Part shown: piece after piece, positions 1 through 64,000 of the stretch | Layout of the letters: each line of letters begins with the position of its first letter | How positions within the stretch are numbered: position 1 is the stretch's first letter | Origin: Limimaricola sp. | GTDB taxonomy: Bacteria; Pseudomonadota; Alphaproteobacteria; Rhodobacterales; Rhodobacteraceae | Length of the DNA stretch: 64,000 bases | Assembly: GCF_016125575.1 (NCBI RefSeq) | Contig: NZ_WGLM01000002.1 | Span: 496,001-560,000, forward strand | Reading direction: 5' to 3' | The notes under the pieces: generated by a model | What the model saw: only the letters and a program-made list of their open reading frames with translations | What the model was told of the DNA's origin: nothing | Database searches by the model: none | Position numbers and translations under genes: made by a program

Positions 1-676
1 AAGGCAGGAGGCGACGATCCTCTTCGTGTCCGATCACGGCGACATGCTGGGCGCGCGGGGGCTGTGGTTCAAGATGTCCTTCTTCGACGGTTCGGCGCGC
101 GTGCCGCTGATGATCGCCTCGCCCGATCTGCCGGCCGGCCGGATCGACATGCCGGTCTCGACCCTCGATGTTTGCCCGACGCTGTGCGACCTCGCCGGCG
201 TCAGCATGGATGCGGTGATGCCTTGGACCGACGGCCAATCGCTTGTGCCGCTGGCCTGCGGTACAGGCGACAGGGACACCGTGCCGATGGAATACGCCGC
301 CGAAGGCAGCGAGGCGCCGCTGGTCGCCCTGCGCGACGGGCGTTGGAAATACGTGGCTTGCACGCTCGACCCCGAACAGCTGTTTGACATGGAAGCCGAC
401 CCGCACGAGCTGCACAACCTCGCTGCTGATCCGGCACATGCCGAAACGCTGGCCCGTCTGCGCAAGATGGCCGAGACGCGCTGGAGCCTGCCCGCCTTCG
501 ACGCCGACGTGCGCGAAAGCCAGGCGCGCCGCTGGGTCGTCTACGAGGCGTTGCGCAACGGCGCCTATTTCCCGTGGGATTTCCAGCCGCTGCAAAAAGC
601 GTCGGAACGCTACATGCGCAACCACATGGACCTTAACGTTCTTGAGGAAAATCAACGTTTTCCCCGAGGCGAATAA
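1..676 (+). CDS. betC: Choline-sulfatase, C-terminal part (5' end outside window)
   Basis: Hydrolyses choline-O-sulfate to choline and sulfate in the cytoplasm, feeding the betaine pathway encoded just downstream. The open frame enters from the left edge, so the N-terminal half with the catalytic formylglycine Cys is not visible. What remains (about 224 residues) carries the choline-sulfatase signature SDHGDMLG...GLWFKMSFF, the sulfatase C-terminal pattern DGRWKYV...EQLFDMEADPHEL, and the betC-type tail ending YMRNHMDLNVLEENQRFPRG. It lies 42 bp before betB on the same strand, so it is probably co-transcribed. Internal GTG at 26 is not the real start because the frame continues upstream of it. 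Confidence 0.93.
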   Translation, partial: RQEATILFVSDHGDMLGARGLWFKMSFFDGSARVPLMIASPDLPAGRIDMPVSTLDVCPTLCDLAGVSMDAVMPWTDGQSLVPLACGTGDRDTVPMEYAAEGSEAPLVALRDGRWKYVACTLDPEQLFDMEADPHELHNLAADPAHAETLARLRKMAETRWSLPAFDADVRESQARRWVVYEALRNGAYFPWDFQPLQKASERYMRNHMDLNVLEENQRFPRGE

Positions 677-679
677 CCG

Positions 680-714
680 CTTCATCTTGCTCCAAATACT
701 CCCCCGCCGGAGGC
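680..714 (-). repeat. Dispersed intergenic repeat, copy 1
   Basis: About 35 bp between betC and betB. Its reverse complement reads GCCTCCGGCGG...ATTTG...AAGATGAAG, closely matching the second copy at 41732-41764. The GGAGG at 709-713 is also the Shine-Dalgarno sequence of betB. From memory this type of short element is abundant in Rhodobacterales intergenic DNA; the copy number in this genome cannot be seen here. Confidence 0.6.
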
Positions 715-718
715 GCTC

Positions 719-2182
719 ATGCCCTATCCCACACAACCCACCGCCAGTCATTTCATCGACGGCGCCTATGTCGAGGACGCCGGGGGCGAGGTGATCGAGG
801 TCGTCTATCCTGCGACCGGCGCAGTCATCGCGCGGCTGCATTCCGCGACCCCGGCGATCATCGACCGGGCGCTGGATGCGGCCGCCCGCGCACAAGCCGA
901 ATGGGCGACCTGGACCGGCACCCAGCGTGGGCGTGTCCTCCGACGCGCCGCCGACATCATGCGCGCCCGCAACCGCGATCTGTCGGTTCTCGAAACCTAC
1001 GACACCGGCAAACCACTGTCCGAAACGCTGGTGGCTGATGCCACCTCGGCCGCCGATGCGCTGGAATATTTCGGCGGCCTCGCCGGCAGCCTGACGGGCG
1101 AGCATATTCCGCTGGGCGGCGGCGATTTCGTCTATACCCGGCGCGAGCCCTTGGGCGTCTGCGTGGGCATCGGCGCGTGGAACTACCCCACCCAGATCGC
1201 CGCGTGGAAGGGCGCCCCGGCGCTCGCCTGCGGCAATGCGATGGTCTTCAAACCCTCTGAAATGACGCCGCTTTGCGCGCTGAAGGTGGCCGAGATCCTG
1301 CACGAGGCCGGCGCGCCGGCGGGGCTTTACAACGTGGTGCAGGGGATGGGCGCGGTGGGTGCGGCGCTGGTGACGGACCCGCGCGTGGCCAAGGTGTCGC
1401 TGACCGGGTCGGTGCCGACGGGGCGCAAGGTCTATGCCGCCGCCGCTGCCGAGATGAAGCATGTCACGATGGAACTGGGCGGCAAGTCGCCGCTGGTGAT
1501 CTTCGCCGATGCCGATCTCGACAGCGCCGTCTCGGGCGCGATCCTCGCCAATTTCTATTCCACCGGGCAGGTCTGTTCGAACGGCACGCGCGTCTTCGTT
1601 GAACGCTCCATCCGCCCGGCCTTTGTCGCCCGGATGATCGAGCGGCTGAACGCCGGCGTAGTGATGGGCGATCCGCTGGACGAGGCCACCAATTTCGGCC
1701 CGATGGCCAATGCCAAGCAACTCGCCATCGTCGAGGGCTACATCGCCAAGGGGCAGGCCGAGGGGGCAACGCTGGCCCATGGCGGCAAGCGGGTGGGCAA
1801 CGAGGGCTACTACATCGAGCCCACGATCTTTACCGACGTGACCGACGACATGACGATTGCGCGGGAAGAAATCTTCGGCCCCGTCCTGTCGGTGCTGGAT
1901 TTCGACACCGAGGAGGAGGCGCTGGCCCGTGCCAACGCGACGGAGTTCGGCCTGGCCGCGGGGGTGTTCACGCAGGACCTCACCCGCGCGCACCGGATGG
2001 TCGCGGGGTTCCAGGCCGGCACCTGCTACATCAACACCTTCAACCTTGCTCCGGTCGAGGCGCCGTTTGGCGGCGTCAAGATGTCGGGCGTGGGGCGCGA
2101 GAACTCCAAGGAAGCGATCAACCATTATTCCGAGGTGAAATCGGTCTATGTGGCGATGAACCCTTGCGAGGCGCCATTCTGA
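719..2182 (+). CDS. betB: Betaine aldehyde dehydrogenase
   Basis: Oxidises betaine aldehyde to glycine betaine with NAD(P)+ in the cytoplasm, the last step of osmoprotectant synthesis from choline. The 487-residue length is normal for the family. The aldehyde dehydrogenase signatures are present: GIGAWNYP and VFKPSEMTP (cofactor binding), MELGGKSP with the general-base Glu near residue 250, and [14 protein letters not shown] with the nucleophile Cys near residue 285. The ATG at 719 has GGAGG 5 bp upstream. The stop overlaps the betA start by one base (TGATG), so the two are translationally coupled. Confidence 0.96.
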
Positions 2183-3840
2183 TGCAGGCCGATTACGTCA
2201 TCGTGGGGGCTGGCAGCGCGGGCTGTGCAATCGCCTACCGGCTGGCCGAGGCCGGGCGGCAGGTGCTGGTCATCGAACATGGCGGTTCGGATGCCGGGCC
2301 GTTCATCCAGATGCCCGCGGCGCTGAGCTATCCGATGAACATGCGCCGCTACGACTGGGGCTTTCAGACCGAGCCCGAGCCCTACCTGGGCGGCCGCGTC
2401 ATGGCGACGCCGCGGGGCAAGGTGATTGGCGGATCCTCCTCGATCAATGGCATGATCTATGTCCGCGGCCACGCCCGCGATTATGACACCTGGGCCGAGA
2501 TGGGGGCCGATGGCTGGGCCTATGCCGACGTGCTGCCCTACTTCAAGCGGATGGAGCACTGGCACGACGGCGGCCATGGCGGCGACCCGGAGTGGCGCGG
2601 CACGGATGGCCCGCTGCACATTACGCGCGGCAAGCGCACCAACCCGCTGACCCGCGCCTTTGTCGAGGCCGGGCGGCAGGCGGGCTACCCTGTGACGGAC
2701 GACTATAACGGCCGCCAGCAGGAGGGGTTCGGCCCCTTCGACGCCACCATCTGGCGCGGGCGGCGATGGTCGGCGGCCAATGCCTACCTCAGGCCAGCGC
2801 TGAAACGGCCCAACGCGCAGCTTTTGCGCGCCTACGTGCGCCGTGTGATCATCGAGGACGGGCGCGCCACCGGGGTCGAGGTGGAGCGTGGCGGCAAGAT
2901 CGAGGTGATTGGCGCGAATGCCGAGGTGATCCTCGCTGCCTCGTCGATCAACTCGCCGAAACTGTTGATGCTTTCGGGCATCGGCCCCGCCGCGCATCTG
3001 GCCGAACATGGTATTCCGGTGGTGGCCGACCGGCCCGGCGTGGGGCAGAACCTGCAGGACCATCTGGAGATGTATATCCAGATGAAGGCGACCAAGCCGG
3101 TCAGCCTTTTCACCTATTGGAACCTCTGGGGCAAGGCGCTGATCGGGGCGCAGTGGCTGTTCACCGGCACCGGCCTGGGCGCCTCGAACCAGTTCGAGAG
3201 CGCGGCCTTCATTCGCTCTGCCGCGGGTGTGGAATACCCTGATATTCAATACCATTTCCTGCCCATCGCGGTGCGATACGATGGCAAGGTGGCCGCGGGC
3301 GGGCATGGGTTTCAGGCCCATACCGGCCCGATGCGCTCGCCCTCGCGCGGGCATGTCACGCTGCGCTCGGCCGATCCGGCCGATCCGCCGAAGATCCTGT
3401 TCAACTACATGAGCACCGAGAAGGACTGGCACGATTTCCGCACTGCGATCCGCCTGACGCGCGAGATCTTCGCGCAGGAGGCCTTCGCCCCCTATCGCGG
3501 CGAAGAGATCCAGCCGGGACCGCAGGCGCAAAGCGATGCCGACCTTGACGCGACGATCCGCGAACATGCGGAAAGCGCCTATCATCCCTGCGGCACCTGC
3601 AAGTTGGGCCGCGCCGATGATCCGATGGCGGTGGTCGATGCGCAGACACGGGTGATCGGGGTGGACCGGCTGCGCGTCGCCGACAGTTCGATCTTTCCGC
3701 TGATCACCAACGGCAACCTCAACGCGCCGTCGATCATGGTGGGCGAGAAGGCGGCAGACCACATCCTTGGCCGCCAACCCCTGCCGCCCGCCAATGACGA
3801 GCCGTGGATCAACCCCAACTGGCGGGTCTCGCAGCGTTAA
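2182..3840 (+). CDS. betA: Choline dehydrogenase (GMC oxidoreductase)
   Basis: FAD-dependent, membrane-associated oxidation of choline to betaine aldehyde. The 552-residue protein starts [20 protein letters not shown], giving the N-terminal FAD dinucleotide motif. It has the GMC signature [20 protein letters not shown] near residues 80-100, the second signature [16 protein letters not shown], and the catalytic His in [13 protein letters not shown], followed by [15 protein letters not shown]. The ATG at 2182 is chosen over an in-frame TTG at 2164 because it abuts the betB stop and begins the conserved FAD strand. It completes the betCBA order; a betI repressor, if present, is outside the window. 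Confidence 0.96.
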
Positions 3841-3881
3841 CGAAGATTAACGAAATCCCCGGTGCCGCCTTGAAAGGGCCA

Positions 3882-3904
3882 TTTCTTAACACTTTGTTAA
3901 GAAA
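3882..3904. promoter_or_regulatory. Perfect inverted repeat containing a CtrA-like TTAA-N7-TTAA site
   Basis: Two perfect 10-bp arms, TTTCTTAACA and TGTTAAGAAA, are separated by CTT. TTAA at 3886-3889 and TTAA at 3897-3900 are exactly 7 bp apart, matching the alphaproteobacterial CtrA consensus. The element ends one base before the ATG of the nuclease gene. A related TTAACGAAGATTAACGAAA pair (spacing 6) lies just upstream at 3837-3854. Binding is inferred, not shown. Confidence 0.45.
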
Positions 3905-4561
3905 ATGTTCCGCCTCTGTTCGATCCTGCTGCTTTGCCTTTGCACGGCCCAGCCGCTGCGGGCCGAGATCGTGGGCGCGCTGCGGGTCATCGACGGCGAT
4001 ACCTTCGACGTCGCTGGCACGCGCATCCGCCTTGTCGGCGTCGACGCGCCAGAGGCCCACCAGAACTGCACTACGACGACGGGGGCCAGCTTTGCCTGCG
4101 GAGCATGGGTCAGCCGGACGGTGCGGGCCTCGTGGCAGGGCCAGCGCGCCAGTTGCGCGCCGCAAGGAACCGACCGGTATGGCCGGACGCTGGCCACTTG
4201 CCAGGTGGCGGGAGAAGACCTTGGCGCGGTGCTGGTGCGGCGCGGGCTGGCCTTTGCCTATCGCGCCTATTCGACGGCCTATGTCGGCGAGGAGTTGGCC
4301 GCGCGCCGTGCCGGAACCGGAATCTGGGCCTACCGCGTCGAATCCCCGGCGGCATGGCGGGCCGCCGAACGGCAGGTTGCCGCGCCGTCCCCGGGCACTT
4401 GTGCGATCAAGGGCAACATCTCGTCGCGCGGGCGGCTTTACCACCTGCCGGGCAGCCGGGGCTATTCGGTCACCCGCATAGATACCTCGCGCGGAGAACG
4501 GTGGTTCTGCACCGAGGCCGAGGCGCGCGCCGCCGGCTGGCGCCCGGCCCGCGCGCCCTGA
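3905..4561 (+). CDS. Secreted thermonuclease-family (SNase-like) protein
   Basis: Predicted exported phosphodiesterase/nuclease of 218 residues. Residues 1-21 form a signal peptide (MFRLCSILLLCLC...PLRA). An SNase core follows: VIDGDTFDVAGTRIRLVGVD continuing into APE supplies the Arg/Asp/Glu of the active site, and GTDRYGRTLATC supplies the second Arg. Residues about 157-215 are a C-terminal module often attached to alphaproteobacterial members (CAIKGNIS...YHLPGS...RGERWFCTEAEARAAGWR). There is no clear Shine-Dalgarno sequence: the start codon directly follows the inverted repeat at 3882-3904. Substrate and physiological role are unknown. Confidence 0.85.
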   Translation: MFRLCSILLLCLCTAQPLRAEIVGALRVIDGDTFDVAGTRIRLVGVDAPEAHQNCTTTTGASFACGAWVSRTVRASWQGQRASCAPQGTDRYGRTLATCQVAGEDLGAVLVRRGLAFAYRAYSTAYVGEELAARRAGTGIWAYRVESPAAWRAAERQVAAPSPGTCAIKGNISSRGRLYHLPGSRGYSVTRIDTSRGERWFCTEAEARAAGWRPARAP

Positions 4562-4563
4562 GG

Positions 4564-4577
4564 TTGATACGGATCAA
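4564..4577. promoter_or_regulatory. FNR/FnrL-type box
   Basis: TTGAT-ACGG-ATCAA is a perfect match to the FNR/FnrL consensus TTGAT-N4-ATCAA. It lies 64 bp upstream of the YdcH-family start and immediately after the nuclease stop. The site suggests oxygen-responsive control of that gene; this is inferred from the motif alone. Confidence 0.6.
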
Positions 4578-4640
4578 GGTGACGGCCCGCGCGCCCGTGC
4601 AGTCTGGCAGGGACACGAAACAAGCAAGGAGCCGTCTGGC

Positions 4641-4883
4641 ATGTCGCAACACACCCCCCACGAACTGGCCGAAGAATTTCCCGATCATGTTGAGAAGTTG
4701 CAGGCGATGAAGGCCGCAAGCCCGCAATTCGCGGCGCTGATGGACAAGTATCACGAGGTGAACCGGATGATTCACCGTGCCGAAACCGATCTGGAACCCA
4801 CCGACGACGCCCACATGGAGGACCTGCGCAAAGAGCGGTTGCGGCTGAAGGATGCGGTGGCCGCCGGGCTGCGCACGGGCTGA
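4641..4883 (+). CDS. YdcH family protein (DUF465)
   Basis: Small 80-residue helical protein of the YdcH/DUF465 family. It has the typical pattern PHELAEEFPDHVEKLQAMK, then FAALMDKYHEVNRMIHRAE and EDLRKERLRLKDA. Charged heptad-like spacing suggests a coiled-coil hairpin. The family has no firmly established biochemical function. The start at 4641 has AAGGAG upstream. The gene stands alone downstream of a perfect FNR-type box, so it may be induced at low oxygen. It ends one base before the convergent pccR stop. Confidence 0.88.
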   Translation: MSQHTPHELAEEFPDHVEKLQAMKAASPQFAALMDKYHEVNRMIHRAETDLEPTDDAHMEDLRKERLRLKDAVAAGLRTG

Positions 4884-4884
4884 G

Positions 4885-6282
4885 CTATTCCACTTCGTAG
4901 GGCAGGATACCGCGTTGGTCCGCGTCGATCCGCAGGCGGCCGTCAAGCGGCGGCACCGACCGCTGGTGGCAGGCCTTGCGTTCGCAGATGCGACAGGAAA
5001 TGCCAATCGGTTCAAAGGCATCTGTCGCATCAAGGTCCATGTGGTCGGCATAGACAAGGGCGCGGGCGTGACGCAGCTCGCAGCCCAGTCCGATGGCATA
5101 TCGCCGGGTCGGCGCGTTGAACGCGCCGCCCGGTTTCGACACGTCCCGCGCAAGGCAGAAATAGCGCACACCGTCGGGCGTTTCGGCCAGTTGCCGCAGC
5201 CAGCGGCCCGGCGTCTCGAAAGCCTGGTGCACGTTCCAAAGCGGGCAGGCCCCGCCGTAGCGCGCGAATTGCAGCGGCGTGGCCGAATGGCGCTTGGTGA
5301 TCGTGCCGGCCGGATCGACCCGCACGAAAAAGAACGGAATGCCCTTGGACCCCGGCCTCTGCAGGGTGGACAGCCGGTGCGCCACCTGTTCCAGCGAGGC
5401 ACCAAACCGTGCGGCAAGACGTTCAAGATCGTGGCGCGAGTCTTCGGCGGCCGCCAGAAATGCGGCATACGGCATCAGTGCCGCCCCGGCAAAGTAATTG
5501 GCCAGACCGATCCGCGCGATGTCGCGCGCGGCCGGGGTGTGGAACCGCCCCAGATCCAGCGTTGCCTCCAATAGCGGGCGATGCGCCACCAACGCCAGTT
5601 GCAGCAGCAGATTAAAGGCGCGGGTGGGGGCCGCGGCGCGCGCAGCCAGCGTCAAGGTCTTTGTTGCTGCATCGTAGCTGCGCAGCGGCCCGGCCTCGGC
5701 CCAAACGAGTGTGACGCCCGCCTCTCGCAATGCCGCGACTGCAGCCGCGTCGATGGGCGTGGCCCCGGCACGGGTCGCGAAACGCTCCGCCGCGCGGTCG
5801 ATCGGATCAAGGTAGTTATCGCAATAGTGAAAGAAGTCGCGCACTTCTTCCCAGGGGGAGGGGTCCAGCCGCGGGTCTTCTCGCCCAAGTGCGGCGTCCA
5901 GCGATGCAAGGCGTTCATGCGTTTGACGGTAGGCGGTGTGCAGGTCAAGGAAGGCCCGCGCGAGCAAGGGCGCGTTTGCCGCTGCAAGTCGCAAATCTGC
6001 AAGTGCTGGTGTTGGGCCGGGGAACACCGGATCGGCCAGCGCCTCGCGCATGTCGCCGACAAGGCGCGCCTCGTCACCCGATTGCAGTTCGGTCACGTCA
6101 AAGCCGAATTCGCGCGCGAGCGAGAGCACGACCGTGGTCGAAACCGGCCGGTTATTGTTTTCCATCTGGTTGAGATAGGGCAGGCTGACGCCCAGCTTTT
6201 CGGCGTAGGCGCGCTGGGTCAGGCCCAACCGCCCGCGCAATTCACGCAGTTTCACCCCGGCATAAAGCTTTGGCACGGCCAT
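4885..6282 (-). CDS. pccR: Short-chain fatty acyl-CoA regulator PccR (ScfR/RamB type)
   Basis: Transcription regulator of propionyl-CoA assimilation, divergent from pccB. The 465-residue protein has an N-terminal XRE helix-turn-helix (KLRELRGRLGLTQRAYAEKL, then SLPYLNQMENNNRPVS). The middle resembles the IrrE/DUF955 region but has no visible HExxH. The ScfR C-terminal domain ends with a Cys cluster ISCRICERKACHQR. The ATG at 6282 is preferred because GGGGAGGTGG precedes it; an upstream extension to 6324 would add 14 poorly family-like residues. Known family members (PccR of Rhodobacter sphaeroides) sense acyl-CoA and bind TTTGCAAA repeats, and such repeats lie in the intergenic region. Confidence 0.9.
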   Translation of the reverse strand: MAVPKLYAGVKLRELRGRLGLTQRAYAEKLGVSLPYLNQMENNNRPVSTTVVLSLAREFGFDVTELQSGDEARLVGDMREALADPVFPGPTPALADLRLAAANAPLLARAFLDLHTAYRQTHERLASLDAALGREDPRLDPSPWEEVRDFFHYCDNYLDPIDRAAERFATRAGATPIDAAAVAALREAGVTLVWAEAGPLRSYDAATKTLTLAARAAAPTRAFNLLLQLALVAHRPLLEATLDLGRFHTPAARDIARIGLANYFAGAALMPYAAFLAAAEDSRHDLERLAARFGASLEQVAHRLSTLQRPGSKGIPFFFVRVDPAGTITKRHSATPLQFARYGGACPLWNVHQAFETPGRWLRQLAETPDGVRYFCLARDVSKPGGAFNAPTRRYAIGLGCELRHARALVYADHMDLDATDAFEPIGISCRICERKACHQRSVPPLDGRLRIDADQRGILPYEVE

Positions 6283-6334
6283 CGGCCACCTCCCCGCGTC
6301 GCGAACACCGCAACATCCTGCCACAGGACTGAAG

Positions 6335-6382
6335 TTTGCAAAATGACTGATTTGAAAAATGATGATTTTGCAAATTTGCCCA
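6335..6382. promoter_or_regulatory. PccR operator array, TTTGCAAA half-sites with 16-bp period
   Basis: TTTGCAAA at 6335-6342, TTTGAAAA at 6351-6358, TTTGCAAA at 6367-6374 and TTTGCCCA at 6375-6382. Start-to-start spacing is 16, 16 and 8 bp. The array lies between the divergent pccR (start 6282) and pccB (start 6444). TTTGCAAA is the motif reported for PccR, so this is the likely regulator binding region for both genes. Confidence 0.8.
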
Positions 6383-6443
6383 ATAGCCCTTCTGCCACCC
6401 GCGCGCAGCGCCTATGCTGGCCAAAATCAGGGAGGCGCGCGAG

Positions 6444-7976
6444 ATGAAGGACATCCTCGGGGAACTGGAGGCCCGCCGCGACGCGGCGCGCGCGGGTGGG
6501 GGACAGCGACGCATCGAGGCGCAGCACGCCAAGGGCAAGCTGACCGCGCGCGAAAGGCTGGAGCTGTTGCTTGACGAGGGCAGTTTCGAGGAATTCGACA
6601 TGTTCGTCGCCCATCGCTGCACCGATTTCGGGATGCAGCAGGACCGGCCGGCCGGCGATGGCGTGGTCACCGGCTGGGGCACGGTGAATGGCCGCATGGT
6701 CTATGTGTTCAGTCAGGATTTCACCGTTTTCGGCGGGTCGCTGTCCGAGACGCACGCGCAGAAGATCTGCAAGATCATGGACCTCGCGGTGCAGAACGGC
6801 GCACCTGTGATCGGCATCAACGATTCGGGCGGCGCCCGCATTCAAGAGGGTGTGGCGTCGTTGGCCGGCTATGCCGAGGTATTCCAGCGCAACATCATGG
6901 CAAGCGGGGTCGTGCCGCAGATCAGCCTGATCATGGGCCCTTGTGCGGGCGGCGCCGTCTATTCGCCCGCGATGACGGACTTCATCTTCATGGTGAAGGA
7001 TACCAGCTACATGTTCGTGACCGGCCCCGACGTGGTGAAGACTGTCACCAACGAGGTGGTGACCGCCGAAGAACTGGGTGGTGCCAGCACCCATACCCGC
7101 AAATCCAGCGTCGCCGACGGCGCCTTCGACAACGATGTCGAGGCGTTGGCAGAGGCACGGCGCCTGATCGACCTGTTGCCGCTGAATAACCGTGACAAGG
7201 CACCGGTGCGGCCCTTCTTTGATGACGTGGCGCGCGAGGAGCCCAGCCTCGACACCTTGATCCCCGACAATGCGCATACGCCCTACGACATGAAGGAACT
7301 GATCCTGAAACTCGCCGACGAGGGCGATTTCTTCGAGATTCAGGCTGATTTCGCGCGCAATATCGTCACCGGCTTCATCCGGCTGGAGGGCTCGACAGTG
7401 GGCGTGGTGGCGAACCAGCCGATGGTGCTGGCGGGGTGCCTCGATATCGACAGCAGCCGCAAGGCCGCGCGGTTCGTGCGGTTCTGTGACGCTTTCGAGA
7501 TTCCAATCCTGACACTGGTGGACGTGCCGGGCTTCCTGCCGGGGACCAGCCAGGAATACGGCGGGGTCATCAAGCACGGCGCGAAACTGCTCTTCGCCTA
7601 TGGCGAGGCGACGGTGCCCAAGGTGACCGTCATCACCCGCAAGGCCTATGGCGGGGCCTATGACGTGATGTCGTCCAAGCACCTGCGCGGCGATTTCAAC
7701 TATGCTTGGCCCACCGCCGAGATCGCGGTGATGGGCGCAAAGGGCGCGACCGAGATCCTTTATCGCAGCGAGTTGGGTGACCCCCAGAAGATCGCCGCGC
7801 GCACCGGCGACTACGAGGCGCGATTTGCCAATCCTTTTGTCGCGGCCGAGCGCGGGTTCATCGACGAGGTGATCACCCCGCGCAGCACCCGGCGGCGGAT
7901 CTGTCGGGCCTTTGCCTCGCTGCGGACGAAAAAGCAGGCGAACCCGTGGAAGAAGCACAACAATATCCCGCTGTGA
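6444..7976 (+). CDS. pccB: Propionyl-CoA carboxylase beta subunit
   Basis: Carboxyltransferase subunit that moves CO2 from biotin to propionyl-CoA, giving methylmalonyl-CoA. It works in the cytoplasm with PccA (8969-10966). The 510-residue length is typical. It begins [20 protein letters not shown] and continues with [20 protein letters not shown]. Oxyanion-hole glycines are seen in [19 protein letters not shown] and in [17 protein letters not shown], with [13 protein letters not shown] in the second half. The ATG at 6444 is preferred over 6414 because GGGAGG lies 8 bp upstream and the family begins with MKDIL. The PccR operator array precedes it. Confidence 0.97.
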
Positions 7977-7998
7977 CGGGCAAAGAGGCAGGCTATAG

Positions 7999-8355
7999 AT
8001 GCTGAAACATCGTGGTTTTCCCGGCCGCCTGCCGGGCACCGATTTTCAATTCACGATTCGCAGGGCCGCCAAGGAGGGCGCGACCAAGCTGATCGCGCGC
8101 GAACGCTATGCCGATCGCCGCGCGGTGGACCGGGCCGCAGACGCGGCTTTTCTGGCGGCACTTTGGGATCATTTCGGGGAAGAACCCTTTGAACGGGGAA
8201 ACCTTGATGCTGGCCGGCTGAGCTGGCTTTTCGGGCGCGAGGTCGTTGCGGCCGAAGATCCCTTCGACCCGACTGATTACGAGGCACTCCTGCGGATCGA
8301 TCTCGCCCGGGCACGCGCGACGTTCCCCGAGGTTTTCGCCGGAGACAGGGCATGA
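7999..8355 (+). CDS. Hypothetical protein in the pcc cluster
   Basis: 118 residues, 22 bp after pccB on the same strand, so probably in the same transcript. The sequence begins MLKHRGFPGRLPGTDFQFTI and is rich in Arg, Ala and Asp, without a signal peptide, membrane segment or catalytic motif that I recognise. It looks cytoplasmic and compact. Position inside the pcc cluster suggests a link with propionyl-CoA carboxylase, but no function can be assigned. Coding reality is supported by frame length, GC-rich third positions and the tight spacing. Confidence 0.7.
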   Translation: MLKHRGFPGRLPGTDFQFTIRRAAKEGATKLIARERYADRRAVDRAADAAFLAALWDHFGEEPFERGNLDAGRLSWLFGREVVAAEDPFDPTDYEALLRIDLARARATFPEVFAGDRA

Positions 8356-8525
8356 TCGGCGAGAAGCTGCCGGCACCATGCGCCATCCGGCATGTTCCTG
8401 CCGTCCGGGTGCGGCCCGCCGGCGCGATGCTGGCGCGATATGTGCCGGCATGGCAGGCTGGAGGTGCAGGGGGCTGCGTCCCCGCGCGGCACCCTGTGGA
8501 ACGACTTAAATGTTATCCCTTCCCC

Positions 8526-8564
8526 TGCCGGTCCGGTGCGTCCCTCACTGGACCGGCATCTTTT
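8526..8564 (+). terminator. Terminator-like hairpin after the pccB unit
   Basis: TGCCGGTCC (8526-8534) pairs with GGACCGGCA (8550-8558) around a 15-nt loop, followed by TCTTTTG. The 9-bp GC-rich stem with a short T run fits a modest rho-independent terminator or attenuator. Confidence 0.45.
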
Positions 8565-8609
8565 GCCAGAACCGTGCCGGCGATCCGCCGAAATCCCGCC
8601 CGGGCCATC

Positions 8610-8668
8610 TTTGCGGTTGTAAACTTTTGCGAATGCCCTGAATCTGCAGTTACCGGTAATTTTGCAAA
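8610..8668. promoter_or_regulatory. Second cluster of TTTGC motifs (possible PccR sites)
   Basis: TTTGCGGT at 8610-8617 and TTTGCGAA at 8626-8633 are again 16 bp apart, and a perfect TTTGCAAA lies at 8661-8668, 12 bp before the lipoprotein ATG. This repeats the period of the array upstream of pccB and suggests that PccR also controls the lipoprotein-pccA unit. Confidence 0.5.
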
Positions 8669-8680
8669 GGGCAGTTCGAT

Positions 8681-8884
8681 ATGGCAAAACACGCATGGAT
8701 TCTCGCGGCCGTCGCCGTTCTCGGTCTTTCGGGATGTCTGGAAAATGACATGCAGCGCGGGCTTGTCGGCGCCGCGGGCGGGGCTGTTGCGGCCAATGCC
8801 GTGGGCGTCAACCCGGTCACGGGCGCAGTCGTCGGCGGCGCGATCGGCGCGACCTGCGATCAATATTCCAGCGTCTGCCGCTGA
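8681..8884 (+). CDS. Small glycine-zipper lipoprotein
   Basis: 67 residues with an N-terminal export signal and lipobox (ILAAVAVLGLSGC, Cys near residue 19), so it is probably lipid-anchored. The mature part has alternating Gly/Ala runs (GLVGAAGGAVAANAVG, then TGAVVGGAIGA) of the glycine-zipper type seen in small outer-membrane or periplasmic lipoproteins, and two further Cys near the C-terminus (ATCDQYSSVCR) that could form a disulfide. It lies between pccB and pccA with a TTTGCAAA motif just upstream. Its link to propionate metabolism is unknown. Confidence 0.82.
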   Translation: MAKHAWILAAVAVLGLSGCLENDMQRGLVGAAGGAVAANAVGVNPVTGAVVGGAIGATCDQYSSVCR

Positions 8885-8911
8885 CAAAACACGCATAACG
8901 ACACGACATGA

Positions 8912-8950
8912 CCGCCGCCGGGGCCAAACCGCCCCGGCGGCGGCTTTGCA
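8912..8950 (+). terminator. Strong hairpin between lipoprotein gene and pccA
   Basis: A perfect 13-bp stem (CCGCCGCCGGGGC at 8912-8924 with GCCCCGGCGGCGG at 8931-8943), loop CAAACC, is followed by CTTTGCATTT. It may terminate or attenuate transcription after the lipoprotein gene, leaving partial read-through into pccA, whose start is 26 bp after the stem. Confidence 0.55.
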
Positions 8951-8968
8951 TTTGAAGGACGCCTGCTG

Positions 8969-10966
8969 ATGTTCGACAAGATCCTGATCGCCAACCGCGG
9001 CGAGATTGCCTGCCGTGTCATCAAGACTGCGCGCAAGATGGGCATCGCGACCGTCGCCATCTATTCGGATGCCGACCGCAATGCACTGCACGTGCAGATG
9101 GCGGACGAGGCGGTGCATATCGGCCCGTCGCCGGCCGCGCAGTCCTACATCGTGATCGACAAGGTGATGGACGCGATCGCCAAGACCGGCGCGCAGGCGG
9201 TCCATCCCGGCTATGGCTTCCTGTCGGAAAACCCACGCTTTGCCGCCGCACTGGAAAAGGCGGGCGTCGCCTTCATCGGCCCGCCGGTCGGCGCGATCGA
9301 GGCGATGGGCGACAAGATCACCTCGAAAAAGCTCGCCGCCGAGGCGGGGGTTTCTACCGTGCCCGGCTACATGGGCCTGATCGCCGATGCCGAGGAGGCG
9401 GTCACGATTTCCCGCCAGATCGGCTACCCGGTAATGATCAAGGCCAGCGCCGGGGGCGGCGGCAAGGGCATGCGCATCGCGTGGTCAGACGACGAAGCGC
9501 GCGAGGGGTTCCAAAGCTCCAAGAACGAGGCCGCGGCGAGTTTCGGCGACGACCGCATCTTCATCGAGAAGTTCGTGACGCAGCCCCGCCATATCGAGAT
9601 CCAGGTGCTGGCCGATGCGCATGGCAATGCCGTCTACTTGCACGAGCGGGAATGTTCGATCCAGCGGCGCAACCAGAAGGTCATCGAAGAGGCGCCGTCG
9701 CCCTTCCTCGACGCCGCCACCCGCAAGGCGATGGGCGAGCAGGCTGTCGCGCTGGCCCGCGCGGTGGGCTATACCAGCGCCGGTACGGTCGAATTCATCG
9801 TTGATGGCGGCCGCAACTTCTACTTCCTGGAAATGAACACGCGATTGCAGGTGGAACACCCGGTGACCGAGCTGATCACCGGGATCGACCTTGTCGAACA
9901 GATGATCCGCGTCGCGGCAGGCGAGAAGCTGCCCTTCAAACAGGCGGATCTGAAGATCAATGGCTGGGCGATGGAAAGCCGGCTTTACGCTGAAGATCCC
10001 TATCGCGGCTTCCTGCCCTCCATCGGACGGCTCAGCCGCTATCGTCCACCGGCCGAAGAGGCAACGCCGACCCGCGCCGTGCGCAACGACACCGGCGTCA
10101 CCGAGGGCGGTGAGATCAGCATGTATTACGACCCGATGATCGCCAAGCTTTGCACTTGGGCGCCCGACCGGGCCCGGGCGATCGAAGAGATGCGGCTGGC
10201 GCTTGATGCGTTCGAGGTGGAAGGGATCGGGCATAACCTGCCGTTCCTTGCCACCGTGATGGATCACCCGAAATTCGTCGCGGGCGAGATGACGACCGCC
10301 TTCATCAACGAAGAATTTCCCGACGGCTTTGACGGCGCTGTGCTGCCGGAGGCCGCGCTGGAGCGGATCGCGGCAGCCGCTGCCGCGATGAACCGGGTAT
10401 CGGAAATTCGCCTCGCGCGGATCTCGGGGCGGATGGACAACCACGAACGCCATGTTGGTGAGGATTGGGTGGTGACGCTTCAGGGCAAGGCATTTCCTGT
10501 CCGGATCGGTGCCGACAAGGCGGGCGCGGACGTGCATATCGGCGGCCGCGTGCTGCGTGTGACCAGCGACTGGGTGCCGGGCCAGCCGCTGGCGCGCCTG
10601 ACGGTGGGCGGCGCGCCGCTGGTGCTGAAGGTCGGCAAGGTGCCCTCGGGCTTTCGCGTGCGTTATCGCGGCGCGGACCTGAAGGTGCATGTGCGCACGC
10701 CCCGCGCCGCCGAACTGGCCGCGCTGATGCCGGAAAAGCTACCGCCGGACACGTCGAAATTCCTGCTTTGCCCAATGCCGGGGCTGCTTGTGAAGCTCAA
10801 CGTCGTGGCGGGCGACGAGGTGCAGGAGGGGCAGGCCCTCTGTACCGTCGAGGCGATGAAGATGGAGAACATCCTGCGCGCCGAGCGCAAGGGCGTCGTC
10901 AAGGCGGTGAAGGCCGCGCCGGGCGACAGCCTGGCTGTCGACCAGGTGATCGTGGAGTTCGATTGA
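8969..10966 (+). CDS. pccA: Propionyl-CoA carboxylase alpha subunit (biotin carboxylase/BCCP)
   Basis: ATP-dependent carboxylation of biotin, partner of PccB. The 665-residue protein starts MFDKILIANRGEIACRVIK (biotin carboxylase N-domain). It has the ATP-grasp Gly-rich loop KASAGGGGKGMRIA, the motif HERECSIQRRNQKVIEEAPS, and FLEMNTRLQVEHPVTE with catalytic and metal-binding residues. The BCCP domain at the end has EAMKMEN, with the biotinylated Lys at residue 631. The middle (about 460-590) is the linker typical of PCC alpha chains. GAAGGA upstream supports the ATG at 8969. The next gene follows after 4 bp. Confidence 0.97.
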   Translation: MFDKILIANRGEIACRVIKTARKMGIATVAIYSDADRNALHVQMADEAVHIGPSPAAQSYIVIDKVMDAIAKTGAQAVHPGYGFLSENPRFAAALEKAGVAFIGPPVGAIEAMGDKITSKKLAAEAGVSTVPGYMGLIADAEEAVTISRQIGYPVMIKASAGGGGKGMRIAWSDDEAREGFQSSKNEAAASFGDDRIFIEKFVTQPRHIEIQVLADAHGNAVYLHERECSIQRRNQKVIEEAPSPFLDAATRKAMGEQAVALARAVGYTSAGTVEFIVDGGRNFYFLEMNTRLQVEHPVTELITGIDLVEQMIRVAAGEKLPFKQADLKINGWAMESRLYAEDPYRGFLPSIGRLSRYRPPAEEATPTRAVRNDTGVTEGGEISMYYDPMIAKLCTWAPDRARAIEEMRLALDAFEVEGIGHNLPFLATVMDHPKFVAGEMTTAFINEEFPDGFDGAVLPEAALERIAAAAAAMNRVSEIRLARISGRMDNHERHVGEDWVVTLQGKAFPVRIGADKAGADVHIGGRVLRVTSDWVPGQPLARLTVGGAPLVLKVGKVPSGFRVRYRGADLKVHVRTPRAAELAALMPEKLPPDTSKFLLCPMPGLLVKLNVVAGDEVQEGQALCTVEAMKMENILRAERKGVVKAVKAAPGDSLAVDQVIVEFD

Positions 10967-10970
10967 TCAG

Positions 10971-12503
10971 ATGGCGGCGACGAAAACGCCAACTGATCTG
11001 CCTCGCCTGGCCATGCTTTCGGCGCTCGGCTGGCTTGCCCTGCTGATCTGTCTGACGCTGTGGAAATTGGGCGGGTCGTTCGAGTATCCGCTTGACGACG
11101 TGTATATCCATCTGGCGATGGCCGACAGCTTGCTGCGCGGGGAATACGGGATCAATCCCGGTGAAAACGCCTCGGCCGCGTCGTCTTTCCTTTATCCGTT
11201 TCTGCTGGCGCCCTTTGCCGTCGCACCGGTCGAACGTTTCGCGCCGCTGGCACTGAATGCCGCGGGCCTGGCTTGGGCCTGCTGGCTTTGGGGCCGGCTG
11301 GTGCAGCGGGCAGGGCTTGCACGTCCGGCGGCGCTACTGTTGGCCGTCGCTGGCCCTGTGCTGCTGAACATGCCGGGTGTCGCCTTCCTCGGGATGGAAC
11401 ACAGCCTGCACGTCGCGGCGACGCTGGCCGTTCTGGAAGGGCTTTGGGTCAGTCTTGAAACCGGACGGGCGAACGCGCTGCTGTGGGTTGGCGTCGTGAT
11501 GGGGCCGGCGCTGCGGATTGAGGGCCTCGCTGTCTCGGGTGCGGCCTGCCTTGCGCTTGCGCTGGCAAGGCAGTGGCGTTTGGCAATGGCACTGGGCGTG
11601 GCCGCGTTTGTGCCCGTCGTGGCTTTCGTGGGTTTGCTGCGCGCAGAGGGGCTGTCTTGGTTGCCGGGATCGGTGACGGTCAAAATGGAAGAGATGGACG
11701 GGACCGGCGGGGTGGGGCACCTTGCCTTCAACTTGGCCCATCTCAGCGGACCACCGCTGCTTGGACTGGCCATCGTTTTGCTGATCGGTGCGTTGCTGGG
11801 CAAGCAAGTGCTGGACGACAGGGCCCGGCTGGTCGCTGTGGTCTGTGCGCTGGTAGGTCTTGCGCACCTTCTGGTCGGGCGCGTTGGCTGGGCCTTTCGC
11901 TATGAAAACTACGTTCTGGTGTTGATGGCCGCGGCCGCGCTGCCGCTGATTGCCGGCTTTGGCCGCAACCTTGTGACGGCGGTCGCACTTTCCGTGTTGC
12001 TGCTGGCTTGGCCGGCCTGGATTTACCGGGGCAACCTGTGGCGCTATGGCCCCGACAGCGCGCTGGCGCTGCATTTGCAACAAGGCCAGATGGCACGCTT
12101 TGCCCAAGCGTTCTGGCGCGCGCCCGTCGCCGTCAACGACATCGGCCGCGTGGCCTGGCGCAATCCCGATTATGTGCTGGATCTTTGGGGTCTCGCGTCG
12201 CCGCAGGCTTACGCGCTGCGGTTGGCATCGCGCGGCGAGGTCGGCTGGGCCGACGGCCTGTTGCAGGCCCATAACGTCGAACTTGCCATGGTTTATCCCA
12301 GCCTGCTGGGACAGGCCGCGGGTGCCGGCTGGGTGCCGCTGGGCGACCTCGTTCTGGATGTGCCGAAGGGCTACCTTGGGTATGACCGGGTGCGGTTCTT
12401 TGCCAACGGGTCAGGGGCCGCGGCGCGAGCGCGCGATGCATTGGCCGCCTTCCTGCCCGGTCTGCCGCACGGCGCCAGTTTCCTGCCGGCGGGCGCAAAG
12501 TGA
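10971..12503 (+). CDS. Polytopic membrane protein, GT-C glycosyltransferase-like
   Basis: 510 residues with about ten hydrophobic segments. After the first membrane segment comes FEYPLDDVYIHLAMADSLL, an acidic DD motif in the first external loop. That is the arrangement of GT-C transferases, which use polyprenyl-phosphate sugars at the periplasmic face. The sequence then alternates hydrophobic helices and short loops, with a soluble C-terminal part (about residues 360-510). The acceptor and sugar are unknown, and the family call rests on topology and the DD motif only. It starts 4 bp after pccA, so it is probably in that operon, and it meets the DUF4174 gene tail to tail. Confidence 0.6.
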   Translation: MAATKTPTDLPRLAMLSALGWLALLICLTLWKLGGSFEYPLDDVYIHLAMADSLLRGEYGINPGENASAASSFLYPFLLAPFAVAPVERFAPLALNAAGLAWACWLWGRLVQRAGLARPAALLLAVAGPVLLNMPGVAFLGMEHSLHVAATLAVLEGLWVSLETGRANALLWVGVVMGPALRIEGLAVSGAACLALALARQWRLAMALGVAAFVPVVAFVGLLRAEGLSWLPGSVTVKMEEMDGTGGVGHLAFNLAHLSGPPLLGLAIVLLIGALLGKQVLDDRARLVAVVCALVGLAHLLVGRVGWAFRYENYVLVLMAAAALPLIAGFGRNLVTAVALSVLLLAWPAWIYRGNLWRYGPDSALALHLQQGQMARFAQAFWRAPVAVNDIGRVAWRNPDYVLDLWGLASPQAYALRLASRGEVGWADGLLQAHNVELAMVYPSLLGQAAGAGWVPLGDLVLDVPKGYLGYDRVRFFANGSGAAARARDALAAFLPGLPHGASFLPAGAK

Positions 12504-12507
12504 GCGT

Positions 12508-13011
12508 TCAGTCCGATACCCCCGGCACCAACGTGCCCGCCGCGCGACGCTCGCGCACTTCTTGTTCGCGGGTCGGCGACTTGTCGATCCAGCGGGTAAG
12601 TTCGCGAATGTCCCAAGGGGCGGGCTTGCGCAGCACGACCCGACCGTCCTTGTCGATCAGTGCCAACATGAAGCCGTGCGGATGCAGCTTGGCCCGCGCC
12701 GGGCTGGGATGGGCCGGGTCGGTATCGGTGATCACGATCACGTCGCGCTCGGCCAATTCGCGCAGGCCGGCGCGCAGGAATTCGAACTGCCGCTGGTATT
12801 GCGGGTCGGCCGGGCTGTCGGCAAAAAGCAGCACTGGACGTGCCACCCAGACGAAGGTGGCAAGGTCGATGCCTGCGGCATCGAACATCTGTTCGCGGTC
12901 CGCCTGCCATGCGGACAGCGCGTCCACCGGCGTCGGGCCAGTCTGGGCTGATGTCAGACTGGCCATCGCGGCCAAGGCCGCTGCCAGCACAAGGCGCGCG
13001 ATGTTCTTCAT
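12508..13011 (-). CDS. DUF4174 domain-containing secreted protein
   Basis: 167 residues with a signal peptide (MKNIARLVLAAALAAMASLTSAQ). A DUF4174 core follows: RPVLLFADSPADPQYQRQF, VIVITDTDP, HGFMLALIDKDGRVVLRKP, then WDIRELTRWIDKSPTREQE. The fold resembles thioredoxin-like periplasmic proteins, but no CxxC is present, so a redox role is doubtful. The ATG at 13011 is chosen because it begins the signal peptide; another in-frame ATG at 13080 would add 23 residues. The gene is divergent from mcm. The very long antisense frame that contains it is an artefact of high GC. Confidence 0.82.
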   Translation of the reverse strand: MKNIARLVLAAALAAMASLTSAQTGPTPVDALSAWQADREQMFDAAGIDLATFVWVARPVLLFADSPADPQYQRQFEFLRAGLRELAERDVIVITDTDPAHPSPARAKLHPHGFMLALIDKDGRVVLRKPAPWDIRELTRWIDKSPTREQEVRERRAAGTLVPGVSD

Positions 13012-13101
13012 GTCTTGCGATATAAGTAGCAGGGCGACGAATTCTAAGGCTTTGAAAAGAGACGGGGCCAAGTTTTTCATCCCCGCCGGAAGGAGTGTCC
13101 G

Positions 13102-15237
13102 ATGACCGCCAAGGACGATTGGTCCCACATTGCTGCAAAAGAGCTGAAAGGGCGGGACCCGGAAAGCCTGACATGGCAGACGCTGGAAGGCATTCCGGTT
13201 CGTCCGCTGTACACCGGCGATGATCTGGCCGGATTGACTCATCTGGGGTCTATTCCCGGCGCGGCCCCTTATACCCGCGGCGTCAAGGCCACGATGTATG
13301 CCGGTCGGCCCTGGACCATCCGGCAATACGCGGGCTTTTCCACCGCCGAGGACAGCAACGCTTTCTACCGGCAGGCGCTGGCGGCGGGGCAGCAGGGGGT
13401 GTCGGTCGCCTTCGACCTGGCCACCCATCGCGGTTATGACAGCGACCACCCCCGGGTAGAGGGCGACGTGGGCAAGGCGGGCGTGGCCATCGACAGCGTC
13501 GAGGACATGAAGATCCTGTTCGACGGTATCCCGCTCGACAAGGTGTCGGTCTCGATGACGATGAACGGCGCGGTCATTCCAGTACTGGCAAGTTTCATCG
13601 TGGCGGGCGAGGAGCAGGGCGTGCCCCGCGCGGCGCTCTCGGGGACCATCCAGAATGACATTCTCAAGGAGTTCATGGTGCGGAACACCTACGTCTATCC
13701 GCCCGAGCCCAGCATGAGGATCGTCGCCGACATCATTGAATACACGTCGAAAGAGATGCCGAAGTTCAACTCGATCAGCATCTCGGGCTACCACATGCAG
13801 GAGGCCGGCGCGAACCTCGTGCAAGAGCTGGCCTTCACGCTGGCGGACGGGCGCGAATACGTGCGCACCGCGATTGCGCGCGGCATGAACGTGGATGATT
13901 TCGCCGGGCGCCTGTCGTTCTTCTTCGCCATCGGCATGAATTTCTTCATGGAGGCGGCCAAGCTGCGCGCGGCCCGGCTGCTGTGGCACCGCATCATGGC
14001 CGAGTTCAACCCGCAGAAGCCGCAATCGAGCATGCTGCGCACCCATTGCCAGACTTCGGGCGTGTCCCTGCAGGAGCAGGACCCCTACAACAATATCGTG
14101 CGCACCGCCTTCGAGGCGATGAGCGCGGTTCTGGGCGGCACGCAAAGCCTGCACACCAACAGCTTTGACGAGGCGATGGCGCTGCCGTCGGCCTTCTCCA
14201 GCCGGATCGCCCGCAATACCCAGCTGATATTGCAGGAGGAAACCGGCATCACCCATGTCGTGGACCCGCTGGCCGGCAGCTACTACGTCGAAAGCCTGAC
14301 GGCGGAACTGGCCGAGAAGGCTTGGGCGCTGATCGAAGAGGTAGAGGGCCTTGGCGGCATGACCAAGGCCGTCGCCAGCGGCATGCCCAAGCTGCGCATC
14401 GAGGAATCGGCGGCGCGGCGGCAGGCGATGATCGACCGCGGCGAGGAGGTCGTGGTCGGCGTCAACAAGTATCGGCTGGAAAAGGAAGACACGGTCGACA
14501 TCCTCGACATCGACAACGCCAAGGTGCGCGCAGGCCAGATCGCGCGGTTGCAGGCGATCCGTGGCAGCCGTGACGTGGCCGCCTGTGAGGCGGCGCTGGC
14601 CGAGCTCACCCGCCGCGCGCAGGAGGGGGGCAACCTGCTGGATGCCGCGATCGAGGCGGCGCGTGCGCGGGCAACCGTGGGCGAGATCAGCGCCGCGATG
14701 GAACAGGTCTTTGGCCGTCACCGCGCCGAGGTGCGCACGCTGGCGGGCGTCTACGGCGCGGCCTACGAGGGCGATGCCGGCTTTGCCGAGATCCAGCGCG
14801 ATGTCGAAGCCTTTGCCGAGGCCGAGGGCCGCCGCCCGCGGATGCTTGTCGTCAAGATGGGGCAGGACGGGCATGACCGCGGCGCCAAGGTCATCGCCAC
14901 GGCCTTTGCCGATATCGGTTTCGACGTCGATGTCGGTCCGCTGTTCCAGACCCCGGAAGAGGCCGCGCAGGACGCCATCGACAATGATGTCCACATCGTG
15001 GGCATTTCCAGCCAAGCTGCGGGCCACAAGACGCTGGCGCCGAAACTGGTGGCCGCGCTCAAGGCGGCCGGCGCCGAGGATATCGTGGTGATCTGCGGCG
15101 GGGTGATCCCGCAGCAGGACTACAAGTTCCTGCAGGATGCGGGCGTGAAGGCCATCTTCGGCCCCGGCACGAACATTCCCGCCGCCGCGCGCGACATCCT
15201 GCGGCTGGTCCGCGAGGCGCGGGGGGCCACGGCATGA
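13102..15237 (+). CDS. scpA: Methylmalonyl-CoA mutase, large (B12-binding) subunit
   Basis: Adenosylcobalamin-dependent isomerisation of methylmalonyl-CoA to succinyl-CoA, completing propionyl-CoA assimilation begun by PccAB. The 711-residue protein holds both parts. The TIM-barrel substrate domain has [36 protein letters not shown] and [10 protein letters not shown]. The C-terminal B12 domain starts near residue 580 with [15 protein letters not shown] (DxHxxG, the cobalt-ligating His) and later has [13 protein letters not shown] and [18 protein letters not shown] precedes the ATG. The mutase epimerase is not adjacent. The VOC gene downstream overlaps by 4 bp, but its sequence does not look like the epimerase. 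Confidence 0.97.
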
Positions 15238-15587
15238 GCGGACCCGCGGCACAGTTCGGCGGCCTCTTTTTCCGCGCGAAGGACCCTGACGCGCTTGTGG
15301 CATGGTATGCAGAGCATCTTGGTGTGCCATCCTTCGGTCCGTGGCCGCAAGAGGCCGGCATCGCAACCTTCGCACCGTTTCGGGCCGATGACGATTACTG
15401 GCCGGCCGACCGGTCCTTCATGCTCAACCTGCGCGTGGTCGACCTGGATGCGCTGATCTCGCGGCTATGCGCATCCGGCATCGCTGTTGAAACGCGCGAT
15501 GAGTGGGATAGCGGCGATTACGGCCGTTTCGCCCGTGTTACCGATCCAGAGGGCAACCCTGTTGAACTCTGGCAGCCGCCGACATGA
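15234..15587 (+). CDS. VOC family protein (glyoxalase/bleomycin-resistance fold)
   Basis: 117 residues with a single vicinal-oxygen-chelate domain: [20 protein letters not shown] at the start and [20 protein letters not shown] at the end, the latter giving the usual metal-binding Glu. The start overlaps the mcm stop (ATGA), so it is translationally coupled with the mutase. A methylmalonyl-CoA epimerase role would fit the position, since epimerases are VOC proteins. However, the length and sequence look more like general glyoxalase-like proteins, so I leave the substrate open. Confidence 0.82.
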
Positions 15588-16081
15588 GGCGGCGCGGGTT
15601 GATCGGGCTGGGCATGGCCGCCGGGGTGCTTTGGGGCCTCGGGCTGGTCTGGGTCGGCGTCAGCTACGTTCCGATCCCCATTTTCCTGCTTGCGCCGACG
15701 CTCGCCTTTTCCTTTCTTGGCCCCGGCATCGTCCTGACGCTGATGATCGGCCGTCTCGCGGCGCGGCGCTTTTTCGATGACGCGGCGATTGATGGCGCGC
15801 CGTTCGAGCCCGGCAGCAGTGGCGAGATTGACCAGAGGGTGCTGCAGAACACGCTGGAACAACTGGCGCTGGCGCTCGCGCTCTGGCCGCCAACGGCCTA
15901 TCTGATGCTGGGCTCCGGCCCGGGGGTAGTATCCTGCCTTGGCATCGGATTCGTGATTGCCCGGGTCGCCTTCTGGGCTGGCTATCATCGCTGGCCGCCC
16001 TTGCGCGCCTTCGGCTTTGCCGCCACCTTCTACCCGACGATCATCGCATTGGTCTGGGCGTTGGTGATCCGCCTGACCTGA
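15584..16081 (+). CDS. MAPEG family membrane protein
   Basis: 165 residues with four likely transmembrane helices. MAPEG-type features are RVLQNTLEQLALALALWP in the second/third helix region and a C-terminal stretch with VIARVAFWAGYHR and LRAFGFAATFYPT. The MAPEG superfamily includes membrane-bound glutathione transferases and peroxidases; whether this one is enzymatic is not evident. It overlaps the VOC gene by 4 bp and sits between it and a dienelactone-hydrolase-like gene, so the run mcm-VOC-MAPEG-DLH is probably one transcript. Confidence 0.75.
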   Translation: MRRRGLIGLGMAAGVLWGLGLVWVGVSYVPIPIFLLAPTLAFSFLGPGIVLTLMIGRLAARRFFDDAAIDGAPFEPGSSGEIDQRVLQNTLEQLALALALWPPTAYLMLGSGPGVVSCLGIGFVIARVAFWAGYHRWPPLRAFGFAATFYPTIIALVWALVIRLT

Positions 16082-16095
16082 GCCCGGGGGTGACA

Positions 16096-16794
16096 ATGTC
16101 TGAAACGACCATCTCGACGCCACATCGTCGGCTCGCGGCCCATGTCGCCCGGCCAAGTGGCGACGGGCCATGGCCCGGTGTCGTGGTGCTGCATGACATC
16201 TTCGGAATATCGCAGGTCGCCCGGGATCATGCCGCATGGCTTGCCTCCGAAGGGTTCATGGCCGTGGTCCCCGATCTTTTTACCGGCGGCGGGCGTATCC
16301 GCTGCATCCGCGCGATCTTCCGCGATGTGGCGGCCCGCTCTGGCCCGTCCTTCGACGAGGTGAACGCGGTTCGCGACTGGCTGCGCGACCAAGACGGGTG
16401 CAATGGCAAGATCGGTGTGATCGGCTTTTGCATGGGCGGCGGTTTTGCCCTGACACTGGCGGGGGACGAGGGCTTTGACGCGGCCGCCGTCAACTATGGT
16501 CAGGTGCCCGCCGATATCGAGGCGGTACTGGCCGGGGCCTGCCCCATCGTCGGCAGCTTCGGTGCAAGGGACTCTTCTCTCAAGGGGGCCGCCGCGAGGC
16601 TGGAAAAGGCCGCCACTGCGGTCGGCCTTGCCCATGACATCAAGGAATACCCGCGGGCCGGTCACTCTTTCATGGACCCACACCAGATGCTGCTGCCCCG
16701 CCTGCTCAAGGTGCTCATCGGTGGCTACGAGGCGGGCGCGGCGGCGGACGCCAAGGCCCGCATCATCGCCTTCTTCCGCGCCCACCTCGCCTGA
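16096..16794 (+). CDS. Dienelactone hydrolase family protein
   Basis: Cytoplasmic alpha/beta hydrolase of 232 residues. The nucleophile is a Cys (GVIGFCMGGGFAL, residue 112), as in carboxymethylenebutenolidase. The acid is probably the Asp in FGARDSSL, and the His is in RAGHSFMDP. GVVVLHDIFG near the N-terminus forms the oxyanion region. The ATG at 16096 (MSETTIS) with GGGGGTG upstream is preferred to GTG at 16090. The physiological lactone or ester is unknown. It is the last gene of the mcm run and converges on nhaA. Confidence 0.86.
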   Translation: MSETTISTPHRRLAAHVARPSGDGPWPGVVVLHDIFGISQVARDHAAWLASEGFMAVVPDLFTGGGRIRCIRAIFRDVAARSGPSFDEVNAVRDWLRDQDGCNGKIGVIGFCMGGGFALTLAGDEGFDAAAVNYGQVPADIEAVLAGACPIVGSFGARDSSLKGAAARLEKAATAVGLAHDIKEYPRAGHSFMDPHQMLLPRLLKVLIGGYEAGAAADAKARIIAFFRAHLA

Positions 16795-16800
16795 GCAGGG

Positions 16801-18015
16801 TCAGGCGGCAGCAGCGGGAGCGGGCGCCGGATCGGGGGCAGTCTTGGCGTCTTGGGTGGCGCGTGGAGCGATCATCAGCACGACGAAGCCCAACAGCGCC
16901 GAAATGATCGAGCCGCCCAGCACGCCCAGTCGCACCGCATTCATCAACACCGGGTCAGAAAAGCTGAGCCCGCCGATGAAGAGCGACATGGTGAAGCCGA
17001 TACCGGCAAGACAGGCGATGCCGTAGATATGCAGCCACGTCGCCTCATGCGGCAGCCGTGCCCAACCCGCCCTGATCAGCAGCCATGCGATGCCGAACAC
17101 ACCGATCTGTTTGCCAAGGATCAGGCCCAGTCCGATGCCTAGCGGCAACGGTTGAAAGAGGTCCGCCACCGACATTCCTGCCAGCAGCACGCCCGCATTG
17201 GCAAAGGCGAAGATCGGCAGGATCAAGAAGTTGACATAAGGTGTCAGCGCATTTTCCAGCGCGTGCAGCGGCGACTTGCCCCAGCGGTCGACCAGCGGGA
17301 TGCAGAAGGCGGTGATCACGCCGGCAAGCGTTGCGTGAACGCCTGATTTCAGCACCAGAACCCACATCACCACGCCCAGCAGCAGGGCAGGCGCCACCCG
17401 GTGAGCACCGAGGAAGTTGAGCACAAGAAGGCCGGCCAAAGGCAACAGGGCAAGCAGCAGATACTCGACATGCAGATCCGCGGTGTAGAAAATCGCGATG
17501 ATCAGGATCGCGCCAAGATCATCAAGGATCGCCAATGTCAGCAGGAACACCTTGAGCGAGACCGGCGCGCGGCGACCCACCAGCGCCAGCACGCCCAACG
17601 CGAAGGCAATGTCGGTCGCCGCCGGAATGGCCCAACCGCTCATCGTGGCGGCATTGCCCCAGTTCAGTGCCGTATAGACAATGGCCGGCACCACCATGCC
17701 GCCAACCGCAGCAAGGCCCGGCAGCACCACGTCGCGCGGGTTCTTCAGCTTGCCCTCACGCATCTCCCGCTTCAGTTCCAGCCCGATCAGGAAGAAGAAG
17801 ACCGCCATCAGACCGTCGTTGATCCACAGGAACATCGGCTTTTGCAGCCCGGTGCCGTTGATCGAGATCTCCAGCACCGCGTTCAGCGCCGTCTCGTAGG
17901 CATCGCTTAGCGACGAGTTTGCCACCACCAGCGCCGCGACTGCCGCCACCATCAGAAGGATGCCGCCGAAGGCCTCGTGGCGGATCAGGCGGAGGAAGGG
18001 GTTGGACGACTGCAT
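16801..18015 (-). CDS. nhaA: Na+/H+ antiporter NhaA
   Basis: Inner-membrane sodium/proton antiporter for pH and salt homeostasis. The 404 residues and about twelve helices fit the family. NhaA hallmarks are present: FLRLIRHEAFGGILLMVAA at the start, MFLWINDGLMAVFFFLIGLE, AIPAATDIAFALGVL with the ion-binding region, LTLAILDDLGAILIIAIFY with the paired Asp residues that bind sodium, and HATLAGVITAF. The C-terminus is an Ala/Pro-rich tail. Single gene, divergent from the VOC gene at 18105 and convergent with the hydrolase at 16096. Confidence 0.97.
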   Translation of the reverse strand: MQSSNPFLRLIRHEAFGGILLMVAAVAALVVANSSLSDAYETALNAVLEISINGTGLQKPMFLWINDGLMAVFFFLIGLELKREMREGKLKNPRDVVLPGLAAVGGMVVPAIVYTALNWGNAATMSGWAIPAATDIAFALGVLALVGRRAPVSLKVFLLTLAILDDLGAILIIAIFYTADLHVEYLLLALLPLAGLLVLNFLGAHRVAPALLLGVVMWVLVLKSGVHATLAGVITAFCIPLVDRWGKSPLHALENALTPYVNFLILPIFAFANAGVLLAGMSVADLFQPLPLGIGLGLILGKQIGVFGIAWLLIRAGWARLPHEATWLHIYGIACLAGIGFTMSLFIGGLSFSDPVLMNAVRLGVLGGSIISALLGFVVLMIAPRATQDAKTAPDPAPAPAAAA

Positions 18016-18104
18016 GCGAAATCCTGACTGTTTGGCTTATGATTGATCACAACCTAGTGAAAATGACGCTTGCATCAAGATGGGCGGCGCGCTTTCTGGG
18101 CACC

Positions 18105-18722
18105 ATGATGCTCGCATTCGATCACATCGTCATTGGCTGCACCGATCTTGCCCACGGCACAGCATGGGCCGAGGCGGCGTTGGGCGTGGCCTTCCAGCCC
18201 GGCGGCCAACATGCACGGTTCGGCACGCATAACACGCTGCTGGGCCTTAAGGATGGCCTTTACCTTGAGGTGATCGCGGTTGACCCGGCCGCGCCGCCGG
18301 GCCCGCGCTGGTTTGGGCTGGCCGATTTCGAGGGCGCGCCGCGATTGATCAACTGGGTCTGCCGCGCGCCCGATCTGGATGCAGCGCTGGCGGTGTTGCC
18401 GGGGGCCTGCGGCCCTGCCGTGCCGATGGAGCGGGGCGACCTGCGCTGGTCCATCGCGGTACCCGAAGACGGCGGCCTGCCATGGGACGGCGCGCTGCCC
18501 ACGCCGATATCGTGGGCGCCGGGCATCCGCCATCCGGCTGCGCGATTGGCCCCTTCGGGTGTGCGCCTGACAGGATGGGAGGTGCATCATCCGCAGGCGG
18601 CAGCCGCCGAAGCGGCGCTGGCGGGCCTTCTGGACGATTCGCGCGTTCGCTTCGTCACCTCGCCCGTGCCGGGCTATCGGGCGAGGTTCGACACGCCATC
18701 CGGACCGCGGGTGCTGTCGTGA
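18105..18722 (+). CDS. VOC superfamily protein, glyoxalase-like domain
   Basis: 205 residues. The N-terminal strand MLAFDHIVIGCTDLAHGTAW is the usual glyoxalase start with a metal-binding His, and RFGTHNTLLGLKDGLYLEVI provides the rest of the first module. The whole resembles the Glyoxalase_3 type (PF13468) by layout. The substrate is unknown. Tandem ATGs at 18105 and 18108 are possible starts; an ATG at 18063 would add residues not typical of the family. The stop overlaps the start of the acetyltransferase (GTGA). Confidence 0.78.
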   Translation: MMLAFDHIVIGCTDLAHGTAWAEAALGVAFQPGGQHARFGTHNTLLGLKDGLYLEVIAVDPAAPPGPRWFGLADFEGAPRLINWVCRAPDLDAALAVLPGACGPAVPMERGDLRWSIAVPEDGGLPWDGALPTPISWAPGIRHPAARLAPSGVRLTGWEVHHPQAAAAEAALAGLLDDSRVRFVTSPVPGYRARFDTPSGPRVLS

Positions 18723-19192
18723 TCCGCCCGGCCACCAGTGCCGATGCGGATGCGATCGCCGCGATCTGGAATCATTACATTCGCACCACGACCGTCACCT
18801 TTCTGCCAGACGAGAAAACCCAAGCCGAGGTTGCCGCGCTGATTGCAGGGCCCGATCCGGTTCTCGTGGCCGAGGTCGCGGGCCGCGTGAGCGGCTTTGC
18901 ACGGTATTTCCCGTTTCGCGCAGGTCGCGGCTATGTTCACACGGTCGAACATACCGTGCTGCTGGCGCCCGGGGCGGAAGGGGCCGGGCAGGGGCGCGCG
19001 CTGATGACGTCGCTGGTCGATCACGCCCGCGCCCATGCCAAGCACAGCATCTGGGCCGGCGTCAGTGCCGAGAACGAGGCGGGCGTCGCCTTTCACGGGC
19101 GGTTGGGTTTTGTCACCGTGGCGCGCCTGCCCGAGGTTGGCTTCAAGTTCGGTCGCTGGATCGATCTTGTGCTGATGCAGAAAATGCTCTGA
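18719..19192 (+). CDS. GNAT family N-acetyltransferase (phosphinothricin acetyltransferase-like)
   Basis: 157 residues of the GNAT fold. MIRPATSADADAIAAIWNHY and TTTVTFLPDEKT resemble the N-terminus of PAT/MddA-type acetyltransferases. The acetyl-CoA binding segment is AEGAGQGRALMTSLV, and VSAENEAGVAFHGRLGFVTVA closes the fold. The GTG start at 18719 is inferred from overlap with the preceding stop and from the family start; the earlier open frame upstream has no such similarity. The acceptor substrate is not known, and methionine sulfoximine/sulfone-type amines are typical of the group. Confidence 0.85.
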   Translation: MIRPATSADADAIAAIWNHYIRTTTVTFLPDEKTQAEVAALIAGPDPVLVAEVAGRVSGFARYFPFRAGRGYVHTVEHTVLLAPGAEGAGQGRALMTSLVDHARAHAKHSIWAGVSAENEAGVAFHGRLGFVTVARLPEVGFKFGRWIDLVLMQKML

Positions 19193-19224
19193 CAAGGCCG
19201 CTGCAGCGCGTTAAGGTTGTGCCC

Positions 19225-19908
19225 ATGTCAATATGGTCCCGAATTGCCGACGCCATTGCCTCGCTCGCCAAGGGCGAGGGCCTGACGGCGATGTTTGACC
19301 GCCTTCGCACGCCGCCGGAGCGGTCGGTGGCGTTCGCCATCGCGGTGATCGGGCTGGGCGCCAAGATGGCCAAGGCTGATGGCCACGTCACCCGAAACGA
19401 GGTGGCCGCCTTTCGTGAGGTCTTTCACATTGCCCCCAAGGACGAGGGGAACGCGGCCAAGGTGTTCAATCTTGCGCGCACCGACGTTGCCGGGTTCGAG
19501 GATTATGCGCGTCGCGTCAGGGCGATGTTTTCGGATGATGACGGCCCTCTTTGCGACCTGATGGAGGGGCTGTTTCACATCGCGCTGGCCGATGGTGAAT
19601 ATCACCCTGCCGAGGATGCCTACCTGCGCAAGGTGGCCGAGATCTTCGGTTTTGACGAGCGGCGCTTTCGCTCCATCCGCGCGCAATTCGTGCCCGAGGC
19701 CGAGCGTGACCCCTACGACGTGCTGGGTGTGTCCCCCGATGCGCCGCTGGACGAGGTGCGCGCGGCCTGGCACGCCATCGTGCGCGAAACTCATCCCGAC
19801 CGGATGATCGCGCGCGGTGTGCCCGAAGAGGCGCTGCGCCTTGCGGAAAAGCGGCTGATGTCGGTCAACCGTGCCTGGGAAGAAATCAGCGAAGCCCGCG
19901 CGGCCTGA
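19225..19908 (+). CDS. DjlA-like protein: TerB-type domain plus C-terminal J domain
   Basis: 227 residues. The first 150 or so form a TerB-like helical domain (AIAVIGLGAKMAKADGHVTR, then DLMEGLFHIALADGEYHPAE, two repeated acidic Asp-Gly motifs). Residues about 165-227 are a J domain: DPYDVLGVSPDAPLDEVRAA, then the HPD motif in RETHPDRM. It probably stimulates a DnaK ATPase. The N-terminal transmembrane helix of E. coli DjlA is not obvious here. The ATG at 19225 with TAAGG upstream is preferred to GTG at 19219. Confidence 0.87.
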   Translation: MSIWSRIADAIASLAKGEGLTAMFDRLRTPPERSVAFAIAVIGLGAKMAKADGHVTRNEVAAFREVFHIAPKDEGNAAKVFNLARTDVAGFEDYARRVRAMFSDDDGPLCDLMEGLFHIALADGEYHPAEDAYLRKVAEIFGFDERRFRSIRAQFVPEAERDPYDVLGVSPDAPLDEVRAAWHAIVRETHPDRMIARGVPEEALRLAEKRLMSVNRAWEEISEARAA

Positions 19909-19915
19909 TGCCGCC

Positions 19916-20941
19916 ATGCGGATCGTCACCTACAACGTCGAATGGTTCAATTCTCTTTTCGACGATGCGGGGCGTTTGATCGACGACCATACGTTTTCGG
20001 GGCGGCAGGACGTGCGCCGCGATACGCAGATCGCGGGCCTTGGCGTGGTTTTTCAGGCGCTGGATGCCGATGCCGTCATGGTGATCGAGGCTCCTGACGA
20101 GAACCGCCGCCGCCACACAGTGCCCGCGCTTGAAGGGTTTGCCGCCCGTTTCGGTCTGCGCGCGCGCGAGGCGCTGATCGGCTTTCCCAATGCCACCCAG
20201 CAGGAGATTGCGCTTCTCTACGATCCTGACGCGTTGAGTGCCCGGCACGATCCCCAAGGCGATCCCACGGGCAAGAAGGGTACGGCCGATGCACCGCGCT
20301 TTGATGGCGTGTTCCGGCTTGACCTTGATGTCGATGGCACGCCCGATCTCGTGCGCTGGTCCAAGCCGCCGCTGGAAGTTGCCCTGACCACGCGGAAGGG
20401 CAGGGTGCTGCGGCTGATCGGGGTACACGCCAAATCCAAGGCGCCCCGTGGCGGTGGCAACGCCGAGGAAGAGATGCGCGATGCCATCGACAACCGGCGC
20501 AAGCAGCTGGCCCAATGCATCTGGTTGCGCCTGCGAATCGACCAGCACCTCGCAGCTGGCGAGGACCTGATCGTTCTGGGCGATCTTAACGACGGCCCGG
20601 GGCTGGATGCCTACGAAAAGCTGTTCGGGCGATCCGGGTTAGAGGTGCTTCTGGGCGAGGATGGCGGCCCGCGACTTTATGATCCGCATGCGCGGCTGCT
20701 GATGGGCGGCAAGACCGCGGCCCAGCCCGCCTCGGCGCGCTTTCGCATTCCGCCTGACGGGCATTTCCTGCAAGCCATGCTGGATTACATCCTCGTCAGT
20801 CCGAGCCTTGCCGCGCTGAAACCGGTCTGGCGCATCTGGCACCCCTTTGACGACGCCGCCTGTTATGCCGACGCGCGGCTGCGCAACGGGCTGCTGGCCG
20901 CGTCCGACCATTTTCCGGTCAGCCTCGACATCGACATTTGA
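19916..20941 (+). CDS. Endonuclease/exonuclease/phosphatase family protein
   Basis: 341 residues of the EEP (DNase I-like) fold. It begins MRIVTYNVEWFNSLFDD (metal-binding Asn). It has VMVIEAPDENRRR in place of the usual Q-E, LIGVHAKSKAPRGG with the catalytic His, EDLIVLGDLNDGPG (Asp/Asn pair) and a C-terminal LAASDHFPVSLDI with the Ser-Asp-His motif. No signal peptide is seen, so it is probably cytoplasmic. The substrate (nucleic acid, lipid phosphate or other) is unknown. It starts 8 bp after the DjlA-like gene and overlaps the potential upstream extension of the next gene. Confidence 0.85.
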   Translation: MRIVTYNVEWFNSLFDDAGRLIDDHTFSGRQDVRRDTQIAGLGVVFQALDADAVMVIEAPDENRRRHTVPALEGFAARFGLRAREALIGFPNATQQEIALLYDPDALSARHDPQGDPTGKKGTADAPRFDGVFRLDLDVDGTPDLVRWSKPPLEVALTTRKGRVLRLIGVHAKSKAPRGGGNAEEEMRDAIDNRRKQLAQCIWLRLRIDQHLAAGEDLIVLGDLNDGPGLDAYEKLFGRSGLEVLLGEDGGPRLYDPHARLLMGGKTAAQPASARFRIPPDGHFLQAMLDYILVSPSLAALKPVWRIWHPFDDAACYADARLRNGLLAASDHFPVSLDIDI

Positions 20942-20982
20942 GCGCGCTTGGGGAATCGGCCCGGCGCGGTTATGATGAACGT

Positions 20983-21366
20983 ATGGTGAAGTTGCGCCCG
21001 GTTCTTGTTGCCCTGTTTCTTGCCACCCCGCTGGCCGCCCAAGAGGCGCCGCCCGCCGCTGGCCCCGATGATGGCATGTCCTTGATGGACCGTGGCGCGC
21101 AGTTGTTCATGCGCGGTCTGATGCAACAGATGGCCCCTGCCGTTGAGGATCTGCGCGGTCTGGCCGAAAAGGCGGGACCGGCGATGAAGGATTTCGTCGC
21201 CACGATGGGGCCTGCGATGCTGGACCTGTTGGCGCGGGTCGACGACCTGCGCAATTACCAGCCGCCTGAATTCCTGCCCAACGGCGATATCATCATCCGG
21301 CGCAAACCGGACGCGCCTCCCTTCACGCCGCCGCCGCCCGGGCCACCGCCGCAGGTGGATCTCTAG
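20983..21366 (+). CDS. Hypothetical exported protein, Pro-rich C-terminus
   Basis: 127 residues from the chosen ATG at 20983, which begins a signal peptide (MVKLRPVLVALFLATPLAAQ). The mature part has a helical Met-rich stretch (GAQLFMRGLMQQMAPAVEDL) followed by PAMKDFVATMGPAMLDLL. It ends in NGDIIIRRKPDAPPFTPPPP and PGPPPQ. No catalytic motif is visible, and it may be periplasmic. A longer form from 20938 would overlap the EEP stop by 4 bp but would bury the signal peptide. The function is unknown. Confidence 0.75.
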   Translation: MVKLRPVLVALFLATPLAAQEAPPAAGPDDGMSLMDRGAQLFMRGLMQQMAPAVEDLRGLAEKAGPAMKDFVATMGPAMLDLLARVDDLRNYQPPEFLPNGDIIIRRKPDAPPFTPPPPGPPPQVDL

Positions 21367-21379
21367 CCCTTCGACAACG

Positions 21380-22927
21380 TCAGTCGCCGATGCGGACGGA
21401 TGTCGTGGCCCCCAGTGCCGCGCCCAATGCGCCTAGCCTTGCCTCGGCCACCTCGCCGAAAAGCGGGCGCGCATGTTCGCTCAGCCGCAAGGTCAGCGTT
21501 TTCTTGTTGGGGTGCCATTCCAGTTGGCCGGGCTGTTCGTCTGCGTTCAGCCACAACATCGCGCCCAGCCGCATCGCCTTGCCCAGAACCTCGGCCTGCA
21601 CCTGCTCGGCTGTTGGCAGCAATTTGAAAAGCGGCTCGAAACGCGAGCCTTCGCGGCGGTTGGAATAGCGGTGCAGCAGCGCAAGCCCGAGGAAGACCCG
21701 TTCCTGATGCTTCAGCCCGCCAAGGTTGGCCCGCGTCGCGTTGTCGAAGGCGACCTCGTCACGGTAGTCGGGATGCGCGCGCCAGCTGACATCGTGGAGC
21801 AGGCAGGCCGCGCGAATGATCCGCGATTTCTGCCAGTCCGCGCGCGGGAAAAGCGGCCGGACAAAATCGTGCAGGATGCGGCCGAAGCCGGGCAGGCGGG
21901 CATCCTTGGCCTCGGCAAAGGCGCAGGCCTCGACCAGTGGATCACGCTCGCGCAGTTCGCGCGGCATCTGCTCGTAAAGCATCCCCTCGCGGATGCCGTA
22001 GGACGACACGGCGATGTCCTTGGGCCGGAACACCCTTACCAGTTCGCGCAGGACCTGCACCGCCAACGGCACCAGCGACATCCGGTCGCTGGAGATGCTG
22101 CACCGCGCGCGCAGAGCGTCGAGGTCCTGTTCCGCGATGTACTCGGCCGTTGCCGAGACCTGACGCACGGTCATCCGGTATTCGTGCAGCACGGTCAGCG
22201 GGTAGCCGCGACGTTCCATGTCGATGCGCGCGATCGCCCGCCACGAGCCGCCGACGAGGAACAGGCGCATGGCCGTCTCGCCGGACATCGCGTCGTGCAA
22301 CTTCGCGATCTCGGCCTTGATGTAGGATTTCAGGGCCTTCTTGCCGCCCTTGACCTCGCGCAGCTTGAACGGCCCCAGAGGCGAGGTCATGCGGTTGCCC
22401 ACCCGGCCCTCGGCAAGGTCGGCCAGTTCCATGGACGAGCCGCCGATGTCGCAGACAAGGCCGTAGCTGCCGGGCCAGCCCAGCAGCACGCCTTGCGCCG
22501 ACAGCCGCGCCTCTTCCCGTCCGTCGATCACCCACAGGCGCACGCCCGTTTCGGCCAGCACCTCACGGCGAAACTCTTCGCCATCGGCGGCCTCGCGAAC
22601 GGCGGCGGTGGCCACGGCCGTCAGTGGCGGAATGCCCATGCCCTGCGCCAATGCCGCGAAACGGCGGATCGCCGACATTGCGCGCCGCCGGCCTTCGGGG
22701 TTCAGGCGTCCGGTCTGGCTGAGGCCCGCCCCAAGCCCGCACATGATTTTTTCGTTGTAGAAATAGGCCGGGCTGCGTGCTGCGCCGTCGAAAACGACAA
22801 GGCGCACCGAGTTTGAGCCGACGTCGACCACGCCCACGCGCGAAAGCGCTCGGGCCTTGGGGTCATTGAACAGGGGCCTGCCGAACGGCTCCCACTCGGC
22901 ACCGTCGTTGTCTGCAGGTCCGTCCAT
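21380..22927 (-). CDS. ppx: Exopolyphosphatase (Ppx/GppA family) with HD-like C-terminus
   Basis: Removes terminal phosphates from polyphosphate, or pppGpp in GppA-type members. The 515-residue protein has the sugar-kinase/Hsp70-like phosphate motifs RVGVVDVGSNSVRLVVFDG and YGLVCDIGGSSMELADL. The C-terminal region (from about residue 310) contains RAACLLHDVSWRAHPDYR, an HD-type motif as in long Ppx proteins. The ATG at 22927 follows a GGGGATGGGG stretch; longer starts at 22954 (ATG) and 22978 (TTG) are possible. It is directly downstream of ppk on the same strand, so synthesis and breakdown of polyphosphate are encoded together. Confidence 0.93.
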   Translation of the reverse strand: MDGPADNDGAEWEPFGRPLFNDPKARALSRVGVVDVGSNSVRLVVFDGAARSPAYFYNEKIMCGLGAGLSQTGRLNPEGRRRAMSAIRRFAALAQGMGIPPLTAVATAAVREAADGEEFRREVLAETGVRLWVIDGREEARLSAQGVLLGWPGSYGLVCDIGGSSMELADLAEGRVGNRMTSPLGPFKLREVKGGKKALKSYIKAEIAKLHDAMSGETAMRLFLVGGSWRAIARIDMERRGYPLTVLHEYRMTVRQVSATAEYIAEQDLDALRARCSISSDRMSLVPLAVQVLRELVRVFRPKDIAVSSYGIREGMLYEQMPRELRERDPLVEACAFAEAKDARLPGFGRILHDFVRPLFPRADWQKSRIIRAACLLHDVSWRAHPDYRDEVAFDNATRANLGGLKHQERVFLGLALLHRYSNRREGSRFEPLFKLLPTAEQVQAEVLGKAMRLGAMLWLNADEQPGQLEWHPNKKTLTLRLSEHARPLFGEVAEARLGALGAALGATTSVRIGD

Positions 22928-23002
22928 CGCCCCATCCCCTTGCGGCCCGACCATGCGGTCAGCCCGCTGCACTGTCAATCATACGATCGGCGGTAGAGGG
23001 TA

Positions 23003-25171
23003 TCAGTCGTCTGTATGGGTCAGTTGCGGCACGTCGGCCGCGCCGGCCGAACCCCGCCCCGAAAGTGACGGGTTTTCCATGAAGAAGCGGTGGCAGTTGA
23101 AGGCGAACTCGCCCTCGGCCCAAGTCGCCCGGGTGAAGCTGCCATCGCCTGACATGACCCATGTCTGCGCCACGTCGGCCATGTTGGCGGCCATGATCTG
23201 GCTGACGATCTGCGCCTTGACGGTCGCGTTGGTGATCTCGACCAAGGACTCCACCCGCCGCAGCAGGTTGCGCCCCATCCAGTCTGCCGAGGAGATGAAA
23301 ACCCGTGCCTTCTTGGAAGGCAGCGCAGCGCCATTGCCGAAACACACGATCCGGCTGTGTTCGAGGAAACGCCCGACGATCGACTTGACGCGGATATTCT
23401 CTGAAAGGCCCTTCACGCCCGGCCGCAGCCCGCAGATGCCGCGCACGACAAGGCTGATCTTCACGCCGGCCTGGCTGGCGGCATAAAGCGCGTCGATCAC
23501 GTCCTCTTCGATGAGCGAGTTCATCTTGGCCCAGATCGCGCCGGGTTTGCCCGCGCGGGCGTTGTCGGCCTCGGCCCCGATCAGCTCCAGCAGTCGCGAT
23601 TTCAGCGAAATCGGCGATATGGCGAGGTTTTCCAGCTCTTCCGGCTGGGCATAGCCGGAGAGGTAGTTGAACACCTTGGTCGCGTCGCGCCCCAGCCGGG
23701 CGTCGCAGGTGAACAGGCTGAGGTCGGTGTAGATGCGCGCGGTGATCGGGTGGTAGTTGCCGGTGCCGAAATGCGAATAGGTGACCAGCGCCTCACCCTC
23801 GCGCCGCACCACGGTGCTGATCTTGGCGTGGGTCTTGTAGTTGAGAAAGCCGTAGACGACATGCGCGCCCGACCGCTCCAGCCGGCGCGACTGGCGGATG
23901 TTGGCGGCCTCGTCGAACCGCGCTTTCAACTCCACCAGCGCCGTGACCGACTTGCCATTCTCGGCCGCCTCGCACAGCGCGTCCACGATGGGCGAGTTGC
24001 GCGAGGTCCGGTAAAGCGTCTGCTTTATCGCCACCACGTCGGGGTCCTGTGCGGCCTGACTGAGGAAACGGACGACCATGTCGAACGTCTCGTAGGGGTG
24101 GTGCAGCAGCATGTCCTTTTGCCGGATCGCGGCGAACATGTTGCCGTCATGGTCCTGCACCCGTTCCGGCACGCGCGGGCTGTAGGGCGGCCAGAGCAGG
24201 TCGGGCCGGCTGTCGAGCACCAGTTCCGACAGGTTGCCGATGCCAATCAGCCCCTCGACCTCGACGACCTCCTCGTCGGTCAGGTGAAGTTCCTGCATGA
24301 TCATCGACTTGAGGGCCTTCGGCGCGCCTGCCGAGAGTTTCATCCGCACGACTTCGCCCCGGCGGCGGCGTTTGAGCGCGGTCTCGAATTCGCGCACCAG
24401 ATCCTCGGCCTCGTCCTCGACCTCGATATCGCTGTCCCGCAGCACCCGGAAAGCACAGTGGCCCTTCATCCGGTAGCCGGGGAAAAGCCGGTCGAGGTGC
24501 AACAAAAGCAATTCTTCCAGCGGCAGAAACCGCAGGCCCTCGCCGCCGGGGACCTTCACGAAACGCGAGATCTGGTGCGGCACAGGCAAGAGCGCGCGCA
24601 AGCCGCGCTTGTCACTTCGCCGCTCCAGTTCGAGCGCCAGCGCGAAACCTTCGTTGGGGATGAACGGGAAGGGGTGCGCGGGGTCTACCGCCAGCGGCGA
24701 CAGCACCGGAAAGACGTGATTGAGAAAGAAGTCGCCCAGATGCGCGCAATCAGCCTCGTCCAGCGCGTCACGGGTCAGGATGCTGATCCCGGCCGCGTCC
24801 ATCTCGGCCTTGAGCCCGGAAAAGACCGATTGCTGCCGATCCATCAGCTTGCGCGCGTCGGTGTCGATCAGCACCAGTTGCTGCGCCGGCGTCAGTCCGT
24901 CGACCGAGGGTGTGACGTTGTTGGCATGAGCCAGCTCGCGCAGGCCGGCGGCGCGCACGGTGTAGAACTCGTCAAGGTTTGTGGCCGAGATCGACAGGAA
25001 GCGCAGGCGTTCCAGCAAGGGCACGCGGCGGTTCTCGGCCTCTTCCAGCACGCGCCAGTTGAAGCCCAGCCAGCTGAGCTCGCGGTTGTAGAACCGTGCG
25101 GGACCGGTCAGATCGGCGTCGATGGTCATCGGCGCGGGGAAAGGGGCGGCAAGAAAATCGGCAATGTTCAT
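23003..25171 (-). CDS. ppk1: Polyphosphate kinase 1
   Basis: Reversible transfer of the ATP gamma-phosphate to polyphosphate, at the membrane. The 722 residues are typical. The N domain starts RFYNRELSWLGFNWRVLEEA. Next comes FLSISATNLDEFYTVRAAGL. The two catalytic-domain His regions are FLNYKTHAKISTVVRREG and FLEHSRIVCFGNGAALPSKK. DVVAIKQTLYRTSRNSPIV lies between them. The ATG at 25171 (MNIADF) is chosen; GTG at 25198 is an alternative. It sits between hdaA and ppx in one apparent transcription unit. Confidence 0.97.
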   Translation of the reverse strand: MNIADFLAAPFPAPMTIDADLTGPARFYNRELSWLGFNWRVLEEAENRRVPLLERLRFLSISATNLDEFYTVRAAGLRELAHANNVTPSVDGLTPAQQLVLIDTDARKLMDRQQSVFSGLKAEMDAAGISILTRDALDEADCAHLGDFFLNHVFPVLSPLAVDPAHPFPFIPNEGFALALELERRSDKRGLRALLPVPHQISRFVKVPGGEGLRFLPLEELLLLHLDRLFPGYRMKGHCAFRVLRDSDIEVEDEAEDLVREFETALKRRRRGEVVRMKLSAGAPKALKSMIMQELHLTDEEVVEVEGLIGIGNLSELVLDSRPDLLWPPYSPRVPERVQDHDGNMFAAIRQKDMLLHHPYETFDMVVRFLSQAAQDPDVVAIKQTLYRTSRNSPIVDALCEAAENGKSVTALVELKARFDEAANIRQSRRLERSGAHVVYGFLNYKTHAKISTVVRREGEALVTYSHFGTGNYHPITARIYTDLSLFTCDARLGRDATKVFNYLSGYAQPEELENLAISPISLKSRLLELIGAEADNARAGKPGAIWAKMNSLIEEDVIDALYAASQAGVKISLVVRGICGLRPGVKGLSENIRVKSIVGRFLEHSRIVCFGNGAALPSKKARVFISSADWMGRNLLRRVESLVEITNATVKAQIVSQIMAANMADVAQTWVMSGDGSFTRATWAEGEFAFNCHRFFMENPSLSGRGSAGAADVPQLTHTDD

Positions 25172-25212
25172 GAAGTCTTGTCGCCCGGCCAATGTCACAG
25201 GATGATGACTGA

Positions 25213-25887
25213 CTATCGCGCGGCGGTCCCGTCATTGTCCAGCAGCTCTCGGGCGAGCCTTTCGTTGATCTCCCGCCCCTGAGCCAGCCCCGCCTGATCA
25301 AGCCGCGCAACGATATCGGCCGCGGCCGCGAAGGACCGTTCGATCCGGCGGGTAAGAAAGCCGACCAGCGCCGGTGGCGCGGCTAGTTGCCGGTCGCGCA
25401 GGTGCTTTATGATGACCGCCGCCAGCAGCGCATCGTCAGGGTCGGCGATGGCGACGGTGGTGATTGCCTGCACCCGGCTGGCAAGGTCGGGCAGGGTGAT
25501 GGGCCAGCGGGCGGGCGGGCTTGCCGCGGTCAAGAGGAGGTGCGCGTTCGCATTCGCAAGGTGATTGTGCAGGTGAAAGAGCGCCTCTGCGCCTTCGGGA
25601 CCGAGCCTGTCGACGTCCTCGATCACCACGTCGCCGGGTGGCGGTGGGGCCAGCCCTTTGCCCAGCCGCGTCGCCTGCATCAGCGTGGCGCCGGTTGCCT
25701 GCTGGAACACGCGTGCAAGGTGGGTCTTGCCGCTGCCCGCGGGCCCGGTCAGCACCAGCCGCCGCTGCGGCCAGAGCGCCGGATCGCTGACCAGCGCATA
25801 GGCCTGCGCGTTCGATAGGCTGACAAAGAAATCTTCGGCCCCAAGCGATACCTGCGGCGGCCAGTCGAATACCAGTTGCCGCGGCAT
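25213..25887 (-). CDS. hdaA: HdaA/Hda-like DnaA-related ATPase
   Basis: 224-residue AAA+ protein related to DnaA domain III but without the DNA-binding domain IV, the hallmark of Hda-type regulators that promote DnaA-ATP hydrolysis after initiation. It begins [20 protein letters not shown]. Walker A is LTGPAGSGKTHLARVF, Walker B is VVIEDVDRL, and sensor-like LASRVQAITTVAIADPDD follows. The true start is at 25887, where ATG overlaps the upstream permease stop by one base; the longer frame upstream is a shadow of that permease. Followed closely by ppk1 and ppx. Confidence 0.9.
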   Translation of the reverse strand: MPRQLVFDWPPQVSLGAEDFFVSLSNAQAYALVSDPALWPQRRLVLTGPAGSGKTHLARVFQQATGATLMQATRLGKGLAPPPPGDVVIEDVDRLGPEGAEALFHLHNHLANANAHLLLTAASPPARWPITLPDLASRVQAITTVAIADPDDALLAAVIIKHLRDRQLAAPPALVGFLTRRIERSFAAAADIVARLDQAGLAQGREINERLARELLDNDGTAAR

Positions 25888-26948
25888 CAGGGCTGGTCCT
25901 CCAGCCCCCGGTAAAGCCGGCCTTCCTTGTAATGGCCCAACGCGAACCGCGCGATCACCCCAAGCATCGCGGAAAAGGGCACCGCCACAAGCAGGCCCAC
26001 GAAGCCAAAGAGCGCGCCAAAAACGGACAACGCGAAGATCAGCCAGACCGGGTGCAGGCCGACTGACTTGCCCACCAGCCGTGGCGTGACGATGTTGCCT
26101 TCCATGAACTGGCCAAAGGCAAAGATGCCCACCACGACAGCAATCATCGTGTTGTTGCCCCAGAACTGGAACACCGCCAACCCGATGGCCAGCGTTCCCC
26201 CCACCAGAGCGCCCACGTAGGGAATGAAGGTAATCAGCCCGGCGACCGAGCCGATGACGAGGCCGAAATTCAGGCCCGCCACCATCAGCGACACCGCGTA
26301 GTAGGTGCCCATCACAAGACATACGGTGCCTTGGCCGCGGATGAAGGATGACAGGGTCCGGTCAATCTCGGCCGCCAACTGGCGGATCATCGGGGCATGA
26401 TCGCGCGGCAGCAGATCGTCCACTTCCGCAACCATTCTGTCCCAGTCGAGCAGCAGGTAGAAGGCCACGACCGGCACAACGACCAGCAGAACGGCGATGT
26501 TGATGATGCTGAGAGCCGAGGACAGCAGCCCGTTAAAGAGGTCACCGCCTTTGGACTGGATCGCCTGACCGATGGCGATCAGTTGCTGGCGCACCGGATT
26601 GCCCTCGACCATGACCTGCGGAAACTTTTCTGTCAGCCAGGCCTGCAACTGACCGAAGAGGGTTGGCGCCATGTCGATCAGCCCGGTCGTCTGCCGGATC
26701 AACGTCGGGATCACCAGCAGGATGATCAGCACGAAGACCAGCAGCGCCACGGCGGTGATCACCACCACCGACATCACCCGGCTCAGCCCCAGCCGCTCCA
26801 GCCGGTCGGCGATGGGATCAAGGACATAAGCGATGGCACCGGCCAGCACGAAAGGCAGGATGACGTTGCCGAGTTTCCACAGCACGACCATCACCACCGC
26901 CGCGGCGATGGCCCAATAGGTGGCTTGCTGGCGGACGGGCAGGGCCAT
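25887..26948 (-). CDS. AI-2E (PerM/TqsA) family permease
   Basis: 353-residue inner-membrane protein. N-terminal helices ([20 protein letters not shown], then [20 protein letters not shown]) are the usual start of the family. A periplasmic/cytosolic loop about residues 100-180 and C-terminal helices with [20 protein letters not shown] and [20 protein letters not shown] complete the pattern. The family includes exporters of autoinducer-2 and Na+/H+ antiporters, so substrate prediction is unsafe. The ATG at 26948 with CCGGAG 6 bp upstream is chosen. It is the first gene of a probable perM-hdaA-ppk1-ppx operon. Confidence 0.92.
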
Positions 26949-27089
26949 GCGCACTCCGGGGAACCTTACGCGACACTATGTCGGCTGTCCGGGCGGGCAG
27001 ATCAAGCCCAAAGGCCCCATCGCCGCTTGCCTGCCCCGTCGGGCGCAATTACACCCTCGCGGGACAACGCCATCCCGAAGGACCGCCCG

Positions 27090-28430
27090 ATGCGCCTGAG
27101 CCGTTACTTTCTGCCCGTCCTGAAAGAGAACCCCGCCGAGGCGCAGATCGTCTCGCACCGCTACATGCTGCGCGCCGGCATGATCAAGCAGGCCAGCGCC
27201 GGCATCTATTCTTGGCTGCCGATGGGCTACAAGGTGCTGCGCCGGATCGAGCAGATCGTGCACGAGGAGCAGGCGCGCGCCGGCCACCTTGCCCTGCTGA
27301 TGCCGACGATCCAGTCGGCCGACCTGTGGCGCGAAAGCGGCCGCTATGATGCCTATGGCGAGGAAATGCTGCGGATCAAGGACCGGGGCGGGCGCGACAT
27401 GCTGTTCTCGCCCACAGCCGAGGAACTGATCACCGACATCTTCCGCGCCCATGTCGGCAGCTACAAGGACCTGCCGCTGACGCTCTACCAGATCCAGTGG
27501 AAGTTTCGCGACGAAACCCGCCCCCGCTTCGGCGTGATGCGCGGGCGCGAATTCCTAATGAAGGATGGCTACAACTTCGACGTGGACAAGGACGCGGCAC
27601 TGCACGCCTACAACCGCCACATGGTCAGCTACCTGCGCACCTACGAACGCATGGGCCTGACGGCCATTCCGATGCGCGCCGACAGCGGCCCGATCGGCGG
27701 CGACGACACGCATGAATTCCTCGTGCTGGCCTCCACGGGCGAGTCGGAGGTGTTCTACGACGAGGCGGTCACGCAGCTGAAACTGGGCCATCGCGACATC
27801 GACTATACAGACCGCGCGCAGGTGGCCGCCGTCTGCAAGGAATTCACCACGCTTTACGCCCGCACCGACGAGACGCACGACCCCGCCATCTACGAGCGCG
27901 ACGTGCCGGCCGAGCGGCGCAAGGTGGGCCGGGGCATTGAGGTGGGGCAGATATTCTACTTCGGCACCAAGTATTCCGAGCCGATGGGCGCGACCGTCCA
28001 GACTGCCAGCGGCGAGAAGGTGCCGGTCCACATGGGCAGCCACGGCATTGGCGTCAGCCGCCTGCTGGGCGCGATCATCGAGGCCAGCCACGACGACAAG
28101 GGCATCATCTGGCCCGAGGGCGTGACGCCCTTCCATTGCGGCATCGTCAACCTCAAGCAGGGCGATGCCGAGGCGGACGCGGCCTGCGAGGCGATCTATG
28201 CCGCGCTGACGGCGCTGGGCCTCGACCCGCTTTACGACGACCGCGACGCGCGCGCGGGCGAGAAATTTGCCACGATGGACCTGATTGGCCTGCCCTGGCG
28301 CATCACCGTGGGGCCGAGGGGCCTCAAGAACGGCGTGGTCGAACTGACCAGCCGCCGCACCGGCGAAAGCGAGGAGTTGCCGCCCGAACAGGCGGTTGCC
28401 CGCATCGCAGAGATCTACAAGGGCATTTGA
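27090..28430 (+). CDS. proS: Prolyl-tRNA synthetase (short alphaproteobacterial form)
   Basis: Charges tRNA-Pro in the cytoplasm. The 446 residues are short because the editing insertion of bacterial ProRS is absent, as in alphaproteobacteria. Start [20 protein letters not shown]. Class II motif 1 is in [20 protein letters not shown], motif 2 is [23 protein letters not shown] (residues about 140-160), and motif 3 is [15 protein letters not shown]. The anticodon-binding domain fills the C-terminus. GAAGGA is 7 bp before the ATG. It is divergent from the AI-2E permease across 141 bp, which should hold promoters for both. Confidence 0.97.
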
Positions 28431-28438
28431 GGCGCGAC

Positions 28439-29152
28439 ATGGCCAAGGCACTGATCACATGGGGCGGCTGGGACGGGCATGAGCCCGACAAGGTGGCCGC
28501 AATCTTTCGCGCGATGCTAGAAGGGGCGGGCATGACGGTGACCGTCACCGACAGCCTTGCGCCCTTTGACGATGCCGAGGGCCTGCGCGGCTATGACCTG
28601 ATCGTCCCCGTCTGGACGATGAGCACGATCACCCGCCAGCAGGCGATCAACGTCTCCGAGGCGGTGGCGCGTGGCACGGGGCTTGCCGGCTGTCACGGCG
28701 GCATGTGCGATGCCTTTCGCGACCAGGTGTTGTGGCAGTTCATAACCGGGGCCAACTGGGTAGCGCATCCGGGGGGTGACGGGGTGCGCTATACCGTGCA
28801 GATCACCGACACCGCGCATGAGCTTGTCGCCGGCATCAACGATTTCACTGTCGAGACCGAGCAGTATTACCTGCATGTCGACCCGGCCAACCACGTTCTG
28901 GCGACCACGCAGTTCCCGACTGTGGCATGGTATCACAGCCCCAACGGGCCGGTGGACATGCCGGTGGCATGGACGCGGGCCTGGGGCGAGGGGCGTGTTT
29001 ACTACAATGCGCTTGGCCACAAGGCGAACGTGATTGCCGATGGCCCCGCGCACGAGATGCTGCGGCGTGGCCTGCTCTGGGCTGCTGCGGGCAAGGCGCT
29101 GGCCGATCCCGCGCGGGCCGAGGCGCTGGTCAGCCCCGGCAACCACTTCTGA
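28439..29152 (+). CDS. ThuA-like domain protein
   Basis: 237 residues of the ThuA fold (class I glutamine amidotransferase-like). MAKALITWGGWDGHEPDKVA begins the domain. Others of note are LAGCHGGMCDAFRDQVLWQF (the GCHGG turn), FTVETEQYYLHVD, and WGEGRVYYNALGH near the end. ThuA was named in trehalose utilisation, and related proteins act in sugar oxidation. No catalytic Cys triad is obvious. It follows proS by 8 bp and may be co-transcribed, but there is no functional link. The alpha-glucoside locus lies 20 kb away. Confidence 0.86.
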   Translation: MAKALITWGGWDGHEPDKVAAIFRAMLEGAGMTVTVTDSLAPFDDAEGLRGYDLIVPVWTMSTITRQQAINVSEAVARGTGLAGCHGGMCDAFRDQVLWQFITGANWVAHPGGDGVRYTVQITDTAHELVAGINDFTVETEQYYLHVDPANHVLATTQFPTVAWYHSPNGPVDMPVAWTRAWGEGRVYYNALGHKANVIADGPAHEMLRRGLLWAAAGKALADPARAEALVSPGNHF

Positions 29153-29227
29153 GCCTGCGCAAGCCCGTGACTTGACGCCGGGGGTCCGCGCCCCCAAGGT
29201 CCGCCCGACCGCAGACCAGAGGGACAG

Positions 29228-30514
29228 ATGGCCCGTCGTACCGCCCCGTTTTCCCGTTTCGAATGGATGATCGCCTGGCGCTACATCCGCGCTCGCAGGG
29301 CCGAGGGCGGGGTCAGCGTGATGACATGGATCAGCCTTGTCGGCGTGACGCTGGCGGTCTTTGCGCTGATCGCGACGCTGGCCGTCCGCTCGGGCTTTCG
29401 GGCGGAGTTCGTCGACACGATCCTTGGCGCCAATGCCCATGTCACGGTCTATTCCATCGGTCAGGTGGGCAAGGATGGCAGGGTGGACCGGACCATTTCC
29501 GACTATGCCGCGATGGCACACCGCATTGCCAAGGTGCCCGGGGTGACCCATGCGGCGGCCCTTGTGCGCGGTCAGGTCATGGCAAACTTTCAGAATTACA
29601 ACACCGGGGTCGAGGTTTACGGCATCGAAAAGGCCGATCTCTTGACGATTCCGCGCATCGCCCATCCGGAGAGCCATCAGGGCAGTCTGGATGCCTTCGG
29701 TCCCGGAATCGCCATCGGGTCGGGCGTGGCTCAGCAACTGGGCGTGGGTGTTGGCGACAGGATCAGGCTGATCTCGCCCAACGGGGTGAAGACGGCGCTG
29801 GGCACCAGCCCGCGCGTCAGTGCCTACACGGTCGCCTATGTCTTTACCGCTGGCCGCTATGATATCGACCGCACCCGCATCTACATGCCGCTTGACCTTG
29901 CGCAGGCCTTTTTCAACCGCGAGGGGCGCGCCGACGAGATCGAGGTGATGGTTGCCAACCCCGACAATGTCGATGCATTGGTGCAGCCAATCCTTACCAC
30001 GGCGGGGCCGCAAACCACGGCCTGGACGTGGCGCGACAGTGCCGGCGCGTTTCTGCGCGCGCTGACGGTCGAGGACAACGTGATGTTCGTGATCCTGTCG
30101 GTTCTGGTGCTGATCGCCTCGATGAACATCATCTCGGGGCTGGTGATGCTGGTGAAGAACAAGGGCCGCGACATCGGCATCCTGCGCACGATGGGGCTGA
30201 GCGAAGGCTCGATCCTGCGAATCTTCTTCATCTGCGGGGCGGGGATCGGCACCGCTGGCACCGTGATGGGCGTGATCCTTGGCTGTCTTTTCGCCATCTG
30301 GATCGACCCGATCTTCAGCCTTGTGAACTACGTCTCGGGCGGCGGGGTCTGGGATCCGTCGATCCGCGGCATCTATCACCTGCCAGCCAAGCTGGAACTG
30401 CGCGACGTACTGTCGGCGGTTGTCCTGTCACTGTCGCTGAGCTGGGTCGTCACTCTTTTCCCGGCGCGCCGCGCGGCGCGCATGAACCCGGTCGAGGCGC
30501 TGCGCTATGAGTGA
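29228..30514 (+). CDS. lolC: Lipoprotein-releasing system permease LolC/LolE family
   Basis: Inner-membrane component that extracts lipoproteins for LolA. 428 residues with one N-terminal helix ([20 protein letters not shown], then [20 protein letters not shown]), a large periplasmic domain (about 60-270), and three C-terminal helices containing [20 protein letters not shown] and [20 protein letters not shown]. The last helix ends [19 protein letters not shown], the typical family end. Alphaproteobacteria usually have a single LolC/E homodimer, so E and C cannot be told apart. It overlaps lolD by 8 bp. Confidence 0.93.
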
Positions 30515-31184
30515 CGAAGTGCTGCGCCTGAGCGGGCTGACCAAGACCTACAACGCCGGAAAACCGAACGAGGTGAAGGTATTGCAGGGTGCCGAGTTGA
30601 CCGTGCACGCGGGCGAGGTGGTGGCGCTGGTGGCGCCGTCGGGCGCGGGCAAGTCCACGCTTCTGCACATCGCGGGGCTGCTGGATACGCCCGACACGGG
30701 CGAGGTGCAGATTAACGGGGCCGACATGACCCACGCCTCTGATCGTCGCCGCACGGCCACGCGGCGGGCCGAGGTGGGCTTCATCTACCAGTTCCATCAC
30801 CTGCTGCCCGAGTTCAGCGCGCTGGAAAACATCGTCGTGCCGCAACTGGCCGAGGGGCATTCCTTTGCCACCGCGGCCGCCCGTGCGCGAAAATTGCTGG
30901 ATCAGGTTGGTGTGGCAGAGCGGGCCGATCATCGTCCGGCCGCCCTGTCGGGCGGCGAGCAGCAGCGGGTCGCCTTCTGCCGGGCGCTGGCCAACGCGCC
31001 GCGGTTGCTTCTGGCCGATGAGCCGACCGGCAACCTTGACCCGGCCACGTCTGAACGTGTCTTCTCGGCCTTGATGGAGCTTGTGCGTGGCACCGGGCTG
31101 GCTGCGGTGATCGCCACCCACAACCTCGAGCTGGCCGGACGGATGGACCGGGTCGTGCGGCTTGACCATGGAAAGGTGGTGTGA
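30507..31184 (+). CDS. lolD: Lipoprotein-releasing system ATPase LolD
   Basis: ABC ATPase of 225 residues that powers lipoprotein release with the LolC/E permease upstream. Walker A is [19 protein letters not shown], the Q-loop region is [20 protein letters not shown] (typical of LolD/MacB), the signature is [16 protein letters not shown], and Walker B is [13 protein letters not shown] with the His switch in ATHNLELA. It starts within the permease 3' end, so it is translationally coupled. Confidence 0.95.
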
Positions 31185-31186
31185 CC

Positions 31187-32191
31187 ATGCGCGTCCCTGT
31201 CAGCGAGATTGCAGCGACCACCGAAAAGGCGCTGCTGGCTCACGGTGCGGCCCCGTTCGCGGCGGCCGAGGTGGCCCGCGCCGTCGCCCGGGCCGAGGCA
31301 TTGGGAAATGTCATCTGCGGCCTTTACTACGTTGAAAGCTACTGCTTGCAGTTGCGCTCGGGCCGGGTGGACGGACAGGCCGACCCGCATGTCAGTCAGC
31401 CGCGCCCCGGCACGGTGACGGCCGATGCACGCCTTGGCTTTGCGCAGCCCGCATTTGCCCGCGCGCTGCCCACGGCGGTGGCGGCGGCGCGCGGCAACGG
31501 GGTGGCGACGCTGGCGGTCGCGCATGCACATACCTGCACCTCGCTGGGCTACTTCACCGAACAGATCGCGGCGGCGGGGCTGATCGGCATCGGGTTTACC
31601 AATGCCTCGCCCGTTGTCGCCCCGCCGGGCGGTGCCGCGCCGGTGATCGGGACCAATCCCATCGCCATGACCGTGCCGGGCGAGGATGGCCCGCGGATGC
31701 ATTTCGATTTCTCGACCTCGGCCGTGGCGCTGGGCAAGATCACAATGGCCAAGGCCGCGGGCGAGAAAATTCCGCTGGGCTGGGCGGTGGATGCGCAGGG
31801 CAACCCCACGACCGACCCGGCCGAGGCGCTGAAAGGTGGGCTGGTCAGCGCGGGCGGCTACAAGGGCTGGGGGTTCGGCCTGATGGCCGAGGTGATGGCA
31901 GCCTGCCTGACGGGCTCGGTCAACTCGCTGGACGTGAAGGGGCTGAAACTGCCCGACGGGCCACCGCATGACCTTGGCCAGTTCTACATCCTGATCGACC
32001 CCGGCGCGCATTCCGATGCCTTCGCCGCCCGCTTTGCCCGGCTGGCCGAGGCTGTGGCGGCGCAGGAAGGCGCGCGCATTCCCGGCGCGGCGCGGCAGGC
32101 GATGACCGAGGTCGAGGTGCCCGACGCGCTCTGGGCGCTGGTCAGCGGACTGGCTGACGCAGATCAAGGCGGCCTCGCACCCCGGGCCTGA
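31187..32191 (+). CDS. Ldh family oxidoreductase (malate/L-lactate dehydrogenase type)
   Basis: NAD(P)-dependent 2-hydroxyacid oxidoreductase of the LDH2/MDH2 family, 334 residues, cytoplasmic. Family features are FTNASPVVAPPGGAAPVIGT and NPIAMTVPG (substrate and cofactor region), FDFSTSAVALGKITMAKAAG, and KGWGFGLMAEVMAACLTG. The ATG at 31187 has AAAGGTGG 8 bp upstream and is preferred to GTG at 31181, which overlaps the lolD stop. The precise substrate (malate, ureidoglycolate, sulfolactate or others) cannot be deduced from the sequence. Confidence 0.87.
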   Translation: MRVPVSEIAATTEKALLAHGAAPFAAAEVARAVARAEALGNVICGLYYVESYCLQLRSGRVDGQADPHVSQPRPGTVTADARLGFAQPAFARALPTAVAAARGNGVATLAVAHAHTCTSLGYFTEQIAAAGLIGIGFTNASPVVAPPGGAAPVIGTNPIAMTVPGEDGPRMHFDFSTSAVALGKITMAKAAGEKIPLGWAVDAQGNPTTDPAEALKGGLVSAGGYKGWGFGLMAEVMAACLTGSVNSLDVKGLKLPDGPPHDLGQFYILIDPGAHSDAFAARFARLAEAVAAQEGARIPGAARQAMTEVEVPDALWALVSGLADADQGGLAPRA

Positions 32192-32229
32192 TCCTGTTAA
32201 CGTCGCGAAAAACGGCGAGGGAGCAGGCG

Positions 32230-32637
32230 ATGCGGGTTTTCGGAATGGTGGCGGTGCTGGCGCTGGCGGGCTGCGTGCCGCAACAGGGGCAGGACAGCGT
32301 GGCGTCGGGGCGCGCGATGTTCATGGAAAACTGCGCGGCCTGCCACGGCGACGACGCCAAGGGCGATGGGCCGCTGGCGGCAAGCCTGGCCAAGGCGCCG
32401 GCCAATCTGACAACGCTGGCCGCCCGCCACGGCGGCACCTTCCCGCGCGATTACGTGATGTCGACGATCGACGGCTACCGGCGCGGACAGCATTTCAGCG
32501 CCGCGATGCCGCAGTTTGGCGAGGGCGACCTCGGCCCGATCGTGATGGTCGGCAATGCCAACGGGACCACCACGCCGACGCCGGCCAAGCTGCTGGCGCT
32601 GGCCGATTACTTGCAGTCGATCCAGCAGAAACCCTAG
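32230..32637 (+). CDS. Lipid-anchored c-type cytochrome
   Basis: 135 residues. The N-terminus has a lipobox (MVAVLALAGCVP, Cys at residue 15), so the protein is probably membrane-tethered on the periplasmic side. One haem c site, MENCAACHGDDAKGDG, with a likely axial Met in SAAMPQFGEGD. Pro/Thr-rich TTTPTPAKL precedes the final helix. It is an electron carrier of unknown partner. It lies 38 bp after the Ldh-family gene and might accept electrons from a neighbouring dehydrogenase, but that is speculation. It meets the small membrane protein gene tail to tail with a 4-bp overlap. Confidence 0.88.
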   Translation: MRVFGMVAVLALAGCVPQQGQDSVASGRAMFMENCAACHGDDAKGDGPLAASLAKAPANLTTLAARHGGTFPRDYVMSTIDGYRRGQHFSAAMPQFGEGDLGPIVMVGNANGTTTPTPAKLLALADYLQSIQQKP

Positions 32638-32798
32638 GCCAGCATGCCAATCGTCAGCAGCACGTAGGCCGCAAGTGCGACCCAGATCGCGTGGGCGTTG
32701 TTGCCGGGTAGCTTGACGCCAAGCGCCGACAGCAGCGCCAGCGCGGCCAGAACCAGCGAAATCAGGAAGATAACTTGCGAGGGGGCGTGCAGGTTCAT
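32634..32798 (-). CDS. Small two-helix membrane protein
   Basis: 54 residues beginning MNLHAPSQVIFLISLVLAAL, with two hydrophobic helices joined by the loop SALGVKLPGNNAHAI. The start at 32798 has AAAGGA 6 bp upstream on the minus strand. It resembles the many short alphaproteobacterial inner-membrane proteins of unknown function. It overlaps the cytochrome gene stop by 4 bp. Confidence 0.68.
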   Translation of the reverse strand: MNLHAPSQVIFLISLVLAALALLSALGVKLPGNNAHAIWVALAAYVLLTIGMLA

Positions 32799-32866
32799 GG
32801 TGCGTCCTTTATGACCGATCGGCGACCATGGCATGCCGGCGCATGCCGTCAAAGCGAATTCGCGGT

Positions 32867-33541
32867 TTAGTCGCAGATCCCGGCGATCTGTACGCCGCGC
32901 CACGGCAACAGCGCCTCTTGCGCCAGTGGCCGGCTGAGCGGGGGGAGGCCGAAAACCTTGGCCAGCATGTCGTGCAGGCGCTTGGTGCGGGCGGCCTCGG
33001 GGGCCAGCGTGCGGCAGCAGACATATTCCTCCATGATCGCGCCCTGCTGTTCGTAGCCGAGCGAGAGGAAATCGGCGTGCGTGTTGGGGTCGAACAGGTA
33101 GGGGTCCTGCGACTGGACATGCTCCATCGCGGCCTTGAGGGGGAAATAATGCGTCTCGTCGCGGTGCTGCCACTGCCAGACATGGACCATTTCATGTGCG
33201 ATCAGCATCGCGTCGGGCAGGTCGATGCGGCGCGGCCAGTCGGCGAGGAAATCGTCGCGGTAAAGCTGGGGATGGACATAGACGGTCTGGAAGATCGTCA
33301 TCGCCGCGGTGCCGGTCTGGACGGTGGGGCCGGCGGGTGGCGGGTAAATGCGCTGCTGGCAGGTGACGCGCGGCGGGGCGGCGATGGTGATGGGCGGGCC
33401 GCTGGCAAGACCGTCGGAGATGCGGACATGGGCGGGGTTCAGCTGGCCGCCCTGCAGGTCCTCGATGAAGGCCAGCTCATGCGGGGTCAGCGGCCGCCCG
33501 CAGGCGGCAAGAAGAAGACAAGCAAGAAGGGCGCGACGCAT
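32867..33541 (-). CDS. Putative lipoprotein with HExxH metalloprotease-like motif
   Basis: 224 residues with an N-terminal lipobox (MRRALLACLLLAACG; mature Cys at 14). A zinc-type motif IAHEMVHVWQWQHRDE near residue 115 resembles HExxH metallopeptidases, with possible third ligands in the following acidic stretch (EMVHV...AMEHV, then EEYVCCRTL). Four or more Cys suggest disulfides in the periplasm. I do not recognise a named family, and proteolysis is an inference from one motif. Single gene, with hairpin-rich DNA upstream. Confidence 0.7.
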   Translation of the reverse strand: MRRALLACLLLAACGRPLTPHELAFIEDLQGGQLNPAHVRISDGLASGPPITIAAPPRVTCQQRIYPPPAGPTVQTGTAAMTIFQTVYVHPQLYRDDFLADWPRRIDLPDAMLIAHEMVHVWQWQHRDETHYFPLKAAMEHVQSQDPYLFDPNTHADFLSLGYEQQGAIMEEYVCCRTLAPEAARTKRLHDMLAKVFGLPPLSRPLAQEALLPWRGVQIAGICD

Positions 33542-33600
33542 GGGGCCAGCCTAGCGTGGTTTGCGGCCCGGGGAAGCGGGATTTTGCGGGGTTTGGGCGG

Positions 33601-33623
33601 GTGTCCCGGGGGGGACGGGACAC
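33601..33623. repeat. Hairpin in the 33.5-33.8 kb intergenic region
   Basis: GTGTCCCG (33601-33608) pairs perfectly with CGGGACAC (33616-33623) around a G-rich 7-nt loop. It is one of three successive hairpins in this gap. No following T run, so it is not a classical terminator. Confidence 0.4.
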
Positions 33624-33703
33624 AAGGGACTGATTTCGTTGGGGGAAAGTGTTAACGGCTCACGGGGACGTGTGAATTGGGGTGCCGCCGTTGCCGAAGA
33701 GAT

Positions 33704-33787
33704 GCCCGATGCGAAAGCATCGGGCACGCGCCCGACCCTCCCCCCCGGGGAGGGCGCGTTCCGCACCCACCCCGAGGGTCGGGCGCG
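33704..33787. repeat. GC-rich compound hairpin element, copy A (3' of AT-rich gene)
   Basis: Two adjacent structures. First, GCCCGATGC (33704-33712), loop GAAA, GCATCGGGC (33717-33725), a perfect 9-bp stem with a GAAA tetraloop. Second, a 14-bp perfect inverted repeat (33727-33740 with 33774-33787, arms CGCGCCCGACCCTC and GAGGGTCGGGCGCG) around 33 nt that contain a CCCT/AGGG inner palindrome. The core at 33725-33754, read on the minus strand, matches 23 of 24 positions of the element at 60970-60993 apart from a 6-G insertion. It lies about 30 bp beyond the stop of the AT-rich gene. Confidence 0.6.
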
Positions 33788-33815
33788 GTACATTAGGATT
33801 CAGTGTGAAGTACAA

Positions 33816-34298
33816 TCACGAGGATTTGGACTCTGTAAGCATGTCTCGAATGGAAATGGCTTCTCTCAATAGCGTATCAATTTCTTCGATCGCATTCTTT
33901 GCTGCCCGCTCAGTTATTGATGAGTCAATCTGAAACCACTGTCTTTCTTTGCCCTTTCCTCGTGGAAAAAAGTGCGCAACATGTATATTCTCATTACTAT
34001 TTTCGACGAAGAACGCTCCATGAGCGACGAGGTTCCTGTTCTCAAGCCCTTGCTCTATCTTTTCCGCCAACATTGAAATCCTCAAAGAAATGTTGGGTGG
34101 GCAATCCTTAGCCGCGTCCTTCAATTCTGCAATTAACTTTGGTGTAGTCTTCTTGATTTCGAGGTGTTTCCTAAGTGCAACGCCATCGTGTTCGTCAACA
34201 TTACGCGCTTGCATCAATATTTGCCAAACTGCCAGCTCTAAATGGGCTGCCGTCTGAACATAAATCCCGATGCGAACCAGTAATTGCGCCGGAAGCAT
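33816..34298 (-). CDS. AT-rich hypothetical protein A, downstream of parE
   Basis: 160 residues from ATG 34298 (168 from TTG 34322, which has GAGG 5 bp upstream; both are possible). Base composition is far more AT-rich than all neighbours, and codons such as ATA, TTA and AAT are common, which points to recent transfer. The protein looks all-helical. The segment GLENRNLVAHGAFFVE contains R-N-x3-H (Arg followed four residues on by His), reminiscent of HEPN domains, whose RNase members use such a motif. No assured family. It follows parE by about 50-75 bp on the same strand and is followed by the GC-rich hairpin element. Confidence 0.72.
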   Translation of the reverse strand: MLPAQLLVRIGIYVQTAAHLELAVWQILMQARNVDEHDGVALRKHLEIKKTTPKLIAELKDAAKDCPPNISLRISMLAEKIEQGLENRNLVAHGAFFVENSNENIHVAHFFPRGKGKERQWFQIDSSITERAAKNAIEEIDTLLREAISIRDMLTESKSS

Positions 34299-34372
34299 CT
34301 TCTCTACTAGAGTATATTGCAATTATGCCTCAAGATGCCGAAACAAAGAAGGTGGCAATCCACTGACTGACA

Positions 34373-36331
34373 TCAAACATCCAGCTCCTCAACAAACCTC
34401 GCATTCTCCTGGATGTACTGGAACCGCAATTCCGGCTTTTTCCCCATCAGCCGCTCCACAAGGTCGCCGGTTTCGCCGGGTTCGTCCTCGTCGATACTGA
34501 CCTTGATCAGCTTGCGGGTGTCGGGGTTCATCGTGGTGTCCTTCAGGTCCTTGGCGTCCATCTCGCCCAGACCCTTGAAGCGTTGCACGTCGATCTTGCC
34601 CTTGCCGCCCAGCCCCTTTTCCAGCCAAAGCGCCTTTTCCGCGTCATCGGCGACGTAAAGGCGTTTCGCCCCCTGCGTCAGCCGGTAAAGCGGCGGGCAG
34701 GCAAGGTAGAGGTGCCCGTGATCGATCATCGGGCGCATTTGGGTGAAGAAGAACGTCATCAGCAGCGAGGCGATATGCGCGCCGTCGACATCGGCATCGG
34801 TCATGATGATGATCTTGTCATAGCGCAGGTCGTCGATGTTGAATTTCGTGCCCAGCCCGACGCCCAGCGCCTGCGTCAGGTCGGCAATTTCCTGATTGGT
34901 GCCGATCTTGCCGCTGGCCGCGCCCAGCACGTTCAGGATCTTGCCCCTGAGCGGCAACAGCGCCTGCGTGCGCCGGTCGCGCGCCATCTTGGCGCTGCCG
35001 CCCGCGCTGTCGCCCTCGACGATGAACAGTTCCGTCCCCTCGCGCGCGGTGGCCGAACAATCCACCAGCTTGCCCGGCAGGCGCAGCCGCTTGGTGGCGG
35101 TCTTGCGCGCGGTTTCTTTCTCCTGCTTGCGGCGCAGGCGTTCCTCGGCCCTGAGCACGAGGAAATCGAGGATGGCGCCGGCCGATTTCGGGTCGGCCGC
35201 CAGCCAGTTGTCGAAATGGTCACGCACGGAAAGGTCCACCAGACGCTGGGCGTCGGCGGTGGCCAGCCGGTCCTTTGTCTGGCCGACAAACTCGGGGTCG
35301 CGGATAAAGCAGGAGACCAGCGCGCAACCGCCGGTGATCAGATCCTCGCGGGTGATGTCGGCAGCCTTGCGGTTTTTCGTCAGTTCGCCATAGGCGCGGA
35401 TGCCCTTGAGGATGGCGTTCCAGAACCCGATCTCGTGCGTGCCGCCCTCGGGCGTGGGCACGGTGTTGCAGTAGGACTGGATGAAGCCGTCGCGCGACGG
35501 CGTCCAGTTGATGGCCCATTCCACCTTGCCCGGCACGCCGAACTTTTCCGTGAAGGGAACGGTGCCGGCAAAGGGCCGCTCGGCATAGGTGGTTGTCTTG
35601 TCAAGCTGTTCGCCAAGGTAATCGGCCAGCCCGCCGGGGAAATGGAACACCGCCTCGCGCGGGGTTTCGCCATCGTCGATGGCGGTTTTCCAGCGAATCT
35701 CGACGCCGGAAAAAAGGTAAGCCTTGGAGCGGACCAGTTTCATGATCCGCGCCGGTTTGAACCGGTGATGGCCAAAGATCTCGGCATCGGGGTGGAAGGT
35801 GGTGGAGGTGCCGCGGCGGTTGGGCGCGGGGCCGATCCGTGTCAGCGGACCCTGCGGGATGCCGCGCGAAAACTCTTGTGCCACCAGTTCGCGGTTGCGC
35901 GCCACCTCGACCCGCATGTGATCTGATAGCGCGTTGACGACCGAGGCCCCCACGCCATGCAGGCCGCCCGAGGTCTGGTAGGATTTGTCCGAGAATTTGC
36001 CACCCGCGTGCAGGGTGCACAGGATCACCTCCAGCGCGGATTTGCCGGGGAATTTCGGGTGCGGATCGTAAGGCATGCCGCGGCCGTTGTCGCGGATGGT
36101 GATCGAATAATCCTCGTGCAGTTCCACCTCGATGCGGGTGGCGTGGCCCGCCACCGCCTCGTCCATCGAGTTGTCGAGGACTTCGGCCACGAGATGATGC
36201 AGCGCACGCTCATCCGTGCCGCCGATATACATGCCGGGGCGCTTGCGGACAGGCTCCAGCCCTTCGAGAACCTCGATGGAGGAGGCGTTGTAGTCTGACG
36301 TGTCGGCGCCGGAAAGAAGATCGTCTGCCAT
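34373..36331 (-). CDS. parE: DNA topoisomerase IV subunit B
   Basis: ATPase subunit of topoisomerase IV, which decatenates chromosomes with ParC. 652 residues. GHKL ATPase motifs are VRKRPGMYIGGTDERALHHL, EVLDNSMDEAVAGHA, IRDNGRGMPYDPHPK and YQTSGGLHGVGASVVNALS. The TOPRIM domain begins TELFIVEGDSAGGSAKMARD and has IIIMTDADVDGAHIASLLMT. The C-terminus is QRFKGLGEMDAKDL and onwards to LDV. The ATG at 36331 (MADDLL) is preferred; the in-frame extension to 36391 is not family-like. ParE rather than GyrB is supported by length without a long insertion. Confidence 0.95.
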   Translation of the reverse strand: MADDLLSGADTSDYNASSIEVLEGLEPVRKRPGMYIGGTDERALHHLVAEVLDNSMDEAVAGHATRIEVELHEDYSITIRDNGRGMPYDPHPKFPGKSALEVILCTLHAGGKFSDKSYQTSGGLHGVGASVVNALSDHMRVEVARNRELVAQEFSRGIPQGPLTRIGPAPNRRGTSTTFHPDAEIFGHHRFKPARIMKLVRSKAYLFSGVEIRWKTAIDDGETPREAVFHFPGGLADYLGEQLDKTTTYAERPFAGTVPFTEKFGVPGKVEWAINWTPSRDGFIQSYCNTVPTPEGGTHEIGFWNAILKGIRAYGELTKNRKAADITREDLITGGCALVSCFIRDPEFVGQTKDRLATADAQRLVDLSVRDHFDNWLAADPKSAGAILDFLVLRAEERLRRKQEKETARKTATKRLRLPGKLVDCSATAREGTELFIVEGDSAGGSAKMARDRRTQALLPLRGKILNVLGAASGKIGTNQEIADLTQALGVGLGTKFNIDDLRYDKIIIMTDADVDGAHIASLLMTFFFTQMRPMIDHGHLYLACPPLYRLTQGAKRLYVADDAEKALWLEKGLGGKGKIDVQRFKGLGEMDAKDLKDTTMNPDTRKLIKVSIDEDEPGETGDLVERLMGKKPELRFQYIQENARFVEELDV

Positions 36332-36415
36332 GGTCTGCTCTTGTTCTTGGGCAATGGACCATAGTGTGGCTGATCCGGCGCTCGGGCACAATCTGTTGGT
36401 TGCGCCTGGTGCGGG

Positions 36416-37627
36416 TCAGAAGCTGACGACGCCGGCATTGTAGGTTTCGACATTCACCTTTGTCGGTTTTCCGTCCATCGCCTCGACCTCCAGATGCGCG
36501 GGCGGGTGGCCAAGGTCGCTGGCCATCTGCGCCGCCGCCGAATTGCCGCCGCCCGGCAGAATCGACAGCCGCACGCCACCGCCGAAATTGTCTGCGCTGA
36601 AGCCGCCGGAGGGCGAGTAATGCCCGTCGGCGCGTAGGTAGGCGGCCAGTGGCCCTTCGCTGACGCCGCCCTCGACGCGCACGTCGACATTGCCCTGCCC
36701 GTCGACCAGCAGATGCAGGCTGAAGCCCGGCACCGCCACCGAGAAGCCGGCGTTCAGGCCGGGAATGAGGATACCGAATTCCGGCAGGTCCTCCTTGCAG
36801 TCGTAAGATGTGGCGTAGGGTTTGCCTTCCTGACAGGCCATCTGGGCCGACGAGCCCTCGATTTCGCAACTGACGGACTGGATGCCGCCGATGATGGATT
36901 TGGGGCAGATCTCCTGGCAATGGAAATCGACGTTGCATTGCCGTGCGGCGGCCGCGGTGTAGGGGGCCGTGACATCGGGCAGTTGCGCCAGCGCCAGCCG
37001 CAGCGGCATGCCTGACGGATCGATTTGCTGGGCCATGGCCAGCGCGCGGCCGGCGTCATCGGCCCTGCCTGCCGCGTCGTAGCTGCGGGCGAGGTTGGTC
37101 CAGTAAAGGGCGATGTCGGGGGCGGCGGCGGTCGCGGCCTCGCCCGCGGCGACGGCCACGTCACTGTCGCCCATATCGCGCGCTACGTTGCCCAGCGTGT
37201 TCTGGAAGGCCGCGTTGCCGGGGTTGAGCGCCACGGCGGCCTCCGCTGCCGCGCGGGCTGCTGCGAGCCAGTCGTCCGGTGCCTTGGCCGGGTCGTCGGC
37301 CCACGTCTCGGCCAGAAGGGCCGCGAAATTGTTGAGCGAAACAGGGTCGGTCGGGTCGGCCACGGCCTGATCCCCGAAGAACCACGCGGCGTGGCCGAAG
37401 TGGCGGCGGGCATAGAGCATCTGACCCAGCGTGTCGCCGTTGACGCCGGCAGGCAGGTTGCCGCGCAGGCCCGCGAGCGCCGCAGCTTCGCCCGCGGGAA
37501 AACCCGCGGCAAGCCCGTCCATCGCGCCGGTGATCTGCCCGGGCAGATCCTGCGCGGCGGCAAGGCCCGGAAGGGTGAGAAGAATGCAGAAAATCGTGGC
37601 CTTGCGACCCATCAAATGCGGTGTCAT
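36416..37627 (-). CDS. Exported TPR-containing protein with Cys-rich middle
   Basis: 403 residues with a signal peptide (MGRKATIFCILLTLPGLAAA). Residues about 60-200 have TPR-like helices (FGHAAWFFGDQAVADPTD, then NPGNAAFQNTLGNVARDMGD and LYWTNLARSYDAAGRADDAG). A Cys-rich stretch follows (CNVDFHCQEICPKSIIGGIQ, SCEIEG, MACQEGKPYATSYDCKED), and a Gly-rich C-terminal part closes the protein. Probably a periplasmic or surface scaffold; no enzyme motif is seen. The ATG at 37627 has GGGAGGTG upstream and avoids the unlikely N-terminal extension to 37666. Confidence 0.75.
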   Translation of the reverse strand: MTPHLMGRKATIFCILLTLPGLAAAQDLPGQITGAMDGLAAGFPAGEAAALAGLRGNLPAGVNGDTLGQMLYARRHFGHAAWFFGDQAVADPTDPVSLNNFAALLAETWADDPAKAPDDWLAAARAAAEAAVALNPGNAAFQNTLGNVARDMGDSDVAVAAGEAATAAAPDIALYWTNLARSYDAAGRADDAGRALAMAQQIDPSGMPLRLALAQLPDVTAPYTAAAARQCNVDFHCQEICPKSIIGGIQSVSCEIEGSSAQMACQEGKPYATSYDCKEDLPEFGILIPGLNAGFSVAVPGFSLHLLVDGQGNVDVRVEGGVSEGPLAAYLRADGHYSPSGGFSADNFGGGVRLSILPGGGNSAAAQMASDLGHPPAHLEVEAMDGKPTKVNVETYNAGVVSF

Positions 37628-37701
37628 CGCGCACCTCCCTTGTTTTGAAATGCCCAATTCTACCATGATCGGGGGGATTTCAGAAACGCGGGGGAAAGCC
37701 T

Positions 37702-38652
37702 TTGAAAATCGCGGTATTGGACGACTATGCCGGGGCGGCGCTGCGGTTGGCCGACTGGGGCGGGCTGGACGTGACGGTGTTTGCCGACACGCAAGCGGGG
37801 CCTGCGCTGGCGGCTCGGCTGCAACCCTATGACGTGGTCTGCCTGATGCGCGAGCGCACCGCCTTTGGTGCCGAGGTGATCGGCGCCTTGCCGCGGTTGA
37901 AGCTGATCGTGACGACGGGGCCGAGAAATGCCGCCATCGACATGGCCGCGGCGCAAGCGCGGGGCATCACCGTCTGCGGCACCGAAAGCCGCAAGACCAC
38001 GACAAGCGAACTGGCGCTGCTGATGATTTTGGCGCTGAACCGGCGGCTGTTGCCCGAGGTGGCGACGCTGCGCGCGGGCGGCTGGCAGGCGGGGCTGGGG
38101 CGCGACCTGGCCGGGCTGACGCTGGGCCTGATCGGGCTGGGCAATATCGGCGCGCAGATGGCCGCGCTGGGCCGCGCGCTGGGGATGGAGGTTTGTGCGT
38201 GGAGCCAGAACCTGACGGCGGCGCGTTGCGCGGAACTGGGCGTCAGCCAGTGCGAAAGCTTGCCGGCCCTGATGGCGGCCTCGGACGTGTCGAGCGTGCA
38301 TCTTGTCCTGTCGGAGCGCACGCGCGGGCTGGTGGGGGCTGAGGCCTTTGCCGCCGCGCGGCCAGGTCATGTCTTCGTCAACACCTCGCGCGGGCCGATC
38401 GTGCAGACCGGCGCGCTGCTGGACTGGCTGGCGGGGGACGGGGCGGCGATGGCGGGGCTCGATGTCTTCGACGCCGAACCCCTTCCGCAAGACGACCCGC
38501 TGCGCGCGGCTGCGGCGGAACTTGACGGGCGGCTGTTGCTGACGCCGCACCTTGGCTACACGACCGAGGCGACGTTCCGCCTCTTTTACACCCAGACGGT
38601 CGAGGCGGTGCGGGCCTGGGCCGCGGGCGCGCCGGTGCGGGTGATCGGGTAG
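37702..38652 (+). CDS. D-2-hydroxyacid dehydrogenase family protein
   Basis: NAD-dependent dehydrogenase, 316 residues, cytoplasmic. Rossmann motif LGLIGLGNIGAQMAALGRAL. Catalytic Arg is in HVFVNTSRGPIVQTGALLDW, Glu in GLDVFDAEPLPQDD, and His in LLLTPHLGYTTEATFR. The gene appears to start with TTG at 37702, preceded by GGGGGAAAG, because the protein then begins MKIAVLDDYAGAAL as expected and no ATG or GTG is available there. The substrate is unknown; close relatives are annotated as phosphoglycerate dehydrogenase-like. Confidence 0.88.
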   Translation: MKIAVLDDYAGAALRLADWGGLDVTVFADTQAGPALAARLQPYDVVCLMRERTAFGAEVIGALPRLKLIVTTGPRNAAIDMAAAQARGITVCGTESRKTTTSELALLMILALNRRLLPEVATLRAGGWQAGLGRDLAGLTLGLIGLGNIGAQMAALGRALGMEVCAWSQNLTAARCAELGVSQCESLPALMAASDVSSVHLVLSERTRGLVGAEAFAAARPGHVFVNTSRGPIVQTGALLDWLAGDGAAMAGLDVFDAEPLPQDDPLRAAAAELDGRLLLTPHLGYTTEATFRLFYTQTVEAVRAWAAGAPVRVIG

Positions 38653-38658
38653 CGGATT

Positions 38659-38695
38659 AAAAAGGCGGCGGCCTCCCCGTGGGGCGGCCGCCGCC
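38659..38695 (-). terminator. Bidirectional hairpin terminator between dehydrogenase and GST genes
   Basis: GGCGGCGGCC (38664-38673) pairs with GGCCGCCGCC (38686-38695), extended by an inner CCCC-GT-GGGG. The minus strand has a T run (38659-38663) after the stem, so it should end transcription of the GST gene. On the plus strand only TTAA follows. Confidence 0.75.
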
Positions 38696-38712
38696 CTTAA
38701 CTTCCGAAGGTG

Positions 38713-39348
38713 TCAGGCCGGTTCGGCTTCGCGCTTGGCCCACATCGCCTTGAAGGCCGGGCGGGACTGGCAGGCGGCCAGCCATGCGGTGACGGCGGGA
38801 AACTCTTCGAACATCCCCGGAAGGGCCTGGGCGTAGCGCAGGCATTCGGCCAGCCCGAGATCGGCGATAGTAAAGCGCCCGCCGACAAGGTGGGATTGCG
38901 TGGCAAGATGCGTCTCGATCGCCCGGAGCGGACGGTGCAGCCTCGCCGCGTGATCCTCGACTTCGGGCGCGCCCTTGGGCGCCTGCATGATCGCCAGCGC
39001 GTGCGGTTCGACCGCGGTCATCGCGTAAATCGCCCATTGCATCATCTGCGCCTCTTCGGCCAGATCGCGCGGAGCCAGCGGGCCGCCCGCCTTCTTGGCG
39101 AGGTAGAAGTTGATCGCGAGCGATTCCGAGATCACCAGATCGCCATCCTTCAGCACCGGCACCGCACCGGCGGGCGAGATGGCAAGGAAGGCGGGCGAGC
39201 GGGTGTTCATCGGTGCATCGGCTGCCAGCGGATCGGCAAGGCGATAGGCCTGGATCACCGGGACATGATCGAGCGTCAGGCCAAGTTCTTCGGCCAGCCA
39301 GACGTTGCGGGTCGCGCGGCTGCGATAGACGCCGTAAAGGGTGGGCAT
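38713..39348 (-). CDS. Glutathione S-transferase family protein
   Basis: 211 residues, cytoplasmic. Thioredoxin-like N-domain begins MPTLYGVYRSRATRNVWLAE and contains the cis-Pro segment GAVPVLKDGDLVISESLAIN with the glutathione-binding Glu-Ser. The helical C-domain includes HLVGGRFTIADLGLAECLRY, the N-capping-box motif of GSTs. The start at 39348 follows the family; the long frame extending to 39708 is an artefact. A strong hairpin terminator follows the gene. The electrophile or function is not known. Confidence 0.9.
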   Translation of the reverse strand: MPTLYGVYRSRATRNVWLAEELGLTLDHVPVIQAYRLADPLAADAPMNTRSPAFLAISPAGAVPVLKDGDLVISESLAINFYLAKKAGGPLAPRDLAEEAQMMQWAIYAMTAVEPHALAIMQAPKGAPEVEDHAARLHRPLRAIETHLATQSHLVGGRFTIADLGLAECLRYAQALPGMFEEFPAVTAWLAACQSRPAFKAMWAKREAEPA

Positions 39349-39428
39349 GGGGGCACTCCGTTGTTGCGCGGCGAGCCTAGCGCGCGCCCCGCGCGGGCGG
39401 AAGGGCCGCCCGGCACCTAGACCCGCAC

Positions 39429-39815
39429 CTAGAGCAGCGCCTGCACCACCAGCATGACGACCAGCGAGGCCAGCCAATAGCCCGCATCGACGTTGCGGGC
39501 GTAAAGCGATTTCTGGCTGAACGTCGCGCCCGACCATGCCAGCGCGGCAAAGGCCAGCGTCGCCAGCACCCCCAGCGCCAGCAGGTTCTGTGCCCGGCAG
39601 ATGGCCAGTACCCAGCTCATCAACAGCAGGCCAAGCGCCTGCGCGCCCATCGCGTCCAGCGGCATCTGGCTGGCCGCGCCCAGCTGAACATGGCTGCCTT
39701 CGGCCCATTTCCGCCCGAAGGTTGCCGGCAGATAGACGACCCAGCCCAGAAGAAAAGACGCGACCGCGCCGACGATCACGCCGAGCCAGCCGACATTCGT
39801 GAAAAGTGCGCCCAT
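39429..39815 (-). CDS. DUF1761 family membrane protein
   Basis: 128 residues with about four hydrophobic helices: LGVIVGAVASFLLGWVVYLP, then FGRKWAEGSHVQLGAASQMP as the loop, ALGLLLMSWVLAICRAQNLL, LATLAFAALAWSGATFSQKS and a last helix ending VQALL. This arrangement matches DUF1761. The ATG at 39815 has GGAGGGAA upstream. Role unknown. Confidence 0.78.
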   Translation of the reverse strand: MGALFTNVGWLGVIVGAVASFLLGWVVYLPATFGRKWAEGSHVQLGAASQMPLDAMGAQALGLLLMSWVLAICRAQNLLALGVLATLAFAALAWSGATFSQKSLYARNVDAGYWLASLVVMLVVQALL

Positions 39816-39908
39816 GATGTTCCCTCCACCCATTGGCCCACGCATCCTAGCATGTCCCGCGCCGGGCGGATAAACATCCTGCGACACGACCAGAACAGGA
39901 GGCAGACC

Positions 39909-40796
39909 ATGCGCATCATCTTCACAGGCGGCAGCGGCAAGGCGGGGCGGCACGCGGTGCCCTACCTGATCGAGCAGGGCCATCAGGTGACCAACCTCGA
40001 TCTCGTGCCGCTCAACTATCCCGGCGTGCGCAACCTGCGTTGCGACCTGACTGATGCGGGGCAGGTGTTCAACGCCTTCTCGGCCTATGCAGGCTTCGAC
40101 GAGCTGGAGCCGGGGACGGGCGTGCCGAAATATGACGCCATCGTGCATTTCGCGGCGATCCCCTGCATCCTGATCCGCCCGGATAACGAGACCTACATGA
40201 TCAATGTGGCCAGCACCTACAACGTGCTCGATGCAGCGGTGAAGCTGGGCATCCGCAAGGTGATCTTCGCCTCGTCCGAGACGACCTATGGTATCTGTTT
40301 CTGGGACGGCGAGAAGAAGCCGCAATACGTGCCCATCGACGAAGAGCACCCGACGCTGCCGCAGGACAGCTACGCGATGTCCAAGGTGGTGAACGAGGCG
40401 ACGGCGCGGAGTTTCCAGGCGCGCTCGGGCTTCGACATCTACGGGCTGCGGATCAACAACGTGATCGAGCCGCATGAATACGCCCAGAACTTCCCCGCCT
40501 ACATGGAAAATCCCGCGCTGCGGCGGCGCAACATCTTCGCCTATATCGATGCGCGCGACCTTGGCCACATGGTGGATTGCTGTCTGAAGACCGACGGGCT
40601 GGGCTACGAGGTGTTCAACGTCTCCAACGACGACATGTCGGTGAGCCTGACCAGCGACGAGGTGATCGCGCAGTTCTACGAGGGCGTCGAGGTGAAGCGG
40701 AAGATGGGCCGGCACGAGACCTTTTATGCCAACGACAAGGCCAAGAAACTGGTGGGTTTCCAGCCCAAGCACAGCTGGCGTGACGTGCTGAAATGA
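39909..40796 (+). CDS. NAD-dependent epimerase/dehydratase family protein
   Basis: Extended short-chain dehydrogenase, 295 residues. The NAD-binding loop is IIFTGGSGKAGRHAVPYL. Active-site Ser/Tyr/Lys are in KVIFASSETTYGICF and LPQDSYAMSKVVNEATA (YxxxK). The sequence resembles UDP-glucose 4-epimerase-like proteins of sugar acid metabolism, but the substrate is open. AGGAGG precedes the ATG. The 3' end overlaps the next gene by 4 bp (ATGA), so the two are translationally coupled. Confidence 0.87.
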   Translation: MRIIFTGGSGKAGRHAVPYLIEQGHQVTNLDLVPLNYPGVRNLRCDLTDAGQVFNAFSAYAGFDELEPGTGVPKYDAIVHFAAIPCILIRPDNETYMINVASTYNVLDAAVKLGIRKVIFASSETTYGICFWDGEKKPQYVPIDEEHPTLPQDSYAMSKVVNEATARSFQARSGFDIYGLRINNVIEPHEYAQNFPAYMENPALRRRNIFAYIDARDLGHMVDCCLKTDGLGYEVFNVSNDDMSVSLTSDEVIAQFYEGVEVKRKMGRHETFYANDKAKKLVGFQPKHSWRDVLK

Positions 40797-41752
40797 GCCT
40801 CGCCACGGTCGATCTGGCGGGGTTCGAGGCGGCGACGGGCGCGGCGCGGGCCGCGCGCGCCGCCGAGATCGACCGCATCTGCCGCGAGACGGGGTTTCTT
40901 GTCCTGACCGGCCACGGCGTGCCGCAGGCAGTGATCGACAATGTCTGGCAGGCGGCAAAGACGTTTTTCGCCGAACCACACCTGGCCAAGGCGCGGGTCG
41001 CTGCGCCTTATGCCGGCTATCCCTATGGCTGGCTCGGCCCCGATTCCGAGGCGCTTGCGCGGTCCAAGGGCGAGGTGACGCCGCCCGACCTGAAGGAAAG
41101 CTTCAACGGTGGGCCGCTGGACGTGCCGGAGGGGATGACAGACGCGGATGCGCTGGCCTTCTGCTACCAGCCGACGCTGTGGCCAGACCTGCCGGGGTTC
41201 CGCCCGGCATGGGAGGCCTATTACCGGGCGATGGAAGGGCTCGCCGCGCGGGTGATGCGCGCCTTCGCCGCCGCGCTGGGCCTGCCGGAGGACCATTTCG
41301 AGCAGTTTATCGCCGCGCCGGTCTCGGCGCTGCGGGCACTGCATTACCCCGCGACATCGGGCGCGCCGCAGGCGGGCCAGCAGCGGGCCGGGGCACATAC
41401 CGACTATGGTTCGCTGACCATCCTGCTGCCGCAGCCGGGCAGCCGTGGGTTGGAGATCTGGACGCAAGGCGCTTGGGTGGAAGTGTCGGCGCCCGCGGGG
41501 GCCTTCGTGATCAACATCGGCGACCTGATGGCGCGCTGGACTGCCGACCGCTGGGTCAGCACGCTGCACCGCGTTGCGGCGCGGCCCGGCCAGCCGGCGC
41601 GGCAAAGCCTTGCTTTTTTCCATCAGCCCGACTGGGAGGCAGAGATCGTGCCGCTGGATGGCTCGGACGCCTATCCGCCGGTCCTGTCGGGCCCTTATCT
41701 GATGGAGAAGTTCCGCGCGGCAGCGGCAGGTGCCTCCGGCGGAGGTATTTGA
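40793..41752 (+). CDS. Isopenicillin N synthase-like 2-oxoglutarate/Fe(II) oxygenase
   Basis: 319-residue non-haem iron oxygenase. The N-terminal DIOX_N-type region has EIDRICRETGFLVLTGHGVP. The iron site is formed by AGAHTDYGSLTILLPQPG (H and D) and VSTLHRVAARPG (H), with the 2-oxoglutarate Arg in ARQSLAFFHQPDWE. The substrate is not clear, and coupling with the epimerase suggests a small-molecule pathway. The final residues ASGGGI are encoded by the dispersed repeat at 41732-41764. Confidence 0.88.
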   Translation: MSLATVDLAGFEAATGAARAARAAEIDRICRETGFLVLTGHGVPQAVIDNVWQAAKTFFAEPHLAKARVAAPYAGYPYGWLGPDSEALARSKGEVTPPDLKESFNGGPLDVPEGMTDADALAFCYQPTLWPDLPGFRPAWEAYYRAMEGLAARVMRAFAAALGLPEDHFEQFIAAPVSALRALHYPATSGAPQAGQQRAGAHTDYGSLTILLPQPGSRGLEIWTQGAWVEVSAPAGAFVINIGDLMARWTADRWVSTLHRVAARPGQPARQSLAFFHQPDWEAEIVPLDGSDAYPPVLSGPYLMEKFRAAAAGASGGGI

Positions 41753-41764
41753 GCCAAGATGAAG
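41732..41764 (+). repeat. Dispersed repeat, copy 2 (overlaps the 3' end of the oxygenase gene)
   Basis: GCCTCCGGCGGAGG, then TATTTGAGCCAAGATGAAG. It is related to the reverse complement of 680-714. CCTCC/GGAGG makes a short hairpin followed by TATTTG. The oxygenase stop codon (41750-41752) lies inside it, so the element provides the last codons of that gene. Confidence 0.6.
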
Positions 41765-41783
41765 CCGAAAGGCGACGGCTGGA

Positions 41784-42425
41784 TCAGACGAGGCTGAGCA
41801 GAAACTCCATCACCGGCATCGCGTCGGCATAGGCCGCCATCAGCCGGTCGGGCAGCGGCCCCAGCCTATCGAGCGGGCGGGTCGCGACGAGGCCTTTCAT
41901 GCGCAGCAGCCGTTCCATCGGGTGATCGGCCGTGTAGGGCGGCGGCACGCGCTTGAGCACCGGCTCCCACAGGCGAAAGCCCTGCACCTCGGCCGCCGCG
42001 ATGATCCCGCCGACGCGCGCGGCGTCCAGATCGACCAGTTTGCGCCAATCGTCGAGAACGGACTTTTCGAACTCCATGATGCCGATGCCGACAAAGACCT
42101 CGGAAATGTCGATGCCGAAGAAAAAGGCCGGGTCCTGCCGCCCTTCGGCGGCGACGGTCCACATCATGTGCAGGTGGGTGTTATAGGGGCGTTTGTCCTT
42201 GGAGAAACGCACGTCGCGATGCGGGCGGAAGAGCTTGGGCCGGATCGCCTCGCCCGTGAGCGAGGCAAGCTGTGGAGCGATTTCATCGAGAAGGGCGCCG
42301 GCTGCAGGCTTGATCTGGTCGTCGTAAGTGGCGCGGTTTTCCTGCCACCAGTCACGGGTATTGTGGGCCTGTAGCGCGGCATAGAAGGGTTGGGCGGTGG
42401 TAATCAGCGGGTCGTTCTCTGGCAT
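41784..42425 (-). CDS. DUF2461 (TIGR02453) family protein
   Basis: 213 residues of the widespread DUF2461 family. Markers are FYAALQAHNTRDWWQENRAT, LFRPHRDVRFSKDKRPYNTH and FFFGIDISEVFVGIGIMEFE. It is cytoplasmic, with no known biochemical activity. Single gene, convergent with the oxygenase. Confidence 0.9.
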   Translation of the reverse strand: MPENDPLITTAQPFYAALQAHNTRDWWQENRATYDDQIKPAAGALLDEIAPQLASLTGEAIRPKLFRPHRDVRFSKDKRPYNTHLHMMWTVAAEGRQDPAFFFGIDISEVFVGIGIMEFEKSVLDDWRKLVDLDAARVGGIIAAAEVQGFRLWEPVLKRVPPPYTADHPMERLLRMKGLVATRPLDRLGPLPDRLMAAYADAMPVMEFLLSLV

Positions 42426-42519
42426 GGCTCTCTCCGGTCGTCGGGCGCAGGGTAAGGCACGGGGACAGAGTGTCCAGTCCCGGCTGGACGGGGCCGCATC
42501 AAGGCCCTAGAGCGGGATC

Positions 42520-43878
42520 ATGCAACAGCCTGACACGTCATATCGCGCCCATGCGCGCGCCGTCCTTGCGCTGGGCCTGCCGCTGGTGGGGTCGAACCTT
42601 GCGCAGGTGGCACTGAACGTGACCGATGCCGTGCTGCTGGGCTGGTACAGCGTGACGGCACTGGCCGGGGTGACGCTGGCCACTTCGTTCTATTTCATCA
42701 TCTTCATCATCGGGGCCGGTTGTGCCTGGGCGGTGATGCCGCTGGTCGCCGCTGCGGCCGAGGCGGGCGACGAGGTGCAGGCGCGCCGCGTCACCCGGAT
42801 GGGGTTCTGGCTGGTCAGCGCCTTTGGTGCGCTGGCTGTCCTGCCGCTGTGGCATTCCGGTGCGATCATGCTGGCCATCGGGCAAAAGCCAGAGGTGGCG
42901 CAGGCCGCGCAGGATTTCCTGCGCATCGCCTCTTTCGCGATGCTGCCGGCGCTGCTGGTGACGGTGCTGCGGTCGTTCCTGTCGGCGTTGCAGCGCACCA
43001 GCGTGCTGTTGTGGGCGACGGTGGGTGCGGCGTTCTGCAATGCGGGGCTGGGCTGGGTGCTGATCTTCGGCCGCTTCGGCTTGCCGGCGTTGGGCATCAA
43101 GGGTGCTGCGATTGCGACCGTCACGATCCAGGTGCTGGTTCTGGTGGTGCTGGCCGTCTACACGGCGCGCGCGCTGCCGCAATACCGGCTGTTCCAGCGC
43201 CTCTGGCGGCCCGATTTCGGGGCGATGTGGGCGGTGGCGCGGATGGGCGGGCCGATCGGGCTGACCTCGCTGGCCGAGGGCGGCCTTTTCAACGCCAGCG
43301 CGGTGATGATGGGCTGGGTCGGAGAAGTACCGCTGGCCGCGCATGGCATCGCGATCCAGCTCGCCAGCCTGACCTTCATGTTCCACCTTGGCATGAGCCA
43401 GGCCGCGACGGTGCGCGCGGGCCGCGCGCTGGGCCGGCGCGACGAGGCGGGGCTGCGCCGGGGCGGACAGGTGGCCACGGTGATTTCGCTGTGCTTCGCG
43501 CTGCTGACGATGGCGGTCTTCCTGGCCATTCCGCAGGTGCTGGTGACGCTTTTCGTCGACAGCCACGAACCCGCCCGCGACGCGCTGATCAGCGCGGGCG
43601 TTACGCTGGTGGCGGTGGCGGGCCTCTTTCAGGTCGTCGATGCGGCGCAGGTGATGACGCTGGGCCTCTTGCGCGGGGTGCAGGATACTTCGGCACCGCT
43701 GGGGCTGGCGGTGATCAGCTATTGGCTGGTGGGCGTGCCGGTCAGCTACGTGCTGGGCTTTCACGCGGGCCTTGGCGGCGTGGGTATCTGGCTGGGCCTT
43801 GTGACCGGGCTGACGGTGGCCTCGGCCCTGCTGATGCGGCGATTCTGGCGGCGGTCGGTTCGGATCGGGATTGTCTGA
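42520..43878 (+). CDS. MATE family efflux transporter
   Basis: 452-residue, twelve-helix inner-membrane exporter driven by Na+ or H+. Features are the family start VLALGLPLVGSNLAQVALNV followed by TDAVLLGWYSVTALAGVTLA, and in the second half GGPIGLTSLAEGGLFNASAV and GMSQAATVRAGRALGRRDEA. It probably exports cationic drugs or metabolites. Standalone gene, with no regulator alongside. Confidence 0.94.
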   Translation: MQQPDTSYRAHARAVLALGLPLVGSNLAQVALNVTDAVLLGWYSVTALAGVTLATSFYFIIFIIGAGCAWAVMPLVAAAAEAGDEVQARRVTRMGFWLVSAFGALAVLPLWHSGAIMLAIGQKPEVAQAAQDFLRIASFAMLPALLVTVLRSFLSALQRTSVLLWATVGAAFCNAGLGWVLIFGRFGLPALGIKGAAIATVTIQVLVLVVLAVYTARALPQYRLFQRLWRPDFGAMWAVARMGGPIGLTSLAEGGLFNASAVMMGWVGEVPLAAHGIAIQLASLTFMFHLGMSQAATVRAGRALGRRDEAGLRRGGQVATVISLCFALLTMAVFLAIPQVLVTLFVDSHEPARDALISAGVTLVAVAGLFQVVDAAQVMTLGLLRGVQDTSAPLGLAVISYWLVGVPVSYVLGFHAGLGGVGIWLGLVTGLTVASALLMRRFWRRSVRIGIV

Positions 43879-43884
43879 GCGGCG

Positions 43885-44304
43885 CTATTCCGCCGCGTCG
43901 TCGGCTGCATCCTCGATCTGCTGGGCCTTGCGCCGGACCAGCGCGGTGCGCAGATCGTGCATCGCCAGCAGCAACGCATCGGTCACCGCGTCGAGGTCTG
44001 TGGTACTGGCCTCGGATTGAACCCAGCCAGTCGTGAGATTGAGGTAGTCAACTGCGCGATGGATGTCGTCGATGGTGCGCGCGGCCAGCTGAGCCTTGCG
44101 GGCCGCCATCCACTCGGCAATGGCGGCCTGATCCTCGGGCGAAAGGGTGCGGTTGCCCTGCGGCTTGACCATTCCATTGCGGATGTTGACCGTCGCGATC
44201 TGGTCCATCTCGATCCGGCGCTGGCGGTTCTGGGTATCGACCCGGAACACGGCGGCGCCGTTCTCTTTCACCCGGAAGTAGTAGTCGGGAAGCTCGTCGC
44301 CCAT
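43885..44304 (-). CDS. Hypothetical protein, helical C-terminus
   Basis: 139 residues. The N-terminal 45 or so look like a small beta region (DYYFRVKENGAAVFRVDTQN), the rest helical and charged, ending AEQ-like acidic (IEDAADDAAE). No signal peptide or membrane segment. It does not match a family that I can name. Convergent with the MATE gene, 6 bp apart. Confidence 0.72.
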   Translation of the reverse strand: MGDELPDYYFRVKENGAAVFRVDTQNRQRRIEMDQIATVNIRNGMVKPQGNRTLSPEDQAAIAEWMAARKAQLAARTIDDIHRAVDYLNLTTGWVQSEASTTDLDAVTDALLLAMHDLRTALVRRKAQQIEDAADDAAE

Positions 44305-44367
44305 CTCAGCCTCGGCCAGTTCTGATCCAGCCTAGCAAGGCCGGCCAGTCAGGGCCACTCCTGCTGT

Positions 44368-44772
44368 TCAGCCCCATGTGTCGTGTTGCGGCAAATCGTC
44401 GGTAATGGTGAACCACGGCGCCTTCGAGCGGACAAAAATATGCGCGGCGGGCCGGATCGTGGGTGCATCCGCCAGCGTGCCCATCGCGACGTGGACCCAG
44501 CCGCCCTCACGCACCACCGACCACAGCAGCGATCCGCAGGTGGCGCAATGCATGTCGCAGGCATCGGGGCTGTTACCGTAGGGCCGAAAGGCCGCATCGG
44601 CGGTCGGCGTCAGCTGCGCGCGCGGGATGCCCGCGACGGGCTTGAACGCCGATCCGGTCGCGCGCTGGCAATCGGCGCAATGGCAGTTGAAGGCATAAGT
44701 GAAGGCATCATCCACGCTGTAGGTCGCGGCGCCGCACAGGCACCGGCGTGACAGGCGTCGAGTTTCGCTCAT
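44368..44772 (-). CDS. GFA family (glutathione-dependent formaldehyde-activating-like) protein
   Basis: 134 residues with the zinc-binding Cys pattern of the GFA fold: RRCLCGAATYSV, FNCHCADCQRATGSAFKPVA and MHCATCGSLLW. Many GFA-domain proteins have no demonstrated formaldehyde role. The ATG at 44772 (MSETRR, AAAGGT upstream) is preferred to the TTG at 44790. Confidence 0.9.
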   Translation of the reverse strand: MSETRRLSRRCLCGAATYSVDDAFTYAFNCHCADCQRATGSAFKPVAGIPRAQLTPTADAAFRPYGNSPDACDMHCATCGSLLWSVVREGGWVHVAMGTLADAPTIRPAAHIFVRSKAPWFTITDDLPQHDTWG

Positions 44773-44835
44773 CAGGTCAACCTTTCGCAAGAGCGCCGGG
44801 CGGGCGTGCCAGCCCGCGCAAGCCGTTGCACTTTC

Positions 44836-45366
44836 CTAGCAGCCCTTCAAGCTGCTCATCATCGGCCCGATCGCATTTTCGATCCAGCGTTCGCTGCTGG
44901 CATAGGTCAGTTCGGCCGTGATCGTCGTATCATCTTGCAGACAGTTCAAAGCGCGCTCCGTCCGCCGATAGAAGACGTCTCCGTCGGCGGTATAGCCCGA
45001 GTAGGCGAACCAGCTGTCGGTGACCTTCTGATAGGTTATCTCGCCGCCCTCGCGTTTGATGAAGTCCGCGGCATCGCGATAAACCTGCTGCCAGTCGTCC
45101 TGCCAGAACAGGCTTGCGTAGGTCACCAGTTTGATCTTTCCCTGCTCTGCCTCGAATTGCGCGCCGTCGGTGGCCGTATCGGAAAACGCGGCGTGCCAGT
45201 CGATCTGCCGCGCCGTGTCGTCCTTTGCCGGCACCTCTGATGGAAGGGTGATCTGAAAGCCGAAACGGGCATTGTGATAGACCAACTGGTCTGCGGCTGC
45301 GGGCACAGCGGCCAAGCCAGCCGATGCGAGGAGGGCCCCGAAGATTGTCTTCGTCAGTGTCGGCAT
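44836..45366 (-). CDS. Hypothetical periplasmic protein
   Basis: 176 residues with a signal peptide (MPTLTKTIFGALLASAGLAA, cut near AAA-DQ). The mature part alternates beta-like segments (YHNARFGFQITLPSEVPA, then SWFAYSGYTADGDVFYRRTE) and ends with a Cys pair (NCLQDDTT...SSLKGC) that may bond. No enzymatic motif. The start at 45366 has AAGGGAACAA upstream; the frame to 45450 is longer but would bury the signal peptide. Confidence 0.72.
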   Translation of the reverse strand: MPTLTKTIFGALLASAGLAAVPAAADQLVYHNARFGFQITLPSEVPAKDDTARQIDWHAAFSDTATDGAQFEAEQGKIKLVTYASLFWQDDWQQVYRDAADFIKREGGEITYQKVTDSWFAYSGYTADGDVFYRRTERALNCLQDDTTITAELTYASSERWIENAIGPMMSSLKGC

Positions 45367-45473
45367 TTGTTCCCTTCCCGCGCTCAACTTATCGGGAACG
45401 TTAGCCAAATTTTCCTGGCAGGGCAACGACACCACCCGGCCCGACACCACGCCGCGACCGAGGCTCTTGGCTG

Positions 45474-46703
<1,230 letters not shown>

Positions 46704-46771
46704 TCAGCGTGTCATAGGGGTGCCGCGACACCCGATCAAGCGACAAGCAAGCGACAAGGAGGAGGCGTCGG

Positions 46772-47161
46772 ATGACTGATAGCGACTGGTACGACGAAGA
46801 CACCGCCACATTCGGAGACCGGCTGGCCGGTGCACGCGAGGCCGCGGGGCTGAGCCAGCACGATCTGGCCGTAAGGCTAGGCGTGAACACCAAGACCCTG
46901 CAGGCTTGGGAAGACGACCGCAAGGAGCCGCGCGCGAACCGTCTGCAGATGCTGGCCGGGATGCTTGATGTGTCGTTGGGCTGGTTGCTGACCGGGCGCG
47001 GCGAGGGGATCGAGGCGCCGCCTGTCGCGGGCGACATGCCGGCCAATGTTTCAGAGATTCTTGTCGAGATGCGCGGGCTGCGCACTCAGATCGGCCAGGC
47101 CGGCGAGCGGCTGGCGCAGCTGGAAAAGAAGCTGCGCATGGCGCTGAAGGATTTCGCATGA
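46772..47161 (+). CDS. XRE family transcriptional regulator
   Basis: 129-residue repressor-like protein. The helix-turn-helix occupies residues about 13-70: FGDRLAGAREAAGLSQHDLA, then VRLGVNTKTLQAWEDDRKEP and MLAGMLDVSLGWLLTGRGEG. The C-terminal half is helical (VSEILVEMRGLRTQIGQAGE), with a possible coiled-coil for dimerisation. AAGGAGGAGG precedes the ATG. It overlaps sdhE by 4 bp and is divergent from the aminotransferase; targets are unknown. Confidence 0.9.
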   Translation: MTDSDWYDEDTATFGDRLAGAREAAGLSQHDLAVRLGVNTKTLQAWEDDRKEPRANRLQMLAGMLDVSLGWLLTGRGEGIEAPPVAGDMPANVSEILVEMRGLRTQIGQAGERLAQLEKKLRMALKDFA

Positions 47162-47430
47162 ACGAGCCGCGCGAGACCCGGCTGAAAAGGCTGCGGATGC
47201 GCGCGATGCGGCGCGGCATCAAGGAGATGGACCTGATCCTGCCGGCCTTTACCGCTACCGATCTGGATGATCTGGATGCCGCGGAGCTGGACCTGTTCGA
47301 GGCATTGCTGGCGGAGAATGACCACGATCTTTACCAATGGGTCAGCGGGGCGGGCGTTGCACCGCCCGAATATGCCGGGCTGATCGGGCGGATCGCCGCA
47401 CGTGCAACCGGCGTCGTGCGACCCGTCTAA
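47158..47430 (+). CDS. sdhE: Succinate dehydrogenase assembly factor 2
   Basis: Small (90 residues) chaperone that helps attach FAD covalently to the SdhA flavoprotein. Signature RLRMRAMRRGIKEMDLILPA (the RGxxE patch) and FEALLAENDHDLYQWVSG are those of SdhE. It starts within the regulator stop (ATGA), so the two are translationally coupled. The sdh operon itself is not in the window. Confidence 0.93.
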   Translation: MNEPRETRLKRLRMRAMRRGIKEMDLILPAFTATDLDDLDAAELDLFEALLAENDHDLYQWVSGAGVAPPEYAGLIGRIAARATGVVRPV

Positions 47431-47547
47431 AATACCGGAATTATTTGATCTTTTTTGGGCGTGATTTTCGCGCGAGATTTAACCTCTTGTTCGATAATTT
47501 CGCCCAACCCTGTCGGCAAACCTGCGCCAGCCGGAGACCGACAGACC

Positions 47548-48057
47548 ATGAGCATTCACACAGACCTGCGCCTTAAGGCGCCCGCCATGCGCACCGGCGG
47601 CTTCATGGACAGCTACCTTGATTCGCTGCAACTGGTGGAACGGCTGCATCGTTTGCTGTTGGACGTCATCAAGGACGAGTTCGAGAGGGTCGGCCTGATC
47701 GAGATCAACCCCGTGCAGGCGCTTTTGCTGTTCAACGTGGCCGATAACGAGGTGACGGCGGGCGAGCTGAAATCCCGCGGCTATTATCAGGGCTCGAACG
47801 TCAGCTACAACCTCAAGAAACTGGTGGATCTGGACTACATGCACCATCAGCGCTGCGAGATTGACCGCCGGTCGGTACGGGTGCGGCTGACCGAGAAGGG
47901 GCGGCGGGTGCGCGAGATCGTGGCAAAGCTGTTCGCCGGCCATGCCGAGGGGCTGCAGCGGCAGGGCGTGATCGATTTCGCGGGGATCGAGGAGATCACG
48001 ACGGCGCTGAGGCGCGTCGAACGTTATTGGTCCGACCAGATCCGCTACATCTACTAG
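47548..48057 (+). CDS. MarR-type winged-helix regulator (LdtR-like)
   Basis: 169 residues. The helical N-terminus is followed by winged helix: ELKSRGYYQGSNVSYNLKKL (recognition helix), VDLDYMHHQRCEIDRRSVRV and RLTEKGRRVREIVAKLF, the usual MarR wing and dimer helix. The overall layout recalls LdtR of Liberibacter and related rhizobial regulators, but this identification is from memory and should be tested. It is preceded by an AT-rich stretch (47431-47547), where a promoter is likely. Confidence 0.85.
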   Translation: MSIHTDLRLKAPAMRTGGFMDSYLDSLQLVERLHRLLLDVIKDEFERVGLIEINPVQALLLFNVADNEVTAGELKSRGYYQGSNVSYNLKKLVDLDYMHHQRCEIDRRSVRVRLTEKGRRVREIVAKLFAGHAEGLQRQGVIDFAGIEEITTALRRVERYWSDQIRYIY

Positions 48058-48063
48058 GATGCG

Positions 48064-48765
48064 CTAGGGCAGGCCGCCGACGACGATGGCCGCCATCTCG
48101 CGCAGCAGTTTGCGCGTCATCGCGTCTTCGAATGCGACATAGCCCAGCGCGGTTTCGACGAAGGCATCGGGGCCGCGCAGGACGTTGACCCGGTAATAGG
48201 AGGACAGCTCCTTGATATCCATCTGCCGCGTGTCGCCGATGGCCTGGTGATCGGCGCCGACGACAAGGCCATTGATGGTTATGCCGGGCGGGGCGGGGAT
48301 GCTGGCCGGAGCGGGGCCAAGGTTTGACCGCCCGTCGCCCGAGATGTCGAGCGTGCGGCGCCAGCAGTCCGACTGCCCGGCCAGCAGCGACAGGCCCGTC
48401 TGCATCGCGGCGCCCAGGGCCGTGCCCTCGCTGTCGGGCTGGCGCGCGTACGCCCGCAGGGTGTCGGCCACGCCTTCAAGCGCCGTGGCGCTGTCGATCG
48501 GCGTCCAGTCAAGGACAAGGTGCTGGTCGGACGGGCCGCTCCAGCTATAGACGGCGACCCGCACCGGGGCGGCGCCGCCGCCCAGCAGCAAGGCACGCAC
48601 CTTCGGCGAGGTCAGCGCGGCGGCCAGCCCGTCAAGCTGCAGGCGATATTCTGACGCATCCACCGATCCCGACACGTCCAGCCCCATCGCCAGTGCCTGT
48701 CGGCATCCCGCGGCGTGGGCGGGCCCGGCCAACGCCAGAGCGAGAAGGGCCGCCGCAAGTCTCAT
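48064..48765 (-). CDS. Exported von Willebrand factor A-like protein (DUF1194)
   Basis: 233 residues with a signal peptide (MRLAAALLALALAGPAHAAG). A VWA-like metal site is at LAMGLDVSGSVDASEYRLQL (DxSxS), and RTLDISGDGRSNLGPAPASI provides the second metal-loop region. It matches DUF1194. Probably periplasmic and divalent-cation dependent. The start overlaps the alpha-glucosidase stop by 4 bp, which puts it in that gene's transcript, although a sugar role is not evident. Confidence 0.85.
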   Translation of the reverse strand: MRLAAALLALALAGPAHAAGCRQALAMGLDVSGSVDASEYRLQLDGLAAALTSPKVRALLLGGGAAPVRVAVYSWSGPSDQHLVLDWTPIDSATALEGVADTLRAYARQPDSEGTALGAAMQTGLSLLAGQSDCWRRTLDISGDGRSNLGPAPASIPAPPGITINGLVVGADHQAIGDTRQMDIKELSSYYRVNVLRGPDAFVETALGYVAFEDAMTRKLLREMAAIVVGGLP

Positions 48766-50354
48766 GCCGGGGCCGCAATCAAATAGCCGCTCGGACCAAG
48801 GGCGAGCGTCTGGCCCGCCACCTCCGCCGCTTGCCGCGCCAGCACCCGGCCAAGCCCGGCAAGTGTCACCTGCTGCGGATCGGGCGAAAGGTTGAAGACG
48901 CAAAGCGTGCCCGCCCCGCGCCGAAAGGCCAGAACCGGCTCTGGCACCTCGAGGAACGTCGTCGCGCCAAGGCGCAGGTCGGCGCTGTCGCGGCGCAGGG
49001 CCAGCAGCGCGCGATAGGTGGCCAGCACGCTGTCGGGGCTGGTCTGCAGATCGGCCGCGTGGGCCAATTGCGCGGGCTTGACCGGCAGCCACGGCCGCCC
49101 GGTGGTGAAGCCACCCTGCGACGCGGCATGGTCCCAGACCATCGGCGTGCGGCAGCCGTCGCGCCCGAAATCCTCGGGCCAGAAGGCGATGCCCTGCGGA
49201 TCGACCAATTCGTCGCGGTCGAGCCGCGCCTGCACCTGTCCCAGTTCTTCGCCCTGGTAAAGGCAGAGCGACCCCTGCAGCGACACCAGCAGCGCCGCGC
49301 AAAGCCGCGCGAGGCTGTCGCTGTCGGCACCAAGGGCGACCCAGCGGGTGACGTGGCGGTGCACGTCATGGTTGGAAAAGGCCCAGCAGGGCCAGCCCTG
49401 CGGCGCACCGGCAAAGAACCCCTCGATGCAGGCACGGACATGGGCGGGGCTGAGCCTGTCACCCAGCATCTCGAACGCATAGGCCATGTGCAAGCGCCCG
49501 CCCGAGGTGTAGCTGCCCATCAGCGCGATCGCCTCGTGCATCTCGCCCACTTCACCCACCAGCGTGCGGTCGTCGTATTCATCCATCAGCGCGCGGATGC
49601 GCTGCAGGAAGGCGAGGTTCTCGGGCCGGCTTTTCTGGTAAAGGGAATACTGCATGTCGAAGGGGCGTAGGTCGGGCCAGGGGGCGGTGCCGGGCCCGGT
49701 GTCGCGTGGCGGGTTGTCGCGCAACTGCCTGTCGTGAAAATAAAAATTCACCGTGTCGAGGCGAAAGCCATCCACGCCGCGATCCAGCCAGAAACGCAGC
49801 ACATCCAGCACCGCCTCCTGCACGGCGGGGTTGTGGAAGTTGAGGTCGGGCTGCGCGGACAGGAAATTGTGCAGGTAGTATTGGCGCCGATGCGCGTCCC
49901 AGGTCCAGGCCGGGCCACCGAACAGCGACTGCCAGTTGTTGGGCGGCGTGCCGTCGGGTCGCGGATCGGCCCAGACGTACCAATCGGCGCGCGGGTTATC
50001 CCGGCTAGCGCGGCTTTCGACGAACCACGGGTGTTGATCGGAGGAGTGGTTGATGACCTGGTCGATGATCACCTTCAGGCCCAGCGCATGGGCGCGTGCG
50101 ATCAGGCGGTCGAAATCGTCCAGCGTGCCAAAGACCGGGTCGATGTCGCGGTAATCGGCCACGTCATAGCCCATGTCGGCCATCGGCGAGGTAAAGACCG
50201 GACTCAGCCAGATCGCATCGACGCCCAGCGCGGCGACATAGTCGAGCCGTGACGTCAGGCCCGCAAGGTCACCGACGCCATCGCCGTCGCTGTCCTGGAA
50301 CGAGCGGGGATAGACCTGGTAGATGACAGCGCCACGCCACCAATCGGGGTTCAT
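48762..50354 (-). CDS. aglA: Alpha-glucosidase, GH13 family
   Basis: Cytoplasmic alpha-glucosidase hydrolysing imported alpha-glucosides (maltose, sucrose, trehalulose or related). 530 residues, no signal peptide. GH13 motifs: SFQDSDGDGVGDLAGLTSRL, LKVIIDQVINHSSDQHPWF, nucleophile Asp in VDGFRLDTVNFYFHD, acid Glu in TLVGEVGEMHEAIAL, and FSNHDVHRHVTRW. GGAGG is upstream of the ATG at 50354. Divergent from the LacI regulator, with a 14-bp operator between them. The frame extending to 51566 is an artefact. Confidence 0.94.
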   Translation of the reverse strand: MNPDWWRGAVIYQVYPRSFQDSDGDGVGDLAGLTSRLDYVAALGVDAIWLSPVFTSPMADMGYDVADYRDIDPVFGTLDDFDRLIARAHALGLKVIIDQVINHSSDQHPWFVESRASRDNPRADWYVWADPRPDGTPPNNWQSLFGGPAWTWDAHRRQYYLHNFLSAQPDLNFHNPAVQEAVLDVLRFWLDRGVDGFRLDTVNFYFHDRQLRDNPPRDTGPGTAPWPDLRPFDMQYSLYQKSRPENLAFLQRIRALMDEYDDRTLVGEVGEMHEAIALMGSYTSGGRLHMAYAFEMLGDRLSPAHVRACIEGFFAGAPQGWPCWAFSNHDVHRHVTRWVALGADSDSLARLCAALLVSLQGSLCLYQGEELGQVQARLDRDELVDPQGIAFWPEDFGRDGCRTPMVWDHAASQGGFTTGRPWLPVKPAQLAHAADLQTSPDSVLATYRALLALRRDSADLRLGATTFLEVPEPVLAFRRGAGTLCVFNLSPDPQQVTLAGLGRVLARQAAEVAGQTLALGPSGYLIAAPA

Positions 50355-50393
50355 CGCCGGCCTCCGGAAGGAAAAATGCCAGAAGATGCTTGC

Positions 50394-50407
50394 CCGAAAC
50401 GTTTCGG
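50394..50407. promoter_or_regulatory. LacI-type operator 1 (aglA/LacI intergenic)
   Basis: A perfect 14-bp palindrome, CCGAAACGTTTCGG, between the divergent alpha-glucosidase and LacI regulator genes. It is identical to the operator at 51583-51596. It has the central CG step typical of LacI-family sites. Confidence 0.8.
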
Positions 50408-50471
50408 ATTGGCAAGCTGCCGTGAAATCGTCCGCGATCAGAGATTGGCGGTCGGTGCCGGGAGGGGCACG

Positions 50472-51506
50472 ATGACGACGCTGAAGGATCTGAGCCAGCA
50501 ACTTGGCCTGTCGGTCACGCAAGTCAGCCGCGCGCTCAACGGCCATGCCGACGTCAGCGAATCCACCCGCGAGCGGGTCAAGGCGCTGGCCGCCGAGTTG
50601 CATTATCAGCCCAATGTCAGCGCGCGCCGGCTGGTTTCCGGCAAATCTGGCATTGTCGGGCTGGTTCTGCCCCATTTGCCGCTGCCGCCCGAGGATGGCC
50701 AGTTCATCCGAATCGTCGGTGGCCTGTCGGCGCATTTCTCGCGCCTGAGGATGCAGTTCGTGCTGCACATCGCCGAGGAGAGCGAAGATATCCTCGATGT
50801 CTATCGCCGGCTGATCCAGTCCGGCGCCATTGACGGCTTCGTCATCATCGAGCCGCAGGTGAACGATCCGCGCGTGGCCTTCCTGCGCGACCGCGACGTG
50901 CCTTTCGTGCTGCATGGCCGGGACTGCGCGACCCCCGACTATCCTTTCTTCGACATCGACAACCATGCAGTGGCCCGCACGCTGACCCGGGTGCTGACGC
51001 GGGCCGGCCATCGGCGCATCGCCTTCATAAACGGGTTGGACGGGCGGGCCTACGTGGCCGCGCGCGAGGCGGGTTTTCGCGCCGCCGCGGCGGCCGAGGG
51101 ACTGCAGAGCGATGCGTTGATGCACTTCACGGGGGAGATGGTGGAATCGCACGGCCTCTTGGCCACGGTCGAGGCCTTTCGCGATTCTGCCTGTGCGCCG
51201 ACGGCGCTCATCGCGGGTAATACGCGGATTGCAAAAGGAATTTTTCTGGCATTGGCGGCGCTTGGGCTGAGAGTGCCGCAAGATGTTTCGTTGGTGGCGC
51301 ATGACGACATCCTGCACGATGCGCTTAGCCATGTCTTCGATCCGCCACTGACAGTCACGCAATCGGCACTTGATCTGAGCTGGGAGCCATTGGCGCATTG
51401 CCTTGCCGGGGCCGTCGAAGGGCGATCGCTGTCGTCGTTGCAGCGGATCGGCGCCTGTCGGTTGATCCAGCGCGCCTCGGTCGCGCCGCCCCCCGAAGCC
51501 GCCTGA
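50472..51506 (+). CDS. aglR: LacI family transcriptional regulator of alpha-glucoside use
   Basis: 344 residues. N-terminal helix-turn-helix: TTLKDLSQQLGLSVTQVSRA, then LNGHADVSESTRERVKALAA and YQPNVSARRLVSGKS. The sugar-binding periplasmic-protein-like domain follows, with GFVIIEPQVNDPRVAFLRDR and ALIAGNTRIAKGIFLALAAL. GGGAGGGG precedes the ATG. Identical palindromes lie upstream of aglA and of the ABC operon, so the protein probably represses both until an alpha-glucoside or derivative is present. Confidence 0.92.
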   Translation: MTTLKDLSQQLGLSVTQVSRALNGHADVSESTRERVKALAAELHYQPNVSARRLVSGKSGIVGLVLPHLPLPPEDGQFIRIVGGLSAHFSRLRMQFVLHIAEESEDILDVYRRLIQSGAIDGFVIIEPQVNDPRVAFLRDRDVPFVLHGRDCATPDYPFFDIDNHAVARTLTRVLTRAGHRRIAFINGLDGRAYVAAREAGFRAAAAAEGLQSDALMHFTGEMVESHGLLATVEAFRDSACAPTALIAGNTRIAKGIFLALAALGLRVPQDVSLVAHDDILHDALSHVFDPPLTVTQSALDLSWEPLAHCLAGAVEGRSLSSLQRIGACRLIQRASVAPPPEAA

Positions 51507-51552
51507 TAAACCCGGCCTGAAGACTGAATCACGAATTCCTGAAAACTGCTGA

Positions 51553-51596
51553 TTGACGGATGGCAAATTCTGCCGCTAGCCTCCGAAACGTTTCGG
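51553..51596 (+). promoter_or_regulatory. Promoter and operator 2 of the alpha-glucoside ABC operon
   Basis: A TTGACG -35 (51553-51558) and TAGCCT -10 (51577-51582) with an 18-bp spacer. They are followed without a gap by the LacI-type palindrome CCGAAACGTTTCGG (51583-51596). A repressor bound here would cover the transcription start. The box assignment is by eye. Confidence 0.6.
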
Positions 51597-51685
51597 GCGT
51601 CAGGGTTCTGTCCCGCTGGCGATTCGATTCAGGGCGATGCAGGCAGAAGACCTGCCTGCCGCCTGGCCAAATGGGAGGAAGATCA

Positions 51686-52975
51686 ATGGAAATGAAATTC
51701 GCGCGGCGCTTCATGCGCACCGCTGCGGTGGCCGTGCTTGCCAGCACGGCATTCGGGGCGACCGTCCGCGCCGAGACGATCACGGTGGTGTCGGGTGCCG
51801 TCGGCAACGCCGTCGAGAACTTCAAGGCTTACGTCAAGCCGTGGGAAGAGAAGACCGGCAACACCGTCACGCTGGTGCCGATGCCCGCCTCCACAACTGA
51901 CCAGTTCGGTCAGTACCGCCTGTGGCTCGCCGCCGGCAACTCGGACATCGATATCTACCAGACCGACGTGATCTGGGCGCCGCAGCTGGCCAACCACTTT
52001 GTTGACCTGACGGAAGCTGCCAAGGACCTGATTCCGCAGGAGTTCCCCTCGATCGTGCAGTCGCAGACCGTGGGTGGCAAGCTGGTTGCACTGCCGCTCT
52101 TTACCGATGCGCCGGCGCTCTACTACCGCAAGGACCTGCTGGAGAAATACAACGTCGCCGTGCCCAAGACCTGGACGGAACTGGCCGCCGCGGCCAAGAC
52201 CATTCAGGACGGCGAGCGCGCCGCCGGCAACGCCGATTTCTGGGGGTTCGTCTGGCAGGGTAACGCCTATGAAGGCCTGACCTGCGACGCGCTGGAATGG
52301 GTCAAGTCCTACGGCGGCGGCCAGATCGTCGAACCCGATGGCACGATCTCGATCAACAACCCCAAGGCCGTGGCCGCGCTTGAAGAGGCCAAGTCTTGGG
52401 TGGGCACGATCTCTCCGCCGGGCGTTCTGGCCTATCAGGAGGAAGAGGCCCGTGGCGTCTGGCAGGCGGGCAATGCGGCTTTCATGCGCAACTGGCCCTA
52501 TGCCTACACGCTGGGCAACGGTGCCGATTCGGCGATCGCTGGCAAGTTTGACGTGACGACCCTGCCGATCGGCGCCGAAGGCGACAGCTCGGCCGCGACG
52601 CTGGGCGGCTGGAACCTTGCCGTGTCGAAATACTCCAAGCATCAGGACGCGGCGATCAGCCTTGCCCTGTGGCTGGCCGGCCCGGAAGTTCAGAAGATGC
52701 GCGCGCTGAACGAATCCAACCTGCCCACGCTGAAGGCGCTTTACGACGATCCCGATATCGCCGCGAAACAGCCGATCATCCCGCAGTGGAAGAACGTCTT
52801 CCTGAACGCGGTGCCGCGTCCGTCGGCCCCGACGCTGAGCCACTATAACGAGGTTTCGGCGAAGTTCTGGTCGGCGGTGCATGACACGCTGTCGGGCAAT
52901 GGCAGCGCGGCCGACAATCTGGCCAACCTCGAGGCTGACCTGATGGACATCAAGGGTGACAACAACTGGCAATGA
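51686..52975 (+). CDS. Alpha-glucoside ABC transporter, periplasmic binding protein
   Basis: 429 residues, with a signal peptide (RFMRTAAVAVLASTAFGATV, cut near VRA-ET). The mature protein is an extracellular solute-binding family 1 protein: NFKAYVKPWEEKTGNTVTLV, FGQYRLWLAAGNSDIDIYQT, DVIWAPQLANHFVDLTEAA and WQAGNAAFMRNWPYAYTLGN. It resembles ThuE/AglE (trehalose, maltose, sucrose). GGGAGGAAG precedes the ATG. First gene of the operon, under the operator at 51583. Confidence 0.92.
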   Translation: MEMKFARRFMRTAAVAVLASTAFGATVRAETITVVSGAVGNAVENFKAYVKPWEEKTGNTVTLVPMPASTTDQFGQYRLWLAAGNSDIDIYQTDVIWAPQLANHFVDLTEAAKDLIPQEFPSIVQSQTVGGKLVALPLFTDAPALYYRKDLLEKYNVAVPKTWTELAAAAKTIQDGERAAGNADFWGFVWQGNAYEGLTCDALEWVKSYGGGQIVEPDGTISINNPKAVAALEEAKSWVGTISPPGVLAYQEEEARGVWQAGNAAFMRNWPYAYTLGNGADSAIAGKFDVTTLPIGAEGDSSAATLGGWNLAVSKYSKHQDAAISLALWLAGPEVQKMRALNESNLPTLKALYDDPDIAAKQPIIPQWKNVFLNAVPRPSAPTLSHYNEVSAKFWSAVHDTLSGNGSAADNLANLEADLMDIKGDNNWQ

Positions 52976-53010
52976 GCCGGTGGTCGCCTGTTAGATGAGC
53001 ATCCAAGAAT

Positions 53011-53040
53011 GGGCGGCGGTGCCTCCGCCGCCCATTTTGT
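53011..53040 (+). terminator. Hairpin between binding-protein and permease genes
   Basis: GGGCGGCGG (53011-53019), loop TGCCT, CCGCCGCCC (53025-53033), then ATTTTGT. Such hairpins after solute-binding protein genes usually cause partial termination or protect the upstream mRNA, giving more binding protein than membrane components. Confidence 0.7.
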
Positions 53041-53082
53041 CAATCGAGGGGCCGTAACGTGCCCCCTCCCGGGGAGGGATCC

Positions 53083-54051
53083 ATGACAACGACAAGCCTG
53101 GAACATGGCAAGGACAGGGGGGCCAGCCTGCAGCAGCAGCGCGCGCGTGCGGCCTTCTGGTTCCTTGCGCCGATGCTGGTCGCGCTGTTCTGCGTGGCGG
53201 CATGGCCCTTGTTGCGTACCATCTATTTCTCGTTCACCAACACCTCGCTCGACAATCTTTATGGCGGGCATCTGATCGGGTTCGGCAACTACTTGCGCTG
53301 GCGGACGATGCCGTCGGGGGCGGTGCGCTATTATGGTACGCTGGTCGATCCTGACTGGTGGAACGCGGTCTGGAACACGGTGCGTTTCGCCATCGTCTCG
53401 GTCTCGTTCGAGACCGTGCTGGGCATGATCGTGGCGCTGGTGCTGAACGCCGAGTTCAAGGGCCGCGGCCTGGTGCGTGCGGCGATCCTGATCCCATGGG
53501 CAATCCCCACGATCGTTTCGGCCAAGATGTGGGCGTGGATGCTGAACGACCAGTACGGCATCATCAACGATCTCGCCGTCAAGCTGCACCTGCTTGATCA
53601 CAAGCTGGCATGGACCGCCTCGACCGATACCGCGATGATCGCGGTGCTGATCGTGGACATCTGGAAGACCACGCCGTTCATGGCGCTTTTGTGCCTTGCC
53701 GGCCTGCAGATGATCCCGCGGGATATTTATGAGGCCACCAAGATTGACGGGATCAACCCGATCCGGGTTTTCTTCAAGGTCACGCTGCCGCTGGTGCGCC
53801 CGGCGCTGATGGTTGCCGTCATCTTCCGCATGCTCGATGCGCTGCGGATCTTCGATCTTGTCTACGTGCTGACGCCCAACTCGTCGGCGACAAAGACAAT
53901 GTCGGTGATCAGCCGCGAGAACATGTTCGATTTCGCCCACTTCGCCTACGGCGCTGCGCAGTCGACGCTGCTCTTCACGATGCTCGCGATCTTCGTGCTG
54001 CTCTTCGTGTGGATCGGCAAGGTGGACCTGACCGGGGAGACCAACCGATGA
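53083..54051 (+). CDS. Sugar ABC transporter permease (MalF-type)
   Basis: 322-residue inner-membrane protein with about six helices, starting with AAFWFLAPMLVALFCVAAWP. The ATPase-contact EAA loop is DIYEATKIDGINPIRVFFKV, followed by TLPLVRPALMVAVIFRMLDA. GGGGAGGG is 5 bp before the ATG at 53083. It forms the membrane channel with the next permease; the stop overlaps that gene (ATGA). Confidence 0.93.
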   Translation: MTTTSLEHGKDRGASLQQQRARAAFWFLAPMLVALFCVAAWPLLRTIYFSFTNTSLDNLYGGHLIGFGNYLRWRTMPSGAVRYYGTLVDPDWWNAVWNTVRFAIVSVSFETVLGMIVALVLNAEFKGRGLVRAAILIPWAIPTIVSAKMWAWMLNDQYGIINDLAVKLHLLDHKLAWTASTDTAMIAVLIVDIWKTTPFMALLCLAGLQMIPRDIYEATKIDGINPIRVFFKVTLPLVRPALMVAVIFRMLDALRIFDLVYVLTPNSSATKTMSVISRENMFDFAHFAYGAAQSTLLFTMLAIFVLLFVWIGKVDLTGETNR

Positions 54052-54881
54052 CCGCTCAAGCCCTGATCGGAAAGATCCTGTTCTACATTCTGGTTTTCAT
54101 CATCGTCGTGGTGTCGGTATTCCCGTTCTACTACGCGATCGTCACCAGTTTCGCCTCGGGCTCGCAGTTGTTCCAGATCAACTATTGGCCGCCGAGCCTT
54201 GATCTGACGAACTATAACACGGTGCTGTTCGCTCGGAACTTCCCGCGCTCGGTGCTCAACTCGCTTTTCATCGCGACGACGACGGTGGTCTTCGCGCTGT
54301 TTCTCGCCGTTACGGCCTCTTACGCGCTGGCGCGGGTGCGGTTCCGGGGGCGGGGGCTGCTGCTGGTCACTATCCTTGCGGTGTCGATGTTCCCGCAGAT
54401 CGCGGTGCTGGCCGGTCTTTACGAGCTGGTCCGGTTCCTTGGCCTCTACAACACGCCATGGGCGATGATCCTGAGCTACACCATCTTCACCCTGCCATTC
54501 ACGGTATGGGTGCTGACAACCTTCATGCGCGACCTGCCGATCGAGATCGAGGAGGCCGCGATCGTGGACGGGGCGACGCCTTGGGTCATCATCACGCAGG
54601 TCTTCCTGCCGCTGCTGTGGCCGGCGCTGGTCACAACCGGCCTTTTGGCCTTCATCGGTGCGTGGAACGAGTTTCTCTTCGCGCTGACCTTCACCATCCA
54701 GGAGACCCAGCGCACGGTGCCCGTCGCCATCGCGCTGTTGTCGGGGGCCTCGGTGCAGGAGATTCCGTGGGGTCCGATCATGGCGGCCTCGGTCGTGGTG
54801 ACCGTGCCGCTCGTCGTTCTCGTTCTCATATTCCAACGAAAGATCGTCGCGGGCCTGACCGCTGGCGGTGTGAAGGGCTGA
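54048..54881 (+). CDS. Carbohydrate ABC transporter permease (MalG-type)
   Basis: 277 residues, six helices. EAA loop is [20 protein letters not shown], then [20 protein letters not shown] and NEFLFALTF, the MalG hallmark. N-terminus begins [20 protein letters not shown]. The start codon overlaps the preceding stop, and the ATPase gene begins 4 bp after its own stop, so the operon is tightly coupled. Confidence 0.93.
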
Positions 54882-54885
54882 TCAC

Positions 54886-55893
54886 ATGGCAAATATCGTT
54901 CTGAAAAACGTCAAGAAGTCCTATGGCGCCGTCGATGTCATCAAGGGCATCGACCTTGAGATCAAGTCGGGGGAGTTCATGGTTTTCGTCGGGCCGTCTG
55001 GCTGCGGCAAGTCCACGCTTCTGCGACTGATCTCGGGGCTAGAGCAGATCACCGCGGGCGATCTGGTGTTCGACGGCGAGAGGGTGAACAACGTCATCCC
55101 CTCCAAGCGCGGCATCGCCATGGTGTTCCAGTCCTATGCGCTTTACCCGCACATGAAAGTCTACGACAACATGGCCTTCGGCATGAAGCTGGCCAAATCC
55201 TCGAAAGAGGAGATGGACGCGCGGGTGCGCAAGGCGGCCGAGATGCTGCAGATCAGCCACCTGCTGGACCGGCTGCCCAAGCAGTTGTCGGGCGGGCAGC
55301 GCCAGCGCGTCGCGATCGGCCGGGCCATCGTGCGCGATCCGCGCGTGTTTCTCTTTGACGAGCCGCTGTCCAACCTCGACGCGGCGCTGCGGGTGGCGAC
55401 GCGGCTGGAGATCGCCAAGCTGCACCACGACATGGAAGACGTGACGATGATCTACGTCACCCATGACCAGGTCGAGGCGATGACGCTGGCCGACCGCATC
55501 TGCGTGCTGCGCGATGGCAAGGTCGAGCAGGTAGGCACCCCGTCAGAGCTTTACGACCATCCCAACTCGGTCTTCGTGGCGGGCTTCATCGGCTCGCCCA
55601 AGATGAACTTCCTGACCGGTGAATTTGCCAAGGCGCAGAACTGCGCCACGCTGGGCGTCCGGTCAGAGCATCTGCAGATCGTGCCGGACGGGCAGGGGAT
55701 GTGGAACGGCAAGGTGGTCCATGCCGAGGACCTCGGCTCGGACCATTTCCTTTTCGTCGACGTGGGCTCGGACGAGCCGCTGATCGTGCGGCTGGCGGGC
55801 AAGCTGGACACCAAGCTCGGTGCGCGCGTCGGCGTGCAGCCGCTGGAGGGGCAGATGCACCGCTTTGGCCCCGACGACCGGCCGCTGGCCTGA
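54886..55893 (+). CDS. Sugar ABC transporter ATP-binding protein (MalK/UgpC type)
   Basis: 335 residues. Walker [21 protein letters not shown]-loop [20 protein letters not shown], signature [20 protein letters not shown], Walker [21 protein letters not shown], His switch [20 protein letters not shown]. The C-terminal TOBE-type region (about 240-335) fits MalK-class proteins. Last gene of the alpha-glucoside operon, followed by a strong terminator. Confidence 0.95.
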
Positions 55894-55912
55894 GACCGGG
55901 CCGCAGACAAGA

Positions 55913-55949
55913 GGGGCGGCGCCTGACCCGGCGCCGCCCCTTTTTCTTT
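55913..55949 (+). terminator. Rho-independent terminator of the alpha-glucoside operon
   Basis: GGGGCGGCGCC (55913-55923), loop TGACCC, GGCGCCGCCCC (55930-55940), then TTTTTCTTT. The 11-bp perfect GC stem with a strong T run is the clearest terminator in the window. Its tail touches the stop codon of the convergent VOC gene. Confidence 0.92.
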
Positions 55950-56376
55950 ACCAGTGGCCAGTATTTTCCATGCTGGCCCAAGGCTCCGCGGATTTCAGGC
56001 TTTCGCCCTTCTGCAACAGCTCGATCGAGATGTTGTCGGGCGAGCGGACGAAGGCCATGTGCCCGTCGCGCGGCGGGCGGTTGATGGTCACGCCATTGTC
56101 CATCAGGTGCTGGCAAGTCGCGTAGATGTCGTCGACCTCGTAGGCGAGGTGCCCGAAATGGCGGCTGTCCGAGGGCAGCCCCTCGTCCCCGTCCCAGTTG
56201 TAGGTCAGTTCGATCGGCGCGGCCTCGTCACCGGGCGCGGCCATGAAGATCAGCGAGAAACGGCCTTTCTCGCTGTCGTGGCGCCGAAGTTCGCGCAGAC
56301 CGAGAAGCTCATAGAAGGCCATGGATTTTTCCAGATCCTTCACGCGCACCATGGTGTGCAGGTATTTCAGTGGCAT
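55948..56376 (-). CDS. Lactoylglutathione lyase-like VOC protein
   Basis: 142-residue glyoxalase I-like protein: MPLKYLHTMVRVKDLEKSMA, FYELLGLRELRRHDSEKGRF and FSLIFMAAPGDEAAPIELTY, then FGHLAYEVDDIYATCQHLMD. Metal ligands expected at the His of LHTMV, the Glu of PIELTY and the His of FGHLAY. It could detoxify methylglyoxal, but substrate is not proven. Confidence 0.9.
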   Translation of the reverse strand: MPLKYLHTMVRVKDLEKSMAFYELLGLRELRRHDSEKGRFSLIFMAAPGDEAAPIELTYNWDGDEGLPSDSRHFGHLAYEVDDIYATCQHLMDNGVTINRPPRDGHMAFVRSPDNISIELLQKGESLKSAEPWASMENTGHW

Positions 56377-56456
56377 CGGGCATCTCCTGTCGTTGTTGTC
56401 TGGCGCGCAACCTAGCAGGATGCGCCGCAGAGGCCAGATGCCGTCAAAAGATGCTG

Positions 56457-57827
56457 CTAGAATACAGAGCGCAGGCCGATGCGGATCTCGGTCGTCTCGC
56501 TGTCATAAAGATCGACAGTCGAGGCGGTGCTGCGCAGTTGCAGGCCCAACGTGGGCGCGAACCCGTAATAGTCGTGGTTCTGGAACGTCAGGTCGACGCC
56601 CGCGGCCACCGTGCGGTCGTGGCGCAGGCCGAAGAGCGGCAGCGCCTTGCGGTAATCGTTGGCCTGATAAGACAGTGACAGGTCAATCCGGGGCCGCGCG
56701 GGTGTTGCTGCAAGGCTGTAGCCCGCACCGAGGGCCCAGGCCGCCTGATCGACCAGTTCCGAGGCAGAGACGGTATTGGAGGCAGAGACCGACACGGACA
56801 GGTTTTGCCCGGCCGTGGGCGACCATGACCAGTTGCCGAAGATCGAACTGACGGTCGAGGAGCGGGCGGCATAGTCCTGCCGGTCCCGCCGTTCGAGGCT
56901 GGCGCCGTAACCAAGCATGCTGCCTGCCCCAGCGGCCTGCTGGCGCGAGACCGTGACACCTGCGAACTGGCTAAGCGGCGAGCCGCCGTAGAAATTCGCG
57001 CCCAACCGGAACGACAGGCCGGTCACCGATTGCGCGTCGCCCGCACGGAACTGCGTGTCATGCGACAGCTCGACTTCCTGAAAGGCGAAATCCCTGCCGG
57101 TCACGCCGGGGGCGATGAGGCGGGCATCCTGAGACAAGCTGTAGCTGAGCGACTGCACGGAAAGACCGAGGCGGGACCCGTGGCTGGCGCTGCCCGGCAG
57201 ACGGTAGCCGAGCCGCGCCGAGAGCGCGTATTCAAGGCCCGAAAGTGCCAGTGCCGGGCCACTGATCTCGCCCCCGGCGACGCGGGCGGATTTCGCCCCG
57301 TTGTTGATGTTGGACGAGGGCGTGATGGCGGCGGTGACCTCGGTCGTCAGCGGGTTCATCTGGCGGACCAGCCGGAAATCAGCGATGGCGCGGCTTTTCA
57401 TTTCGGGCGTTGGGGCGGCCTGTGCGGCGCGACGCAGCCAGAACTGCGCCCTTCCGTAGGCGCCATCGCTGGACAGCACCTGCGCCGTCACGGTGGCCGA
57501 GGCAAAGCGTTCGGCATCAGAGCCCGCCAATGCCCATGCCTTGGCCGCGGCCTGCCGGGCGGCGTCAGGATGCTGCAGGGCGCGTTCGGCCTGCGCGAGC
57601 GCCAGCCATGCGGCCTGATCGTTCGGGTCGGCGGTGATCAGGGACCGGGCAAGCGTGGCCGCCTCGTCGAGGCGGCCGAGCGTGATGAGTTCAAAGGCAA
57701 TAGCGCGGGCGCGCGCGGCGTCGGCCGGAGGCGGGGCGGAGGCGGCGGCGGGCTCATCGGCCCAAGCCGCGCCTGCCAGGCAGAGGGCCGTGACGACGGC
57801 CCCGAATATCAGCGGCGCCCGCGCCAT
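56457..57827 (-). CDS. Slam-like surface lipoprotein assembly modifier (type XI secretion)
   Basis: 456 residues. Signal peptide (APLIFGAVVTALCLAGAAWA), then a TPR region (about 35-160: LITLGRLDEAATLARSLITA, WLALAQAERALQHPDAARQA). A C-terminal DUF560 beta-barrel starts with the hallmark TAAITPSSNINNGAKS and shows alternating amphipathic strands up to a terminal aromatic (EIRIGLRSVF). Slam proteins move lipoproteins to the cell surface. The ATG at 57827 is chosen, 13 bp after the client stop; a GTG at 57878 would overlap the client gene. The client lipoprotein is directly upstream on the same strand. Confidence 0.85.
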   Translation of the reverse strand: MARAPLIFGAVVTALCLAGAAWADEPAAASAPPPADAARARAIAFELITLGRLDEAATLARSLITADPNDQAAWLALAQAERALQHPDAARQAAAKAWALAGSDAERFASATVTAQVLSSDGAYGRAQFWLRRAAQAAPTPEMKSRAIADFRLVRQMNPLTTEVTAAITPSSNINNGAKSARVAGGEISGPALALSGLEYALSARLGYRLPGSASHGSRLGLSVQSLSYSLSQDARLIAPGVTGRDFAFQEVELSHDTQFRAGDAQSVTGLSFRLGANFYGGSPLSQFAGVTVSRQQAAGAGSMLGYGASLERRDRQDYAARSSTVSSIFGNWSWSPTAGQNLSVSVSASNTVSASELVDQAAWALGAGYSLAATPARPRIDLSLSYQANDYRKALPLFGLRHDRTVAAGVDLTFQNHDYYGFAPTLGLQLRSTASTVDLYDSETTEIRIGLRSVF

Positions 57828-57840
57828 CGCGTATGCCCCG

Positions 57841-58779
57841 TCAGGGCTGCTGCGTGGCGATGAACGCACCGACCTCACGGCCTTTCACGGCGTGGACCGC
57901 GTCATAGGTGGAGTCTGCGGTGGGCGTGGCCCCTTCAACGACAAGGAAACCCACGATTTCCTGACCGTTCGGACCGGTGAAGCTGCCTTCCCAACTGCCG
58001 CTTTGCGCGGCTGTCGTGTCAAGGTTGTAGGTCGTGGCGGTTGCATCCCCCGTCCTGTTCGTCGTCGTGTCGATCGTCGTTTCGTTAAGAACGATCGGAG
58101 ACAGGTTGCCCAGAAGCGTGCCGTTTTCGTCGTAGATGTGCCGTCCGGTCACGTTGCCCTTGATCGATCCGCCAGTGTCGATGTCTTGAAGGTCCACGTT
58201 GATGGTGGCCAGACCGTCGGTCGCGTAAACACCGTTGCTGGCGCCGGTCGTATCCTGCCTGTTCACCACGACACCGGCATAGGCCCCCTTGTACTGGTAG
58301 GCCGCGGTGCGACTTGCCGGCAGGCTGGAAGATGTCCGGCCGGCATAGGCCCCGCCGTAGCCGTAGCCGAAATAGGCACTGGTGCCGACTGCGCCGACCA
58401 ACGAATTGGTGCCGTTCGGGCTGCGATAGATCACGGCCAGATATTGGTCCTCGGCCGCATTCGGGCTGTTGGCAAAGATCTGTGCGCCGTTGGGCAGGAT
58501 CGCGGATTCCTGATAGGCGCCGCCCTGGCTGCTGACGCCGTCAAAGGGCAGGTTGTTGATGACCAGCGTGTTGGTGTTGGAATTGTAGGTAAACTGGTTG
58601 GCCATCAGGAATCGTCCGGTATCCCAGAGATACCGCTTGTTGGGATCGGCCAGGTTCGGATCAACCAGACTGACGGTTCCGTCGGTCGTTGTGGTGGTCG
58701 TTGTGCTGGTGTCGGTGGCCGCGGTGCCACAGCCAGCCACGAGAAAAACGGCGGCAAATGCCGCGAAGATTGGTTTCAT
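57841..58779 (-). CDS. Slam-client surface lipoprotein, TbpB-like barrel
   Basis: 312 residues. Lipobox FAAVFLVAGCG (Cys at 17), followed by a Thr-rich tether (TDTSTTTTTTTDG) and then a Ser/Asn/Gly-rich body. The C-terminal segment SGSWEGSFTGPNGQEIVGFL resembles the last strands of transferrin-binding-protein B type barrels (GxFxGPNxxExxG). With Slam next to it, this is most likely its exported cargo. The ligand (iron carrier, haem or other) is unknown. The ATG at 58779 is chosen; M at 58791 is an alternative. Confidence 0.82.
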   Translation of the reverse strand: MKPIFAAFAAVFLVAGCGTAATDTSTTTTTTTDGTVSLVDPNLADPNKRYLWDTGRFLMANQFTYNSNTNTLVINNLPFDGVSSQGGAYQESAILPNGAQIFANSPNAAEDQYLAVIYRSPNGTNSLVGAVGTSAYFGYGYGGAYAGRTSSSLPASRTAAYQYKGAYAGVVVNRQDTTGASNGVYATDGLATINVDLQDIDTGGSIKGNVTGRHIYDENGTLLGNLSPIVLNETTIDTTTNRTGDATATTYNLDTTAAQSGSWEGSFTGPNGQEIVGFLVVEGATPTADSTYDAVHAVKGREVGAFIATQQP

Positions 58780-58800
58780 GGGCCTGCTCACTGCCGATTA

Positions 58801-58816
58801 TCTTGCTTTTGCAAGA
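58801..58816. promoter_or_regulatory. Palindrome upstream of the client lipoprotein
   Basis: TCTTGC-TTTT-GCAAGA, a 6-bp perfect inverted repeat starting 22 bp upstream of the client start codon, in the 209-bp divergent region with thyX. It may be a regulator site; no known metal-regulator consensus is matched confidently. Confidence 0.35.
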
Positions 58817-58988
58817 GGGTGGACGAGCCGGCCTTGCAAGTCAACGAATTGCCGCACCACGCGCTGACCTTGATGCAGAAATATCGCGCCCCGGTTGCGG
58901 GGTCTGACTGCATATGGTTTCTCGACCGGCACCGCCACATAGATGTAGGATCGGCCCTGTCGCGGACTTGCCAGAAGGAATCGCCCCC

Positions 58989-59894
58989 ATGCCCATTACA
59001 CCGGACCAGCAGGCCGAAATCGCCGCCGCCCGCGCCACGCCCCGCCCGACGCTGCGCGCGGTCAGCGAGGGGATGGAGGCGCGGCTTTACACCGCGCACC
59101 CGGTGCTGGACCACGGCTTTGTCCGGGTGATCGACTACATGGGCGACGATGCCGCGATCTGTCAGGCGGCGCGGGTCAGCTACGGGCGCGGCACCAAGAG
59201 CGTGCAGAACGACGAGGGGCTGATCCGCTACCTGATGCGGCACTGGCACTCGACCCCCTTCGAGATGTGCGAGGTCAAGCTGCACATCAAGCTGCCGGTC
59301 TTCGTCGCACGCCAGTGGATCCGCCACCGCACCGCCAACGTCAACGAATACTCGGCCCGCTACTCGATATTGGACCGCGAGTTCTACATTCCCGCGCCCG
59401 AACAACTGGCCGCGCAATCGGTCGTCAACAATCAGGGCCGGGGCGAGGCGCTGGAGGCCGAAGAGGCCGCGCGCGTGCTGGACTGGCTGAAGGGCGACGC
59501 CGCGCGGGCCTATGACCATTACGAGGCGATGATCAGCCAGGAGGGCCAGCAGGGGCTGGCGCGCGAACTGGCGCGCATGAACCTGCCCGCGAACATTTAC
59601 ACGCAATGGTACTGGAAGGTGGACCTGCACAACCTGTTTCATTTCCTGCGCCTGCGCGCCGACGCCCACGCGCAATACGAAATCCGCGTCTATGCCGAGG
59701 AGATCTGCAAGATCGTGGCCGACTGGGTGCCAGCGGCCTACGCGGCCTTCGAGGATTACAGGATGGGCGGGGTGACGCTCTCGGCCAAGGCGGTGGACTG
59801 CGTGCGGCGGATGCTGAAAGGCGAGGTCGTGACGCAGGAAACCAGCGGCATGAGCAAGGGCGAATGGCGGGAGTTCGAGGGGTTTTTGGGGTGA
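58989..59894 (+). CDS. thyX: Flavin-dependent thymidylate synthase
   Basis: Makes dTMP from dUMP with FAD, NADPH and methylenetetrahydrofolate. 301 residues. The ThyX signature [15 protein letters not shown] (RHR-x7-S) is present, preceded by [20 protein letters not shown]. The C-terminus ends [10 protein letters not shown]. The start at 58989 begins the conserved MPITPDQQ. The next gene's start overlaps the stop (GTGA). Confidence 0.96.
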
Positions 59895-60838
59895 GTGAGC
59901 GTCCGCCGCTCGACCTGCTGGCGCTTAATTTGGAAGGACGGCCAGTCGGCTTTGCGAAGTTCCGCGAGGGATATTTGGACTGGCTGCAGCCCACGCTATA
60001 TCAGAAGGTATATTCCGGCTTTTTTATTGATCCAGACTCCGTGATCTCCGAGACCGATATTAATCGGGCATGGAGTGACTACATATCCACTTCTATGCCC
60101 AAAAATAGTCAAATTATGAGCTTTCGCCAAGTTGAGGTTCCGCTCGGGCACTATTTACCTAGGATTGCAAGGGTCGGCATTTCTCACCCTAATGATATAA
60201 CTAGTGTAATAAAGAAGACCGCAGCCGATATGGAGGCTGAAGCCATTTACTGTGGAAGATTAAGAATTGCGATAGAGAGATTTCAAGAGATCGCCGAAAC
60301 CGTTCATCTTTCGGAAGATCAAATGTTGGTTTTTGGAGATCAAATTCGTAATCTCTTGATCTTGGCGGCAACGGAGGTCGAGAGTCAGTTCAAGTCGGTT
60401 CTCAAGGTAAATGGGATTGCTCCGAAGAATGCTGGAACCAAAGATTACATCGTTCTGAATGGTGTGATGAGGTTGAGCGAGTATAAAGTTAGGCTGGTCG
60501 CCTATCCATGGATACAGCCATTCAGCCCGTTTCTTGGTTGGGTGGCATCGGAGCCGACAAAGTCCTTAAGCTGGTACCATGCCTACAACGAGACGAAACA
60601 TGATAGCCTATCAAGTTTCAGGGTCGCAAACCTCAAGGAGGCGATTTCTGCTATCATCGCGCAGTATATTTTGTGTGTAGCCCAATTTGGGGCTCCACAA
60701 ATTCAACAACGCTATGATATTTTTCGATCCACTTTCGATATTGTCCAGTATCCAAAGTGGGATGTTTCGGAGATATATGCTTATCAGCGGAGAGAGGAAT
60801 GGCAGCCGATTGAGCTTACTCGATTGGCTAGAAAATAG
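59891..60838 (+). CDS. AT-rich hypothetical protein B, directly downstream of thyX
   Basis: 315 residues from GTG 59891, with GAGGGG 8 bp upstream and the start overlapping the thyX stop. The first ~60 bp are GC-rich like thyX, then composition drops sharply in GC with ATA, TTA and AAT codons, a sign of foreign origin. The helical region [20 protein letters not shown] and the C-terminal [20 protein letters not shown] suggest an uncharacterised helical family with N-x-x-K-H motif, possibly HEPN-like. No catalytic assignment is safe. A GC-rich hairpin element follows the gene. Confidence 0.78.
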
Positions 60839-60934
60839 TTGCCGTCAATAGTCTCTTGTTGAAGGGAAATCAGAAAAGCTACGTGGCGCCAAAGCCATGT
60901 ACGCGCTCTGGGCTTCGCCCGTTCCTCGCGGAAA

Positions 60935-60993
60935 ACCGTCCACCGGACGGTATTCCGGTCGCCCGTCACCCCTCCCCGAGGCTCGGGCGCGTG
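60935..60993. repeat. GC-rich hairpin element, copy B (3' of AT-rich gene)
   Basis: ACCGTCC (60935-60941), loop ACC, GGACGGT (60945-60951), then a core at 60970-60993 (starts CCCTCCCCG, ends TCGGGCGCGTG). This core matches 23 of 24 positions with the minus-strand reading of 33725-33754, apart from a 6-G insertion there. The element lies about 100-155 bp after the AT-rich gene stop. Confidence 0.6.
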
Positions 60994-61032
60994 GACCTTG
61001 GGACAGGCGTTGCCGCTTGGATCGCCTGATGC

Positions 61033-61059
61033 GGTTGGGTATAGCGGCCCCACCCAACC
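61033..61059 (+). repeat. Hairpin upstream of the ArsC-like gene
   Basis: GGTTGGGT (61033-61040) and ACCCAACC (61052-61059) form a perfect 8-bp stem with an 11-nt loop, 12 bp before the ArsC-like ATG. It could be a 5' leader structure, or part of the neighbouring repeat. No T run. Confidence 0.4.
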
Positions 61060-61071
61060 CCGGACCTCGCC

Positions 61072-61398
61072 ATGACCCTCTACGGCCTGCCCACCTGTTC
61101 GCTCTGCGCCGCGGCGCTCAAGGCTTTCGCGGCGGCGGACATCGCCGTCACCTTCCGCGACATCCGCGCCGACCCGCTGACGGCCGAGGAGTGGGCGCCG
61201 CTGATCCATGAATTCGGCTCGACCCTGATCGACCGGAAATCGCCCGCCTATCGCAGCCTCTCGGCCTTTCTGCGGGAATCGGACACCGATGCGCAGTTGC
61301 TGGCCAACCCGGTGCTGATGGCCCGCCCGGTCATCACCGACGGCACAAGGTTCACCCTTGGCTGGGACGCGCCGCAGCAGGCCGCCTGGGGCCTTTGA
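61072..61398 (+). CDS. ArsC/Spx family protein
   Basis: 108 residues. Thioredoxin-like start MTLYGLPTCSLCAAALKAFA with a CxxC motif, and later LANPVLMARPVITDGTRFTL, the loop with the family Arg. Members act as arsenate reductases or as Spx-like regulators; without an ars operon alongside, neither can be claimed. It is the first intact gene after the AT-rich island. Confidence 0.85.
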   Translation: MTLYGLPTCSLCAAALKAFAAADIAVTFRDIRADPLTAEEWAPLIHEFGSTLIDRKSPAYRSLSAFLRESDTDAQLLANPVLMARPVITDGTRFTLGWDAPQQAAWGL

Positions 61399-61470
61399 CC
61401 CACCCCCTTCCTTGCGCCCCGCGCCGGATTCCGCGATACAACCTTCGCCAGACCATCGCCCGAGGATGTC

Positions 61471-63038
61471 ATGTCGGAAACATCGGAAACCTATGATCTT
61501 TTCGTGATCGGCGGCGGCATCAACGGCTGCGGCATCGCGCGCGATGCAGCGGGGCGGGGGATGTCGGTGGCCCTCGCCGAGATGAACGACCTTGCCTCGG
61601 CCACCTCCTCGGCCTCGACCAAGCTCTTTCACGGCGGCTTGCGCTATCTGGAATATTTCGAGTTCCGGCTGGTCCGCGAGGCGCTGATCGAGCGCGAGGT
61701 GCTGTTGCGCGCCATGCCGCATATCAGCTGGCCGATGCGCTTTGTCCTGCCCTACCACCGCGACATGCGGTTCGAGGGGACCACACCCACCTCGCGCCTG
61801 CTGGGCCTTGTCATGCCTTGGATGAAGGGCCGCCGCCCGGCCTGGCTGATCCGGCTGGGGCTGTTCATGTACGACAACCTTGGCGGTCGCAAGATCTTGC
61901 CGGGCACCACCACGGTGGACCTGACGACCGACAAGACCGGCGCGCCGCTGAACCCCAAGTTCCGCAAGGCCTATGAATACTCCGACTGCTGGATCGAGGA
62001 TTCGCGGCTGGTGGCGCTGAACGCCCGCGACGCGGCCGAGCGCGGGGCCACGGTGATGACCCGCACCCGCGTCACTGCCGCCCGCGCCGTGGACGGCCAG
62101 TGGGAGGTGACGGTGGATGACGGCACCGGCCCCCGCGTGATCCGCGCGCGGATGCTGGTCAATGCGGGCGGGCCCTGGGTGGGCAAGCTGATTGCCGGGA
62201 CGCTGGGCCTCAACATCAGCGACGGCGTGCGGCTGGTGCGCGGCAGCCACATCGTGACGCGCCGCCTTTACGACCATGACAAGTGCTATTTCTTCCAGGG
62301 TACCGACGGGCGGATCATCTTCGCCATTCCCTACGAGACCGATTTTACCCTGATCGGCACCACCGATGCCGAACAGGACGACCCCGACACGCGCCCTGTC
62401 TGCACCGAGGCCGAGCAGGAGTACCTCTGCGCCTTCGCCTCGCAGTATTTCAAGACGCCGGTGACGCGCGACCAGATCGTCTGGACCTATTCCGGCGTGC
62501 GTCCGCTACATGACGACGGCGCGAAATCGGCCACGGCGGCCACGCGCGATTACACGCTGAAAGTGGACCGTTCGACCGGGGCGCCGGTGCTGAACGTCTT
62601 CGGCGGCAAGATCACCACCTACCGGCGGCTGGCCGAACACGCACTGGAAAAGATCGTGACGGTGCTGGGCGTGGCCAAGGGCCCGTGGACCGCCGGCGTG
62701 CCCCTTCCGGGCGGCGATTTCGAGGTGACGGGTGTTGATGCGCTGGTCGAACAGATGCGCCGGACCCATCCCTTCCTCACCCCCTTCTGGGCGCGGCGGC
62801 TGGTGCGCGCCTATGGCACCGAGGCGCCGCAGGTGCTGGGCGATGCCAAGACGGCCGAGGATCTTGGCCCCGATTTCGGCGCGACGCTGACGGGGCGTGA
62901 GGTGCGCTGGCTGATGACGCACGAATTCGCCCGGCGCGCCGAGGATGTCGTCTGGCGCCGCAACAAGCTGGGCCTGCGGATGAGCGCCGAACAGATCGCC
63001 GCGCTGGATGCGTGGATGCAGGCCGAGGGAGCAACGCC

Positions 63039-63042
<4 letters not shown>
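61471..63042 (+). CDS. glpD: Glycerol-3-phosphate dehydrogenase, aerobic FAD type
   Basis: Membrane-associated oxidation of glycerol-3-phosphate to dihydroxyacetone phosphate with electrons to quinone. 523 residues. FAD motif [40 protein letters not shown], and [20 protein letters not shown]; the C-terminal domain is helical. No signal peptide. It overlaps glpK by 4 bp. Confidence 0.96.

Positions 63043-64000
<958 letters not shown>

Follow-up and report, generated by a model that had tools for sequence, protein, structure and literature searches.

Introduction

Integron cassettes are promoterless single ORFs that occupy a fixed site and carry a palindrome at their far end, and defence genes have been reported among their cargo. 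REP-type palindromes are dispersed, GC-rich, intergenic elements located at the 3′ ends of genes. In addition, hotspots of accessory genes that are free of mobility genes are known, for which one report proposes recombination at the flanking core genes (PMC5635113); another proposes that defence hotspots are exchanged without scars through their conserved flanks (PMC10250203). The core-gene-flanked hotspot is a known category, and its single-gene form at a stop codon, together with a C-depleted end of the host gene, was not found described. No description of a thyX or parE hotspot was found in the open-access literature, with preprints outside the scope of the search, and the available text of a Paracoccus paper naming thyX (PMC10732464) describes no thyX hotspot.

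The window analysed here, a 64,000-nt stretch of DNA from Limimaricola sp., holds two loci at which an AT-rich gene lies behind a housekeeping gene, namely thyX and a parE-like gene. The initial annotation had read both as one architecture, with the same core element downstream of each AT-rich gene. The twofold occurrence of an AT-rich gene behind a housekeeping gene stands, whereas the common core turned out to be unconvincing.

Results

Two AT-rich genes in the window

The features of both loci are listed in Table 1. The AT-rich gene that had been described as starting on the thyX stop codon was confirmed as real: its GTG start overlaps the thyX TGA (59892-59894), and its GC content is 0.465, as compared with 0.66 in thyX and 0.65 over the whole window. 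The parE-linked gene, with a GC content of 0.446, begins 50 nt past the parE stop. A survey of 464 kb of this genome gave six low-GC stretches, and an AT-rich ORF was present only in those of the thyX and parE loci. A relative of the ArsC/Spx-like gene on the right flank was detected by tblastn downstream of thyX in many relatives, with or without intervening cargo.

Table 1. Positions of the features of the thyX and parE loci in the window
Feature	Position	Strand	Basis
thyX, flavin-dependent thymidylate synthase, carries the site	58989..59894	+	Pfam Thy1 PF02511, E 1.3e-56
C-depleted thyX tail, final 36 nt ahead of the stop, 3 C	59856..59891	+	C count
AT-rich cargo gene, 315 aa, PHROG 19461 family, probable HEPN-like fold	59891..60838	+	
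GC-rich imperfect palindrome including the 24-nt core 60970-60993	60911..60993	+	Low-scoring match to the family of the parE-side palindrome
ArsC/Spx-like gene, right flank	61072..61398	+	Pfam ArsC
parE-like gene, second site	34373..36331	-	Topoisomerase IV subunit B by resemblance, without family scan
C-depleted end of the parE-like gene, 3 C within the final 36 nt	34376..34411	-	C count
Second AT-rich cargo gene, 168 aa, R-x4-H motif (RNLVAH)	33816..34322	-	
Palindromic element after the parE-linked gene	33724..33789	+	Covariance model, 69.1 bits on +

Low-GC tracts directly behind thyX and parE

The 3′ sides of thyX were collected from relatives in different genera and from 80 named GTDB loci (Marivita, Yoonia, Marivivens, Roseovarius, Tabrizicola and others). 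The loci were picked by the similarity of their thyX to that of the window, with the exception of L114, which was picked for a PIN gene seen there. Without duplicates, 118 thyX loci were obtained, six of which were too short, leaving 112 readable loci from Rhodobacteraceae-type relatives. A low-GC tract was defined by a first 400 nt after the stop with a GC content at least 0.08 below that of thyX. The results showed that such a tract lay directly past the stop in 67 of the 112 loci, with 45 loci lacking it; the count was 63/112 at a stricter cut of 0.10, and 65/110 when the window and L114 were left out. The tracts were 104-1931 nt long, with a median of 894 nt. Among the 62 thyX loci with full flanks, the dip was present in 37 at 0-400 nt, in 31 at 400-800 nt and in 14 of 61 at 800-1200 nt, as compared with 0-3 of 61-62 in all other 400-nt bins from -4.8 to +4.8 kb. 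An earlier locus set gave 26/54 behind thyX versus 0-2 of 53-54 beyond 1.6 kb.

For parE, glpD and dxs, the best-matching 30 loci each were read. A low-GC tract was found behind parE in 16 of 28 readable loci (two of the 30 were too short) and behind the control gene glpD in none of 30 (parE versus glpD, Fisher 4e-7). These results identify the 3′ ends of thyX and of parE as hotspots of single accessory genes, specific against their surroundings and against one control gene, and place both among the core-gene-flanked hotspots, in which one conserved gene borders variable accessory genes. From two loci, the initial annotation had suggested that essential genes repeatedly capture AT-rich genes at their ends, and the same counts bear this out in many genera.

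The thyX tracts mostly consisted of one ORF; an ORF was present at 62 loci, with lengths of 80-540 aa and a median GC of 0.45. In separate classings, 55 of these 62 were assigned to the strand of thyX and 8 of 62 to the other strand. Other-strand cargo accounted for 5 of 13 parE loci with a classed ORF, in a smaller locus set from which 6 of the 30 loci had been dropped, and some of the other-strand ORFs at both genes are short and doubtful. In 39 of the 55 same-strand cargo ORFs, the first start codon lay within 15 nt of the thyX stop, 21 of them at -4; these starts were set mechanically (GTG in 18, ATG in 12 and TTG in 9 of the 39), and an in-frame stop was present within about 60 nt upstream in 32 of the 39. 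An opposite-strand ORF ended no more than 6 nt from the host stop at two thyX loci (L063 and L224) and four parE loci (L123, L125, L131 and L136).

Turnover of the cargo and joints at the thyX stop

The cargo is diverse and foreign-looking, and it varies between genera: among 81 cargo ORFs, only 17 homologous pairs were detected (E 1e-4). On the thyX tree with 112 rows, at least 28 changes of the cargo state were counted, which is below all 60 label shuffles (30-40 changes, mean 35) and implied that the cargo state changes often and is partly inherited.

Captured genes should leave empty sites and joints in relatives, and cargo-free sites and readable joints were observed. In Marivita, where thyX is about 90-92% identical between loci, L156 is free of cargo and its palindrome starts about 40 nt after the thyX stop; beyond the palindrome, L156 aligns with L180 and L191, which bear different AT-rich cargo, and L186, read over 362 nt past thyX, differs again. 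Between congeners, the BLAST ends placed the break of homology at or near the thyX stop: 9-21 nt ahead of it in Marivita, L151/L155 and L153/L154, from -2 to +2 in L145/L146, L149/L157, L161/L183 and L179/L220, and at +7 in L068/L170. In L149/L157, homology returns at the start of a palindrome. Downstream copies of the thyX tail, as the scar of an integrated element, were also sought by aligning the final 60 nt locally to the 3 kb that follow; they occurred in 4 of 59 loci at p<=0.02, at unrelated places, and this candidate was rejected.

A C-depleted end of the host gene

Cargo-bearing thyX genes often end like GAATGGCGGGAGTTTGAGGGGGTTATTGGATGA, whereas cargo-free ones more often end like GAATGGCGCGAGTTC..., and the parE tails showed the same cargo-linked shift. 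Within the last 36 nt, no more than 4 C were present in 57 of 67 cargo-bearing versus 13 of 45 cargo-free thyX genes (Mann-Whitney 2e-10). Among 18 independent pairs from supported branches of a FastTree phylogeny, 9.3 agreed with the association versus 1.1 against it, and 7.6 showed no difference; the corresponding test of tail versus cargo gave a median p of 0.02 (range 0.0005-0.29). For parE, the tail contained on average 4.9 C with cargo versus 6.4 C without cargo, a modest contrast (p 0.04, 28 loci; p 0.01 in an earlier set of 22 loci). Loci with cargo on the other strand were C-poor as well (13 loci, p 0.006 versus cargo-free loci).

In 464 kb of the genome of the window, 359 genes called by codon periodicity had a mean of 12.0 C in this region, and counts of 4 or fewer were reached by thyX and parE only, with 3 C each, exactly the two genes followed by an AT-rich ORF. 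The same two genes were the only ones with such tails among 312 genes in 400 kb of G205, where the two longest low-GC stretches also lie behind them. In G133, 6 of 329 genes had C-poor tails and a clear AT dip was seen at thyX alone, and in another 400 kb of the own genome (C4:1-400000), 3 of 314 tails were C-poor and showed no clear cargo. The C-poor tail therefore goes with cargo at thyX and parE and fails as a general rule elsewhere.

The tail is defined by its composition and has no fixed word; for example, CGG may be replaced by AGG and CTG by TTG. Two strict pattern scans of viral contigs for the thyX tail returned 0 and 0 matches, and a consensus-tail search of plasmids found none; the idea that phages or plasmids carry the tail was rejected on these scans. 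From the C-poor tail of dxs in this genome, this gene had been forecast as a third hotspot; it proved to be a weak candidate, with a low-GC tract in 4 of 29 loci.

The palindromes downstream of the cargo

The 24-nt core behind the thyX-linked gene had been taken for the element behind the parE-linked gene in the same relative orientation. The literal match over 23 positions with a 6-G gap holds, but it is weak evidence, and neither the sameness of the two elements nor their like orientation was confirmed. The 11-mer TCGGGCGCGTG of the core occurs 20 times in the genome versus 14 times for the reversed control, and with up to one mismatch it was found 10 times in the window versus 7.2 expected. 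A genome search with the thyX-side region gave no second significant match (best other E 0.22), and this region was absent from the 11 genome matches that the parE-side query gave at E values of 1 or less. Eight elements, with the parE-side copy among them, were used to build a covariance model of the parE-type palindrome, which scored 15.2 bits (E 1.3) on the thyX-side element, and 69.1 bits on the plus strand and 28.7 bits on the minus strand of the parE-side element. The higher score on the plus strand means that the parE-side element points opposite to its minus-strand gene. A shared core as the cassette mark of both window loci was rejected on the 11-mer counts, the genome searches and the model score, and the thyX-side element would at best be a degenerate relative of the parE-type palindrome.

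At least four copies of the parE-type family were found in this genome, three of the four without an adjoining AT-rich gene. In seven genomes, which were chosen since most of them bear the element at thyX and thus give numbers that are not unbiased, at least 0-7 matches each and at least 23 in total were obtained; these are lower bounds, as no more than 150 candidates were scored per genome, out of as many as 3039. Five of the 23 matches lie at thyX cargo, and the other 18 were all read, 8 of which flank an AT-rich gene by this reading; the family thus tends to be placed at the far end of such genes. The palindrome and an AT-rich gene occurred together at parE (G000 and G412) and, with host identities read from the protein letters, at lepA-like (L397, G133 C1:918237, where the gene is only moderately AT-rich), ettA-like (L406, in G412), and atpF-like and rplP-like ends (L390 and L401, both in G411), which suggests the lepA-, atpF-, rplP- and ettA-like ends as further cargo sites. 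Two further G411 loci carried the same combination, one of which (L402) is doubtful, its ORF running into the element. At L399 (G411 C2:255621), two AT-rich genes stand ahead of the palindrome, one of which resembles a Panacea/SocA-type antitoxin by eye. The palindrome was also seen close behind a cysS-like gene without cargo in three genera (L400, L403 and L407), possibly as empty sites, and one copy lies close behind a pheS-like gene.

Among relatives, the parE-type palindrome is also located behind cargo-free genes, and other palindromes replace it behind cargo. On this ground it looks like a part of the site rather than a mark of the cassette, and it may form the hairpin at the 3′ end of the host transcript. 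A search for a common right-end word of the cargo returned pieces of palindromes and no single motif. Separately, four loci from four genera (L155, L184, L191 and L223) share a similar end of thyX that includes a hairpin (..GAACGACCC..TAG or TGA..GCTCCAGTGGA..; variants), followed by the AT-rich tract.

Products of the cargo genes

A Pfam scan was performed with 60 cargo ORFs, in which three loci are represented by two ORFs each and L065 and L099 are doubtful cargo. The results showed that 26 ORFs passed the curated cut-off, and 18 of these belong to families that we take to be defence or toxin-antitoxin families, i.e., TIR (three), RT (four), OLD-like AAA (three), HEPN_RiboL-PSP (two), and AbiU2, Hypoth_Ymh, PIN_12, RelA_SpoT, HNH_2 and HSDR_N (one each). 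The other families were HAD, YaaC, glycosyltransferase, BRCT, DUF6602, DUF6161, DUF3644 and Trypsin_2, and no integrase or transposase family was found among the 60 ORFs by Pfam. With PADLOC, AAA-type defence models were among the commonest matches of 25 thyX cargo ORFs (2-3 members each). By family assignment, many of the cargo genes at thyX and parE are predicted to be of anti-phage or conflict type. Reverse-transcriptase genes were met repeatedly among the cargo of thyX as well as of parE (L085, L151, L161 and L131). In addition, one cargo family was present at thyX in four genera (L066, L180, L205 and L215; 27-40% identity), with a weak winged-helix match in two members.

The product of the thyX-linked window gene matched PHROG 19461 (E 6e-27). 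Its relatives were found in 11 plasmid records (29-40% identity), in three phage records, two of which represent the same phage SEN8, and by an alignment scan on 19 viral contigs; a single-sequence scan of viral contigs detected no relative. The gene had a match in none of 100 relatives, its product gave no match in a PDB sequence search, and neither this product nor that of the parE-linked gene was matched by PADLOC or NCBIfam. In one of five surroundings viewed, that of a Rhizobium relative, the gene comes after AbiEi/AbiEii; other relatives are one gene away from AbiEii (Methylovirgula) and from RloB (Bacteroides). In SEN8, a P2-like phage, the relative has cos on one side and a putative HNH gene on the other, beyond which comes the portal gene; the neighbours of the Klebsiella plasmid relative, umuC and a helicase gene, are uninformative.

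The AlphaFold model of this product was confident in its helical part and weak at its ends (mean pLDDT 72.8, pTM 0.73). Foldseek ranked HEPN toxins at the top, with E values of 0.59 and up. In a second structural aligner, 16 of the first 20 rows were titled HEPN, MNT/HepT-type or Csm6 (Z 5.6-8.8 for the 20), versus Z of 5.2 or less for unrelated folds; according to the warning of the aligner, Z below about 13 can reflect resemblance alone in helical bundles. The R-x4-6-H motif was absent and the invariant residues include R153, N233, K236 and H237, so the product was not classed as a HEPN RNase. The models point to a protein that probably adopts a HEPN-like fold, and the gene is likely an accessory gene of defence. 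In the product of the parE-linked gene, the motif is matched by RNLVAH, as read from the translation only. This product had no match in PHROGs, reached Pfam only far under the cut-off, had its sole plasmid relative (41%) on a 5.6-kb plasmid of Roseivivax marinus, and had no relative in the phage collection.

Discussion

With a confidence somewhat better than even, we propose that in Rhodobacteraceae-type genomes thyX and parE end in single-gene hotspots at which alleles are swapped by homologous recombination, with the C-poor gene end serving as the boundary. An AT-rich ORF without a mobility gene lies close to the host stop, in most cases on the strand of the host gene and frequently overlapping it by 4 nt, and a GC-rich palindrome often comes next. 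The exchanged unit may comprise the gene end, the cargo and the downstream flank, and the DNA could be delivered by transduction, gene-transfer-agent transfer or transformation. Homologous exchange appears the most likely mode since the cargo carries no recombinases, and it fits best with the small cargo and the strongly conserved gene on the left. The C-poor and G/T-rich gene end might mark the left boundary, either by favouring recombination or by being recognised in some other way. RecA is reported to favour TGG repeats (PMC3763553), from which we infer that a G/T-rich gene end is a plausible pairing-prone border. Same-strand cargo may be read from the transcript of the host gene, with the palindrome as the 3′ hairpin of that transcript; cargo on the other strand (8/62 at thyX and 5/13 at parE) shows that shared transcription cannot be general. 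The partial inheritance of the cargo state, the modest tail contrast at parE and the C-poor tails without clear cargo (13/45 cargo-free thyX, and most such tails in G133 and C4:1-400000, with dxs rarely occupied) also count against this proposal. The window gene would most likely encode a protein of the abortive-infection type with a HEPN-like fold.

The wider idea of an as yet undescribed cassette system, in which a few essential genes capture and swap single defence genes at their ends, with the C-poor, G/T-rich stretch of about 36 nt as a guide and the palindrome as a bound, is put forward here as a tentative possibility that we rather doubt. Slightly less credence is given to a dedicated site-specific system, in which an enzyme acting in trans would insert promoterless single genes at the C-poor tail by an integron-like logic. 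Joints at the stop codon or no more than 21 nt from it, a tail signal that tracks cargo in both genes and also for other-strand cargo, and palindromes at the far end of many loci are all consistent with such an enzyme, whereas the 60 scanned cargo ORFs hold no recombinase family, the tail is a composition rule whose strict patterns are absent from viral contigs and whose consensus is absent from plasmids, and several different palindromes serve at the far end.

The C-poor tail might also be an embedded ribosome-binding region, with translational coupling selecting for an unstructured, G-rich end of thyX and parE. Although much of the cargo begins beside the stop codon and GAGG/GGAG is present in the tails, we consider this improbable: 79 genes of the own genome with a same-strand neighbour no more than 15 nt from the stop had a mean of 11.9 C and a minimum of 7 C, and the other-strand-cargo loci are C-poor too (13 loci, p 0.006). 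Two loci in a single window could arise by chance and the 11-mer of the core is common, but ordinary random insertion with a coincidence at thyX and parE is refuted, to the point of being negligible, by 67/112 thyX and 16/28 parE loci versus 0/30 for glpD and by the very few dips within 5 kb.

The hotspots give an address at which new phage-defence genes could be sought, namely whatever follows thyX or parE in genomes of the Rhodobacteraceae type. They also show that a hotspot can consist of a single gene and be positioned at a stop codon, and the C-depleted gene end offers a testable signal for how hotspots without an integrase arise and exchange. If the cassette reading were true, essential genes would hold a docking sequence within their coding region, written by synonymous codons.

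Integron cassettes resemble the present cargo as single ORFs without a promoter that occupy a fixed site, with a palindrome at the far end and defence genes among them; here, no integrase was found among the 60 cargo ORFs, and the palindromes are varied and also occur behind cargo-free genes. Tn7-like elements target 3′ ends as well; here, the first start codon of 39 of 55 same-strand cargo ORFs is no more than 15 nt from the stop, so that a left end would have little space, and no transposase family was found among the 60 cargo ORFs. In the P2-like phage SEN8 (L227), a relative of the window gene occupies an accessory site next to cos, which is a phage locus rather than the end of a chromosomal gene. 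REP-type palindromes resemble the parE-type family in their dispersal at 3′ ends, with at least 0-7 copies per genome here. The cDHS1 and cDHS2 hotspots of Pseudomonas aeruginosa (PMC10250203) likewise combine a fixed place with diverse defence-type cargo and a sub-chromosomal GC content; cDHS1 spans 1-224 kb in one species, whereas the tracts here span about 0.1-1.9 kb (median 0.9 kb) in many genera. The mobility-gene-free hotspots of Oliveira et al. (2017; PMC5635113) share with thyX and parE a conserved flanking gene, fast-changing accessory genes and often the lack of an integrase; in contrast to them, the hotspots described here usually hold one gene near the stop codon, involve the same two genes across genera, and are bordered by a C-depleted end of the host gene.
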